A stretch of 40,317 nucleotides of DNA, from contig JADZBS010000087.1 in the NCBI GenBank assembly GCA_020851975.1, positions 1 to 40,317 on the forward strand, in the 5' to 3' direction. Under the pieces are notes generated by a model, which saw only the letters and a list, made by a program, of their open reading frames with translations, was not told the DNA's origin and made no database searches. The position numbers were made by a program, and so were the translations under genes. Position 1 is the stretch's first letter, and every line of letters starts with the position of its first letter. Origin of the DNA: Gammaproteobacteria bacterium (lineage in GTDB: Bacteria > Pseudomonadota > Gammaproteobacteria > Steroidobacterales > GCA-2729495). Of the stretch, positions 1 through 40,317 are shown piece after piece.

Positions 1-47
1 CGCCGGCCGCGACTCTTCTTTCCCGCGACCTCTTCCACCGCCCGACG

Positions 48-1475
48 TCAGAACAACGCCGCGTTGACCACCCGGTGCACCCAGACGCTCGCGACGTAAC
101 CGAGCGCTATCGCCCAGCTCCAGCGCAGGTGGCCGAAGAACGTGTAGATGCCGCGCGCCTGCCCCATCAACGCCACGCCCGCTGCCGAGCCGATCGACAG
201 CAGCGAACCACCCACGCCCGCCGTCAGCGTTACCAGCAGCCAGTGCCCGTCGCTCATCGCCGGGTCCATGCTCAGCACGGCGAACATGATCGGGATGTTG
301 TCGACCACCGCCGAGGCGATGCCCACCAGCACGTTGGCGACGAATGGGCCGAGGTCCGCGTAGGTCGCTGCGGCAAGGAGCTGCAGGTAACCCAGCGCTC
401 CGAGTCCACCGACCGAGATCACCACGCCGTAGAAGAACATCAATGTGTCCCATTCCACGCGCTTCAGGCTGATGAAGATGTCGAATGGCCGGGTCGCCGG
501 CTTGAAACCCGCGGGAACCGCTGGCAGAGGATTGGTGACCTCCGTGGAGCCGTTCAGCTCGCCCCGGCGGATGACGTAGCCGTAGATGCTCAGCAGCCCC
601 AGGCCAGTCATCATGCCCAGCGCCGGCGGCAGGTGCAGGAAGTTGTGGCCCGCCACCGTCATCGTCACCGTGAGCCCGAACAAAGCAGCCACTACGAACC
701 CGCCCGGCTTGACCGTGCTGCGTGGACCGGCGGCCAACGGCGCCGCGCGAGGTACCGCGAAAGTCATGGCGAGCGCCGGCACCAGCCAGTTGGCGGCTGC
801 CGGCAGGAACAGCGCAAAAAACTCCTCGAAACGCATCTTGCCGGCCTGCCAGACCATCAGCGTGGTGATGTCGCCGAAGGGACTGAACGCGCCGCCCGCA
901 TTCGCCGCGACGACGATGTTCGTGCAGGCCAGCAGGATGAAACGTGGATACCCGGCGCCGACGGCAATCACCACGGCGCCCATCACCAGCGCCGTGGTCA
1001 TGTTGTCGAGTACCGGCGAGAGGAAGAAGGCCAGCCCACCGGTGATCCAGAAGAGCGCGCGTAGCGAGAACCGCCGGGCGATCAGCCAGTCGCGCAATGC
1101 GCCGAAGATATTGCGCTCCTGCAGGGTATTCACGAAGGTCATGGCCGAGAGCAGGAACAGCAGCAGCTCGCCGTAGCCTTCGAGGTCGTGCCTGAGCAAG
1201 TCCCCGGCGCCGGGCATGCCGGCATGTTCGTAGGCGATGGCGACGAGCACCCAGATAACACCGGCAGCCACCACCATCGCCTTGGACTTGCGCAGGTGCG
1301 TGAACTCTTCGGCGATCACGAACGCATAGGCGACGAGGAACACGACCAGCGCCGCCAGGCCGATCCCGGTGATGGTGAAATCGGGCGCCGCGCCACCGGC
1401 AGCCAGCACCGGCGACGGCAACACGCCGGCCGCTGTCGCAGCAGCCAGCCATCTCGGGATGCGGCTCGGGATCAT
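48..1475 (-). CDS. nhaD: NhaD-family Na+/H+ antiporter
   Basis: An inner-membrane antiporter that exchanges cytoplasmic Na+ (or Li+) for external H+. The 475-residue product is almost entirely hydrophobic helices. It carries the family stretches SPVLDNMTTALVMGA and AANAGGAFSPFGDITTLMVW and, near the C-terminus, ASAVVDNIPIMFA; the Asp/Asn/Thr residues in the broken helices are the ion-site type of the ArsB/NhaD superfamily. I chose the ATG at 1475 (MIPSRIPRW) rather than the one at 1538: a GGA-rich site precedes it and it starts directly with an N-terminal hydrophobic segment ending VLAAGG, as NhaD proteins often do. The gene is divergent from 1644. Length is normal for the family. Confidence 0.9.
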   Translation of the reverse strand: MIPSRIPRWLAAATAAGVLPSPVLAAGGAAPDFTITGIGLAALVVFLVAYAFVIAEEFTHLRKSKAMVVAAGVIWVLVAIAYEHAGMPGAGDLLRHDLEGYGELLLFLLSAMTFVNTLQERNIFGALRDWLIARRFSLRALFWITGGLAFFLSPVLDNMTTALVMGAVVIAVGAGYPRFILLACTNIVVAANAGGAFSPFGDITTLMVWQAGKMRFEEFFALFLPAAANWLVPALAMTFAVPRAAPLAAGPRSTVKPGGFVVAALFGLTVTMTVAGHNFLHLPPALGMMTGLGLLSIYGYVIRRGELNGSTEVTNPLPAVPAGFKPATRPFDIFISLKRVEWDTLMFFYGVVISVGGLGALGYLQLLAAATYADLGPFVANVLVGIASAVVDNIPIMFAVLSMDPAMSDGHWLLVTLTAGVGGSLLSIGSAAGVALMGQARGIYTFFGHLRWSWAIALGYVASVWVHRVVNAALF

Positions 1476-1643
1476 GCTTCCGTCCAGCAATGCAGGGGCA
1501 CCCAGCCTAACGCAGTCGCCGGCCCGGCGACCATGCACGCGGTGCTACCATGAGCGCCCCCGGAATCCAGGGCATCGGTGCGCCCGCCCCGGACCGGGCC
1601 AGGACCCAGCGGCCACCCGGCCCGCGCAGGATACCCACATCGC

Positions 1644-2546
1644 ATGTTCGGCTACCTGATGCGCCACTGGCGTGGCGAACTGTCGCTCGCTGTCGCCTGG
1701 TGGATCAACGGCGTGGCCCTCACGCTGGGCCTGCTCGCACTCTCGTTCAACGCGCAACACCTCGGCATCGCCCCGCTGCTGACGACGCGCACCGGTTTCG
1801 CCGTGTATTGCATGGCCGGTCTCGCGCTGTTCCTGCTCGTGCCGGCCTGGCAGGTGATCGGCATCTTCCGGACAGCCGACCGCCATGCCATCGAAGTCGG
1901 CACCCTGCTCGCCACGCGCCTCACCCAGTCGCTCGCCACGCTGCTCACGGTGTTGCTCGCCACGCACTTCCTGATGTTCGCCGGCGAGGCCCGCTCGGGC
2001 CTGCGCCTCGCCTGGCCTCCCGGCGGACCGTCCTACACGGTCGCCATCAGCCATGACGGGCGCATGCTCGAGATCAGGGGAAGTTTCACCTTCGGTCTGG
2101 CCGAGGATGCCCGCCGCCTGCTCGACGCCAATCCGCAGGTGCGCCGCGTGCGGCTGAACAGCGGCGGCGGCCTGCTCGGCGAAGCACAGCGTGTGCGCAC
2201 CCTGATCGTCGAACGCGGGCTCGACACCGACAGCACGACGGTGTGCGCGAGCGCCTGCGTGTCGGCCTATCTCGGTGGCGCGCACCGCCTGCTGCACGCC
2301 TCGGCGCGCCTGGGCTTCCACCTGCCGCGCAACCCCGGCTTCGGCCTGCGCGGGCGCGTGTCGCCGGAGTACGCCGCGGAGCTGCGCGAGTTCGCGCGCC
2401 GCGGCGTGCCGCGCTGGTTCATCGACCGCTGGGTCGCCAGCGGGCGGCAGTTCTGGTATCCGGATCCACGCCAGCTGCGGATGTCGGGTCTCGTGCACGG
2501 TTATTTCGGCCGGCCGCGGCCGGGCGAGGAGGCCTGGTTCCGCTGA
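1644..2546 (+). CDS. Membrane protein with ClpP/crotonase-like serine hydrolase domain
   Basis: A 300-residue protein. Residues 1-115 hold about three or four membrane helices. Residues 130-290 resemble the ClpP/SppA fold seen in COG3904-type predicted periplasmic proteins. Visible signatures are LNSGGGLLGEA (about 171-181, the glycine loop that usually forms the oxyanion hole), CASACVSAYLGG (S203 aligned with the ClpP nucleophile) and LGFHLPR (H226). The Ser-His spacing of 23 is close to the 25 of ClpP. I see no Clp ATPase partner nearby. An upstream in-frame ATG at 1578 would add a Pro/Arg-rich stretch, so I start at MFGYLMRHW. The active-site assignment is inferred from spacing, and the substrate is unknown. 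Confidence 0.7.
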   Translation: MFGYLMRHWRGELSLAVAWWINGVALTLGLLALSFNAQHLGIAPLLTTRTGFAVYCMAGLALFLLVPAWQVIGIFRTADRHAIEVGTLLATRLTQSLATLLTVLLATHFLMFAGEARSGLRLAWPPGGPSYTVAISHDGRMLEIRGSFTFGLAEDARRLLDANPQVRRVRLNSGGGLLGEAQRVRTLIVERGLDTDSTTVCASACVSAYLGGAHRLLHASARLGFHLPRNPGFGLRGRVSPEYAAELREFARRGVPRWFIDRWVASGRQFWYPDPRQLRMSGLVHGYFGRPRPGEEAWFR

Positions 2547-2616
2547 CGGCCGCTGGTGCCCGTTCGCCGAACGTCCTACGCTCCCGGCAAACCTGTCGCC
2601 GGGGAGCTTCCTGATC

Positions 2617-3606
2617 ATGACCAGCCAGGAAACCTTCGTGCCGCTGGAACGCGTGACGTTCGAGACGGCCGCCGAGCACGCCACGCGCGACGTACCCGTG
2701 GTCGACCTGGGCGCAACGGCCGCGGGGATCCGCCGGCAACTCGCGACCCGCCGCTTCCGCTGCGCCTCCCACGTGGTGGTGACCCGTGGCCGGCAGTTCG
2801 CCGGCATCATCCGCGTCGAGGACGCCATGGCGGCAGGCGAAACGGACACCGCCGTGCAGCTCATGGACGCCAGGGCGCCGGTGGTGTCACCTGGCGCCGA
2901 TCAGGAGGTGGCCGCCTGGCGCGCCGCGCAGCGTGGTGAATCGGCATTGGCGGTGGTCGATGCCCACGGGGACTTTGCCGGGCTCATTCCACCCGACCGC
3001 CTGCTCGCGGTGATGCTGGCCGAGCACGAGGAGGATCTCTCCCGCCTGGGCGGCTTCATGCGCAGCAGCGCCTCGGTGCGCCAGAGCACGGAGGAACCGG
3101 TGCGCCGGCGTTTCCGGCATCGCCTGCCGTGGCTGCTGGTCGGGCTTGCCGGCGCGCTGCTCTCCGCCGACATCGTCGGAGCCTGGCAGGCGCGGCTGGA
3201 AGGGATGGTGATGATCGCCTTCTTCATTCCGGCAATCGTCTATCTCGCCGATGCCGTGGGCACGCAGACGGAAACGGTCGTGGTGCGCGGCCTGTCGGTC
3301 GGGGCGCGGTTTCGCACGATGCTGCCGCGCGAGGTTCTGACCGGCGTCGCCATCGGCCTCGTGCTGGCGGCCGCGGCCGGTCCCGTGATCCTGTGGCGCT
3401 GGGGCAGCGCGGAACTGGCGCTCGGAGTCGGCCTGGCACTCTTCGCCGCCTGCTCCACGGCGACGCTCGTGGCGCTCGCCCTGCCCTGGGCGCTGGACCG
3501 CGCCGGCATCGACCCGGCCTTCGGCAGCGGACCGCTCGCCACGGTGATTCAGGACCTGCTGTCGATTCTCATCTACTTCCTGATCGTCGATGCCATCCTC
3601 GGCTGA
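2617..3606 (+). CDS. MgtE-like divalent cation (Mg2+) transporter, short form
   Basis: A 329-residue inner-membrane protein. The N-terminal half (about 45-150) reads as a weak CBS-domain pair (SHVVVTRGRQFAGII..., ALAVVDAHGDFAGLI). The C-terminal half has five hydrophobic helices with the MgtE signature in the form ADAVGTQTETVVVRGL (family: GGNVGTQS-type loop) and a final LATVIQDLLSILIYFLI helix. It lacks the roughly 130-residue superhelical N domain of classical MgtE (about 450 residues), so Mg2+ gating may differ. The start has a GGGGAG site (2601-2606) ten bases upstream. The first G of the family GGN loop is replaced by Ala-Asp; the effect is unknown. Confidence 0.82.
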   Translation: MTSQETFVPLERVTFETAAEHATRDVPVVDLGATAAGIRRQLATRRFRCASHVVVTRGRQFAGIIRVEDAMAAGETDTAVQLMDARAPVVSPGADQEVAAWRAAQRGESALAVVDAHGDFAGLIPPDRLLAVMLAEHEEDLSRLGGFMRSSASVRQSTEEPVRRRFRHRLPWLLVGLAGALLSADIVGAWQARLEGMVMIAFFIPAIVYLADAVGTQTETVVVRGLSVGARFRTMLPREVLTGVAIGLVLAAAAGPVILWRWGSAELALGVGLALFAACSTATLVALALPWALDRAGIDPAFGSGPLATVIQDLLSILIYFLIVDAILG

Positions 3607-3621
3607 ACGTCCGTCGGGCCT

Positions 3622-4116
3622 TCAACCGGGCTGGTCGATGCGCAGCACCCGCAGGTCACGGGTCATTCGCACGGCATCCTCGATGCGCTCGTAATAGCCC
3701 GGCAGCAGGTCGGCTTCGGCGTAGCCCAGCTGGCGGTAGAAGCGCCGTGCCCGGGCATTCCCGGCGCGTACCTCCAGGCTCACCTCGAAAGTGCCGGCGA
3801 CCATGGCGGTCTCCTCCAGCCATCGCACCAGGCGGCTGCCGAGTCCGGCGCGCCGGCAACGCGGTTCCACGGCGAGCAGGTTGAGGTGGGCCGCTTCGTC
3901 ACCAAAGCCCATGATGGCGAAGCCGGTCAGCTCGTCACCGCGACGCGCCGCGAGCACCACGGATTCCGGGTCGTGGATGTGGCGGGCGACCCGCCTTGCG
4001 GTCCAGGACCAGCTGGGCAGCCCGGCCTCGACCAGCCGTCGCGACATGAGCGCGATCGGCACGGCATCGATCGGCCGGGCGAAGGCGAGCGTGTCGACAT
4101 GGGATTCTTCGCGCAT
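3622..4116 (-). CDS. GNAT-family N-acetyltransferase, RimI-like
   Basis: A 164-residue acetyl-CoA-dependent N-acyltransferase. The acetyl-CoA loop is visible as CRRAGLGSRLVRWLEE (family R/Q-x-x-G-x-G/A), preceded by LNLLAVEPR (beta-4) and followed by VSLEVRAGNARARRFYRQLGYAE, the typical RimI C-terminal block that ends in a Tyr-rich strand (LLPGYYER). This matches ribosomal-protein-S18-alanine acetyltransferase-type enzymes in length and layout, but the substrate cannot be set from sequence, so no symbol is given. Start: ATG at 4116 with an AGGGGGA site about nine bases upstream; longer in-frame openings beyond it have no site and read as non-coding. Convergent with 2617-3606, 15 bp apart. Confidence 0.85.
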   Translation of the reverse strand: MREESHVDTLAFARPIDAVPIALMSRRLVEAGLPSWSWTARRVARHIHDPESVVLAARRGDELTGFAIMGFGDEAAHLNLLAVEPRCRRAGLGSRLVRWLEETAMVAGTFEVSLEVRAGNARARRFYRQLGYAEADLLPGYYERIEDAVRMTRDLRVLRIDQPG

Positions 4117-4308
4117 GGCCTGGTTCCCCCTGCGGGCCGCACCGCGATCACTGCGCGGCATCTTGCCCTGCGCCTGCCACTGTACACCCTGCGTTGCGCC
4201 ACCGGCACGGCGGTGGACATAAGGACTGGCGCTCGCGCGGTACAATGGCCGCAGGTGCCGCGTGCCGTGACGAAGTGTCGCTGACCCCGCGCGTGCCGGA
4301 GGAGCACC

Positions 4309-4818
4309 ATGCGAGCCACGCCGCGCTACACCCGCTTCGCGCTGCTGACGATCCTCGGCCTCGGCATGCTGGCCGCGCGTGCCGACGACGACCCGTTCCA
4401 CCGCCTCCGGCGGCTGGAGGGAACGTGGCTTGCAGTCGATGACAAGGGCCGGGTGACCGGGCAGGTGGCGAGCGTCTTTCGCGTCACCGCCAACGGCCAC
4501 ACCGTGCAGGAAATCATGTTCCCCGGCACCGCCAACGAGATGGTGAACATGTATTACCGCGACGTCGACCACGTGCTCGTCACCCACTACTGCGCAGGCG
4601 GCAACCAGCCGACCATGCGCGTGGTGCCGACACCCGATCCCGACGTGCTGCAGCTCGAGTTCGACGACATCACCAACATGGTGACCATCGACGACGAGCA
4701 CATGCACGAAGGCAGCATCCGCTGGCTCGGCGAGGACCGGTTGAAGACCGAGTGGCGTTCGTTCCGATCCGGACGCCTGTTCTCCACGGCAACATTCGAG
4801 ATGGTGCGCCAGCAATGA
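4309..4818 (+). CDS. Small secreted protein of unknown function, lipocalin/DUF1579-like
   Basis: A 169-residue protein with a clear signal peptide (MRATPRYTRFALLTILGLGMLAARA, probable cut after ARA). The mature part opens with LRRLEGTWLAVDDKGR, followed by alternating strand-like stretches; the LEGTW opening and strand pattern resemble small lipocalin-like/DUF1579 beta-barrels, but I do not recognise a named family. One Cys (HYCAGG) remains in the mature part. The ribosome site GGAGGAG (4298-4304) sits five bases before the ATG. A TACAAT box at 4241-4246 could be its -10 element. It lies 22 bp before regB on the same strand and so may be cotranscribed with the redox two-component system. Confidence 0.75.
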   Translation: MRATPRYTRFALLTILGLGMLAARADDDPFHRLRRLEGTWLAVDDKGRVTGQVASVFRVTANGHTVQEIMFPGTANEMVNMYYRDVDHVLVTHYCAGGNQPTMRVVPTPDPDVLQLEFDDITNMVTIDDEHMHEGSIRWLGEDRLKTEWRSFRSGRLFSTATFEMVRQQ

Positions 4819-4840
4819 GCCCCGCCGGCCGGGCCATCGC

Positions 4841-6136
4841 ATGAGCCCCGATCCAGGCAGCCAGGCGGCCCTGCCTCACCCGCACAGTGCGCTCAACCTG
4901 CGGCGGCTGGTGTGGCTGCGCACCATCACCGTCCCGGGCGCCGCCATCGCGCTGCTGTTCGCCGGGCGCTTCTACAACCTGCCGATCCGCATCGCGCCGC
5001 TGCTCACCATCGTGTTCGTGCTGGCTCTGGTCAACTTCTGGACCTGGCGGCGGCTGCAGACGGCCGGTGCCATCCCGAACATCGAGTTCTTCACGCAGAT
5101 GCTGGTCGACGTGATGGCGCTCACCGGCATCCTCTACTACAGCGGCGGCGCCACCAATCCGTTCGCCTACCTGTACCTGATCCCGCTCGCCATCAGCGCC
5201 ACGGTGCTGCCGCGCCGCTACACCTGGCCGATGGCCGTGATCACCGCAGCGGCCTACTCTTTCCTGCTTGTCTACCGCGTACCGTTGCCGCCGTTCGAGC
5301 AGCCGGGTGCCGGCCCGGGCTTCCTCGTGCACATCGTCGGCATGTGGCTCGGCTTCGTGCTGAGCGCCGGCCTGATCTCGCAGTTCGTGCTGAGCATGGG
5401 CGAGACGCTGCGCGAGCAGGAGCGCAGCCTGGGCGAAGCGCGCGAACGGGCGTTGCGCGACGAACGCGTGGTGGCGGTAGCCACGCTCGCGGCTGGCGCC
5501 GCGCACGAACTGTCGACGCCACTCGCCACCATGACCCTCGTCGCCAGCGAACTCGCCGAGGAGTATCCACGCGAGCAGTATCCGCAGCTGCACGACAACC
5601 TGCAGATCCTGCGCAGCCAGATCCGCAAGTGCAAGGACTCGCTCTCGGTGATCTCGGCGGCGGCCGGCGCCGGCCGCGCCGACGCCGCCCGTCCGGTGCG
5701 CGTGGATGCCTTCATCCGCCATGCCGTCGCCGAAGTGCGACGGCTGCGGCCCGGTGCCGTCATCGAGACGAGCATCGCTCCCGGACGTCCGGTACCCGAC
5801 ATCATCGTCGAACGCACGCTCACGCAGGCGCTCCTGAACGTCCTGCACAACGCCGTCGACGCCTCGCCGCGCGACGTGCGCATCGACTGCAGCTGGGACG
5901 ACGAGCGGGTGCGCATCGATGTGCTCGATCATGGTCCAGGCATCAGCCTGAAGTCACTCAAACCGGGCGAGCGGCCGGCTCGTTCCACCAAGGACTCCGG
6001 CCTCGGCCTCGGGCTGTTCCTGACACACACGGCGCTGAGTCATCACGGCGGCGACATCCGGTTCGGCGACGCGCCCGGAGGCGGGGCGTGCATCACGCTG
6101 GTACTGCCGCTGGCACACATGCAGGCGGGAGGCTGA
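4841..6136 (+). CDS. regB: RegB/PrrB-type redox sensor histidine kinase
   Basis: A 431-residue inner-membrane kinase. Six hydrophobic segments (about 25-190) include the RegB heptapeptide GGATNPF (102-108), the ubiquinone-sensing motif of the family. A cytoplasmic linker leads to the H-box AAHELSTPLATM (H222, phosphorylated), an N-box NVLHNAVDAS, G1 DHGPGI and G2 GLGLGLFL. A cysteine at 264 (IRKCKDSL) matches the redox-active Cys265 of Rhodobacter capsulatus RegB in position and surroundings, so both known sensing features (quinone motif and thiol switch) are present. It should autophosphorylate and pass phosphate to the adjacent RegA. Eight bases separate the two genes. Confidence 0.93.
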   Translation: MSPDPGSQAALPHPHSALNLRRLVWLRTITVPGAAIALLFAGRFYNLPIRIAPLLTIVFVLALVNFWTWRRLQTAGAIPNIEFFTQMLVDVMALTGILYYSGGATNPFAYLYLIPLAISATVLPRRYTWPMAVITAAAYSFLLVYRVPLPPFEQPGAGPGFLVHIVGMWLGFVLSAGLISQFVLSMGETLREQERSLGEARERALRDERVVAVATLAAGAAHELSTPLATMTLVASELAEEYPREQYPQLHDNLQILRSQIRKCKDSLSVISAAAGAGRADAARPVRVDAFIRHAVAEVRRLRPGAVIETSIAPGRPVPDIIVERTLTQALLNVLHNAVDASPRDVRIDCSWDDERVRIDVLDHGPGISLKSLKPGERPARSTKDSGLGLGLFLTHTALSHHGGDIRFGDAPGGGACITLVLPLAHMQAGG

Positions 6137-6144
6137 AGCGACAC

Positions 6145-6699
6145 ATGGCAACTCAGGGAACGACGTTCCTGGTGGTCGACGACGACGACATCTTCTGTGG
6201 TGTCCTCACGCGCGCGCTGGAGCGGCGCGGCTGCGCCGTGACCGCGGCACGCTCCGTCGCCGAGGCGCGCCAGGCACTGGAGCGCCTGTCGCCCGACTAT
6301 GCGGTGGTCGACCTGCGCATCGGCAGCGACTCCGGGCTCACGCTGGTGCGCGAGATCGCGCAGCGCTCGCCGCGCACGAGTACGGTGGTCCTCACCGGCT
6401 ACGGCAGCATCGCCACGGCCGTGGAGGCCATCAAGCTCGGCGCCGTGCACTACCTCACCAAGCCGGTGGAGATCGACGAGATCCTCGCCGCGCTCAAGAA
6501 AGGTGCCCCGGCGGCGAGCGCCCCGGCACCGGCCCCCGCCGCCGAGCCAAGGCCGCTGTCCGTGCGCCGTGCCGAGTGTGAGCACATCCAGCGCGTGCTC
6601 TCCGACCACGCCGGCAACATCTCGGCGGCGGCCCGTGCGCTGGGCATCCACCGCCGCACCCTGCAGCGCAAGCTGCGCAAGCGTCCGGTACGCAGCTGA
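6145..6699 (+). CDS. regA: RegA/PrrA-type redox response regulator
   Basis: A 184-residue DNA-binding regulator. The receiver domain covers 1-125, with acidic pocket DDDD (12-15), phosphoacceptor D56 (VVDLRI), LTGYGS switch region and TKPVEIDEI (conserved Lys-Pro). A short Ala/Pro linker follows. The C-terminal Fis-type helix-turn-helix ends in LGIHRRTLQRKLRKR, nearly the invariant RegA/PrrA/ActR recognition helix. It pairs with regB immediately upstream. In characterised bacteria this pair sets respiration, carbon fixation or photosynthesis genes by redox state; the regulon here cannot be read from the window. Start ATG at 6145 has only a weak upstream site, suggesting coupling to regB. Confidence 0.93.
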   Translation: MATQGTTFLVVDDDDIFCGVLTRALERRGCAVTAARSVAEARQALERLSPDYAVVDLRIGSDSGLTLVREIAQRSPRTSTVVLTGYGSIATAVEAIKLGAVHYLTKPVEIDEILAALKKGAPAASAPAPAPAAEPRPLSVRRAECEHIQRVLSDHAGNISAAARALGIHRRTLQRKLRKRPVRS

Positions 6700-6726
6700 G
6701 GCGCTGCGCGAGGCAACGCCGGATGG

Positions 6727-8864
<2,138 letters not shown>

Positions 8865-8868
<4 letters not shown>

Positions 8869-8894
8869 GAGGACAGTTTAAACTGTCCTCATGC
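8865..8894. promoter_or_regulatory. Perfect 30-bp palindrome carrying two mirror-image -10-like boxes and both divergent start codons
   Basis: Each half reads GCATGAGGACAGTTT from its outer end, and the match is exact over all 15 bases. The outer CAT/ATG triplets are the start codons of ygiQ (8868, minus) and the OmpR-type regulator (8891, plus). TAAACT occurs at 8879-8884 on plus and, mirrored, at 8880-8875 on minus. Each box ends six bases before its start codon, so position +1 would be the A of each ATG. I see no good -35 box on the plus side; on minus there is a weak GCAACA at 8903-8898. The core GGACAGTTTA is shared with the inverted repeat at 33549-33602, suggesting a REP-like origin. 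Promoter activity is inferred. Confidence 0.6.
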
Positions 8895-9550
8895 GGCTGT
8901 TGCTGGTGGAAGACGACATGATGATCGGCGAAGCCGTGCGGCTCGGGCTGCGCAAGCAGGCGCTGGCGGTCGACTGGGTGCAGGACGGGCTCGCCGCCCG
9001 CACCGCGCTCGGCACCGAGACCTTCGACCTGGTGCTGCTCGACCTCGGGTTGCCGAAACTCGACGGCCTGCAGGTGCTGAAGTGGCTGCGCGGCACCGGC
9101 AACCAGGTGCCGGTGCTGATCCTCACCGCGCGCGACTCGGTGAGCGACCGCATCCAGGGACTCGACGCAGGCGCCGACGACTACATCGTCAAGACGTTCG
9201 ACCTGAACGAGCTGGCCGCCCGTGTGCGCGCTGTGCTGCGACGACGGTCCGGGCGCGCCGAGAACGTGGTCGAGCACCTCGGCGTCACGCTCGATCCGGC
9301 GAGTCACGAGGTGACACGCAACGGTGCGGCGGTGAATCTCTCGCACCGCGAGTTCTCCCTGCTCGAGGCCCTGCTCGAGCGGCCCGGCAAGGTGCTCTCC
9401 CGCGCCCAGCTCGAGGAGAGTCTCTACGGCTGGGGCGAGGAAGTGGAGAGCAACGCGGTGGAGGTGCACATCCACAACTTGCGCAAGAAGCTCGGCGCCG
9501 AGTACATCCAGAACGTGAGGGGCGTCGGCTACCGCGTGCGCGCCGCCTGA
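8891..9550 (+). CDS. OmpR-family response regulator (QseB/PmrA-like)
   Basis: A 219-residue regulator. Receiver domain: acidic pair E7/D8/D9 (LLVEDD), phosphoacceptor D51 (VLLDLGLP), LTA at 78-80, and K101. The winged-helix domain (about 125-219) ends with [15 protein letters not shown] and GVGYRVR, typical of QseB/PmrA/TctD regulators. One oddity: the near-universal Lys-Pro after beta-5 is Lys-Thr here ([13 protein letters not shown]), which removes the cis-proline that shapes the active site. It overlaps the following kinase by one base (TGATG). A TTAAG direct repeat typical of this regulator class lies at the end of the kinase gene (10860-10875) and may be its own target. Confidence 0.92.
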
Positions 9551-10863
9551 TGAAGCAGACGATCCGCACCCGGCTGCTGCTGTGGCTGCTGTCCGCGGTG
9601 CTCGCCGCCGGGCTGTCGGGCGCCTACACGATCTACGGCACCGCGCTCGCCGGTGCGCACCAGGTCTTCGACGAACAACTCCAGCAGACGGCCCTGTCCC
9701 TGCGGGACCAGTCGTTCGAGTACGCGCTGCCGCCGCAGCTCCCGGCCACCGAGACGCGCAACAACGTCGTCGTACAGGTGTGGAACGCCACCGGGGTGCG
9801 GGTCTACTTCTCGGAGATCTACCGCGAGCTGCCGGGCCTGCAGCGGCCTGGATTCTCCAATGTCATGGTCAACAAGGTGGCGTGGCGGGTGCTGTCGCTG
9901 CCCAGCCGCGGCTACGTCATCCAGGTTGCCCAGCCGCTCGCCGTGCGCCAGCAGCGCGCGGTCGGACTCGCGCTCCAGACCCTGACGCCGCTGGCACTCA
10001 TGCTGCCCGTGCTCGGCGCGGCGATCTGGCTCATCGTCGGCGCGCAGCTGCGGCCGCTCGACCGCATCGCCGAATCCGTGCGCCAGCGCCAGCCCGAGGC
10101 ACTCGAGCCGCTGTCCGAGGCGGCGCTGCCCGAGGAGATCCGGCCGCTGGTCGTGGCACTGAACGACCTGCTCGCACGACTGCGCGCCGCGCTCGAGGCC
10201 CAGCAGGCGTTCGTCGCCGACGCCGCCCATGAGTTGCGAACGCCGCTCACGGCGCTGCGCCTGCAGGTGCAACTGGCCGAGCAGGCCGACGATGCCGGCG
10301 AGCGCACGGCGGCCCTGGCCCAGCTACGCGGCGGCATCGAGCGCGCCGCACGCATGGTGGAGCAGCTCCTCGACCTGGCGCGCCACGAGGCCGCGCCGGT
10401 GGTGAGCGAGCCGGTGCCGCTGCTCGCGCTGGCGCAGGACGTCGTCGCCGATCTCACCCCGCTCGCCGACGCGCGCCGGCAGGACTTCGGTCTCGCCGAG
10501 AGCACGCCCGTCACCGTGCAGGGCGATCCGCACGCCCTGCGCATGCTCCTGCGCAACCTCGCCGACAACGCCATCCGCTACACGCCCGAGGGCGGGCGCG
10601 TCGATGTCCTGGTCGGGGAGTCCAAGGGCATGCCCTGCCTCACGGTCAGCGACACCGGGCCGGGCATCCCGGCCGAGGATCGCGATCGTGTCTTCGGCCG
10701 CTTCTTCAGGCGCACCGGGAGCCTCGCACCGGGCACGGGCCTCGGCCTGGCGATCGTCCGGACGATTGTTAAAAACCACCGTGCAATCATCAGCTTGGAC
10801 GAAAATCCAGGCGGGACTGGCTTGCGGGTGACGGTTCGCTTTCCGTCGGCGGCGGCCGGTTAA
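9550..10863 (+). CDS. Two-component sensor histidine kinase (QseC/PmrB-like)
   Basis: A 437-residue inner-membrane kinase. TM1 is about 9-30, a periplasmic stretch of about 110 residues follows (2CSK_N-like, with [16 protein letters not shown]), and TM2 is about 140-165. A HAMP-like segment leads to H-box [16 protein letters not shown] (H227), N-box [15 protein letters not shown]1 DTGPGI, an FxRFFRR F-box and G2 GTGLGLAIV. The ATG overlaps the stop of the response regulator by one base, so the pair is translationally coupled. The periplasmic ligand is unknown. The stop codon TAA (10861-10863) lies inside the first half of a TTAAG direct repeat. Confidence 0.92.
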
Positions 10864-10891
10864 GGTCCCCTTAAGCGTCGGCGCCTAGAGT
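10860..10891 (+). promoter_or_regulatory. TTAAG direct-repeat box and promoter after the two-component operon
   Basis: TTAAG occurs at 10860-10864 and again at 10871-10875, exactly 11 bp apart, one helical turn. This is the arrangement recognised by PmrA/QseB-class OmpR-family regulators (CTTAA-type half sites in tandem). A TAGAGT box at 10886-10891 fits as a -10 element, with the half sites covering the -35 zone, as for a class II activator. No match to TTGACA is needed in that architecture. The predicted start is near 10898. That the cognate regulator is the product of 8891-9550 is an inference from proximity and family. Confidence 0.5.
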
Positions 10892-10897
10892 CCATAC

Positions 10898-11020
10898 CAC
10901 GGATTAGACGAGCGCGTGGTCCCGACCGGCCGAGGACATCGAAGCAGGTCGCGACCGCCACTCAGGCGGTCCTCCAGAGAAGGGTGATGAAACAGGCCGG
11001 CCCCCCCCGGCCTGTTTCCT
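10898..11020 (+). ncRNA. Candidate small RNA or attenuated leader, about 120 nt
   Basis: The segment between the TTAAG-box promoter and a terminator-like hairpin has no supported protein frame. It contains a perfect hairpin GACCGCC-ACTCA-GGCGGTC (10953-10971) and ends in the 11-bp stem at 10990-11017. A GTG frame (10915-10986, 23 codons) has no ribosome site and Arg-rich, non-native-looking content. It could be a free regulatory RNA made when the upstream two-component system is active, or a leader that limits read-through into the ABC operon starting at 11318. The evidence is structural only. Confidence 0.35.
10990..11017 (+). terminator. Rho-independent terminator-like hairpin
   Basis: A perfect 11-bp stem, AAACAGGCCGG at 10990-11000 and its complement at 11007-11017, with a six-C loop. 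The stem ends in TTT and is followed by CCTTATT, a modest U-tract. The A and T bases at the stem foot would let it work in both directions. It lies 126 bp after the kinase stop codon. Confidence 0.55.
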
Positions 11021-11317
11021 TATTCTGGCAACGCAGCAGCGCCAGGCCGGGGTTGCCAAGGGCCCGGCGAAGTGGCGTATGCTGGCAACGGGAAGGGAAT
11101 TGTTGCAGCAGTGGCGTGTACTGCACGCCCGGGGTCCGAATCGATATACCGGTGCCGCCGTGGTCAACGACTGTTGGCGCGGTAGCAATCCTCCCCACGG
11201 CGTGGCACTCCCCCGCCAGCGCCGTACCCCCAGACCCGCCCGCGGTTTCAGCCGTGGCGGCACCGGTCCCCTTGAGCAGACCCGCGCGGCGTAGGACACT
11301 GCCGGCGCAGGTTTCCC
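11018..11317. other. Non-coding stretch before the ABC operon
   Basis: About 300 bp between the hairpin and the ABC ATPase gene. Short open frames exist (for example 11079-11294 plus) but are Arg/Pro-rich, lack ribosome sites and look like chance frames in GC-rich DNA. Possible -10-like boxes (TATACC near 11145, TAGGAC near 11292) have no convincing -35 partner. A short AGG precedes the ATG at 11318. The operon promoter is presumably here but I cannot place it. Confidence 0.4.
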
Positions 11318-12058
11318 ATGCCCGTACCCTTCCCCACCGCAGCGCCGGACTGCGGCGTGCCCACCTTGCACGCCCGCGGCCTGACCAAGATCTACCGCAG
11401 CGGCGAGGTGGAGGTGCAGGCGTTGCGCGGTGTGGATCTCGACCTCGCGCCCGGGGAAATGGTGGTGCTGCTCGGTCCCTCGGGCAGCGGCAAGTCGACG
11501 TTGCTCAACATCCTCGGCGGCCTCGACACGGCGAGCGCTGGCGAGGCATGGTTCCGCGGCAGTCCGCTCACCCGCCTCGACGATCGCGCACTGACACGAT
11601 TCCGCCGTGATCACGTCGGTTTCGTGTTCCAGTTCTACAACCTGATCCCGAGCCTCACCGCGACCGAAAACGTCGCGCTGGTCACGGAAATCGCCGCACG
11701 CCCGATGTCGCCGGAGAGTGCCCTCGACCTGGTCGGGCTCGGCGAACGGCTGCACCATTTCCCGGCACAGCTCTCCGGCGGCGAGCAGCAGCGGGTCGCG
11801 ATCGCGCGGGCCATCGCCAAGCGACCCGACATCCTGCTCTGCGACGAACCGACCGGCGCCCTCGACAGCCATACCGGCGTGCTGGTCCTCGAGGCCATCG
11901 AGCGCATCCACGCGGAACTGGGCACCACCACCGTGCTGATCACCCACAACGCGATCATCGCCGACATGGCCAACCGGGTGCTCGTCATGGGCGACGGCCG
12001 CATCACCGAGGAACGGCGCAACACCGAACGGCGCGCCGCCCGGGAACTGTCATGGTGA
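11318..12058 (+). CDS. ABC transporter ATP-binding protein (MacB/LolD-type)
   Basis: A 246-residue nucleotide-binding subunit. Walker [10 protein letters not shown] (about 52-60), Q-loop [15 protein letters not shown] (the LolD/MacB form), signature [14 protein letters not shown], Walker [13 protein letters not shown] and H-loop LITHN are all intact, so it should hydrolyse ATP. It powers the FtsX-type permease encoded next, with which it overlaps by seven bases. The family acts in mechanotransmission (substrate extrusion from the periplasm, lipoprotein release) rather than classical import. First gene of a three-gene unit with 12052-14427 and 14431-15642. Confidence 0.93.
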
Positions 12059-14427
12059 GGGCGCTGCGTCCACTGGATCGCAAGCTCGTGCGCGACCTCT
12101 GGCGCCTGCGCGCGCAGGTGCTCGCCATCGCACTCGTCATGGCCTCCGGTGTGGCGCTGCTGTGCATGTCGCTCACCTCGATCGAGGCGCTGAGCGAAAC
12201 CGCCACCGCCTACTACGACCGCTACCGCTTCGCCCATGCGTTCGCACACGTGGAACGCGCCCCGGAGCATCTGGCCGATCGCATCCGGCTGCTGCCCGGG
12301 GTGCAGAGCGTGAGCACGCGCGTGGTGAGGAGCGCCGTGCTCGATGTCCCCGGCTTCGACGAGCCGGTGATCGGCCAGCTGGTGTCGCTGCCGGCTCGCG
12401 GCGAGCCCGCGCTGAACCGCCTGGCACTGCGCAGCGGGCGACTGCCGCGGCCGGAGGCGCCGCGCGAGGTCGTGCTGGCGGAGCCCTTCGCCGAAGCGCA
12501 CGGACTGGCACCCGGCGACCGGCTGCGGGCCATCATGAACAGCCACTGGCAGGAGCTGACGGTCGTCGGCCTGGCGCTCTCGCCCGAGTACGTCTACACC
12601 ATCGGGCCGGGTGCGCTCATGCCCGACGACCACCGCTACGGCGTTCTCTGGCTCGGCGAGGCGGCGATGCAGGCCGCCTGGGACCTCGACGGCGCCTTCA
12701 ACGACGTCGCGGTGTCCATCCTGCACGGTGCCGATGTGCAGGCCATCATCGCCGGCATGGACGAACTGCTCGGCTCCTACGGCGGCATCGGCGCCTACGC
12801 GCGCGCCGACCAGATCTCCAACTGGTTCCTGATGAACGAGATCGAGCAGCTGAAGTCGCTGGCGAGCATCCTGCCGACGGTGTTCCTCGCCGTCGCGGCA
12901 TTTCTGACCAACATGGTGCTGGCGCGCCTGATCGCCGTCGAGCGCAGCGAGATCGGGCTGCTGAAGGCCTTCGGCTACCGCGACCGCGACATCGCCTGGC
13001 ACTACGTCAAGCTGGTGCTCGGCATCGGGCTGGTGGGCATCGGCCTCGGCTGGGCCATGGGCTACTGGCTGGGACTGGTGAACACGCGCATCTACGCCGA
13101 CTTCTACCGTTTCCCCTTCCTGCTCTACGCACCCGGCCCGGTGCCGTTCCTGACGGCGGCGCTGGCGAGCCTCCTTGCCGCCCTGCTCGGCGCGCTCGGC
13201 ACGGTTCGCAAGGTCACTGCCCTGCCGCCAGCCGAGGCCATGCGCCCGCCCGCCCCGCCGCTGTTCCGCCGCACCGCACTCGGCCGGTTCCGCGCCTTTC
13301 GCAGCCTCGACCAGCCCACGCGCGTGCTGCTGCGCCAGATCGGCCGCTGGCCGGTGCGCTCCTTCGTCACCAGCCTCGGCATCGGCATGGCGGTGGCAGT
13401 GGTGGTCAGCTCCATGATGTGGCTCGACGCCATCGACCGCATCGTCGACACGTATTTTCTCCAGGCCCAGGGCCAGGACGTCACCGTCGGCTTCACCGAG
13501 CCGCGCGGAGGCACGGTCACCGGCGAACTCGCACGCCTCGACGGCGTGGTCACGGCCGAGCCGATGCGCGTCGTGCCAGCCAAGATCCGCTTCGGCCCGC
13601 GCGAGGAACGCGAGAACCTCCAGGGCCTGCCTGCCGAGCAGGAGCTGCACCACGTGTTCGACGCAGCCGGCCGCTCGCTGCACCTGCCACCGGGCGGCCT
13701 CACGATCTCCACCATGCTCGCCCAGCTCCTCGGCGCCCGGATCGGCGACGTGCTCACCGTGCAGGTCCTGGAGGGCCGTCGCCCGGTGCTGGAGGTCCCC
13801 GTGGTGGGCACCTTCGAGACCTATATCGGCAGCCCCGCCTACATCGACATCCGTGCGCTCAACCGCCTGATGAAGGAGCAGGCGAGTGTTTCCGCCGTCC
13901 ACCTGCGCCTCGATGCCAGCCGGCGCGCCGGGGTTTTCAGGGAACTCAAGGAAACCCCGAAGGTGAGCTTCATCACGCTCAAGGACGCCGCGGTGCGCAC
14001 CTTTCACGACACCATGGCGCGCACGCTGCTCATCTACATCTCGTTCTTCGTCGCCTTCGCCTGCATCCTGGCCTTCGGCGTCACCTACAACGCCGCGCGC
14101 ATCGCCCTCTCGGAGCGCGGGCGCGAACTCGCCACCCTGCGCGTCCTCGGCTTCACGCGGGCCGAGATCTCCTACATCCTGCTCGGCGAGATCGCGCTGC
14201 TCACCGTCGTGGCGCTGCCGCTCGGCTGCGCGCTCGGCTATGGCCTGGCGCGGCTGTTCGTCGGCGCCTTCACCACGGAACTCTTCCGCATACCGCTCGT
14301 GATCGAGGCCTCGACCTTTGGCCTGTCGATCGTCATCGGCGTGGTGGCGACTGCCCTGTCCGCCTTTCTGGTGCGAAGGCGCGTGGACCGGCTCGACCTC
14401 ATCGCCGTGCTCAAGACCAGGGAGTGA
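12052..14427 (+). CDS. ABC transporter permease with two FtsX domains
   Basis: A 791-residue inner-membrane permease. TM1 (about 15-37) is followed by a large periplasmic MacB_PCD-like domain (40-260), three helices of the first FtsX domain (about 270-395, with [25 protein letters not shown]), another helix near 440-460 and a second periplasmic domain (460-660), then the second FtsX domain (about 665-785, with [22 protein letters not shown]). The two repeats show internal duplication, so one chain may provide both half-permeases that MacB or LolC/LolE supply as a dimer. The conserved coupling-helix Glu-Arg/Gly patterns are present in both. Substrate unknown. Confidence 0.9.
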
Positions 14428-14430
14428 CCG

Positions 14431-15642
14431 ATGCCGACGGCCCGCCAGCGCCGATTCTTCTTCTGGATGCCCATTGCGGGCGTCGTCCTGCTCGCGCTCG
14501 TATGGCTCTTCTGGCCGCGGGCGGTGCCGGTGGACTTCGCCGTGGCCGCACCGGGCCCGCTGGTCGTCTCCGTCAGCGACGAGGGCGAGACGCGTGTCCG
14601 CGACGTCTTCGTCGTCTCCGCCCCCGTTGCGGGGCTCATGCGCCGCATCGCGCTCGAGGCCGGTGACGCCGTGGTCGCCGGCGAGACCGTCACCGCCCGC
14701 ATCGAGCCGGGTGATCCCTCGTTCCTCGACCGGCGCAGCGCGACCGAAGCGCGTGCCGCCGTGCAGGCGGCCGACGCCGCCGGGAAGCTCGCGGTCGCCT
14801 CGGTGCGCCGTGCCGAGGCCGAACGCGACTTCGCGCGCGCCGAGCTGACCCGTTACCGCGGTCTCGCCGAGCGCGATACGGTGTCGGCCAACGACCTCGA
14901 TGCCGCCCAACGCCGGGCCCGCACGGCGGACGCCGCGCTTGCCGAAGCGCAAGCGGCGCTCGCAGTGCGCAGCTCCGAACTCGCCCAGGCGCGCGCCAGG
15001 CTCATGGCGCCCGGTGGCGCGCAACGCGGGCGAAGTGGCGACTGCAACTGCATCGAGGTGACCTCGCCGGTGAGCGGCCGCGTGCTGCGCGTACTCCAGG
15101 AGAGCGAAAGCGTGGTGGCCGCCGGGATGCCGCTGCTCGAAATCGGCGATCCGGCCCGCCTGGAAATCGTCACCGATCTGCTGTCGACCGATGCCGTGAA
15201 GGTGCGGCCCGGCCAGCGTGTCTTCATCGAGGCCTGGGGCGGGGGCCCACCCCTGGCCGGCCAGGTGCGTCGCGTCGAACCCTTCGGCTTTACCAAGGTG
15301 TCGGCACTCGGCATCGAGGAACAGCGGGTGAACGTCATCATCGACTTCACTGAAGCGCCCGCACGCTGGCAGCGCCTCGGGCACGGTTATCGCGTCGAGC
15401 CGCGCATCGTCCTCGCCTCGGCCGACCAGGCGCTGAAGGTGCCGCGTGCGGCGCTGTTCCGGGACGGTGACCGCTGGGCCGTGTTCGTCGGGGAGGCCGG
15501 CCGTGCCACCCTGCGCCACGTCGAACTCGGTCTCGAGAACGGCCTGGAGGCCGAGGTCCGCCAGGGCCTGAAGGCTGGCGACCGCGTCGTCCTGCAGCCG
15601 GGCGATCGCGTGAGCGACGGTGTGCGGGTAACGGCGCGGTAG
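14431..15642 (+). CDS. HlyD/MacA-family periplasmic adaptor protein
   Basis: A 403-residue membrane-fusion protein. One N-terminal membrane helix (about 11-29), then a split biotinyl-lipoyl domain (VSAPVAGLMRRIALEAGDAV and VTSPVSGRVLRVLQESESVV), an intervening Ala/Arg/Glu-rich coiled-coil hairpin (about 95-195) and beta-barrel domains at the C-terminus. This is the adaptor that links an inner-membrane pump to an outer-membrane channel of TolC type. It starts three bases after the permease stop, so the three genes form one transport unit. No TolC-like gene is in the window, so a genome-encoded TolC elsewhere would be needed. A CNC motif (SGDCNCIEV) before the second lipoyl half is unusual. Confidence 0.88.
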   Translation: MPTARQRRFFFWMPIAGVVLLALVWLFWPRAVPVDFAVAAPGPLVVSVSDEGETRVRDVFVVSAPVAGLMRRIALEAGDAVVAGETVTARIEPGDPSFLDRRSATEARAAVQAADAAGKLAVASVRRAEAERDFARAELTRYRGLAERDTVSANDLDAAQRRARTADAALAEAQAALAVRSSELAQARARLMAPGGAQRGRSGDCNCIEVTSPVSGRVLRVLQESESVVAAGMPLLEIGDPARLEIVTDLLSTDAVKVRPGQRVFIEAWGGGPPLAGQVRRVEPFGFTKVSALGIEEQRVNVIIDFTEAPARWQRLGHGYRVEPRIVLASADQALKVPRAALFRDGDRWAVFVGEAGRATLRHVELGLENGLEAEVRQGLKAGDRVVLQPGDRVSDGVRVTAR

Positions 15643-15704
15643 GGACGCCTGGCCCCGGTAGGTCGATCAGTGCCGGTGCTCGTGGCTGCCGGCAGCGGTG
15701 GCAG

Positions 15705-16397
15705 TCAGCCGTTCGGTCCCGTCAACCGCCGCGCCGTGTCCTCCGGGCCGGCGCCACCTGCGCGACAGGCCAGCTTGCGGCGCCAGCCTGTCGCGAGTGC
15801 GGGGCAGGCAGCGAGCGCAGCGGCGGCGGCACGATCGTCGCGACGCTGGTGCATCACCTCGTTGGCGGTGGCGATGGTCCACGGCGGGTGCGGGCGCTCG
15901 ACGAGTTCGACGTGGTCGCCAGCCTGCACCGCACCGGGAACGAGCACCCGCAGGTACCAGCCGGTGCGCCCGCTCTGCTGCACACGAAAGGCGAGGTCCT
16001 CCCGTTGCCAGCGCCGCGCGAGCTTCCAGCAGGGCTGGCGCGGTTGCGAAACCTGCAGCCGCGCCGTGCCAACCTGCCAGATGTCGCCGATGCACGCCCC
16101 CGGCTCGAGCAGCCCGGTGAGCGTGAAGTTCTCGCCGAAGGCACCCGGCAACAGTGGCCCGATGCCGAGTTCGGCCTCCCAGAACGGGTAGTGTTCGGCG
16201 CAGTAGACATTCACGGCCTTGTCCGGTCCGCCGTGATTCTCGAGATCCGCCTGGCCGTCGCCGGCCAGGTTCGCTGGACCCAGCTGCACGCTGCCGGTGA
16301 CGGGTGTCTTGAACATGCCGGTGGTCCAGCGATCTTCGGCCGCGGTATCAATCGTGCGCGGCAGGCCGACATTGATGGAGCGAAGCACGACGGTCAT
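15705..16397 (-). CDS. MOSC-domain protein, YiiM-like
   Basis: A 230-residue cytoplasmic protein of the MOSC superfamily. The YiiM layout is visible: N-terminal LRSINVGLPR, the GGPDKAVNVYCAEHYPFW segment, FGENFTLTGL, and QPRQPCWKLARRW with the conserved Cys that binds the molybdenum cofactor sulfur in this superfamily. E. coli YiiM reduces N-hydroxylated substrates such as 6-N-hydroxylaminopurine; the same activity is plausible here but not shown. It lies 43 bp after the HD-GYP gene on the same strand, so it may be the tail of the lapG transcript. The C-terminal 40 residues are Ala/Arg-rich and poorly conserved-looking. Confidence 0.88.
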   Translation of the reverse strand: MTVVLRSINVGLPRTIDTAAEDRWTTGMFKTPVTGSVQLGPANLAGDGQADLENHGGPDKAVNVYCAEHYPFWEAELGIGPLLPGAFGENFTLTGLLEPGACIGDIWQVGTARLQVSQPRQPCWKLARRWQREDLAFRVQQSGRTGWYLRVLVPGAVQAGDHVELVERPHPPWTIATANEVMHQRRDDRAAAAALAACPALATGWRRKLACRAGGAGPEDTARRLTGPNG

Positions 16398-16440
16398 GGT
16401 GCCTCAGGCCACCGCGTCGCGGTCGTGAGCGGCAACAGGA

Positions 16441-18537
16441 TCAGCGCCACTGCGACCAGTCACGGCGATTCTCGGCGACGTGGAACAGCGCGGCGACGAC
16501 GCGCCGGTCGAACTGCGTGCCCGCCGTACGCATGAGCTCATCGAGCGCAGCCGCAACGGACAGTCCCGGCCGGTAGGCGCGGCCGCCGACCAGTGCCACG
16601 AAGGCGTTGGCAACCGCCAGCACCTGGCCGGCGAGCGTCAACTGCTCGGCCGGCAGGCCGTGCGGGTATCCGTGCCCGTCCGGCCGCTCCTGCTTCTGGG
16701 CGATGATGTCGAGCACGGGACCGTCGAACTGCAAACCCCTCAGCAGTTCCAGACCGAATTCCACGTGCTTGTGCAGCAGCGCCTGTTCAGCGGCACTGAG
16801 CGGTTCACGCTTGGTGAGAATCTCCACCGGGATCATGATCTTGCCGATGTTGGCCAGGCTCGCGGCCAGATCGAGCGTGCTGCGCTCCTGGTCGCTGAAA
16901 CCGAGTTCGCGGGCCAGCGCGTCGGCAACTTCGGTCATGCGCCGGGCGTGGTTCGCCGAGTGCGGATCGTGGCGGTCGACCGCGCTCACCAGCGTCAGCA
17001 CCAGACGCCTCAGCAGGTCCATGTGCCGCTTCTGCGCCTGGCGCAGCACCGTAACGTCGCTCATCACGATCAGCACCAGGTCGGACTCGGCACCGATGCG
17101 TGCCACGGGAATGAAGCTGGCGTGAAACTCGCGCGGACCCGCCGGCGTCTCCCAGGCCAGCAGCTTGTGCACCGCTGCCGCCTGCTCACGGGCGCGCCCG
17201 ATGCCTTCCTGGACCGCCGCCCACATCGGTGCCGGCAGGACGGCAGCCAACGAGCTGTCGACGACTTCGGCGATGCTGCGCCCGGCGGCGCTCGCCGCTG
17301 CCTGGTTCGTGAAGAGCACGCGCCCGTCGGACGTGGCGAGCACGGTCAGCACGTCGAGGTTGTCGGTGATGGTGTGCAGGAGGTCGGTCTGGCGTTGCAG
17401 CCGCGCCGCCTTGTCGGCCGACTCCCCGGCCTCGTGCCGCGCGCGCACCCCGCTGCCATGGCGCCAGGCGGCCACCGCCACGGCCACGATGGCTACGAGC
17501 AGCAGCGACAGCGCCAGCAGGAGGAAGCGCCGGCGTTCGTCGGCGAGGCTCAGCGCCTGCCCGGCGTCGACCTGCTGGGCGAGCACCCAGTCCTGGCCGC
17601 GCACGCTGCGGCTCACCTGCAGCACCTCATCGCCATGGTAGTTGCTGCCGGTGAAGAACCGGCCAGGCGTCGTCGTGGCGGCCACTTCGGCGAGCTCGCC
17701 GCGATCGGCAGGCAGCGTGCGCCGCAGGGCGGGCGAACCATCCGCGAGCGGCGAGGCCAGCACGACCACGTCGCCACGTCGCACCAGCAGCAGCGCTTCG
17801 GCAGCCTCGGCGAATGCTGCGCCGCGTTCCAGCAAGGGAAAGAGCTCGTCTCCGGCGCCGCGCACGCCGAGCAGCACGCCGAGCGGTGCATCGCTGCCGC
17901 CGGGGCTTGCGCCCGGCACCGTCCCGACCGCGACGGCCGTGACGACCACCGGCCGCTCGTCGGCGTCGGCCACGAGGTGCACGGTATGCGCCCGCGGATC
18001 GGCGAGCGCGGTGCGTGCCACCTCCAGACAGGCGTCGCAGTCGGGGAAGCCCGGCGTCTGCACCACGCGCTGCAGGCGGGCATCGAGCAGCGCCAGGCCC
18101 GCGCTGCGCCGTTGCGGGAGGTTCGCCGGGATGCGGGCCGAATCGGCCGCGACGTAGCCGTAACGGTCGGCCGCACCGAGCAGCAGGTTGCGCAGGTAGC
18201 CGAGCGCGCCGGGTTCGACGCTGTCGCCCGGCGCCGCAGCCGCCTGCGCGAGCTGCCACAGGTAGAAGCGCAGCGAGGCATTGGCTGCGAGTTCCTCGAG
18301 ATCGCGCCGGTAGCCGGCCGCGAGCCGGGCCACGGCATCGGCACGCGCATCGGCGACGAGCCCCAGGCGCGACTCCCATTGCAGCAGGTCACGCTCGCGC
18401 TCGCCCTCGATATAGGCGTTGATGAGCCCGACACCGGCAGCGACGAGCAGCAGCAACGCCGCCATTGCAGCCACGATGGAGTAGCGCGTTGCCGGTTTCA
18501 CGTGCCTGGACCCGGCGCCGAAGGCGTGTGGATCCAC
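16441..18537 (-). CDS. Membrane receptor with periplasmic sensor, PAS and degenerate HD-GYP domain
   Basis: A 698-residue protein: TM1 (about 20-42), a periplasmic domain of about 295 residues (43-337, Cache-like by size and position), TM2 (338-358), a PAS domain (about 385-500) and an HD-GYP domain (505-690). The GYP motif is kept (HGYPHGL, 623-625), but the catalytic metal ligands are not: the HD pair is Ala-Asn (562-563, LANIGK), the HHE cluster is QKQE (614-617) and the later VAD Asp is Asn 644. H591 and E617 remain. It should not hydrolyse c-di-GMP but may still bind it. The ATG at 18537 overlaps lapG by 40 bp; a GTG at 18501 overlapping the lapG stop as GTGA is an equally good start. 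Cotranscribed with lapG. Confidence 0.85.
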   Translation of the reverse strand: MDPHAFGAGSRHVKPATRYSIVAAMAALLLLVAAGVGLINAYIEGERERDLLQWESRLGLVADARADAVARLAAGYRRDLEELAANASLRFYLWQLAQAAAAPGDSVEPGALGYLRNLLLGAADRYGYVAADSARIPANLPQRRSAGLALLDARLQRVVQTPGFPDCDACLEVARTALADPRAHTVHLVADADERPVVVTAVAVGTVPGASPGGSDAPLGVLLGVRGAGDELFPLLERGAAFAEAAEALLLVRRGDVVVLASPLADGSPALRRTLPADRGELAEVAATTTPGRFFTGSNYHGDEVLQVSRSVRGQDWVLAQQVDAGQALSLADERRRFLLLALSLLLVAIVAVAVAAWRHGSGVRARHEAGESADKAARLQRQTDLLHTITDNLDVLTVLATSDGRVLFTNQAAASAAGRSIAEVVDSSLAAVLPAPMWAAVQEGIGRAREQAAAVHKLLAWETPAGPREFHASFIPVARIGAESDLVLIVMSDVTVLRQAQKRHMDLLRRLVLTLVSAVDRHDPHSANHARRMTEVADALARELGFSDQERSTLDLAASLANIGKIMIPVEILTKREPLSAAEQALLHKHVEFGLELLRGLQFDGPVLDIIAQKQERPDGHGYPHGLPAEQLTLAGQVLAVANAFVALVGGRAYRPGLSVAAALDELMRTAGTQFDRRVVAALFHVAENRRDWSQWR

Positions 18538-19166
18538 CAGCCCTGCTGGTTGATCGAGTACACCGGTGCGTAGTGCACCACCTGCCGGTGCGGGATGACT
18601 TCGCGCACCTGGTTGTCGAGCACGAGAATTTCGGGGCCGCGGCCGACCGCGAGCACCGCGTGTGGCGCACGCAGGTTGGTGTCCTGGACGATCACGATGC
18701 GCAGGTCACCGCCCGGGAAGCCGAGCCAGCGCAGCGAGAAATACTTGGCGATGGCATAATCCTCGCAATCCCCGCCGTTGCCGAGGAACTCGCGGGGTAT
18801 GGCCCAGTAGTCCTCGACCCGGTAATTCTCGAAGTCGAGTACGTAGTCCATCTCGTTGGCGTAGCGGTTGACCTCACGCAGCTGCTCGGCGACCGGCCGG
18901 CCGCGCAGCCCGCCGAGGAACGTGAGCCAGCGGCTCATGTGACAGCGGTTGAGGCGGGGCTCGCTGCAGTCGCCGTCGCGCAGGTCATCGCGCAGGTGTC
19001 GCTCGAGCGCCTGCAGCCACTGCGGGAAGGTATCAAGGGCCGCCTGGCCCTGCTGGCGGTAGCCGAACAGGTCGTCAGCGAAGGCGCAGGCCGTCCCCGG
19101 CACGAGCCAGAGCGCTGCACACAGCAGGGCGAGGGTCCGGGCCGCCGCCCGGCATAACTGCGACAT
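18498..19166 (-). CDS. lapG: LapG-like periplasmic cysteine protease (BTLCP family)
   Basis: A 222-residue protein with a signal peptide (to about residue 28, TACAFA) and a transglutaminase-like fold. The catalytic triad is visible: C134 in GNGGDCEDYA, H169 in LRAPHAVLAV and D184 in ILVLDN, close to C135/H172/D189 of Pseudomonas fluorescens LapG. The Ca2+-binding acids flanking Cys (D133, E135) are also kept. LapG removes large surface adhesins by cleaving at a di-alanine site, and is held inactive by the c-di-GMP receptor LapD. No LapD or RTX adhesin is in the window; instead the next gene is a degenerate HD-GYP receptor. Start ATG at 19166; the divergent gene begins 70 bp away. Confidence 0.9.
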   Translation of the reverse strand: MSQLCRAAARTLALLCAALWLVPGTACAFADDLFGYRQQGQAALDTFPQWLQALERHLRDDLRDGDCSEPRLNRCHMSRWLTFLGGLRGRPVAEQLREVNRYANEMDYVLDFENYRVEDYWAIPREFLGNGGDCEDYAIAKYFSLRWLGFPGGDLRIVIVQDTNLRAPHAVLAVGRGPEILVLDNQVREVIPHRQVVHYAPVYSINQQGWWIHTPSAPGPGT

Positions 19167-19235
19167 GGTCGGTTGAGCCACCGAAGATCGGCCCGTAGTA
19201 TCGCGTAGACTTCGTCCGCTCCACAACATAATCAC

Positions 19236-20510
19236 ATGAACAAGAAAAACGGACACTGCCGCAACCTGCTCCCCTGTCTCCTGCTCGCCGCCGCTGGCAC
19301 GGCCGCGGCAGCCGACGACGTGCAGGGCCGGTTCGATTCGGCCCTGCAAGCCATCGAGCAGGATCGCCTGCGCACGGCACGCGAAACGCTCCAGGAGCTG
19401 CTCACCGCCAACCCGAGCCTGCACCGCGCGCGGCTCGAGCTCGCCCGGGTGTACTACCTCTCGGAGGACTTCGCCGGCGCGCGCCGCGAGGCGCAGCGCG
19501 TGCTCGACGATCCGGAAACACCGCCAGCCGTGCGCACCACGGTGCTGGCCTTCCTGGCCCAGATCGACGCCGACGAGCGGCGCGCCAGCGAGCGCCACAG
19601 CTGGACACCCTCTCTCTATGCCGGGCTGATGTACGACTCCAACGTCAACATCGGCCCGAGCCGCGACGTCATCGACATCGGCGGCCTGCCGTTTGCGATC
19701 GCTCCGGACTCGCGCGAACAGGAGGACTTCGCCTGGGTGATCAACCCGGCCGTCTCGCACGTCTACAACCCGGGCCGGCATTTCCAGGCCGGTGAACACA
19801 CCGGCACCTTCATCTGGCAGACGGATGCCAGCGCCTATTACCGCGGCTACTTAGACGAGAACGACTTCAACTTCGGGGTACTGACGCTGCGTACCGGACC
19901 CGCCTGGATCGTTCCGCGGCACTGGCGCGCCTGGCTTGGCCTGCAGGCCGACCAGATCTGGCTCGGCGGCGACAGCCTTGCGCTCTTCACCTCGCTCAAC
20001 CCCGGCGTGACCTGGGAGGCCGGTGCACAGACCGAGATCACGCTGGAAGGTGCGCTCACCGACCGTCACTACTGGGAGGATGCCGACGAGGGCCGCGACG
20101 GCCAGGAGGCACTGGGCCGCGTCACGGTGACCCGCTACTTCAACAACCGGCAGCTCGCCGTGCAGGCCGGCGCCGGCTACGCGCGCTTCGATGCCGATGA
20201 GGACCGCTTCGGCTACGACGCCCCGGAGTTGTTCGCCGGCGTCATCGCCGAGGCCTGGACGAACGGCATGGTGTTCGCACGCATCGGCTACCGCAACTTC
20301 GACTTCGACGGCGTGGAACCCTTGTTCGGCATCGGGCGAGACGACGACGAGCTGCGCTACACCCTCGGTTTCCAGCACGACCTGCGCGAGGGTGTGCTCG
20401 CCGGCTGGGCTGTGCAGGGCAACTGGATCTACACGGACAACGATTCCAACGTCGTGCTCTACGAGTACGACCGCCACGTAGTCAACCTCGGCCTCGCACG
20501 CAGCTTCTGA
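19236..20510 (+). CDS. Slam-like outer-membrane TPR/beta-barrel translocator (DUF560, type XI secretion)
   Basis: A 424-residue outer-membrane protein. A signal peptide ends near residue 25 (AAAADD). Residues 28-115 form TPR-type helices (QGRFDSALQAIEQDRLRTARETL..., LHRARLELARVYYLSEDFAGARR). The rest is a beta-barrel beginning with LYAGLMYDSNVNIG (133-138 YDSNVN, the usual Slam barrel entry) and ending in LGLARSF, a C-terminal Phe suited to BAM insertion. Slam proteins move TbpB-like cargo to the cell surface. The N-terminal TPR part is shorter than in Neisseria Slam. The next gene on the same strand has a cargo-type barrel domain, which supports the call. No strong ribosome site before the ATG. 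Confidence 0.8.
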   Translation: MNKKNGHCRNLLPCLLLAAAGTAAAADDVQGRFDSALQAIEQDRLRTARETLQELLTANPSLHRARLELARVYYLSEDFAGARREAQRVLDDPETPPAVRTTVLAFLAQIDADERRASERHSWTPSLYAGLMYDSNVNIGPSRDVIDIGGLPFAIAPDSREQEDFAWVINPAVSHVYNPGRHFQAGEHTGTFIWQTDASAYYRGYLDENDFNFGVLTLRTGPAWIVPRHWRAWLGLQADQIWLGGDSLALFTSLNPGVTWEAGAQTEITLEGALTDRHYWEDADEGRDGQEALGRVTVTRYFNNRQLAVQAGAGYARFDADEDRFGYDAPELFAGVIAEAWTNGMVFARIGYRNFDFDGVEPLFGIGRDDDELRYTLGFQHDLREGVLAGWAVQGNWIYTDNDSNVVLYEYDRHVVNLGLARSF

Positions 20511-20712
20511 AGCCCATGCTGCCTGCGGCGCGCCGCACCGCGCCGCGCGCACATGCTGGCGAACCGGTTAACATATCGACCGACGAATGTCGCATTTGCT
20601 GCGTGCAGGGCGTGAGAATGCCGGCGGTTTCCAGTAAAAAGAGAGCAGCAGGCGACCCCTGACGACAAGAGCGGCAGTCCCACGCTGGACCAGTCGCCGG
20701 AGAACAAGAACG
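20511..20712. other. 202-bp gap between the translocator and its probable cargo
   Basis: It contains an AT-richer patch (about 20566-20640) in otherwise GC-rich DNA, but I cannot identify a convincing -35/-10 pair. The segment was checked for c-di-GMP riboswitch (GEMM) signatures, which are absent. It could be an untranslated leader for the 20713 gene. A CGGAGAA stretch ending about seven bases before the ATG serves as a weak ribosome site. Confidence 0.35.
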
Positions 20713-21897
20713 ATGTACCTGGCAAGGCTATTGCTCATTCCGCTGCTCGTTGCGTGGTCGCTCGGCGCCACGGCTGCCGACCTCCCGCTCGACGATCAGG
20801 ACTGCGCGAAGATCCTCGAGCGCTGGGCCGAGAATCCGGGCGCCGTGCCGAGCCATCTCGTCGAACGCTGCAAGGAACAGCTTGCCGCCGCCCCCGCGCC
20901 GGTGGCCGCGCTCGCTGCCGAGCCAGCCGTCGCCGATCCCTGCACCGGTCCCGGTGCCGCCGGGTCGGTGCTCTGCTGGGGCCCCTGGGCGACACTCGCA
21001 CCGGCTGCAGCCGGCGAGCCGGCGAAGCTCGATTTCCCGGAAAGTGATTTCGACTGCGAGGCCGGCAGCGACATTGCCGACCAGTGCGTGGCCAGGATCG
21101 TGCCGATCGGACCGGCGCCGCCGGTGGAGGGCTGTGCGCCCGGCACTCCCTGCGGTTTCGCCACGCTGGTGGCCGGCCTGACGAGCAACGGCGACGTGGA
21201 GGCGACCAGCTTCGAACGCTTCGACCTCGCCGGCGACGGCTCGGCATTCGTCGTGGATCCCGGTGGTCCCGACGAGATCGAATCGGTCGGCATGGGCGTG
21301 ATCGTCACGCCACGTGGCGACGGCTACGAGAACATGCGCTCACGCGGACGCGTCGGTGACCACGAATCGCGGCTGATCGCCCGCATCGTGCGCGACGGCG
21401 AATCCGGCGACATCGAGCTGGCCGCCGACATCTGGACCGACGGCAACCGCACGAACAGCGCGCTCGACCGCTCGGGCTATTTCGCCTGGGGCATTGCCAC
21501 CAGCCAGTCGGGCCTGAACCTGCTCTCCGGCAATGGCCTGAGCGTCGCCTTCACCGGACCGATGTCGGTGAACAATGCCACCCAGGCCAGCCTCACCGTG
21601 AATTTCGGCAGCCAGGCAGGCTGGAGCGGCACCTGGACCAACCCGGCCTGGTCGTTCGGCGCCGGCGGTTCGGTCAACGGCGTGAACCTCCTGTCCAGCC
21701 CGTCGCAGTTCACCGGCAACGTGCAGTCGGGCAGCGTCGTGCAGGGTGCGCTCCTCGGCGAGCCCGGCCGCATGGGCATCGCCCACCTCATCGACGTGAA
21801 CCTCGCCGGTGTCGGGCACATCAAGGATGTCGGCCTGCTGCGCGAGGTGACCGGTGGCCCGACCGGTGGAACAACCGGCAGCATGGGGCCGCCGTAG
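20713..21897 (+). CDS. Secreted TbpB-barrel protein, probable cargo of the adjacent Slam-like translocator
   Basis: A 394-residue protein with a Sec signal peptide (cut near ATAAD, residue 22) and no lipobox Cys. Residues 25-145 are Cys- and Pro/Ala-rich (about eight Cys, probably disulfides). The C-terminal 220 residues read as an eight-strand TbpB-like barrel: YFAWGIATSQ, then ASLTVNFGSQAGWSGTW, then FTGNVQSGSVVQGALLGEPG, followed by strands ending with IAHLIDVNLAG; this last pattern corresponds to the FxGxVxxGxVxGxFxGPxA block of Slam substrates. The typical FYGPxA has become LLGEPG. The lack of lipidation suggests a secreted cargo of the hemophilin type rather than an anchored lipoprotein. 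Ligand unknown. Confidence 0.72.
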   Translation: MYLARLLLIPLLVAWSLGATAADLPLDDQDCAKILERWAENPGAVPSHLVERCKEQLAAAPAPVAALAAEPAVADPCTGPGAAGSVLCWGPWATLAPAAAGEPAKLDFPESDFDCEAGSDIADQCVARIVPIGPAPPVEGCAPGTPCGFATLVAGLTSNGDVEATSFERFDLAGDGSAFVVDPGGPDEIESVGMGVIVTPRGDGYENMRSRGRVGDHESRLIARIVRDGESGDIELAADIWTDGNRTNSALDRSGYFAWGIATSQSGLNLLSGNGLSVAFTGPMSVNNATQASLTVNFGSQAGWSGTWTNPAWSFGAGGSVNGVNLLSSPSQFTGNVQSGSVVQGALLGEPGRMGIAHLIDVNLAGVGHIKDVGLLREVTGGPTGGTTGSMGPP

Positions 21898-21922
21898 CAG
21901 GCCCGTCAGTATTCAACAGGAG

Positions 21923-21938
21923 TCCGGTACGCACCGGA
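21923..21938. repeat. Small perfect inverted repeat TCCGGT/ACCGGA
   Basis: A six-base stem with a four-base loop (ACGC) in the 61-bp gap between the cargo gene and the VPLPA-CTERM gene. There is no U-tract, so termination is unlikely; it may be an operator or a chance hairpin. Confidence 0.3.
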
Positions 21939-21958
21939 GTGATCTCGAGGAATCCCCC

Positions 21959-22555
21959 ATGAACCGCCACGCCAACCTGTCCCTCGTCGCCGCGATCATC
22001 GTCGCGACGAGCCTGCCGGCGCAGGCCGCCAGCATCGCGCTGCAGCCTTCGGCATCGACCGTGCTGCAGGGCCAGGCCTTCACGCTCGACCTGCTGATCA
22101 GCGCTGCCGACGCGCCCGGCAAGCACCCTGGCGGCCTGTACGGTGGCGAAGTGGCCATCCGCTTCGACCCTGCGCTGGTGAGCTTCCAGGGACTCGCGCT
22201 CCAGGGCGGCGTGAGCCTCTACCTGCCGCTCGCGAGCCAGAACAACGGGGGCCAACAGACCCTCAGCTTCGGCTTCGACAATGCCCCGGAGAACGGCCCC
22301 GTAGCCACCTTGACCTTCACGGCCGTCGGCAGCGTGGGCTCGACCGCCGCCTTCGACCTCGAGGACAACGACGACTTCTCGGGCAGCTTCGCCGCCTATC
22401 TCGATACTTACCAGCGCTTCGACCCGGCGTTCCTCGACACATCGGTGCAGATCGCAGCCGTGCCGTTGCCGGGTGCCGCCTGGCTGCTCGCGACTGGCCT
22501 GGCCGCGGTCGGTGCCGCCCGGCGCCATCGGCCACGGACCCAGCGCGACGCCTGA
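21959..22555 (+). CDS. VPLPA-CTERM sorted, cohesin-like secreted protein
   Basis: A 198-residue protein with a signal peptide (cut near AQAAS, residue 24) and a cohesin-like beta domain (SIALQPSASTVLQGQAFTL; YGGEVAIRFDPALVSFQG). The C-terminus has the tripartite exosortase signal: VPLPGAAWL, a hydrophobic helix (LLATGLAAVGAA) and the basic tail RRHRPR. Such proteins are processed by an exosortase and often linked to extracellular polysaccharide; no exosortase gene is in the window. Start ATG at 21959 with GAGG eight bases upstream. Its stop overlaps the next ATG by one base (TGATG), tying it to the L,D-transpeptidase. Confidence 0.82.
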   Translation: MNRHANLSLVAAIIVATSLPAQAASIALQPSASTVLQGQAFTLDLLISAADAPGKHPGGLYGGEVAIRFDPALVSFQGLALQGGVSLYLPLASQNNGGQQTLSFGFDNAPENGPVATLTFTAVGSVGSTAAFDLEDNDDFSGSFAAYLDTYQRFDPAFLDTSVQIAAVPLPGAAWLLATGLAAVGAARRHRPRTQRDA

Positions 22556-23952
22556 TGCCACGCGCGGCCGGCTGGCTGGCCGCCGCGGCGCTGCTCGTTC
22601 CGGTCGCGCTGCCCGCGGCCCCGCCCCATCCAGCGCCCGAGCTGCCAGCATGGATTGCCGGGCTGCTCGACGGCAGCCGGCCGGCGATCGACCCCGCCAT
22701 CGCCGATCCCGACTGGCACATTCCGCCGGCCACCACGGCACATTCGGCGCTCGCCGCCGGCCGACCCGACGCGCAGCGCCTGCTCGAGGCGTTGCGCCGC
22801 CACGTTGCCACGGCGGCCGCCGGCGGCTGGCCGGCACTGCCCGACAGCGGGATCCTCGCCGCCGGCACCCGCGACCCGGCAGTCGCCGTGCTGCGCCAGA
22901 GGCTGCGCGCGAGCGGCGACTACACCGGTGGCATGCTCGCCGATCCCTGGTACTTCGAACCTGCGCTGACGGCTGCGCTGCGCCAGGCACAGTTGCGCCA
23001 CGGACTGCCGGCCACCGGTCGACTCGATGAAACAACCCGCACGGCATTGAACGTGCCGCTCGCCGAGCGCATCGGCCAGCTTGCCGCCACCGTGGAACGC
23101 TGGCGCTGGCTGCCGGCGGATCCCGGCACCGACTACGCCTGGATCGACATCGGCCGCGGCCTGCTCGATGTCGTCGCCGGCAGCGAGCACGTGCTCACCA
23201 TGCGCGTCATCGTCGGCCATCCACTGCGGGCGACACCGAGCCTGCACGGTGAGATCGACCAGGTCGTGTTCAACCCGGCCTGGTCAGTGCCGCGCACCAT
23301 CGCCGTCGAAGACCTGCTGCCGCGCCAGCAGGCGGACCCGACGTTCCTGTCGAGCCGCGGCATTCGCGTGTTCCGCGCTGACGGCGGCGGGCCGGCACTG
23401 GACCCCGCGCGCATCGACTGGCATGCCCTCGATGCGCGCCGCTTCCCCTACCGCCTGCGCCAGGATCCAGGCCCGGGCAACAGCCTCGGGCGCGTGCGCA
23501 TCGGCTGGCGCAATCCCTTCGACATCTACCTGCACGACACGCCCGTCAGGGGCCTGTTCGCCCTCGACCGGCGCACGCTCAGCTCCGGCTGCGTGCGGCT
23601 CGAGGATGCCACCGGGTTCGCCACCTGGCTGCTCGGCCGTGACCGGCCCTGGACCGCTGCCGCCACGGCCGCGAGCATCGACACCGGCCGCACGCAGGTG
23701 CTCGGGCTGCGTCACCGGCTGCCCGTCTGGGTCGTCTATCTCACCACCTGGGTCGATGCCCATGGCCGTACCCATTTCGGCCGCGATCTCTACGGCCGCG
23801 ACCAGCGCCTGCGCGCGGCGCTGGCGGGAGCGGCACCGAGTGTCGCCGCCAGGCAGGCGCTGCGCCCGCCGGCACCTTCGACTATAGTCGACAGCCGATG
23901 GCGGCCGGCCGCCGCAGCGGCGGCCGGATCACCGCAGGAGTCCCGCCCATGA
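22555..23952 (+). CDS. L,D-transpeptidase, YcbB/LdtD-like
   Basis: A 465-residue periplasmic enzyme that cross-links peptidoglycan stem peptides through 3-3 bonds. Signal sequence about 1-22; peptidoglycan-binding-like domain about 105-168 (VAVLRQRLRASGDY, LRQAQLRHGLPATGRLDETT), followed by the YcbB-type linker ERWRWLP. The catalytic YkuD domain shows PFDIYLHDTP (H327) and LSSGCVRLED (C346), the full HxD...SxGCxR motif. Length is shorter than E. coli YcbB (615 residues) but typical of shorter homologues. It overlaps the upstream and downstream genes by one and four bases, so the three are translationally coupled. Confidence 0.92.
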   Translation: MPRAAGWLAAAALLVPVALPAAPPHPAPELPAWIAGLLDGSRPAIDPAIADPDWHIPPATTAHSALAAGRPDAQRLLEALRRHVATAAAGGWPALPDSGILAAGTRDPAVAVLRQRLRASGDYTGGMLADPWYFEPALTAALRQAQLRHGLPATGRLDETTRTALNVPLAERIGQLAATVERWRWLPADPGTDYAWIDIGRGLLDVVAGSEHVLTMRVIVGHPLRATPSLHGEIDQVVFNPAWSVPRTIAVEDLLPRQQADPTFLSSRGIRVFRADGGGPALDPARIDWHALDARRFPYRLRQDPGPGNSLGRVRIGWRNPFDIYLHDTPVRGLFALDRRTLSSGCVRLEDATGFATWLLGRDRPWTAAATAASIDTGRTQVLGLRHRLPVWVVYLTTWVDAHGRTHFGRDLYGRDQRLRAALAGAAPSVAARQALRPPAPSTIVDSRWRPAAAAAAGSPQESRP

Positions 23953-24704
23953 CGGTCCGGCCCCTGACGATCGGGGCGCTTGCCCGGCGTCTCAACGTAT
24001 CAACCTCCCTGCTGCGCTTCTACGAGCGCGAGGGACTGCTCAAGCCCGAACGGCGCACGGCCTCCGGCTACCGGCTGTACCCGCCGGGGGCCGAGAAGAC
24101 GCTGCTCTTCATCCGCCGGGCACAGCGGCTCGGCTTCTCGCTTGCCGACATCCGCCTGCTGCTCGGCGACGGCAAGCGCGGCGGCGACGAACTCATGGGC
24201 ATCGCCGAGCAGCGCTTCCTCGACATCGAGCGGCGCCTCACCGAGATGCTCGTCCTGCGCCACGAGCTGGAGTTCTTCCTCGAGGATCTCACCGCACGCG
24301 TCGGGCGCGCCGCTGGCCGCCCGGCCGGGCGCCTGTACCGCGAACTGCTCGACCAGGCCTGCAGCCACGACCCGCGCCGGCGCTCGGCATCCTCGCTGAC
24401 GCGGCTCACGCGCCGGCTCGGTTGCGCGCTGGCCAGCGCCGAACGCGAAAAGATATTCGCGGCGCTGCGCGGCCGGCATATCCACATCTGGCGCGACGAG
24501 GACGGCTATTCCATCCTGGTCGCGGGTCGCGAACCGGCCATCGAGCAGGCACTGCGGGCGCTCGCCGCCAGCGAGGCCGACTGCCACGTCCACGTCGAGC
24601 CGAGCGTGTCCGCCGCCGACGATGGCTACCTCTTCCAGGCCCGCGGCGACAATGCGTTCCTCTTCGCCCAGCTGTTCCTGGCGCTGGAGGCCGCCGAGAC
24701 CTGA
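23949..24704 (+). CDS. MerR-family transcriptional regulator with unusual C-terminal domain
   Basis: A 251-residue regulator. The N-terminal winged helix is standard MerR (LTIGALARRLNVSTSLLRFYEREGLLKP...GYRLYPPGAEKTLLFIRRAQRLGFSLADI), followed by a dimerisation coiled coil (about 80-125). The C-terminal 100 residues (REKIFAALRGRHIHIWRDEDGY... to LFLALEAAET) match no MerR effector domain I recognise. Cys/His residues (ACSHD, HIHIW, CHVHVEP) could bind metal but do not form the ZntR, CueR or CadR pattern. ATGA overlap with the transpeptidase stop; AGGAG eight bases upstream. It is the better of the window's two candidates for binding the MerR-type promoters at 30938-31015; that link is a guess. 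Confidence 0.85.
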   Translation: MTVRPLTIGALARRLNVSTSLLRFYEREGLLKPERRTASGYRLYPPGAEKTLLFIRRAQRLGFSLADIRLLLGDGKRGGDELMGIAEQRFLDIERRLTEMLVLRHELEFFLEDLTARVGRAAGRPAGRLYRELLDQACSHDPRRRSASSLTRLTRRLGCALASAEREKIFAALRGRHIHIWRDEDGYSILVAGREPAIEQALRALAASEADCHVHVEPSVSAADDGYLFQARGDNAFLFAQLFLALEAAET

Positions 24705-24774
24705 CCCCCGCACCGAGCACGGGGGCCCGCGCCCGTGCTAGGCTGCACGCGCCGCCCGGCAGACAGGAGACCGC

Positions 24775-26379
24775 ATGGCCAAGGCAACGCGTCCGCGTGC
24801 AACCGGCATCGCCCGGCTGTTCATCCGCAAGTCCGTCGCGCAGATGCACAGTGAGCACGCCCAGGGTGAACTGAAGCGCAGCCTCAGCGCCTTCAATCTC
24901 GTCTCGCTCGGCATCGGCTGCATCATCGGCACCGGCATCTTCGTCCTCACGGGACGGGCGGCGGCCATGTTCGCCGGGCCCGGGATCATGATCTCCTTCG
25001 TCATCACCGGCGTGCTCTGCGCCTTCGTCGCGTTGTGCTATGCAGAGCTGGCCTCGGTCCTGCCGGTATCCGGCTCCGCCTACTCCTATTCATACGCGTC
25101 CATGGGCGAACTGGCCGCCTGGGTGATGGGCCTGTTGCTCGTCCTGGAGTACGGGCTTGCCGCCTCCACGGTGGCCGTCGGCTGGTCCGGCTATGTCACG
25201 AGCCTGCTGAAGGACATCGGCATCCACCTGCCCGCCGCACTGACCGCGGCACCAGGCGTCGAGATCCGGGAGGGCGGCACGGTGGTGGCCGAGGGTGTCG
25301 CCAACCTGCCGGCCATGCTCGCCATCCTCGCGGTCACCGCATTGCTGGTGATCGGCATCTCGGAGTCGGCGACCGTCAACAACATCGTCGTCGCGATCAA
25401 GGTCTCGGTGGTGGTGGCGTTCATCGCCATTGGCGCCGTCTTCGTCGACCCGGGTAACTGGACGCCGCTCGTGCCGGCCGAGGTTCCACCACCGCCACCC
25501 GGCACGCCGCGCGGGTTCTGGGCGGACATCTGGCGCGCGCTGGTGGACGTGATGACGGCGCAGAACACCTCGCGCTACGGCATCGGCGGCCTGATCAGCG
25601 GGGCGGCGACGATATTCTTCGCCTACATCGGCTTCGAGGCGGTGTCGACGGCCGGCGCCGAATCGAAGAACCCGGCGCGCGACATGCCGATCGGCATCAT
25701 CGGCTCGCTGCTCATCTGCACCATCCTCTACATCCTGACCTCGGCGGTGCTGGTCGGCATCGTGCCCTATACGGACCTGAATGATCCGGCGCCGATCGCC
25801 AAGGCGGTCAACCAGATCGGCCTGCCGTGGTTTGCGGTGCTGGTGAAGGTCGGCGCCATCGCGGGACTCTCCTCGGTGATGCTGGTGCTGCTCTACGGGC
25901 AGACGCGCATCTTCTACACCATGGCCCGCGATGGCCTGCTGCCCGGACCGCTGGCCATCGTTCACCCGCGCCTGCGCACACCGTGGATCAACACGCTGAT
26001 CGTCGGCGGCTTCGCTGCGGGCGCTGCCGGCCTCATGTCGCTCGACGCGCTCGCCGACCTGACGAACGTTGGCTCGCTCGCGGCGTTTGCCATCGTCTGC
26101 ATCACCGTCATTTACATGCGGATCGCCGCACCCGATCTGAAACGCCCGTTCCGCACACCGTTGTTTCCTGTCACCCCGATCCTCGGCGCGGCGATGTGCC
26201 TGTTCCTGCTCATGGCGCTCATGGTGCGCCCGGCGACGCGCAACTTCTTCATCGTCTACCTCGTGGGCGGCATCGTCGTCTACTTTGCCTACGGGATGCG
26301 GCACTCGAAGCTCGGCAAAGGCGAGATCGTCATCGGCGCGGAGCCCACACCGGACCTGCCGCGACGGCTGGACCCCTGA
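24775..26379 (+). CDS. APC-superfamily amino acid permease (cationic amino acid transporter-like)
   Basis: A 534-residue inner-membrane permease with about 12-14 helices. The TM1 signature SLGIGCIIGTGIFVLTG and the TM6-equivalent FFAYIGFEAVSTAGAESKNPARDMPIGII match the YfnA/CAT (SLC7-like) branch of the APC superfamily. It probably takes up amino acids with protons; specificity cannot be read. A Pro-rich loop (PAEVPPPPPGTP) precedes the helix containing the substrate-binding TM6. AGGAGA lies four bases upstream of the ATG and a possible TAGGCT -10 box at 24739-24744, 70 bp after the MerR gene, so it could be an independent unit. Confidence 0.9.
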   Translation: MAKATRPRATGIARLFIRKSVAQMHSEHAQGELKRSLSAFNLVSLGIGCIIGTGIFVLTGRAAAMFAGPGIMISFVITGVLCAFVALCYAELASVLPVSGSAYSYSYASMGELAAWVMGLLLVLEYGLAASTVAVGWSGYVTSLLKDIGIHLPAALTAAPGVEIREGGTVVAEGVANLPAMLAILAVTALLVIGISESATVNNIVVAIKVSVVVAFIAIGAVFVDPGNWTPLVPAEVPPPPPGTPRGFWADIWRALVDVMTAQNTSRYGIGGLISGAATIFFAYIGFEAVSTAGAESKNPARDMPIGIIGSLLICTILYILTSAVLVGIVPYTDLNDPAPIAKAVNQIGLPWFAVLVKVGAIAGLSSVMLVLLYGQTRIFYTMARDGLLPGPLAIVHPRLRTPWINTLIVGGFAAGAAGLMSLDALADLTNVGSLAAFAIVCITVIYMRIAAPDLKRPFRTPLFPVTPILGAAMCLFLLMALMVRPATRNFFIVYLVGGIVVYFAYGMRHSKLGKGEIVIGAEPTPDLPRRLDP

Positions 26380-26414
26380 CAGCGCACCCGGGCACGCCAG
26401 CGTCCCGTAACCGC

Positions 26415-26443
26415 TTGACTTTCGCGATTCTCGGGCTCATAGC
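26415..26443 (+). promoter_or_regulatory. Probable sigma-70-type promoter of the outer-membrane barrel gene
   Basis: TTGACT at 26415-26420 and CATAGC at 26438-26443, spacer 17 bp. The -35 matches consensus at five of six; the -10 at three of six. The predicted start is about 75 bp before the ATG at 26525, which has GGGGAGG about eight bases upstream. Confidence 0.45.
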
Positions 26444-26524
26444 TGCCCTCAGCTCGAGCGGTCCACGCCGGGCGGCTCGGGCACCTGTACCAAGAACGCA
26501 ACGAACGTCGGGGAGGTTACAGCC

Positions 26525-27187
26525 ATGAGCAAGCAAGCTTCTGTCAGCACCCCTCTGGCCCTGCTACTCGGCCTGGGGTTGATGGCCGCACCGGCACAGG
26601 CCGAATTCTTCGTCGGCGGCACGATCGGCGAGAGTGACATCGGCTCCTACGAGTTCGACGGTGCCGACGTCCTCGAAAACGACGACAGCGACGCGGCCTA
26701 CCACGTTTTCGTCGGCTGGCGGCCACTCACCTGGCTTGCCGTCACCGCCGGCTACGCGGACCTGGGTGAGCTCAGTGCCGCCGGTGATGGCGGTGGGTAC
26801 GGTGAAGCGTTCACCGACCAGATCGAAGCCACGGCCTGGGACCTGTCGTTGATCGGCATCCTGCCGTTCGAGCAGGTGTTCGGCGAAGGTGGCCTTTTGT
26901 CGCGATTCTCCGCCTTCGCGCAGCTCGGTGCCGCCAGGTGGGACCAGGACATCTCCTACATGGGCGAATTTTCCGGTCCGTGGTCCGGCGGTGACGACAG
27001 CACGAACTTCATCTACGGGCTCGGCATCGCCTTCGCCATCACCGAGCGCATCGGCGTGCACGCACGCTATGTCGACTACGGCGACATCGGTGACGAGGAT
27101 TCCGACGAGAGCGGGCACGAGCAGGATTGGAGCATGCTGGGCCTTGGCCTCACCATGAGCTTCGGAAGCGCGCCTCCGCCTCCCTGA
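26525..27187 (+). CDS. Outer-membrane beta-barrel protein (OmpA-N-terminal-like)
   Basis: A 220-residue protein with a signal peptide (cut after AQA, residue 26) and alternating amphipathic strands typical of an eight-strand barrel: EFFVGGTIGESDIG, AAYHVFVGWRPLTWLAVTAGYADLG, WDLSLIGILPF, RFSAFAQLGAARW, NFIYGLGIAFAITERIGVHARYVDYGDI and LGLGLTMSF. It lacks the peptidoglycan-binding OmpA domain; after the last strand a short GSAPPPP tail follows, as if a linker had lost its domain. Function unknown; such porin-family barrels are often structural or stress-related. Convergent with the ABC exporter genes. Confidence 0.8.
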   Translation: MSKQASVSTPLALLLGLGLMAAPAQAEFFVGGTIGESDIGSYEFDGADVLENDDSDAAYHVFVGWRPLTWLAVTAGYADLGELSAAGDGGGYGEAFTDQIEATAWDLSLIGILPFEQVFGEGGLLSRFSAFAQLGAARWDQDISYMGEFSGPWSGGDDSTNFIYGLGIAFAITERIGVHARYVDYGDIGDEDSDESGHEQDWSMLGLGLTMSFGSAPPPP

Positions 27188-27193
27188 GCATCC

Positions 27194-27259
27194 CCTCGAA
27201 GCCCTGAGGACTTCCGGTCGCCGGGCAAAGCCGTCCGGCGACCGGTTCCCGCTTCGAGG
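27194..27259. terminator. Nested inverted repeats between convergent genes
   Basis: An inner perfect 11-bp stem, CCGGTCGCCGG at 27214-27224 with its complement at 27235-27245 (10-base loop), lies inside an outer perfect 9-bp stem, CCTCGAAGC at 27194-27202 with complement at 27251-27259. It fills the gap between two convergent genes, so a bidirectional transcription block is the simplest role. No U-tract follows on either strand. Confidence 0.5.
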
Positions 27260-27297
27260 CTTCGGTTGTCCGCCGGACTGGCCCGGATCTCCCGGAC

Positions 27298-29124
27298 CTA
27301 GGTGAGCTTCGCGTCGACTTCGTCCTGCTGGATCTCGAACATGCGGGCGTACCAGCCGCCCTGGCGCATCAGCGACTCGTGCGTGCCGCGCTCGGCGATG
27401 CGACCGTCGATCATCACCAGGATCTCGTCGCTGTCGACGATCGTCGACAGCCGGTGCGCGATCGTCAGGGTCGTGCGCCCGCGGCACAGCCGGTGCAGGG
27501 CATCGAGGACGCCGCGCTCGGTCTCGACGTCGAGGCTCGAGGTAGCCTCGTCGAGGAGCACGACCGGTGCGTTCTTGAGCGCGGCGCGTGCGATCGCCAC
27601 GCGCTGGCGTTGGCCGCCGGAGAGCTTCGAGCCGCGTTCGCCGGCCGGTGACTCGTAGCCCTGCGGCAGGCTGATGATCCAGTCGTGCAGACCGGCCTGG
27701 CGGGCGGCCTGCTCGATCTCGGCCTGCGTGGCCTCGTAGCGGCCGAGGCGGATGTTCTCGGCGATGGTCTCGTTGAAGATGAAGCTGCGCTGGGACACCA
27801 CGGCGAACTGCCGCTGCAGGTCTGCCAGCGGGAATGCCGCGATCGGCCGGGAGCCGAGGAGGATCTCGCCGCGCTGCGGATCCCACTGGCGCAGCAGCAG
27901 GTTGACCAGGGTGGACTTGCCGGTGCCGCTCGGGCCGACGAGGGCCACGCGCCGGCCCGGGGCGATGTCGAGCGAGAAGTCGTCGAGCACCTTGCGCTGG
28001 CGACTCCAGCTCGCATCGTCGGCATCGTACTCGAAGCTGACATGGCGAAAATGCAGCGACGGCTCCACGCTGGCCGGAGCGGCCGCGCCCGGTGCCTCGC
28101 TCACAGCAGGCGGCTGGTCCATCATGCCGAACAGGCGGCGTGCGGCGATCATGGAGACGCGGAAGTCCGTGTAGTTGTTCGCCGGCCCCTGCGAGGTGTA
28201 GAAACCGACTATCGACACCGCGATCACCGCCGGCAGGTCGCTGAGGGCGCTGATGCGCCCGTCGAGGGCCAGTTCGATGCCCCACCAGGCCGCCGCCAGA
28301 ATGCCGACCGTGACGAAGATCTCCGAGAGTGCCCGTTGCGTGGCGTCGGCGCCGTAGAGCTTGTCCTGCCCCGCCTGCATGGAAGCGCCCATGTCCCAGA
28401 GTTCGCGGGCGCGGCGCTGCTCGTAGCCGAAGGCCACGGTGTCGCGCACGCCCTGGATGCTGTCGGCAACGAAGGCGTTGACGAGGCCGAGCTGCTCCCG
28501 GTAGCGCACGCCGTCGCCGCCGAGCCGCGCCACCAGCCAGGGCAGCACGAACACGCAGGCCACGTAGAAGGGCAGCAGGACCCAGACCAGCGAGGGCTCC
28601 ACGGTCCAGCACCAGCTGAGCAGGATTGCCGGCACCGCGATGCCGGCCACCGCTGGTGCGATGGTGTGGGCATAGAACGGTTCCACGCGCTCGCAATCGG
28701 TCATCACGCGGCTCACGGCATCGCCCGACTGCAGCTTGGCAGTGCGCGCCGGCGCGAGCGGCAGCATGGCGTAGTAGAACTTGTCGCGCAGCTCGGCGAG
28801 GATGCGAAACGCCACATAGTGGCCGGTGTAGTTCTCGAGATAGGACGCCAGCCCGACCAGCGTGCCGACGAGGGCAATCCACTTCACCTGCCCCCGGATC
28901 ACGTCCCAGGCCACCACGCCAGGCTCGGCCGCCTCGACGTAGAGGCCGACGCTCGCCGCCGCGATGCCGAGCAACGCCGCCTGGCAGCTGATCTTCACCA
29001 CCCGCGCGGTGAGCGAGACGATCATCGTGCCGTTGAACGGGCGCATGTAGCGCAGCAGCCGGCGCATGACCTGCCAGTTCGTCATCTGCGCGGATGCGCC
29101 GACCGTGGCTTCGATGGTATTCAT
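27298..29124 (-). CDS. Heterodimeric ABC exporter subunit, CydC-like
   Basis: A 608-residue half-transporter: six membrane helices (about 25-320), then an ATPase domain with Walker A GPSGTGKST, signature [14 protein letters not shown], Walker B VVLLDEATSSLD and H-loop IAHRLS. The membrane part has LQSGDAVSRVMTDCERVEPFY, the equivalent of the CydC SGDLLNRL...DVDALD segment. CydDC of E. coli exports glutathione and cysteine and is needed for cytochrome bd assembly. The Atm1/HMT-type export of metal-thiol conjugates is another possibility given its regulation. GGGAG nine bases before the ATG; 13 bp after the partner gene. Cytochrome bd genes are not in the window. Confidence 0.78.
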   Translation of the reverse strand: MNTIEATVGASAQMTNWQVMRRLLRYMRPFNGTMIVSLTARVVKISCQAALLGIAAASVGLYVEAAEPGVVAWDVIRGQVKWIALVGTLVGLASYLENYTGHYVAFRILAELRDKFYYAMLPLAPARTAKLQSGDAVSRVMTDCERVEPFYAHTIAPAVAGIAVPAILLSWCWTVEPSLVWVLLPFYVACVFVLPWLVARLGGDGVRYREQLGLVNAFVADSIQGVRDTVAFGYEQRRARELWDMGASMQAGQDKLYGADATQRALSEIFVTVGILAAAWWGIELALDGRISALSDLPAVIAVSIVGFYTSQGPANNYTDFRVSMIAARRLFGMMDQPPAVSEAPGAAAPASVEPSLHFRHVSFEYDADDASWSRQRKVLDDFSLDIAPGRRVALVGPSGTGKSTLVNLLLRQWDPQRGEILLGSRPIAAFPLADLQRQFAVVSQRSFIFNETIAENIRLGRYEATQAEIEQAARQAGLHDWIISLPQGYESPAGERGSKLSGGQRQRVAIARAALKNAPVVLLDEATSSLDVETERGVLDALHRLCRGRTTLTIAHRLSTIVDSDEILVMIDGRIAERGTHESLMRQGGWYARMFEIQQDEVDAKLT

Positions 29125-29137
29125 GCCTGTGGCTCCC

Positions 29138-30895
29138 TCAGGTCGAACCGGCGGCCGCGGCCGGCCGGCTCTCCATCTGACGTTTGGTCTGGATCATGCT
29201 GGCGTAGATACCGCCGCGTACCAGCAACTCCTCTCGGGTGCCGCTCTCGGCGAGACGCCCGCCGTCCATGACGATGATGCGATCGGCCTGCTCGATCGTG
29301 CTCAGGCGATGGGCGATGAGCAGCACGGTCTTGTCCTTCGTGAGCCGGGCCAGTGCGCGATTGAGCAGGGTCTCGGTCTCGACGTCGATCTGCGAGGTCG
29401 GCTCGTCGAGGATCACGATGGGTGCGTTCTTGAGGAGCGCGCGGGCGATGGCGAGCCGCTGGGCCTGGCCACCGGAGAGCGCCATGCCCTGGTCGCCTAC
29501 CTTGGTGGCGAAGCCGTCCGGCGTCGAACGGATGAACTCGTAGAGCTCGGCTGCATTGGTCGCGGCGATGAGCTCCTCCTCGGTGGCGTCGGGCTTGGCC
29601 ATGCGCAGGTTGTCGGCGATCGTGCCGAAGAACAGGAACGGATCCTGCGGCACCAGCGCGATCTGGCGGCGGATCCACTCGAGCGACAGTTCCTTCTCCG
29701 GCACGCCGTCGAACAGGATCTCGCCCGCCTGCGGCTCGAGGGTGCGCAACAGCAGGTTCGTCACGGTGGTCTTGCCAGAGCCGCTGCGGCCGATGAGCGC
29801 CACCGTCTCGTTGGGCTCGAGGACGATGTCGAGGTGCTCGATCGCCGGCCGATCGGCGCCGGGGTAGGTGAAGCTCACGTCACGCAACTCGACGCGTACG
29901 GCGCGGCCGTCGGTGGCACCCGGGTGCTCGTTCGGCGAACTGCTCACCGGTGCCTTCTCGTCGAGGAAAGCGCGCACATTGGCCGCCACCTCGCGTCCCA
30001 TCGCACCGGCGAAGAAGAATTCGCCGATCAGGAGCAGCGTACGGCTGAACTCCAGGCTGAGCAGCACCACCGCGACCACCTCGCCGGGCGTCAGGAACCC
30101 GCCGGTGTAGCGGTACAGCGAAACCCCGAGCGCCACGGCCGTCGAGAACAACGCGAAGCCGAGTTCGAGGAACACGAACTGGCTCTGCGCGACGAGCAGC
30201 AGCTTCATCGTGGTGCGCCGCTGGACCTCGTTGCCCGCCTCCATCTCACGGCCACGCCGCTCGGCGTGGTTGAACATCTTCAGCGTCGCCATGCCCTGGA
30301 TGGAGTCGAGGTATTGCGCGCTGTTGCGGTCCTTGACCTCGGCGTTCTGGGCGCTGATGCGCCGGAAGCCGCGCGCCGAGGAGCCGACGAACAGCGGCGT
30401 CAGCGGTACGCCGGCCAGCATCCACAGGCCGACCACCCAGTCGATCCAGAAGATGGCGGCGCACAGGAAGATGGGGATGGCGATCGCCACCCAGATCTGC
30501 ACGAAGTAGACGCTGAAGTAGTAGTCGAGGTACTCGACGCCATCGGTCGCCGTGTTGGCGATCTCGCCCGTGCGTCGCTTGCCGAGGATGCCGGGGCCAA
30601 GCTTCACGACCTGCTGGTAGATGCGGTCGCGCACGTTGATCTTGGCCTCGGCCGAGGCGCGGAACTGGCCGGTGCGGAATACCCAGGCGAGAGTGGCCTT
30701 GGCGAGCACCAGCACCGCCATGATCCAGAACCACTGTCGCAGCAGGTTGCTTCCCGCGATGGCCGCGTCGACAGCGAGGCCGAGCACCCAGTACAACAGG
30801 ATCGTGGCAGGAATGGTCGCGAGCCCCGCGACGAGGCCTACCCGGACCCATTTCATGGTCGTCGGCGTGACCAGCCTGTCGTCGACACCCAGCAT
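29138..30895 (-). CDS. Heterodimeric ABC exporter subunit, CydD-like
   Basis: A 585-residue half-transporter. Six helices span about 15-315; KRRTGEIANTATDGVEYLDYYF corresponds to the CydD RTGELATLLTEGVEALDGYF segment, which is why I assign CydD rather than MsbA-like. The ATPase domain has Walker A GRSGSGKTT, signature LSGGQAQRLAIARA, Walker B IVILDEPTSQID and H-loop IAHRLS. In the first half, LRQWFWIMAVLVLAKATLAW is typical of CydD. ATG at 30895 with GGGGAG eight bases upstream; much longer in-frame readings upstream run antisense to the P-type ATPase and are rejected. A MerR-type promoter directs this gene (30938-30969, minus). Confidence 0.78.
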   Translation of the reverse strand: MLGVDDRLVTPTTMKWVRVGLVAGLATIPATILLYWVLGLAVDAAIAGSNLLRQWFWIMAVLVLAKATLAWVFRTGQFRASAEAKINVRDRIYQQVVKLGPGILGKRRTGEIANTATDGVEYLDYYFSVYFVQIWVAIAIPIFLCAAIFWIDWVVGLWMLAGVPLTPLFVGSSARGFRRISAQNAEVKDRNSAQYLDSIQGMATLKMFNHAERRGREMEAGNEVQRRTTMKLLLVAQSQFVFLELGFALFSTAVALGVSLYRYTGGFLTPGEVVAVVLLSLEFSRTLLLIGEFFFAGAMGREVAANVRAFLDEKAPVSSSPNEHPGATDGRAVRVELRDVSFTYPGADRPAIEHLDIVLEPNETVALIGRSGSGKTTVTNLLLRTLEPQAGEILFDGVPEKELSLEWIRRQIALVPQDPFLFFGTIADNLRMAKPDATEEELIAATNAAELYEFIRSTPDGFATKVGDQGMALSGGQAQRLAIARALLKNAPIVILDEPTSQIDVETETLLNRALARLTKDKTVLLIAHRLSTIEQADRIIVMDGGRLAESGTREELLVRGGIYASMIQTKRQMESRPAAAAGST

Positions 30896-30937
30896 GGCGT
30901 TGCTCCCCGGGGCCGGAAGGGCCGGCCGTGACTGGGC

Positions 30938-30969
30938 ACCATAAACCCTGAAGCCGGGTTCAAGGTCAA
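30938..30969 (-). promoter_or_regulatory. MerR-type promoter for the ABC exporter
   Basis: On the minus strand: TTGACC (30969-30964), then a 20-bp spacer, then TATGGT (30943-30938). The spacer region holds a dyad ACCTTGAA ... TTCAGGGT (7 of 8 symmetric) over 30966-30945, the classic MerR-family architecture in which the regulator twists an overlong spacer. The expected start is about 30931, giving a 36-base leader before the GGGGAG site and the ATG at 30895. 18 of 22 operator bases match the facing operator at 30987-31008. Confidence 0.7.
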
Positions 30970-30983
30970 GCGGTGGTCCCGTA

Positions 30984-31015
30984 TTGACCTTCAACCTGAC
31001 TTCAAGGTGGACGAT
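30984..31015 (+). promoter_or_regulatory. MerR-type promoter for the P1B-ATPase
   Basis: TTGACC (30984-30989), a 20-bp spacer and GACGAT (31010-31015). The dyad ACCTTCAA ... TTCAAGGT spans 30987-31008 (22 bp). The arrangement resembles the copA and zntA promoters of E. coli, which are activated by CueR and ZntR. The expected start is about 31022, which rules out the upstream ATG at 31007 and supports 31064 as the start codon. Confidence 0.65.
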
Positions 31016-31063
31016 ACCGCGTGGCTGGCCATCCCAGGCCGGCGAACGACGGGTCGAACGGCG

Positions 31064-33550
31064 ATGAACCAGGCAGTGGCTACCGGCAATCCGCTCCGCG
31101 TGAAGATCCAGGGCATGGACTGTGGAAGCTGTGCCCTCACGATCGAGAGCAGCATCCGCAAGCTGCCCGGCGTGAAAGCCGTCTCCGTGAGCTTCACCAC
31201 GGAGACCATGGAGGTCACCGGTGACGCCACGCTGCAGCAGGTGGAGGGCCGGCTGCGCGAACTCGGCTACCGTGTCGCCTCCGACGAGAGGCCCGCGCAG
31301 GCTGCGCTGCCGCAACTGCATGGCCTCGGCGGGTTCCTGCGGTTCCTGTGGTCGCAGCACCGGCTGCGCATGGCCCTGATTCTGGCGATCGCGGCGCTCG
31401 TGGGCATTCCGCTGCTTGCGGCAGCGCCGGCGGTCTTCGGTTTCGCACCGCTCGACCTGCTGTTCATCCTCGTGGTCGTGATGGCCGGCCTGCCGGTGTT
31501 TCTGAAAGGCATGCGGGCACTGCTGGTGGCGCGCCAGGTCACCATCGACCTCCTCATGGCCGTGGCTTCGGTGGGCGCGCTCGCCATCGGCGAGCACGGC
31601 GAGGCCGTCACCGTCATCCTGCTCTACACCCTCGGCGAGGCCCTCGAAGCCTACAGCGCCGAGCGGGCTCGCGGATCGCTGCGCAGCCTCCTCGCGCTGC
31701 AACCGCAGGAGGCCACCGTGCTGCGGGAGCATCGCGGCGGGCATGACGATACGGAGCGTCATGACCACGACCACGGTCATGAGCACGACACCGGCCGGCA
31801 CGACGATCACAACCATGCGGAGCACCAGAGCGAACCCGGCCATGGCTGTGCACACGACCACGACCACGACCATGAGCATGGCCACGAGCACAAGCATGAG
31901 CATGGCCATGATCACGCCGATCACGGCGGCTGCAGCCATGAGAAGCACGGGCATGAAGCCGCCAGGTCAGCGACTGCCGAAGACCACGACGAGGTCCACT
32001 ACCATCAGGTGATCCTGCCGGTCGAGCAGGTGGCGGTCGGCGAGTCGGTGCTGGTGCGTCCTGGACAACGCATCCCCGTCGACGGCGAGATCCTGCAGGG
32101 CAGCTCCTCGGTGAACCAGGCCGCCGTGACAGGCGAAAGCATTCCCGTGCCGCGCGGCCCGGGCGACGCCGTCATGGCCGGCACCGTCAACGGCGAAGCC
32201 GCACTCACCATTCGTGTCACCCGCCCGGCAGGAGATGCCACCATCGCCCGCATCGCGCGGCTGGTGGAGCAGGCGCAGGCTCAACGCAGCCCGGCCGAGC
32301 GCTTCATCGACCGCTTCGCGCGCTATTACACCCCGGCTGTCGTGTTGCTGGCCGCTCTCGTGGTGGCGTTGCCCGTGCTCGCCTTCGGCCAGCCGCTGCT
32401 CGATGGCGCCGACGGCACGCATGGCTGGCTGTACCGCGGCCTGGCGCTGCTCATCGTCGCCTGCCCCTGCGCGCTGGTGATCAGCATCCCGGTCACCGTA
32501 GTCAGCAGCCTCACGCGGCTCGCCCATCTCGGCGTGCTCGTCAAGGGCGGCGCCCAGCTCGACCGCCTGGCCGACGTGCGCGCCGTGGCCTTCGACAAGA
32601 CCGGCACGCTCACCCACGGGCGCCCGCAGGTCACCGCCGTGCGCGCTGCCGACTGCGAGCACCCGCAGGAGGCTGTCGACCCCTGCGACAGTTGCGACGA
32701 TGTGGTGGCACTGGCCGCTTCGGTCGAGCGCGCCTCGGAGCACCCGGTCGCCCATGCCATCGTCACGGCCGCAAGCGAACGGCGCCTGGAGCACCGCTAC
32801 GGCACGGCGCAGTCGGTCACCGCACACGCGGGCCGCGGCGTGATCGGATCACTCGGCAACGGCGTGAAGGTCGCGGTTGGCAGCGATGCGCTCGCCACCG
32901 CGAGGGCCGACGGAGCGCTCAGCGAGCACGCCAACGGCGCGCGAGATGCCGGCCATACGGTCATGTACGTGGCACGCGACGACAAGGTCGTCGGCTTCAT
33001 CGGCGTGCAGGATGCGGTGCGCGAGGCCAGCCGCGAGGCGCTGCGCGAGCTTCGCACCGCAGAGCCGCCCGTCGCCACCGTGATGCTCACGGGCGACAAC
33101 CCGCAGGCGGCTGCGCGCGTCGCAGCGACCGTCGGCCACATCGACGACGTGCGTGCGGGACTGCTGCCGGAGGAGAAACTTGCCGCCATCGAGAAACTGC
33201 ACGAACGCTATGGCGCCGTCGCCATGGTCGGCGACGGCATCAACGACGCCCCGGCACTCGCTCGCGCCGACGTCGGCATCGCCATGGGCGCCGGGACGGC
33301 GCAGGCGATGGAAACCGCCGACGTCGTGCTGATGCAGGACGACATCTCGCACGTGCCGCTCGCGCTGCGCATCGCCCGGCGCAGCCGCACGCTGGTCAAG
33401 CAGAACATCGCGCTCAGTCTCGGCCTCAAGCTGGCCTTCCTGGCGCTGGCGGTGCCCGGCATCACCACGCTCTGGATGGCCGTGCTCGCCGACGTCGGCG
33501 CCACCATGCTGGTCACGCTCAACGGCATGCGCGTGCTGCGTGAAAACTAG
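31064..33550 (+). CDS. zntA: Zn/Cd/Pb-type P1B-2 ATPase with His-rich actuator insertion
   Basis: An 828-residue inner-membrane metal-efflux ATPase. N-terminal HMA domain with GMDCGSC (C20, C23); TGES actuator loop (356-359); CPC in the sixth helix (467-469); DKTGT (D511 phosphorylated); hinge GDGINDAPAL; last helix with LADVGATMLVT, the Asp that marks the ZntA (Zn/Cd/Pb) branch. Unusual: residues about 223-314 are a His/Asp-rich insertion with about 30 His, placed in the actuator domain between LQPQEATVL and the VILPVEQVAVG strand, not at the N-terminus where metal-binding extensions usually sit. A short Cys-rich loop (DPCDSCDD) in the nucleotide-binding domain adds another possible site. 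MerR-type promoter upstream. Confidence 0.93.
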   Translation: MNQAVATGNPLRVKIQGMDCGSCALTIESSIRKLPGVKAVSVSFTTETMEVTGDATLQQVEGRLRELGYRVASDERPAQAALPQLHGLGGFLRFLWSQHRLRMALILAIAALVGIPLLAAAPAVFGFAPLDLLFILVVVMAGLPVFLKGMRALLVARQVTIDLLMAVASVGALAIGEHGEAVTVILLYTLGEALEAYSAERARGSLRSLLALQPQEATVLREHRGGHDDTERHDHDHGHEHDTGRHDDHNHAEHQSEPGHGCAHDHDHDHEHGHEHKHEHGHDHADHGGCSHEKHGHEAARSATAEDHDEVHYHQVILPVEQVAVGESVLVRPGQRIPVDGEILQGSSSVNQAAVTGESIPVPRGPGDAVMAGTVNGEAALTIRVTRPAGDATIARIARLVEQAQAQRSPAERFIDRFARYYTPAVVLLAALVVALPVLAFGQPLLDGADGTHGWLYRGLALLIVACPCALVISIPVTVVSSLTRLAHLGVLVKGGAQLDRLADVRAVAFDKTGTLTHGRPQVTAVRAADCEHPQEAVDPCDSCDDVVALAASVERASEHPVAHAIVTAASERRLEHRYGTAQSVTAHAGRGVIGSLGNGVKVAVGSDALATARADGALSEHANGARDAGHTVMYVARDDKVVGFIGVQDAVREASREALRELRTAEPPVATVMLTGDNPQAAARVAATVGHIDDVRAGLLPEEKLAAIEKLHERYGAVAMVGDGINDAPALARADVGIAMGAGTAQAMETADVVLMQDDISHVPLALRIARRSRTLVKQNIALSLGLKLAFLALAVPGITTLWMAVLADVGATMLVTLNGMRVLREN

Positions 33551-33602
33551 GGGGCAGTTTACGCAACTCGCCCCACAGCGTGAGTTGAGTAAACTGTCCC
33601 CT
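33549..33602. repeat. REP-like imperfect inverted repeat with TAAACT box
   Basis: Arms of 22 bp at 33549-33570 and 33581-33602 match at 19 of 22 positions, with a 10-base loop. The left arm overlaps the ATPase stop codon (33548-33550); the right arm ends at the first base of the next gene's TTG codon. The right arm contains TAAACTGTCCCC, nearly the half-palindrome at 8865-8894 (TAAACTGTCCTC). The core GGACAGTTTA is common in repeats tied to REP-associated tyrosine transposases, but no transposase gene is in the window. TAAACT (33590-33595) stands exactly six bases before the TTG at 33602. Confidence 0.6.
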
Positions 33603-35248
33603 TGACCACTCGCTCTCGACTGGCGTTCCTGCCCGCGTGCGTCGCCTGCGCACTGGCCTCGTTCGTGCTGTGGCGCTGGCTCGGCGCGCCCGTGACCCTG
33701 CCGGAGGCACCGACCGGTCGCCTGGCCTGCCTGTCGTACACGCCTTTCGAGCCCGGGCAGTCGCCGGGCGCCATGCCGGGATGGGTGTCGGACGCGCGGA
33801 TCGAAGACGACATGCGCCGCCTGGCCGGCCTCACCGGTTGCCTGCGGCTCTACACGCCGCTCGGCAATTCCCCGCGTGTCGTGGCGTCGGCCGAGCGACA
33901 CGGCCTGCGCATCCTGCTCGGCGCCTGGATCGGCAGCAACCTCGAGCAGAACGAGCGCGAGGTTGCTGGCGCCCTCGACCTGGCACGGCGCCATCCGGGC
34001 ACGGTGAAGCTCATCGTGGTCGGCAACGAAGTGCTGCTGCGCCGTGAGCTGCCGGCGGCGAAGCTGGCGGCGTTGATCGGCGAGACGCGCGCCGCCAGTC
34101 CGGTTCCCGTCGCCTATGCCGACGTGGCGCATGTCATCGCCGTCCATCCCGAGGTGGCGGCAACGGCCGACGCGCTGCTGATCCACCTGCTGCCTTACTG
34201 GGACGACCCGGCGCCGCCCGGCGTCGATAAGGCCGCTGCCGGCGTGATCGCAGGGTTCGACGAGTTCCGCGCGCGTTTCCCCGGTCGGCAGATCGCGATC
34301 GGCGAGACCGGCTGGCCATCGGCCGGGCGCCAGCGCGGGCCGGGCCGCCCCGGCGTGGTCGAACAGGCACGCTTCGTGCGCCAGTTCGCCGCTCTCGCCA
34401 CCGCGCGCGGCATCGACTACAACCTGATCGAAGCGATCGACCAGCCCTGGAAGCGTCCCGCCGAGGGTACGGTCGGCGGCTACTGGGGCCTGCTCGACGA
34501 GCACCGCGTGGCCAAGTTCCCGCTGCAGGGTCCGGTGTCGGCATGGCCGCAGTGGCGCAGGCTGGCGGGAGCAACCGCTGCCCTGGCCGTGTTACTGCTC
34601 GCCGCAGCCCTGCCGGGCGGGCTGGCGGCACGTGCCTGGACCGCCTGGACGCCCGTGGCGTTCACGACGGCGCTCGTGCTCGTCTTCCAGTGGCGATTCC
34701 TGGCGCTCGCCAGCCAGTCGGGCACAGGCTGGGCACTCGGCCTCGTCGGTGCGGCGCTGACGGCCTGGGCAGCCCTGCGGCTGCTGGCGCGCCTGCGCGA
34801 CGGCCAGCTACGCGAGCCAGCGTCGCTGACCGAGGTCGGGCGCATGCTCATGCGGCCCGTTGCCCTGCTGCGCTCGCCGGCGTTGCACAGCGGCGCCTGT
34901 GTCGCGCTCGTGCTCCTCGGCGCTGCCTGGTTCAGCGTGGTGCTCGCGTTTGCACCGCGCCACCGCGACCTGCCGTTCGCTTTCTTCCTGCTGCCGGCCC
35001 TGGCGATCGCCTGTACATCGCGCGTGACCGGCGGTGCCGACCGCCGCGAAGAAGCCTCGCTGGCCCTGATGATCGGCGGCTGCTGCACGGCGCAACTCGA
35101 GCCGGAGAATCCGCAATCCTGGGCCTGGCTCGGCCTGGGCGTGCTGCTCGTCGTGCCCTGGCGCCACGCGCTACGCCGTGAATTCGCGCGGATCGGGCGG
35201 CTCCTCGCCGATCCGCGGCAGGCGCAACAGCGCAGCCAGCACGGCTGA
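33602..35248 (+). CDS. Membrane-anchored glycoside hydrolase, GH17-like
   Basis: A 548-residue protein. N-terminal signal anchor (about 6-28); TIM-barrel-type catalytic domain (35-310) with VVGNEVL (E143, acid/base) and IAIGETGWPS (E235, nucleophile), the paired glutamates of GH17 beta-1,3-glucanase/transglycosidases; then about six hydrophobic helices to the C-terminus. In proteobacteria such proteins modify beta-glucans together with a GT2 synthase; none is adjacent here. The start is a TTG (33602) without a ribosome site, consistent with leaderless initiation from the TAAACT box; a GTG at 33665 is a possible alternative. Its 3' end overlaps the opposite gene by 78 bp. Confidence 0.8.
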   Translation: MTTRSRLAFLPACVACALASFVLWRWLGAPVTLPEAPTGRLACLSYTPFEPGQSPGAMPGWVSDARIEDDMRRLAGLTGCLRLYTPLGNSPRVVASAERHGLRILLGAWIGSNLEQNEREVAGALDLARRHPGTVKLIVVGNEVLLRRELPAAKLAALIGETRAASPVPVAYADVAHVIAVHPEVAATADALLIHLLPYWDDPAPPGVDKAAAGVIAGFDEFRARFPGRQIAIGETGWPSAGRQRGPGRPGVVEQARFVRQFAALATARGIDYNLIEAIDQPWKRPAEGTVGGYWGLLDEHRVAKFPLQGPVSAWPQWRRLAGATAALAVLLLAAALPGGLAARAWTAWTPVAFTTALVLVFQWRFLALASQSGTGWALGLVGAALTAWAALRLLARLRDGQLREPASLTEVGRMLMRPVALLRSPALHSGACVALVLLGAAWFSVVLAFAPRHRDLPFAFFLLPALAIACTSRVTGGADRREEASLALMIGGCCTAQLEPENPQSWAWLGLGVLLVVPWRHALRREFARIGRLLADPRQAQQRSQHG

Positions 35249-35548
35249 GGCCACCCAGCCCGTGTCGTAGAGAAAGAGGCCGAGGCCGCCGGCGAGCAGC
35301 GCGACACCCGCGCAAGCCGCCGCCGCACGACCACGCAGGACCCAGGCGAGCAAGGCCGCGGCGGCGGCGAAGCTGAAGCGCGGCGGAAAGGTGATCACCA
35401 CCACGGCATCGCGCAGCGCACAGGTGAGTGGCGGTACCGCGACGCTGCACAGATCCTGCCAATGCTCGGGCTCGATGAGGACGAACCGCGCGGCCCAGCC
35501 GGCCAACGCGCCGGCGGCGAGCAGCAGCCAGCCGACGACGATCGCCAT
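35171..35548 (-). CDS. Small membrane protein of unknown function
   Basis: A 125-residue protein with four hydrophobic segments (about 2-22, 52-70, 76-92, 96-112) and a charged C-terminal tail (RIGEEPPDPREFTA). I recognise no family. Two Cys (DLCSVAV, LTCALRD) in the loop after the first helix may form a disulfide. It starts three bases after the rhomboid stop codon, so the two are probably cotranscribed. The last 78 bp overlap the 3' end of the GH17-like gene on the other strand; both frames look real there. Confidence 0.6.
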   Translation of the reverse strand: MAIVVGWLLLAAGALAGWAARFVLIEPEHWQDLCSVAVPPLTCALRDAVVVITFPPRFSFAAAAALLAWVLRGRAAAACAGVALLAGGLGLFLYDTGWVASAVLAALLRLPRIGEEPPDPREFTA

Positions 35549-35551
35549 CGC

Positions 35552-36322
35552 TCAGCGCAACCGCCGGTAGCTCGCGCCCGATCGCTGGCGCCAGCCGTGA
35601 TACGGGTGGCGGGCGAGCAGTTCCGGGTCGCGGAACACCAGCACCAGCAGCGCGCCGGCGACGAATCCGCCGATGTGTGCCCAGAACGCCACGCCGCCGC
35701 CGGCCGCACCGAGCGAGCCGACACCGCCGATGAGCTGCACCAGGAACCAGTAGCCGAGCATCCACCAGGCCGGGATCGCGAACGTCGTCACGTAGAAACC
35801 GAGCCAGAACAGCATGTGCACGTTGACGCGCGGGTAGAGCAGCACATAGGCACCCATGACCCCGCCGATCGCGCCGGAGGCGCCGACCATCGGCACGCCC
35901 GAGCCGGGGTTCGACAGCATCTGCAGCCCGGCGGCGGCGAAGCCGCACAGCAGATAGAACGCCACGAAGCGCAGGTGCCCCATGGAACTCTCGACGTTGT
36001 TGCCGAAGATCCACAGGAACCACAGGTTGCCGATGATGTGCATCCAGCTGCCGTGCAGGAACATGTGGGTCAGCGGCGTGAGCCAGTTCGGCGTGCCCGT
36101 CACGACGCAGGAAACCCCGGGCCCGATCGGCACCTGCGAGCCGGGCATGGCGACGCCGAGCAACTCGCCCGGTACGAGTCCCAGCGTGCACACCGAGCGC
36201 GACAGTGCCGGTTCCGTGCCGAGACCCTGCACGAGGACCCAGGCGAGCACGTTCAGCCCGACGATGGCAGACGTCGCCCAGGGCGTGAGGATATGCGGAT
36301 TCTCGTCGCGGATCGGGAACAT
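35552..36322 (-). CDS. Rhomboid-family intramembrane serine protease
   Basis: A 256-residue membrane protease. The catalytic dyad is visible: S149 in MVGASGAIGG and H216 in WAHIGGFVAG. HMFLHGSWMHIIGNLWFLWIFG is the rhomboid TM2 His-rich block with the conserved HxxxN. It cuts membrane-anchored substrates within the bilayer; the target is unknown. A 45-residue loop between helices 1 and 2 contains two Cys (SVCTLG and VSCVVT). On the minus strand a TAGAAT box (36334-36329) ends six bases before the ATG, which suggests a leaderless message. Divergent from the DUF420 gene. Confidence 0.9.
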   Translation of the reverse strand: MFPIRDENPHILTPWATSAIVGLNVLAWVLVQGLGTEPALSRSVCTLGLVPGELLGVAMPGSQVPIGPGVSCVVTGTPNWLTPLTHMFLHGSWMHIIGNLWFLWIFGNNVESSMGHLRFVAFYLLCGFAAAGLQMLSNPGSGVPMVGASGAIGGVMGAYVLLYPRVNVHMLFWLGFYVTTFAIPAWWMLGYWFLVQLIGGVGSLGAAGGGVAFWAHIGGFVAGALLVLVFRDPELLARHPYHGWRQRSGASYRRLR

Positions 36323-36328
36323 GCCGTC

Positions 36329-36334
36329 ATTCTA
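36329..36334 (-). promoter_or_regulatory. -10 box of the rhomboid gene, probably leaderless
   Basis: TAGAAT (five of six to TATAAT) ends six bases before the ATG at 36322, so +1 would be the A of the start codon. The same CGCTAGAATG context appears before the yqhA-like gene (40278-40273). No good -35 box is visible. Confidence 0.4.
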
Positions 36335-36423
36335 GCGGGCGCGGTCACCGGACACTGCGCCCTCTTGCCTGGAGCAGACTGAACCGCCGATGATTCCCCG
36401 ACGACGACAGCGCGGAGAGGCCG

Positions 36424-36894
36424 ATGTTCGGCGAAAGCTTCCTCGGACAACGTGGTGATGCGCTCATCGACATCGTCATGCTGTCGATCGTCGCGGTGGC
36501 ACCCGTCCTGGTCTGGTCCTGGCGGCTGGCGCGCAGCCGACGCTGGACCGATCACAAGCGGGTGCAGGTCTGCGTGGCGCTCCTGCTGGGCGTGGTGGTC
36601 GGCGTGTTCGAGTGGGACCTCAGCCGCAGTGGCGGCATCTTCGCGATCACGGCAGGCAGCCCCTACGCAGGCACGGCCGTGCTCGATTTCTGGATCTGGA
36701 CCCACACCGCCTTTGCCGTGAGCTCCACCGTGATCTGGCTCTTCCTGGTGCTCGCGAGCCTCGTCCGGTTCCCGAATCCGCCGCTGCCGGCTGCCTTTCC
36801 GGCTCACCGGTACATCGGTCGCCTCGGCATGACCACCATGCTCGCCTCCGGTGCCACCGCGGTACCGATGTATTATTACGGCTTCTACACATGA
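36424..36894 (+). CDS. DUF420 family membrane protein (CtaM-like)
   Basis: A 156-residue inner-membrane protein with four helices. Conserved features of DUF420 are visible: HKRVQVCVALLLGVVVGVFEWD in the second helix, the LDFWIWTHTAFAVSSTVIW helix with its His, and the HRYIGRLGMTTMLASGATAVPMYY end. The Bacillus and Staphylococcus CtaM members assist cytochrome oxidase assembly; that role here is plausible but not supported by neighbours. GGAGAGG precedes the ATG. The stop overlaps the next start as ATGA. Confidence 0.8.
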   Translation: MFGESFLGQRGDALIDIVMLSIVAVAPVLVWSWRLARSRRWTDHKRVQVCVALLLGVVVGVFEWDLSRSGGIFAITAGSPYAGTAVLDFWIWTHTAFAVSSTVIWLFLVLASLVRFPNPPLPAAFPAHRYIGRLGMTTMLASGATAVPMYYYGFYT

Positions 36895-37550
36895 ACCCAG
36901 CCATCGTCATCCAGGTCGTCTCCGACGTCGTCTGCCCGTGGTGCTACATCGGCAAGAGGCGTCTGGAAAAGGCCCTGGCGCAGCGACCCGGCCTGGCCGT
37001 CGAGGTCACGTGGTTCCCCTTCCAGCTCAGCCCGGACATGCCGCGCGAGGGCCGTGACCGGCGCGAGCACTACGCCAGCATCTTCGGCGCGGCGCGTGTG
37101 GAGGAGATCGCGACACGCATGCGCGAAACGGGCGCCGCCGAGGGCATCGCCTTCGACACCCCGCCTGGCGCGCGCTCCCCGAACACCCTCTCCGCCCACG
37201 TGCTGCTCTACTGGGCCTCACGCATCGCCGGCGTCGATCAGAACGCGCTGGCAGAGAAGCTTTTCGCGGCGCACCACGTGCGCGGCGAGGATATCGGCAG
37301 CCCCCATGTCCTCGCCGGCATCGCGAGCGAAGTGGGCATGAACCCGGCCGAGGTGCTGCGGGCCTTGCAGGACGGCACCGACGAGGATGTCGTGCGCGGC
37401 CTCGCCGACCAGGCGCGCCAGGCGGGGATCTCGGGCGTGCCGTTCTTCATCATAGCCGGCGAACACGGCCTGTCCGGGGCTCAACCGGCAGAAGCCTTCC
37501 TGCAGGTGCTCGACGCCGTCGCCGCCGGGGAGCGGCCGGCAGCGCACTGA
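36891..37550 (+). CDS. DsbA-family oxidoreductase, FrnE-like
   Basis: A 219-residue cytoplasmic thioredoxin-fold protein without a signal peptide. Active site SDVVCPWCYIGKRRL (C15, C18) and the cis-Pro loop GISGVPFFII are the FrnE/2-hydroxychromene-2-carboxylate isomerase-like DsbA subfamily pattern; FPFQLSPDMPREGRDR is also typical. It probably handles disulfides of cytoplasmic proteins under oxidative stress. ATGA overlap with the DUF420 gene suggests coupled translation, and msrB lies 36 bp downstream, a thematically matching redox-repair gene. Confidence 0.88.
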   Translation: MNPAIVIQVVSDVVCPWCYIGKRRLEKALAQRPGLAVEVTWFPFQLSPDMPREGRDRREHYASIFGAARVEEIATRMRETGAAEGIAFDTPPGARSPNTLSAHVLLYWASRIAGVDQNALAEKLFAAHHVRGEDIGSPHVLAGIASEVGMNPAEVLRALQDGTDEDVVRGLADQARQAGISGVPFFIIAGEHGLSGAQPAEAFLQVLDAVAAGERPAAH

Positions 37551-37574
37551 CACGCCACCAGAGCGGGACAGGCC

Positions 37575-37580
37575 TACAAT
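37575..37580 (+). promoter_or_regulatory. -10 box of msrB, probably leaderless
   Basis: TACAAT (five of six) ends six bases before the GTG at 37587, which places +1 on the G of the start codon. No convincing -35 is seen at 17 or 18 bp. There is no ribosome site before the GTG. Confidence 0.45.
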
Positions 37581-37586
37581 CGTCTC

Positions 37587-38027
37587 GTGAGCCAGGACAA
37601 CGATCCGGTCAAGCCGCTCGACAAGCCCCACGAGGAGTGGCGGGCCCTGCTGGAGCCCGACCGTTTCGTCGTGCTCTTCGGGGAAGGCACGGAGAGGCCC
37701 TGGACGAGCCCGCTCAACGCCGTGAAGCAGGCCGGCACGTTCATCTGCGCCGCCTGCCACCTGCCGCTGTTCGAAACGACCGGCAAATTCGACAGCGGTA
37801 CGGGCTGGCCGAGCTTCTTCCAGCCGATCGATCCGGCGCGCATCGCCACGAAGCGCGACATCCGCCTGCCCGTGCCCCGCACCGAATACCACTGCGCGCG
37901 CTGCGGCGGCCACCAGGGCCACGTCTTCGACGACGGCCCGGCCCCGACCGGGCAACGCTTCTGCAACAACGGCCTCGCCCTGGTGTTCGTGCCGAGCGGC
38001 GAGCCGCTGCCGCCGCTCAGAGGCTGA
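37587..38027 (+). CDS. msrB: Peptide-methionine (R)-S-oxide reductase MsrB
   Basis: A 146-residue cytoplasmic repair enzyme that reduces methionine-R-sulfoxide. The zinc-binding pairs CAAC (54, 57) and CARC (103, 106), the GTGWPSF substrate block and RFCNN (C126, catalytic Cys) are all present. The usual final RYCxNS is RFCNNG here; the catalytic Cys is not affected. A resolving Cys typical of some MsrB forms is not evident. The GTG start is the only one fitting the family N-terminus and is preceded by TACAAT rather than a ribosome site. It follows the FrnE-like gene by 36 bp. Confidence 0.95.
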   Translation: MSQDNDPVKPLDKPHEEWRALLEPDRFVVLFGEGTERPWTSPLNAVKQAGTFICAACHLPLFETTGKFDSGTGWPSFFQPIDPARIATKRDIRLPVPRTEYHCARCGGHQGHVFDDGPAPTGQRFCNNGLALVFVPSGEPLPPLRG

Positions 38028-38102
38028 CAGACCGACGCGTCCTCCCGGCCTGCGGAACGATGCGGGCAACTGGCTGTCTTTACTGATTATTTATTTAATA
38101 CA

Positions 38103-38118
38103 TGTCTGAACACAGACA
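38103..38118. repeat. Inverted repeat TGTCTG-AACA-CAGACA, possible operator
   Basis: A perfect six-base dyad 23 bp upstream of the -35 box of the gene at 38176. An AT-rich tract precedes it (about 38079-38102), unlike the surrounding GC-rich DNA. It may bind the gene product or another regulator; this is unproven. Confidence 0.35.
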
Positions 38119-38140
38119 ACTGACAGTCCATTTACCGATA

Positions 38141-38169
38141 TTGACACTGCCGATACCCAGGCCTACGCT
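38141..38169 (+). promoter_or_regulatory. Promoter of the MerR-like gene, leaderless
   Basis: TTGACA (38141-38146, perfect) and TACGCT (38164-38169) with a 17-bp spacer. The -10 box ends six bases before the ATG at 38176, so the message should start with AUG. This is the strongest sigma-70-type promoter I see in the window. Confidence 0.6.
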
Positions 38170-38175
38170 CCGCCC

Positions 38176-38949
38176 ATGTCGGCTGATCGCACCTACTCCA
38201 TTGGTGAACTGCAGAAGCTGTCGGGCTTCGATCGCCGCACCATCGTGTTCTATTTCCAGCAGGGCCTGCTGCCCCGCACGGGGCGACGCGGCCCGCGTAC
38301 CCGGCATCCGCACCGGGTGCTGCAGCGGCTGCTCTTCATCCGCACGCTGAAGGACCTGCAGGACCAGGGTCACAGCGGGACCATCACCCTGCGCGACATG
38401 GGGCGGATGCTCGACCAACTGACGCCCAACGAACTGCGCGACCTGCTCGACCGGGGCATCCCGGCCGCCGATATCGAGCGCCTGCTGGCCGCGCCGGCGG
38501 TCGCGCCGGCGCCGCAGGCCGTCCGCACGGAACCGGGCCCGACCACCAGCCCGCCTGCACCGGCCATGACCCCGGTGCGCACGGTCGGCGACGGTCGCAG
38601 CTACGGTCTTGCCGATGCGGGCATCCGCCAGCGTCCCAGCACGCCACCCACGCCGGGACAGCCGGCGAGCAGTGCCATTCCCGCGGTACCAGCCACGGCG
38701 CAGGTGCCGCCGCCGACACCGGCACCGCCGACGGCGAACCTCCCGGAGGACCTCGGTGACCTGCTGCGTGAACTGGAGATCCGGCCGAGCCTCGCCGCAC
38801 GGCGCAATCCACCCGGCAGCAGCGAGCTGTGGACCGAGATTCCGATCACCAGCCGCGTGTACCTCTCGGTCCGCGGCCTCTCGCCAGAGGATGCTCCACT
38901 CGCCGACGCCACCGGCCGGGCGCTGAAGAAGCTGCTGCGCCCACGATAG
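38176..38949 (+). CDS. MerR-like DNA-binding protein with proline-rich linker
   Basis: A 257-residue protein. Residues 5-75 form a MerR-type winged helix (YSIGELQKLSGFDRRTIVFYFQQGLLP, then HRVLQRLLFIRTLKDLQDQG). A Pro/Ala-rich linker (about 110-190) leads to a C-terminal segment (LPEDLGDLLRELEIRP... LWTEIPITSRVYLSVRGL) that I do not recognise. It lacks the MerR dimerisation coiled coil of normal length and Cys ligands, so it is probably not a metal sensor. The AT-rich upstream region with an inverted repeat suggests autoregulation. Confidence 0.72.
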   Translation: MSADRTYSIGELQKLSGFDRRTIVFYFQQGLLPRTGRRGPRTRHPHRVLQRLLFIRTLKDLQDQGHSGTITLRDMGRMLDQLTPNELRDLLDRGIPAADIERLLAAPAVAPAPQAVRTEPGPTTSPPAPAMTPVRTVGDGRSYGLADAGIRQRPSTPPTPGQPASSAIPAVPATAQVPPPTPAPPTANLPEDLGDLLRELEIRPSLAARRNPPGSSELWTEIPITSRVYLSVRGLSPEDAPLADATGRALKKLLRPR

Positions 38950-38964
38950 GCCGCGGCGTCGTGC

Positions 38965-39726
38965 CTAGGGTGCCTGGCGAACCTCGACTACACCACGCGC
39001 CCTCTGCTCGTGGGAGTGACGGCCCGGCAGGATGTCGTCGACCGTCGCGTGGTCCAGGAAATATTTCACCGGCCAGCGATGGCCGCCGGCCTCGAAGGCG
39101 TCCTTGCCCGGTGCGCGCGTCACATCCACGGTCCATGCCTGCTGCAGCGGCAGGCTGCTTGCCGGCGCCGGATCGTCGGCGTTGATGTAGGCCTCGACGT
39201 AGTCGCCGCAACGCGCGAACACTGCCTCACCCCAGCCCGGCTGCAGGATCCCCCGAAGACCGACCGGGTCGAGATAGGTGATGTCCACGCGCACCGGCCG
39301 GCCAGCGGCCTTCAGCGCCTCGCACAGCGGCGCGGCGATGTAGGCGCCAGTGCTGTGTGCGATCACGTGGACTGCCTTCAGCGTGCCGATGCCGGCAAGT
39401 TCCTGGCCGAGCGCTTCACCGACGCGCGCACCGAAGGCACCGGCCCTGAACTGCGCATCCGAATACGGTGCCCAGCCATACCGCACCACGCTCACGGCAC
39501 TCATGCCGGCAGTCAGCTCGCGGGAGCGCTGATCGAGCGCCGCCAGCGTCGGCTCATCGCGCCCTTCCGAGCCGTGAAACAGCAGGATCGCCGTCCGCGT
39601 TCCGGCCGGCAGGTCGATCGGTGGCGGCTCGATCTGCGACGGCCAGCGGGCGTACTGGTCGAGCAGGATCACCAGGACGGCGACGGCGACGGTGCTGTAG
39701 GCGGCAAGGCGCAGTTCCCGGGTCAT
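38965..39726 (-). CDS. Membrane-anchored alpha/beta-hydrolase-like protein
   Basis: A 253-residue protein with an N-terminal anchor (about 7-24) and an alpha/beta hydrolase core: oxyanion stretch LLFHGSEG (H51, G52), nucleophile elbow VIAHSTGAYIAAP (S125 in H-S-T-G, with Ala before His in place of the usual Gly), acid candidate near ITYLDPVGL and a C-terminal His in KYFLDHATVDD. It resembles serine lipase/esterase-like proteins, but the substrate is unknown. It begins 13 bp after the yqhA-like gene and is probably cotranscribed with it. Confidence 0.72.
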   Translation of the reverse strand: MTRELRLAAYSTVAVAVLVILLDQYARWPSQIEPPPIDLPAGTRTAILLFHGSEGRDEPTLAALDQRSRELTAGMSAVSVVRYGWAPYSDAQFRAGAFGARVGEALGQELAGIGTLKAVHVIAHSTGAYIAAPLCEALKAAGRPVRVDITYLDPVGLRGILQPGWGEAVFARCGDYVEAYINADDPAPASSLPLQQAWTVDVTRAPGKDAFEAGGHRWPVKYFLDHATVDDILPGRHSHEQRARGVVEVRQAP

Positions 39727-39739
39727 CGGCAGATCCCCG

Positions 39740-40246
39740 TCAATGCGAACGATGCGATGCGAACGCGATGCGGTCGAGCACGCCGAGCAGCACCGCCGAG
39801 ACGACGAACGTCAGGTGCAGGACCACGTACCAGAAGATCTTGTCGTTCGGCACCTGGTGCGCATCCATGAAGACCCGCAGCAGGTGGATGGAGGAGATCG
39901 CCACGATCGAAGCGGCCACCTTGAGCTTCAGCGTCCCGGCATCGAGCTTGCCGAGCCAGCCCAGCGTGTCCGTGCCAGCCGCATCGATGCGCGAGACGAA
40001 ATTCTCGTAGCCCGAGAACATCACCATGACGATCAGGCTGCCGACCAGCACGATGTCGATCATCGCCAGCACCGTCAGGACCATGTCTGCTTCCGTGGAG
40101 GACAGGGCGTGGCTGAGGACATGCCAGGCCTCCTGGAAGAACTTGAGCCCCAGCGCCACCAGGGCCAGCGACAGGCCGAGGTACAGGGGTGCCAGCAGCC
40201 AGCGGCTGGCGAAGAGGAGTTTTTCGACGAAACGCTCGAGCATCAT
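39740..40246 (-). CDS. YqhA/UPF0114 (TIGR00645) family membrane protein
   Basis: A 168-residue inner-membrane protein with four helices. The family stretches [41 protein letters not shown] and [21 protein letters not shown] are clear. No biochemical function is established for YqhA. Two adjacent ATG codons (40246, 40243) are possible; GGGA lies about eight bases upstream. Lead gene of a two-gene unit with the hydrolase. Confidence 0.9.
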
Positions 40247-40272
40247 CGTGGATCCCGGGGGGTGGGCGGTGC

Positions 40273-40278
40273 ATTCTA
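40273..40278 (-). promoter_or_regulatory. -10 box upstream of the yqhA-like gene
   Basis: TAGAAT in the context CGCTAGAATG, identical to the box before the rhomboid gene. Predicted +1 is near 40266, giving a short leader of about 20 bases. The -35 zone, 17 bp further upstream, shows no clear TTGACA match. Confidence 0.4.
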
Positions 40279-40317
40279 GCGGAGGGGCGTTGGGGGTCGC
40301 GAATCTGGGTTGCGACG

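Follow-up and report, generated by a model that had tools for sequence, protein, structure and literature searches.

A type 11 secretion translocator and its non-lipidated cargo are encoded beside a LapG-type protease and a DvhD-like receptor: a candidate for Lap-type two-step secretion

In the window, i.e. the whole stretch of 40,317 nucleotides that was analysed (contig JADZBS010000087.1 of a gammaproteobacterium), the translocator gene of a type 11 secretion system (T11SS) is followed by the gene of a non-lipidated cargo, and next to this pair, on the opposite strand, lie the genes of a LapG-type protease and of a catalytically degenerate HD-GYP receptor. We consider it fairly likely that an N-terminal retention module tethers the cargo until LapG, under the control of c-di-GMP, releases it, as suggested by a conserved motif, the synteny, the protein families and the analogy with DvhD/DvhG. 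The genomic evidence for a T11SS wired to LapG is strong, and from it we infer secretion, retention, cleavage and regulation. The original prediction, which was made without database searches, had described the pair and the lack of lipidation, and both of these stand. Its proposal of a ligand-binding domain does not, and the LapG and HD-GYP neighbours had remained unseen. With these two genes next door, the interpretation of the locus changes. The features to which we refer are the following (positions in the window):

16441..18537, minus strand: DvhD-like receptor of 698 aa, consisting of a transmembrane (TM) segment, a periplasmic part of about 300 residues, a second TM segment, a PAS domain and a degenerate HD-GYP domain (Pfam HD_5 and PAS_4)
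18498..19166, minus strand: LapG-type periplasmic cysteine protease (Peptidase_C93, 61.6 bits, over the cut-off)
19236..20510, plus strand: translocator, a T11SS outer-membrane protein (SlipAM/DUF560) of 424 aa, with a TPR part at about residues 27-118 and a 14-strand barrel at about residues 121-424 (Pfam, structural model, barrel folds)
20713..21897, plus strand: non-lipidated T11SS cargo of 394 aa with a Sec signal at about residues 1-22 (conserved beside the translocator, no lipobox)
20794..20886, plus strand: helical hairpin of the cargo, residues 28-58, with the invariant C31 and C53, proposed to be part of the retention module (pLDDT about 90)
20935..21015, plus strand: putative LapG recognition/cleavage element of the cargo, residues 75-101, DPC...C-WGPW-ATLA-P-AAAG (conservation, shuffle test)
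21136..21858, plus strand: TbpB-like handle-barrel of the cargo, residues 142-382 (model, structural comparison)
21959..22555, plus strand: VPLPA/PEP-CTERM-like protein, a possible fourth component (TIGR03370)

The two plus-strand reading frames of the pair, of 424 and 394 aa, were found where the original prediction had placed them. The TPR/DUF560-like barrel proposed for the first of them was borne out by the Pfam search, in which the translocator exceeded the cut-offs of SlipAM PF04575 (29.2 bits, cut-off 22) and of TPR_19 (25.3 bits, cut-off 25), the latter match lying in the N-terminal TPR part; its score with TPR_Slam (19 bits) was below the cut-off of 35.2. The TPR part is shorter than that of Slam1. 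The predicted structure consists of five helices followed by 14 long strands, and its nearest solved folds are the 14-strand monomeric barrels CymA (Z 22.3) and OmpG (Z 21.9). No solved Slam structure was among the matches listed for the model, and the fold comparison therefore supports a predicted 14-strand barrel only. A genome search found this protein as the sole SlipAM protein of the window genome. Judging from its family, the translocator would carry the cargo across the outer membrane. The strong subfamily to which it belongs was absent from a 398-genome sample of the phylum beyond the class. In one genome (G374; L062/L106), the translocator is split into two ORFs (L106:2610-3964), possibly by a frameshift or an assembly error.

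The cargo itself matched no Pfam or NCBIfam family, including TbpB_B_D. Its structure was predicted with high confidence over approximately residues 140-382, and the comparison of the model with solved structures matched the handle-barrel to the TbpB C-lobe (Z 14.7, rmsd 3.4, 195 residues). Other listed matches were NHBA, fHbp, LbpB and haemophilin; all 50 listed matches are T11SS-cargo-type proteins, with no unrelated fold among them. The claim that the C-terminal 220 or so residues are TbpB-like was thus confirmed at the level of the model fold. A class-wide profile search found diverged cargos in the families f137, f95, f147 and f114, which were joined to the window family by hhalign with 99.9% probability (E 2.9e-34, columns 86-383). 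The f147 cargo (L048) passed the TbpB_B_D model of Pfam (27.7 bits, cut-off 26) and scored 32.2 bits, below the cut-off, with NCBIfam slam_lipo. Together with the hhalign result, this match provides sequence-level support for the assignment of the cargo barrel.

The signal peptide of the cargo, read from the sequence, is plain, and no lipobox was present in any of 26 homologues, which agrees with the predicted Sec signal. All eight cysteines lie upstream of residue 150. Cysteines 31, 53, 77, 88, 141 and 147 are invariant in the 26 aligned cargos on which the conservation statistics are based, C115 and C125 are not, and this conservation suggests that disulfides are formed. A search of 296 genomes of the order yielded the cargo in 28, all of a single family (f1), each time with the translocator adjacent. 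Since the pairing is also kept down to approximately 40% cargo identity, the pair is conserved well beyond chance, with much of the f1 synteny representing one inherited event. The sequence, the model fold and this synteny support the predicted assignment as a T11SS translocator–cargo pair.

The gene of the LapG-type protease is divergent from the translocator gene, with approximately 70 bp between them. In an alignment with the LapG structures 4fgo and 4u65, its product had the C-H-D triad in register, and the protein falls into the BTLCP fold family and has the calcium ligands of LapG as well. The C/H/D triad and the DCED motif were conserved in all 24 LapGs aligned. With NCBIfam CystProtLapG the window protein gave E 5e-30 and 104 bits, below the equivalog cut-off of 320. 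The best match of the adjacent receptor (TM segments at residues 21-39 and 338-356) among solved structures was 9rc0/9rbz (E 3e-40), compared with 7.6e-21 or weaker for active enzymes. We take 9rc0/9rbz to be DvhD, the PAS/HD-GYP protein of Desulfovibrio vulgaris. The metal ligands of the receptor are replaced in every homologue that covers the motifs (HD by AN, HH mostly by KQ), and the HD-GYP domain is catalytically degenerate to judge by these residues. An active c-di-GMP phosphodiesterase next to LapG was rejected on the same grounds. The layout of the receptor and its lost metal ligands are those of DvhD, which is reported to bind c-di-GMP without hydrolysis and to target DvhG, a protease of the LapG type (PMC13090378). 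No Pfam Cache domain was matched in the periplasmic part of about 300 residues. A classical LapD was also considered and dismissed, as the LapD_MoxY_N model found none in the window genome and detected the protein in five other genomes of the search. Similarly, the LapA retention module (NF033682) had no match over the cut-off in the window genome, the assembly of which is 92% complete, and a type 1-secreted LapA adhesin was accordingly rejected as the LapG substrate.

The original prediction had taken the Cys/Pro-rich N-terminal half of the cargo for a possible new ligand-binding domain. We rejected this as the main reading, since this half was found to comprise one small helical hairpin with cysteines, linkers that are disordered and the short linear motif WGxW...PAA[G], and conservation is confined to the hairpin and the linear motifs. 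The hairpin (residues 28-58) and its cysteines are restricted to f1, and the motif alone crosses families. In the 26 cargos, P76, C77, C88 and WGPW are invariant and D75 and P97-A98-A99 are conserved in at least 90%; in the window cargo these elements are D75-P76, WGPW at 89-92, P97 and AAAG at 98-101. DS..WG.W..PAAG is invariant in the cargos of other families. In six cargos of 25-33% identity, 9 of the 21 invariant columns fall within it, and CxxGxxC comes next, at the start of the handle. Since the motif crosses families, the hairpin does not and LapG is adjacent, a cleavable retention module is a better reading of the N-terminal half than a ligand-binding domain.

LapG cuts between the two alanines of [T/A/P]AAG, upstream of which its substrates have a targeting helix and a DP motif (PMC13090378). 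The conserved element DS..WG.W...[TAP]AA[G] of the cargo N-terminus fits this rule, and the cargo, with such a site after a candidate targeting segment and DP, would be a putative LapG substrate. Among 38 motif proteins, 33 have [TAP]AA within 9 residues of WGxW (3.6 on average and 12 at most after shuffling), and the strict [TAP]AAG occurs within 24 residues of WGxW in 24 (shuffled mean 1.1, maximum 5). A chance di-alanine in an Ala-rich linker was therefore rejected, as shuffling yields far fewer. Some f1 cargos deviate from the strict AAG (PAAAP, PAASG, PAGG, PLAG), and the f1 protease would thus need a looser rule than that of P. fluorescens LapG.

In 23 of the 25 loci of the strong translocator subfamily, which cover eight families including that of the window, no more than 3.5 kb separate LapG from the translocator. 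In the 24th locus (G416), the translocator is found 1.2 Mb from the cargo, which has the LapG/HD-GYP pair at its side (L044, C1:712000-725000; L051), so that the link of LapG to the cargo is no looser than that of the translocator. The 25th locus belongs to a genome without LapG (G328). There, the translocator is followed by a FecR-type protein that ends in SPYSWGPW (L057; L103:3591-4394) and has no AA site; its FecR part matched the LapA retention model weakly (18.3 bits, positions 23-86). At 23 other, more distant DUF560 loci, neither LapG (flanks of about 1.5 kb) nor a convincing neighbour with the WGxW motif was found. A single LapG, located at the T11SS unit, was present in 12 of the 14 LapG-bearing genomes checked; the two genomes with a second LapG have LapD beside the extra copy and a LapA retention module above the cut-off. 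Nine genomes of the group, that of the window included, gave no match to that module.

In the families f105 and f17, the same translocator subfamily is accompanied by a classical LapD, LapG and small WGHW...DP...[T/P]xAG proteins. The LapDs of f105 and f17 scored 512 and 504 bits, respectively, with NF045673 and were over the cut-off of LapD_MoxY_N. The small protein of f105 reads WGHW-helix-ADPSQITEPTAAG, and its positions 91-116, the site segment, matched the LapA retention model NF033682 with 21.8 bits against a cut-off of 50; that of f17 reads WGHW-helix-ADPSDVTEAPEAG, with the site PEAG. LapGs that accompany LapD and LapGs that accompany the HD-GYP receptor fall into two separate clades (support 1.000). 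The form of the site, as read from these proteins, thus changes with the protease and receptor set that accompanies the T11SS unit. Frozen gene order would not readily account for this co-variation, nor for the absence of both LapG and the AA site in G328. The same T11SS/WGxW unit is found in different families either with a DvhD-like HD-GYP receptor or with a classical LapD, each with its own LapG lineage. In other families, the translocator subfamily is followed by small secreted proteins that keep DSVYxWGxW without a barrel (L056, L058, L059, L060), and such barrel-less proteins have an AA-type site at L099:3523-3882, L100:5720-6085, L101:4620-5003 and L102:3862-4185; motif proteins without a barrel occur in f105, f17 and f152. 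In view of them, WGxW might alternatively serve as a signal for the translocator, too.

The VPLPA/PEP-CTERM-like protein encoded downstream of the cargo scored 22.6 bits with TIGR03370 (cut-off 25.35), and its relatives in L094, L102 and L105 were over the cut-off. In most f1 genera and in f105, f152, f95 and f137, the next protein after the motif protein is of the PEP/VPLPA-CTERM type, the window genome encodes three exosortases, and the protein may be part of the T11SS unit. The ectodomains of the PEP/VPLPA-CTERM proteins that follow the WGxW protein differ among distant families (window, L099, L101, L102, L105, L045). A YkuD L,D-transpeptidase is encoded downstream of the unit (22555-23952, plus strand), a position that it keeps across f1; in genus g2, which has no PEP/VPLPA-CTERM protein, it comes directly next. 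Elsewhere in the window, two long ORFs (29066-30931, plus strand, 621 aa; 1545-2864, minus strand, 439 aa) had no Pfam match at E 0.001 and may or may not be coding. A sigma-70 promoter/terminator scan of 19100-22100 found none, and PHROGs gave no matches.

In ordinary Slam cargos, the lipidated N-terminus stays with the membrane and the barrel is displayed. Lap-type two-step secretion applied to a T11SS is the most economical model for the locus described here. In this model, the cargo would be exported by Sec, and its handle-barrel would be moved through or by the translocator to the cell surface, as its family suggests. The N-terminus, with the Cys hairpin and the C-WGPW element, would stay in the periplasm and hold the protein at the translocator. 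LapG would recognize the WGPW region and, to judge by motif and synteny, cut P-AA|AG at about residue 99, by which the handle-barrel would be freed. By analogy with DvhD/DvhG, the DvhD-like receptor would sense c-di-GMP via its degenerate HD-GYP domain and restrain LapG at high c-di-GMP.

That the locus is an ordinary T11SS pair, with a soluble ligand-binding TbpB-like cargo acting in the manner of haemophilin and with unrelated LapG and HD-GYP genes that merely share a positional ancestry, seems unlikely to us. The fold of the cargo matches haemophilin and TbpB, and non-lipidated T11SS cargos are already known (PMC12282271). However, LapG remains with the cargo where the translocator has been relocated (G416), the same translocator is accompanied in f105 and f17 by LapD and by a LapG of another clade, the AA site is missing where LapG is missing, and no TonB-dependent receptor turned up in those window ORFs that were scanned. 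The same site and linkage evidence would also be in agreement with LapG as a constitutive maturation protease, which removes an N-terminal propeptide before or during export without any regulated surface retention, and the small motif proteins that have no passenger to retain would suit such a function. It is nevertheless rather improbable, as a DvhD- or LapD-type receptor is coupled to LapG in nearly all LapG loci, which suggests control.

The chance is small that WGxW is instead a recognition signal for the translocator (e.g. for its TPR part) and that the AA site is incidental. The motif follows the translocator subfamily even where the barrel is missing, including the LapG-less G328, and was not convincingly seen at the 23 other DUF560 loci, but PAA and WGxW are jointly conserved within a linker that is disordered, and the type of site tracks the type of LapG; the two roles could also coexist. 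Hardly any weight can be given to the proposal that LapG acts on a substrate other than the cargo, such as the PEP-CTERM protein or an adhesin that escaped detection. Large adhesins are the usual targets of LapG control (PMC13090378) and a PEP-CTERM protein is often encoded in the same gene block, yet no LapA retention module was detected in the nine genomes of the group, and the AA site sits in the cargo.

The tethered and LapG-released cargo remains our preferred reading. With reasonable though not high confidence, we regard the locus as a third Lap-type two-step route after those of the type 1 and type Vb systems, in which a T11SS cargo would be held by a cleavable N-terminal module and not by a lipid, its release would be decided by c-di-GMP, and two unrelated types of receptor would act with their own LapG lineages. 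Few functional leads exist so far for T11SS cargos outside the host-associated group, and the locus offers a concrete, testable answer to the question of what holds non-lipidated cargos at the surface or frees them from it. If the model is true, a T11SS protein would be reversibly retained at the surface under c-di-GMP control. Lap-type control would then extend from large adhesins to small T11SS proteins, T11SS would be linked to the switching of biofilm lifestyle in environmental bacteria, and DS..WG.W...[TAP]AA would serve as a signature for finding more such cargos.

The locus shares with known T11SSs (Slam/DUF560; PMC8406197, PMC12282271, PMC9090332) the SlipAM and TPR parts of the translocator and an adjacent cargo with a C-terminal TbpB-like handle-barrel. 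Unlike those systems, its cargo is non-lipidated, carries the conserved WGxW...PAA and is encoded with LapG and a c-di-GMP receptor. The T11SS survey papers checked contain no mention of LapG or c-di-GMP, and a search of openly licensed (CC) papers found no link of LapG with DUF560, Slam or T11SS. The DvhA/DvhG/DvhD system of Desulfovibrio (PMC13090378) similarly combines a LapG-type protease with a TM-periplasmic-TM-PAS-degenerate HD-GYP receptor and a [T/A/P]AAG site, although DvhA is a large type 1 adhesin (PMC13090378), whereas the putative substrate in the window is a small T11SS cargo. The Pseudomonas LapA/LapG/LapD system resembles the locus in its LapG with the triad and in the proposed two-step logic of retention, and a true LapD is present in f105 and f17; it differs in that the window genome has no detected LapD or LapA retention module and that the secretion is not of type 1. 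CdrA of Pseudomonas aeruginosa (PMC4694147, PMC11898600) provides a precedent for a LapG target that is not secreted by a T1SS and whose anchor is based on Cys (‘cysteine hook’). CdrA is a type Vb protein with a C-terminal anchor, in contrast to the type 11 cargo and the N-terminal anchor proposed here. T11SS, LapG and DvhD are thus each known, and their combination is new to the literature searched.
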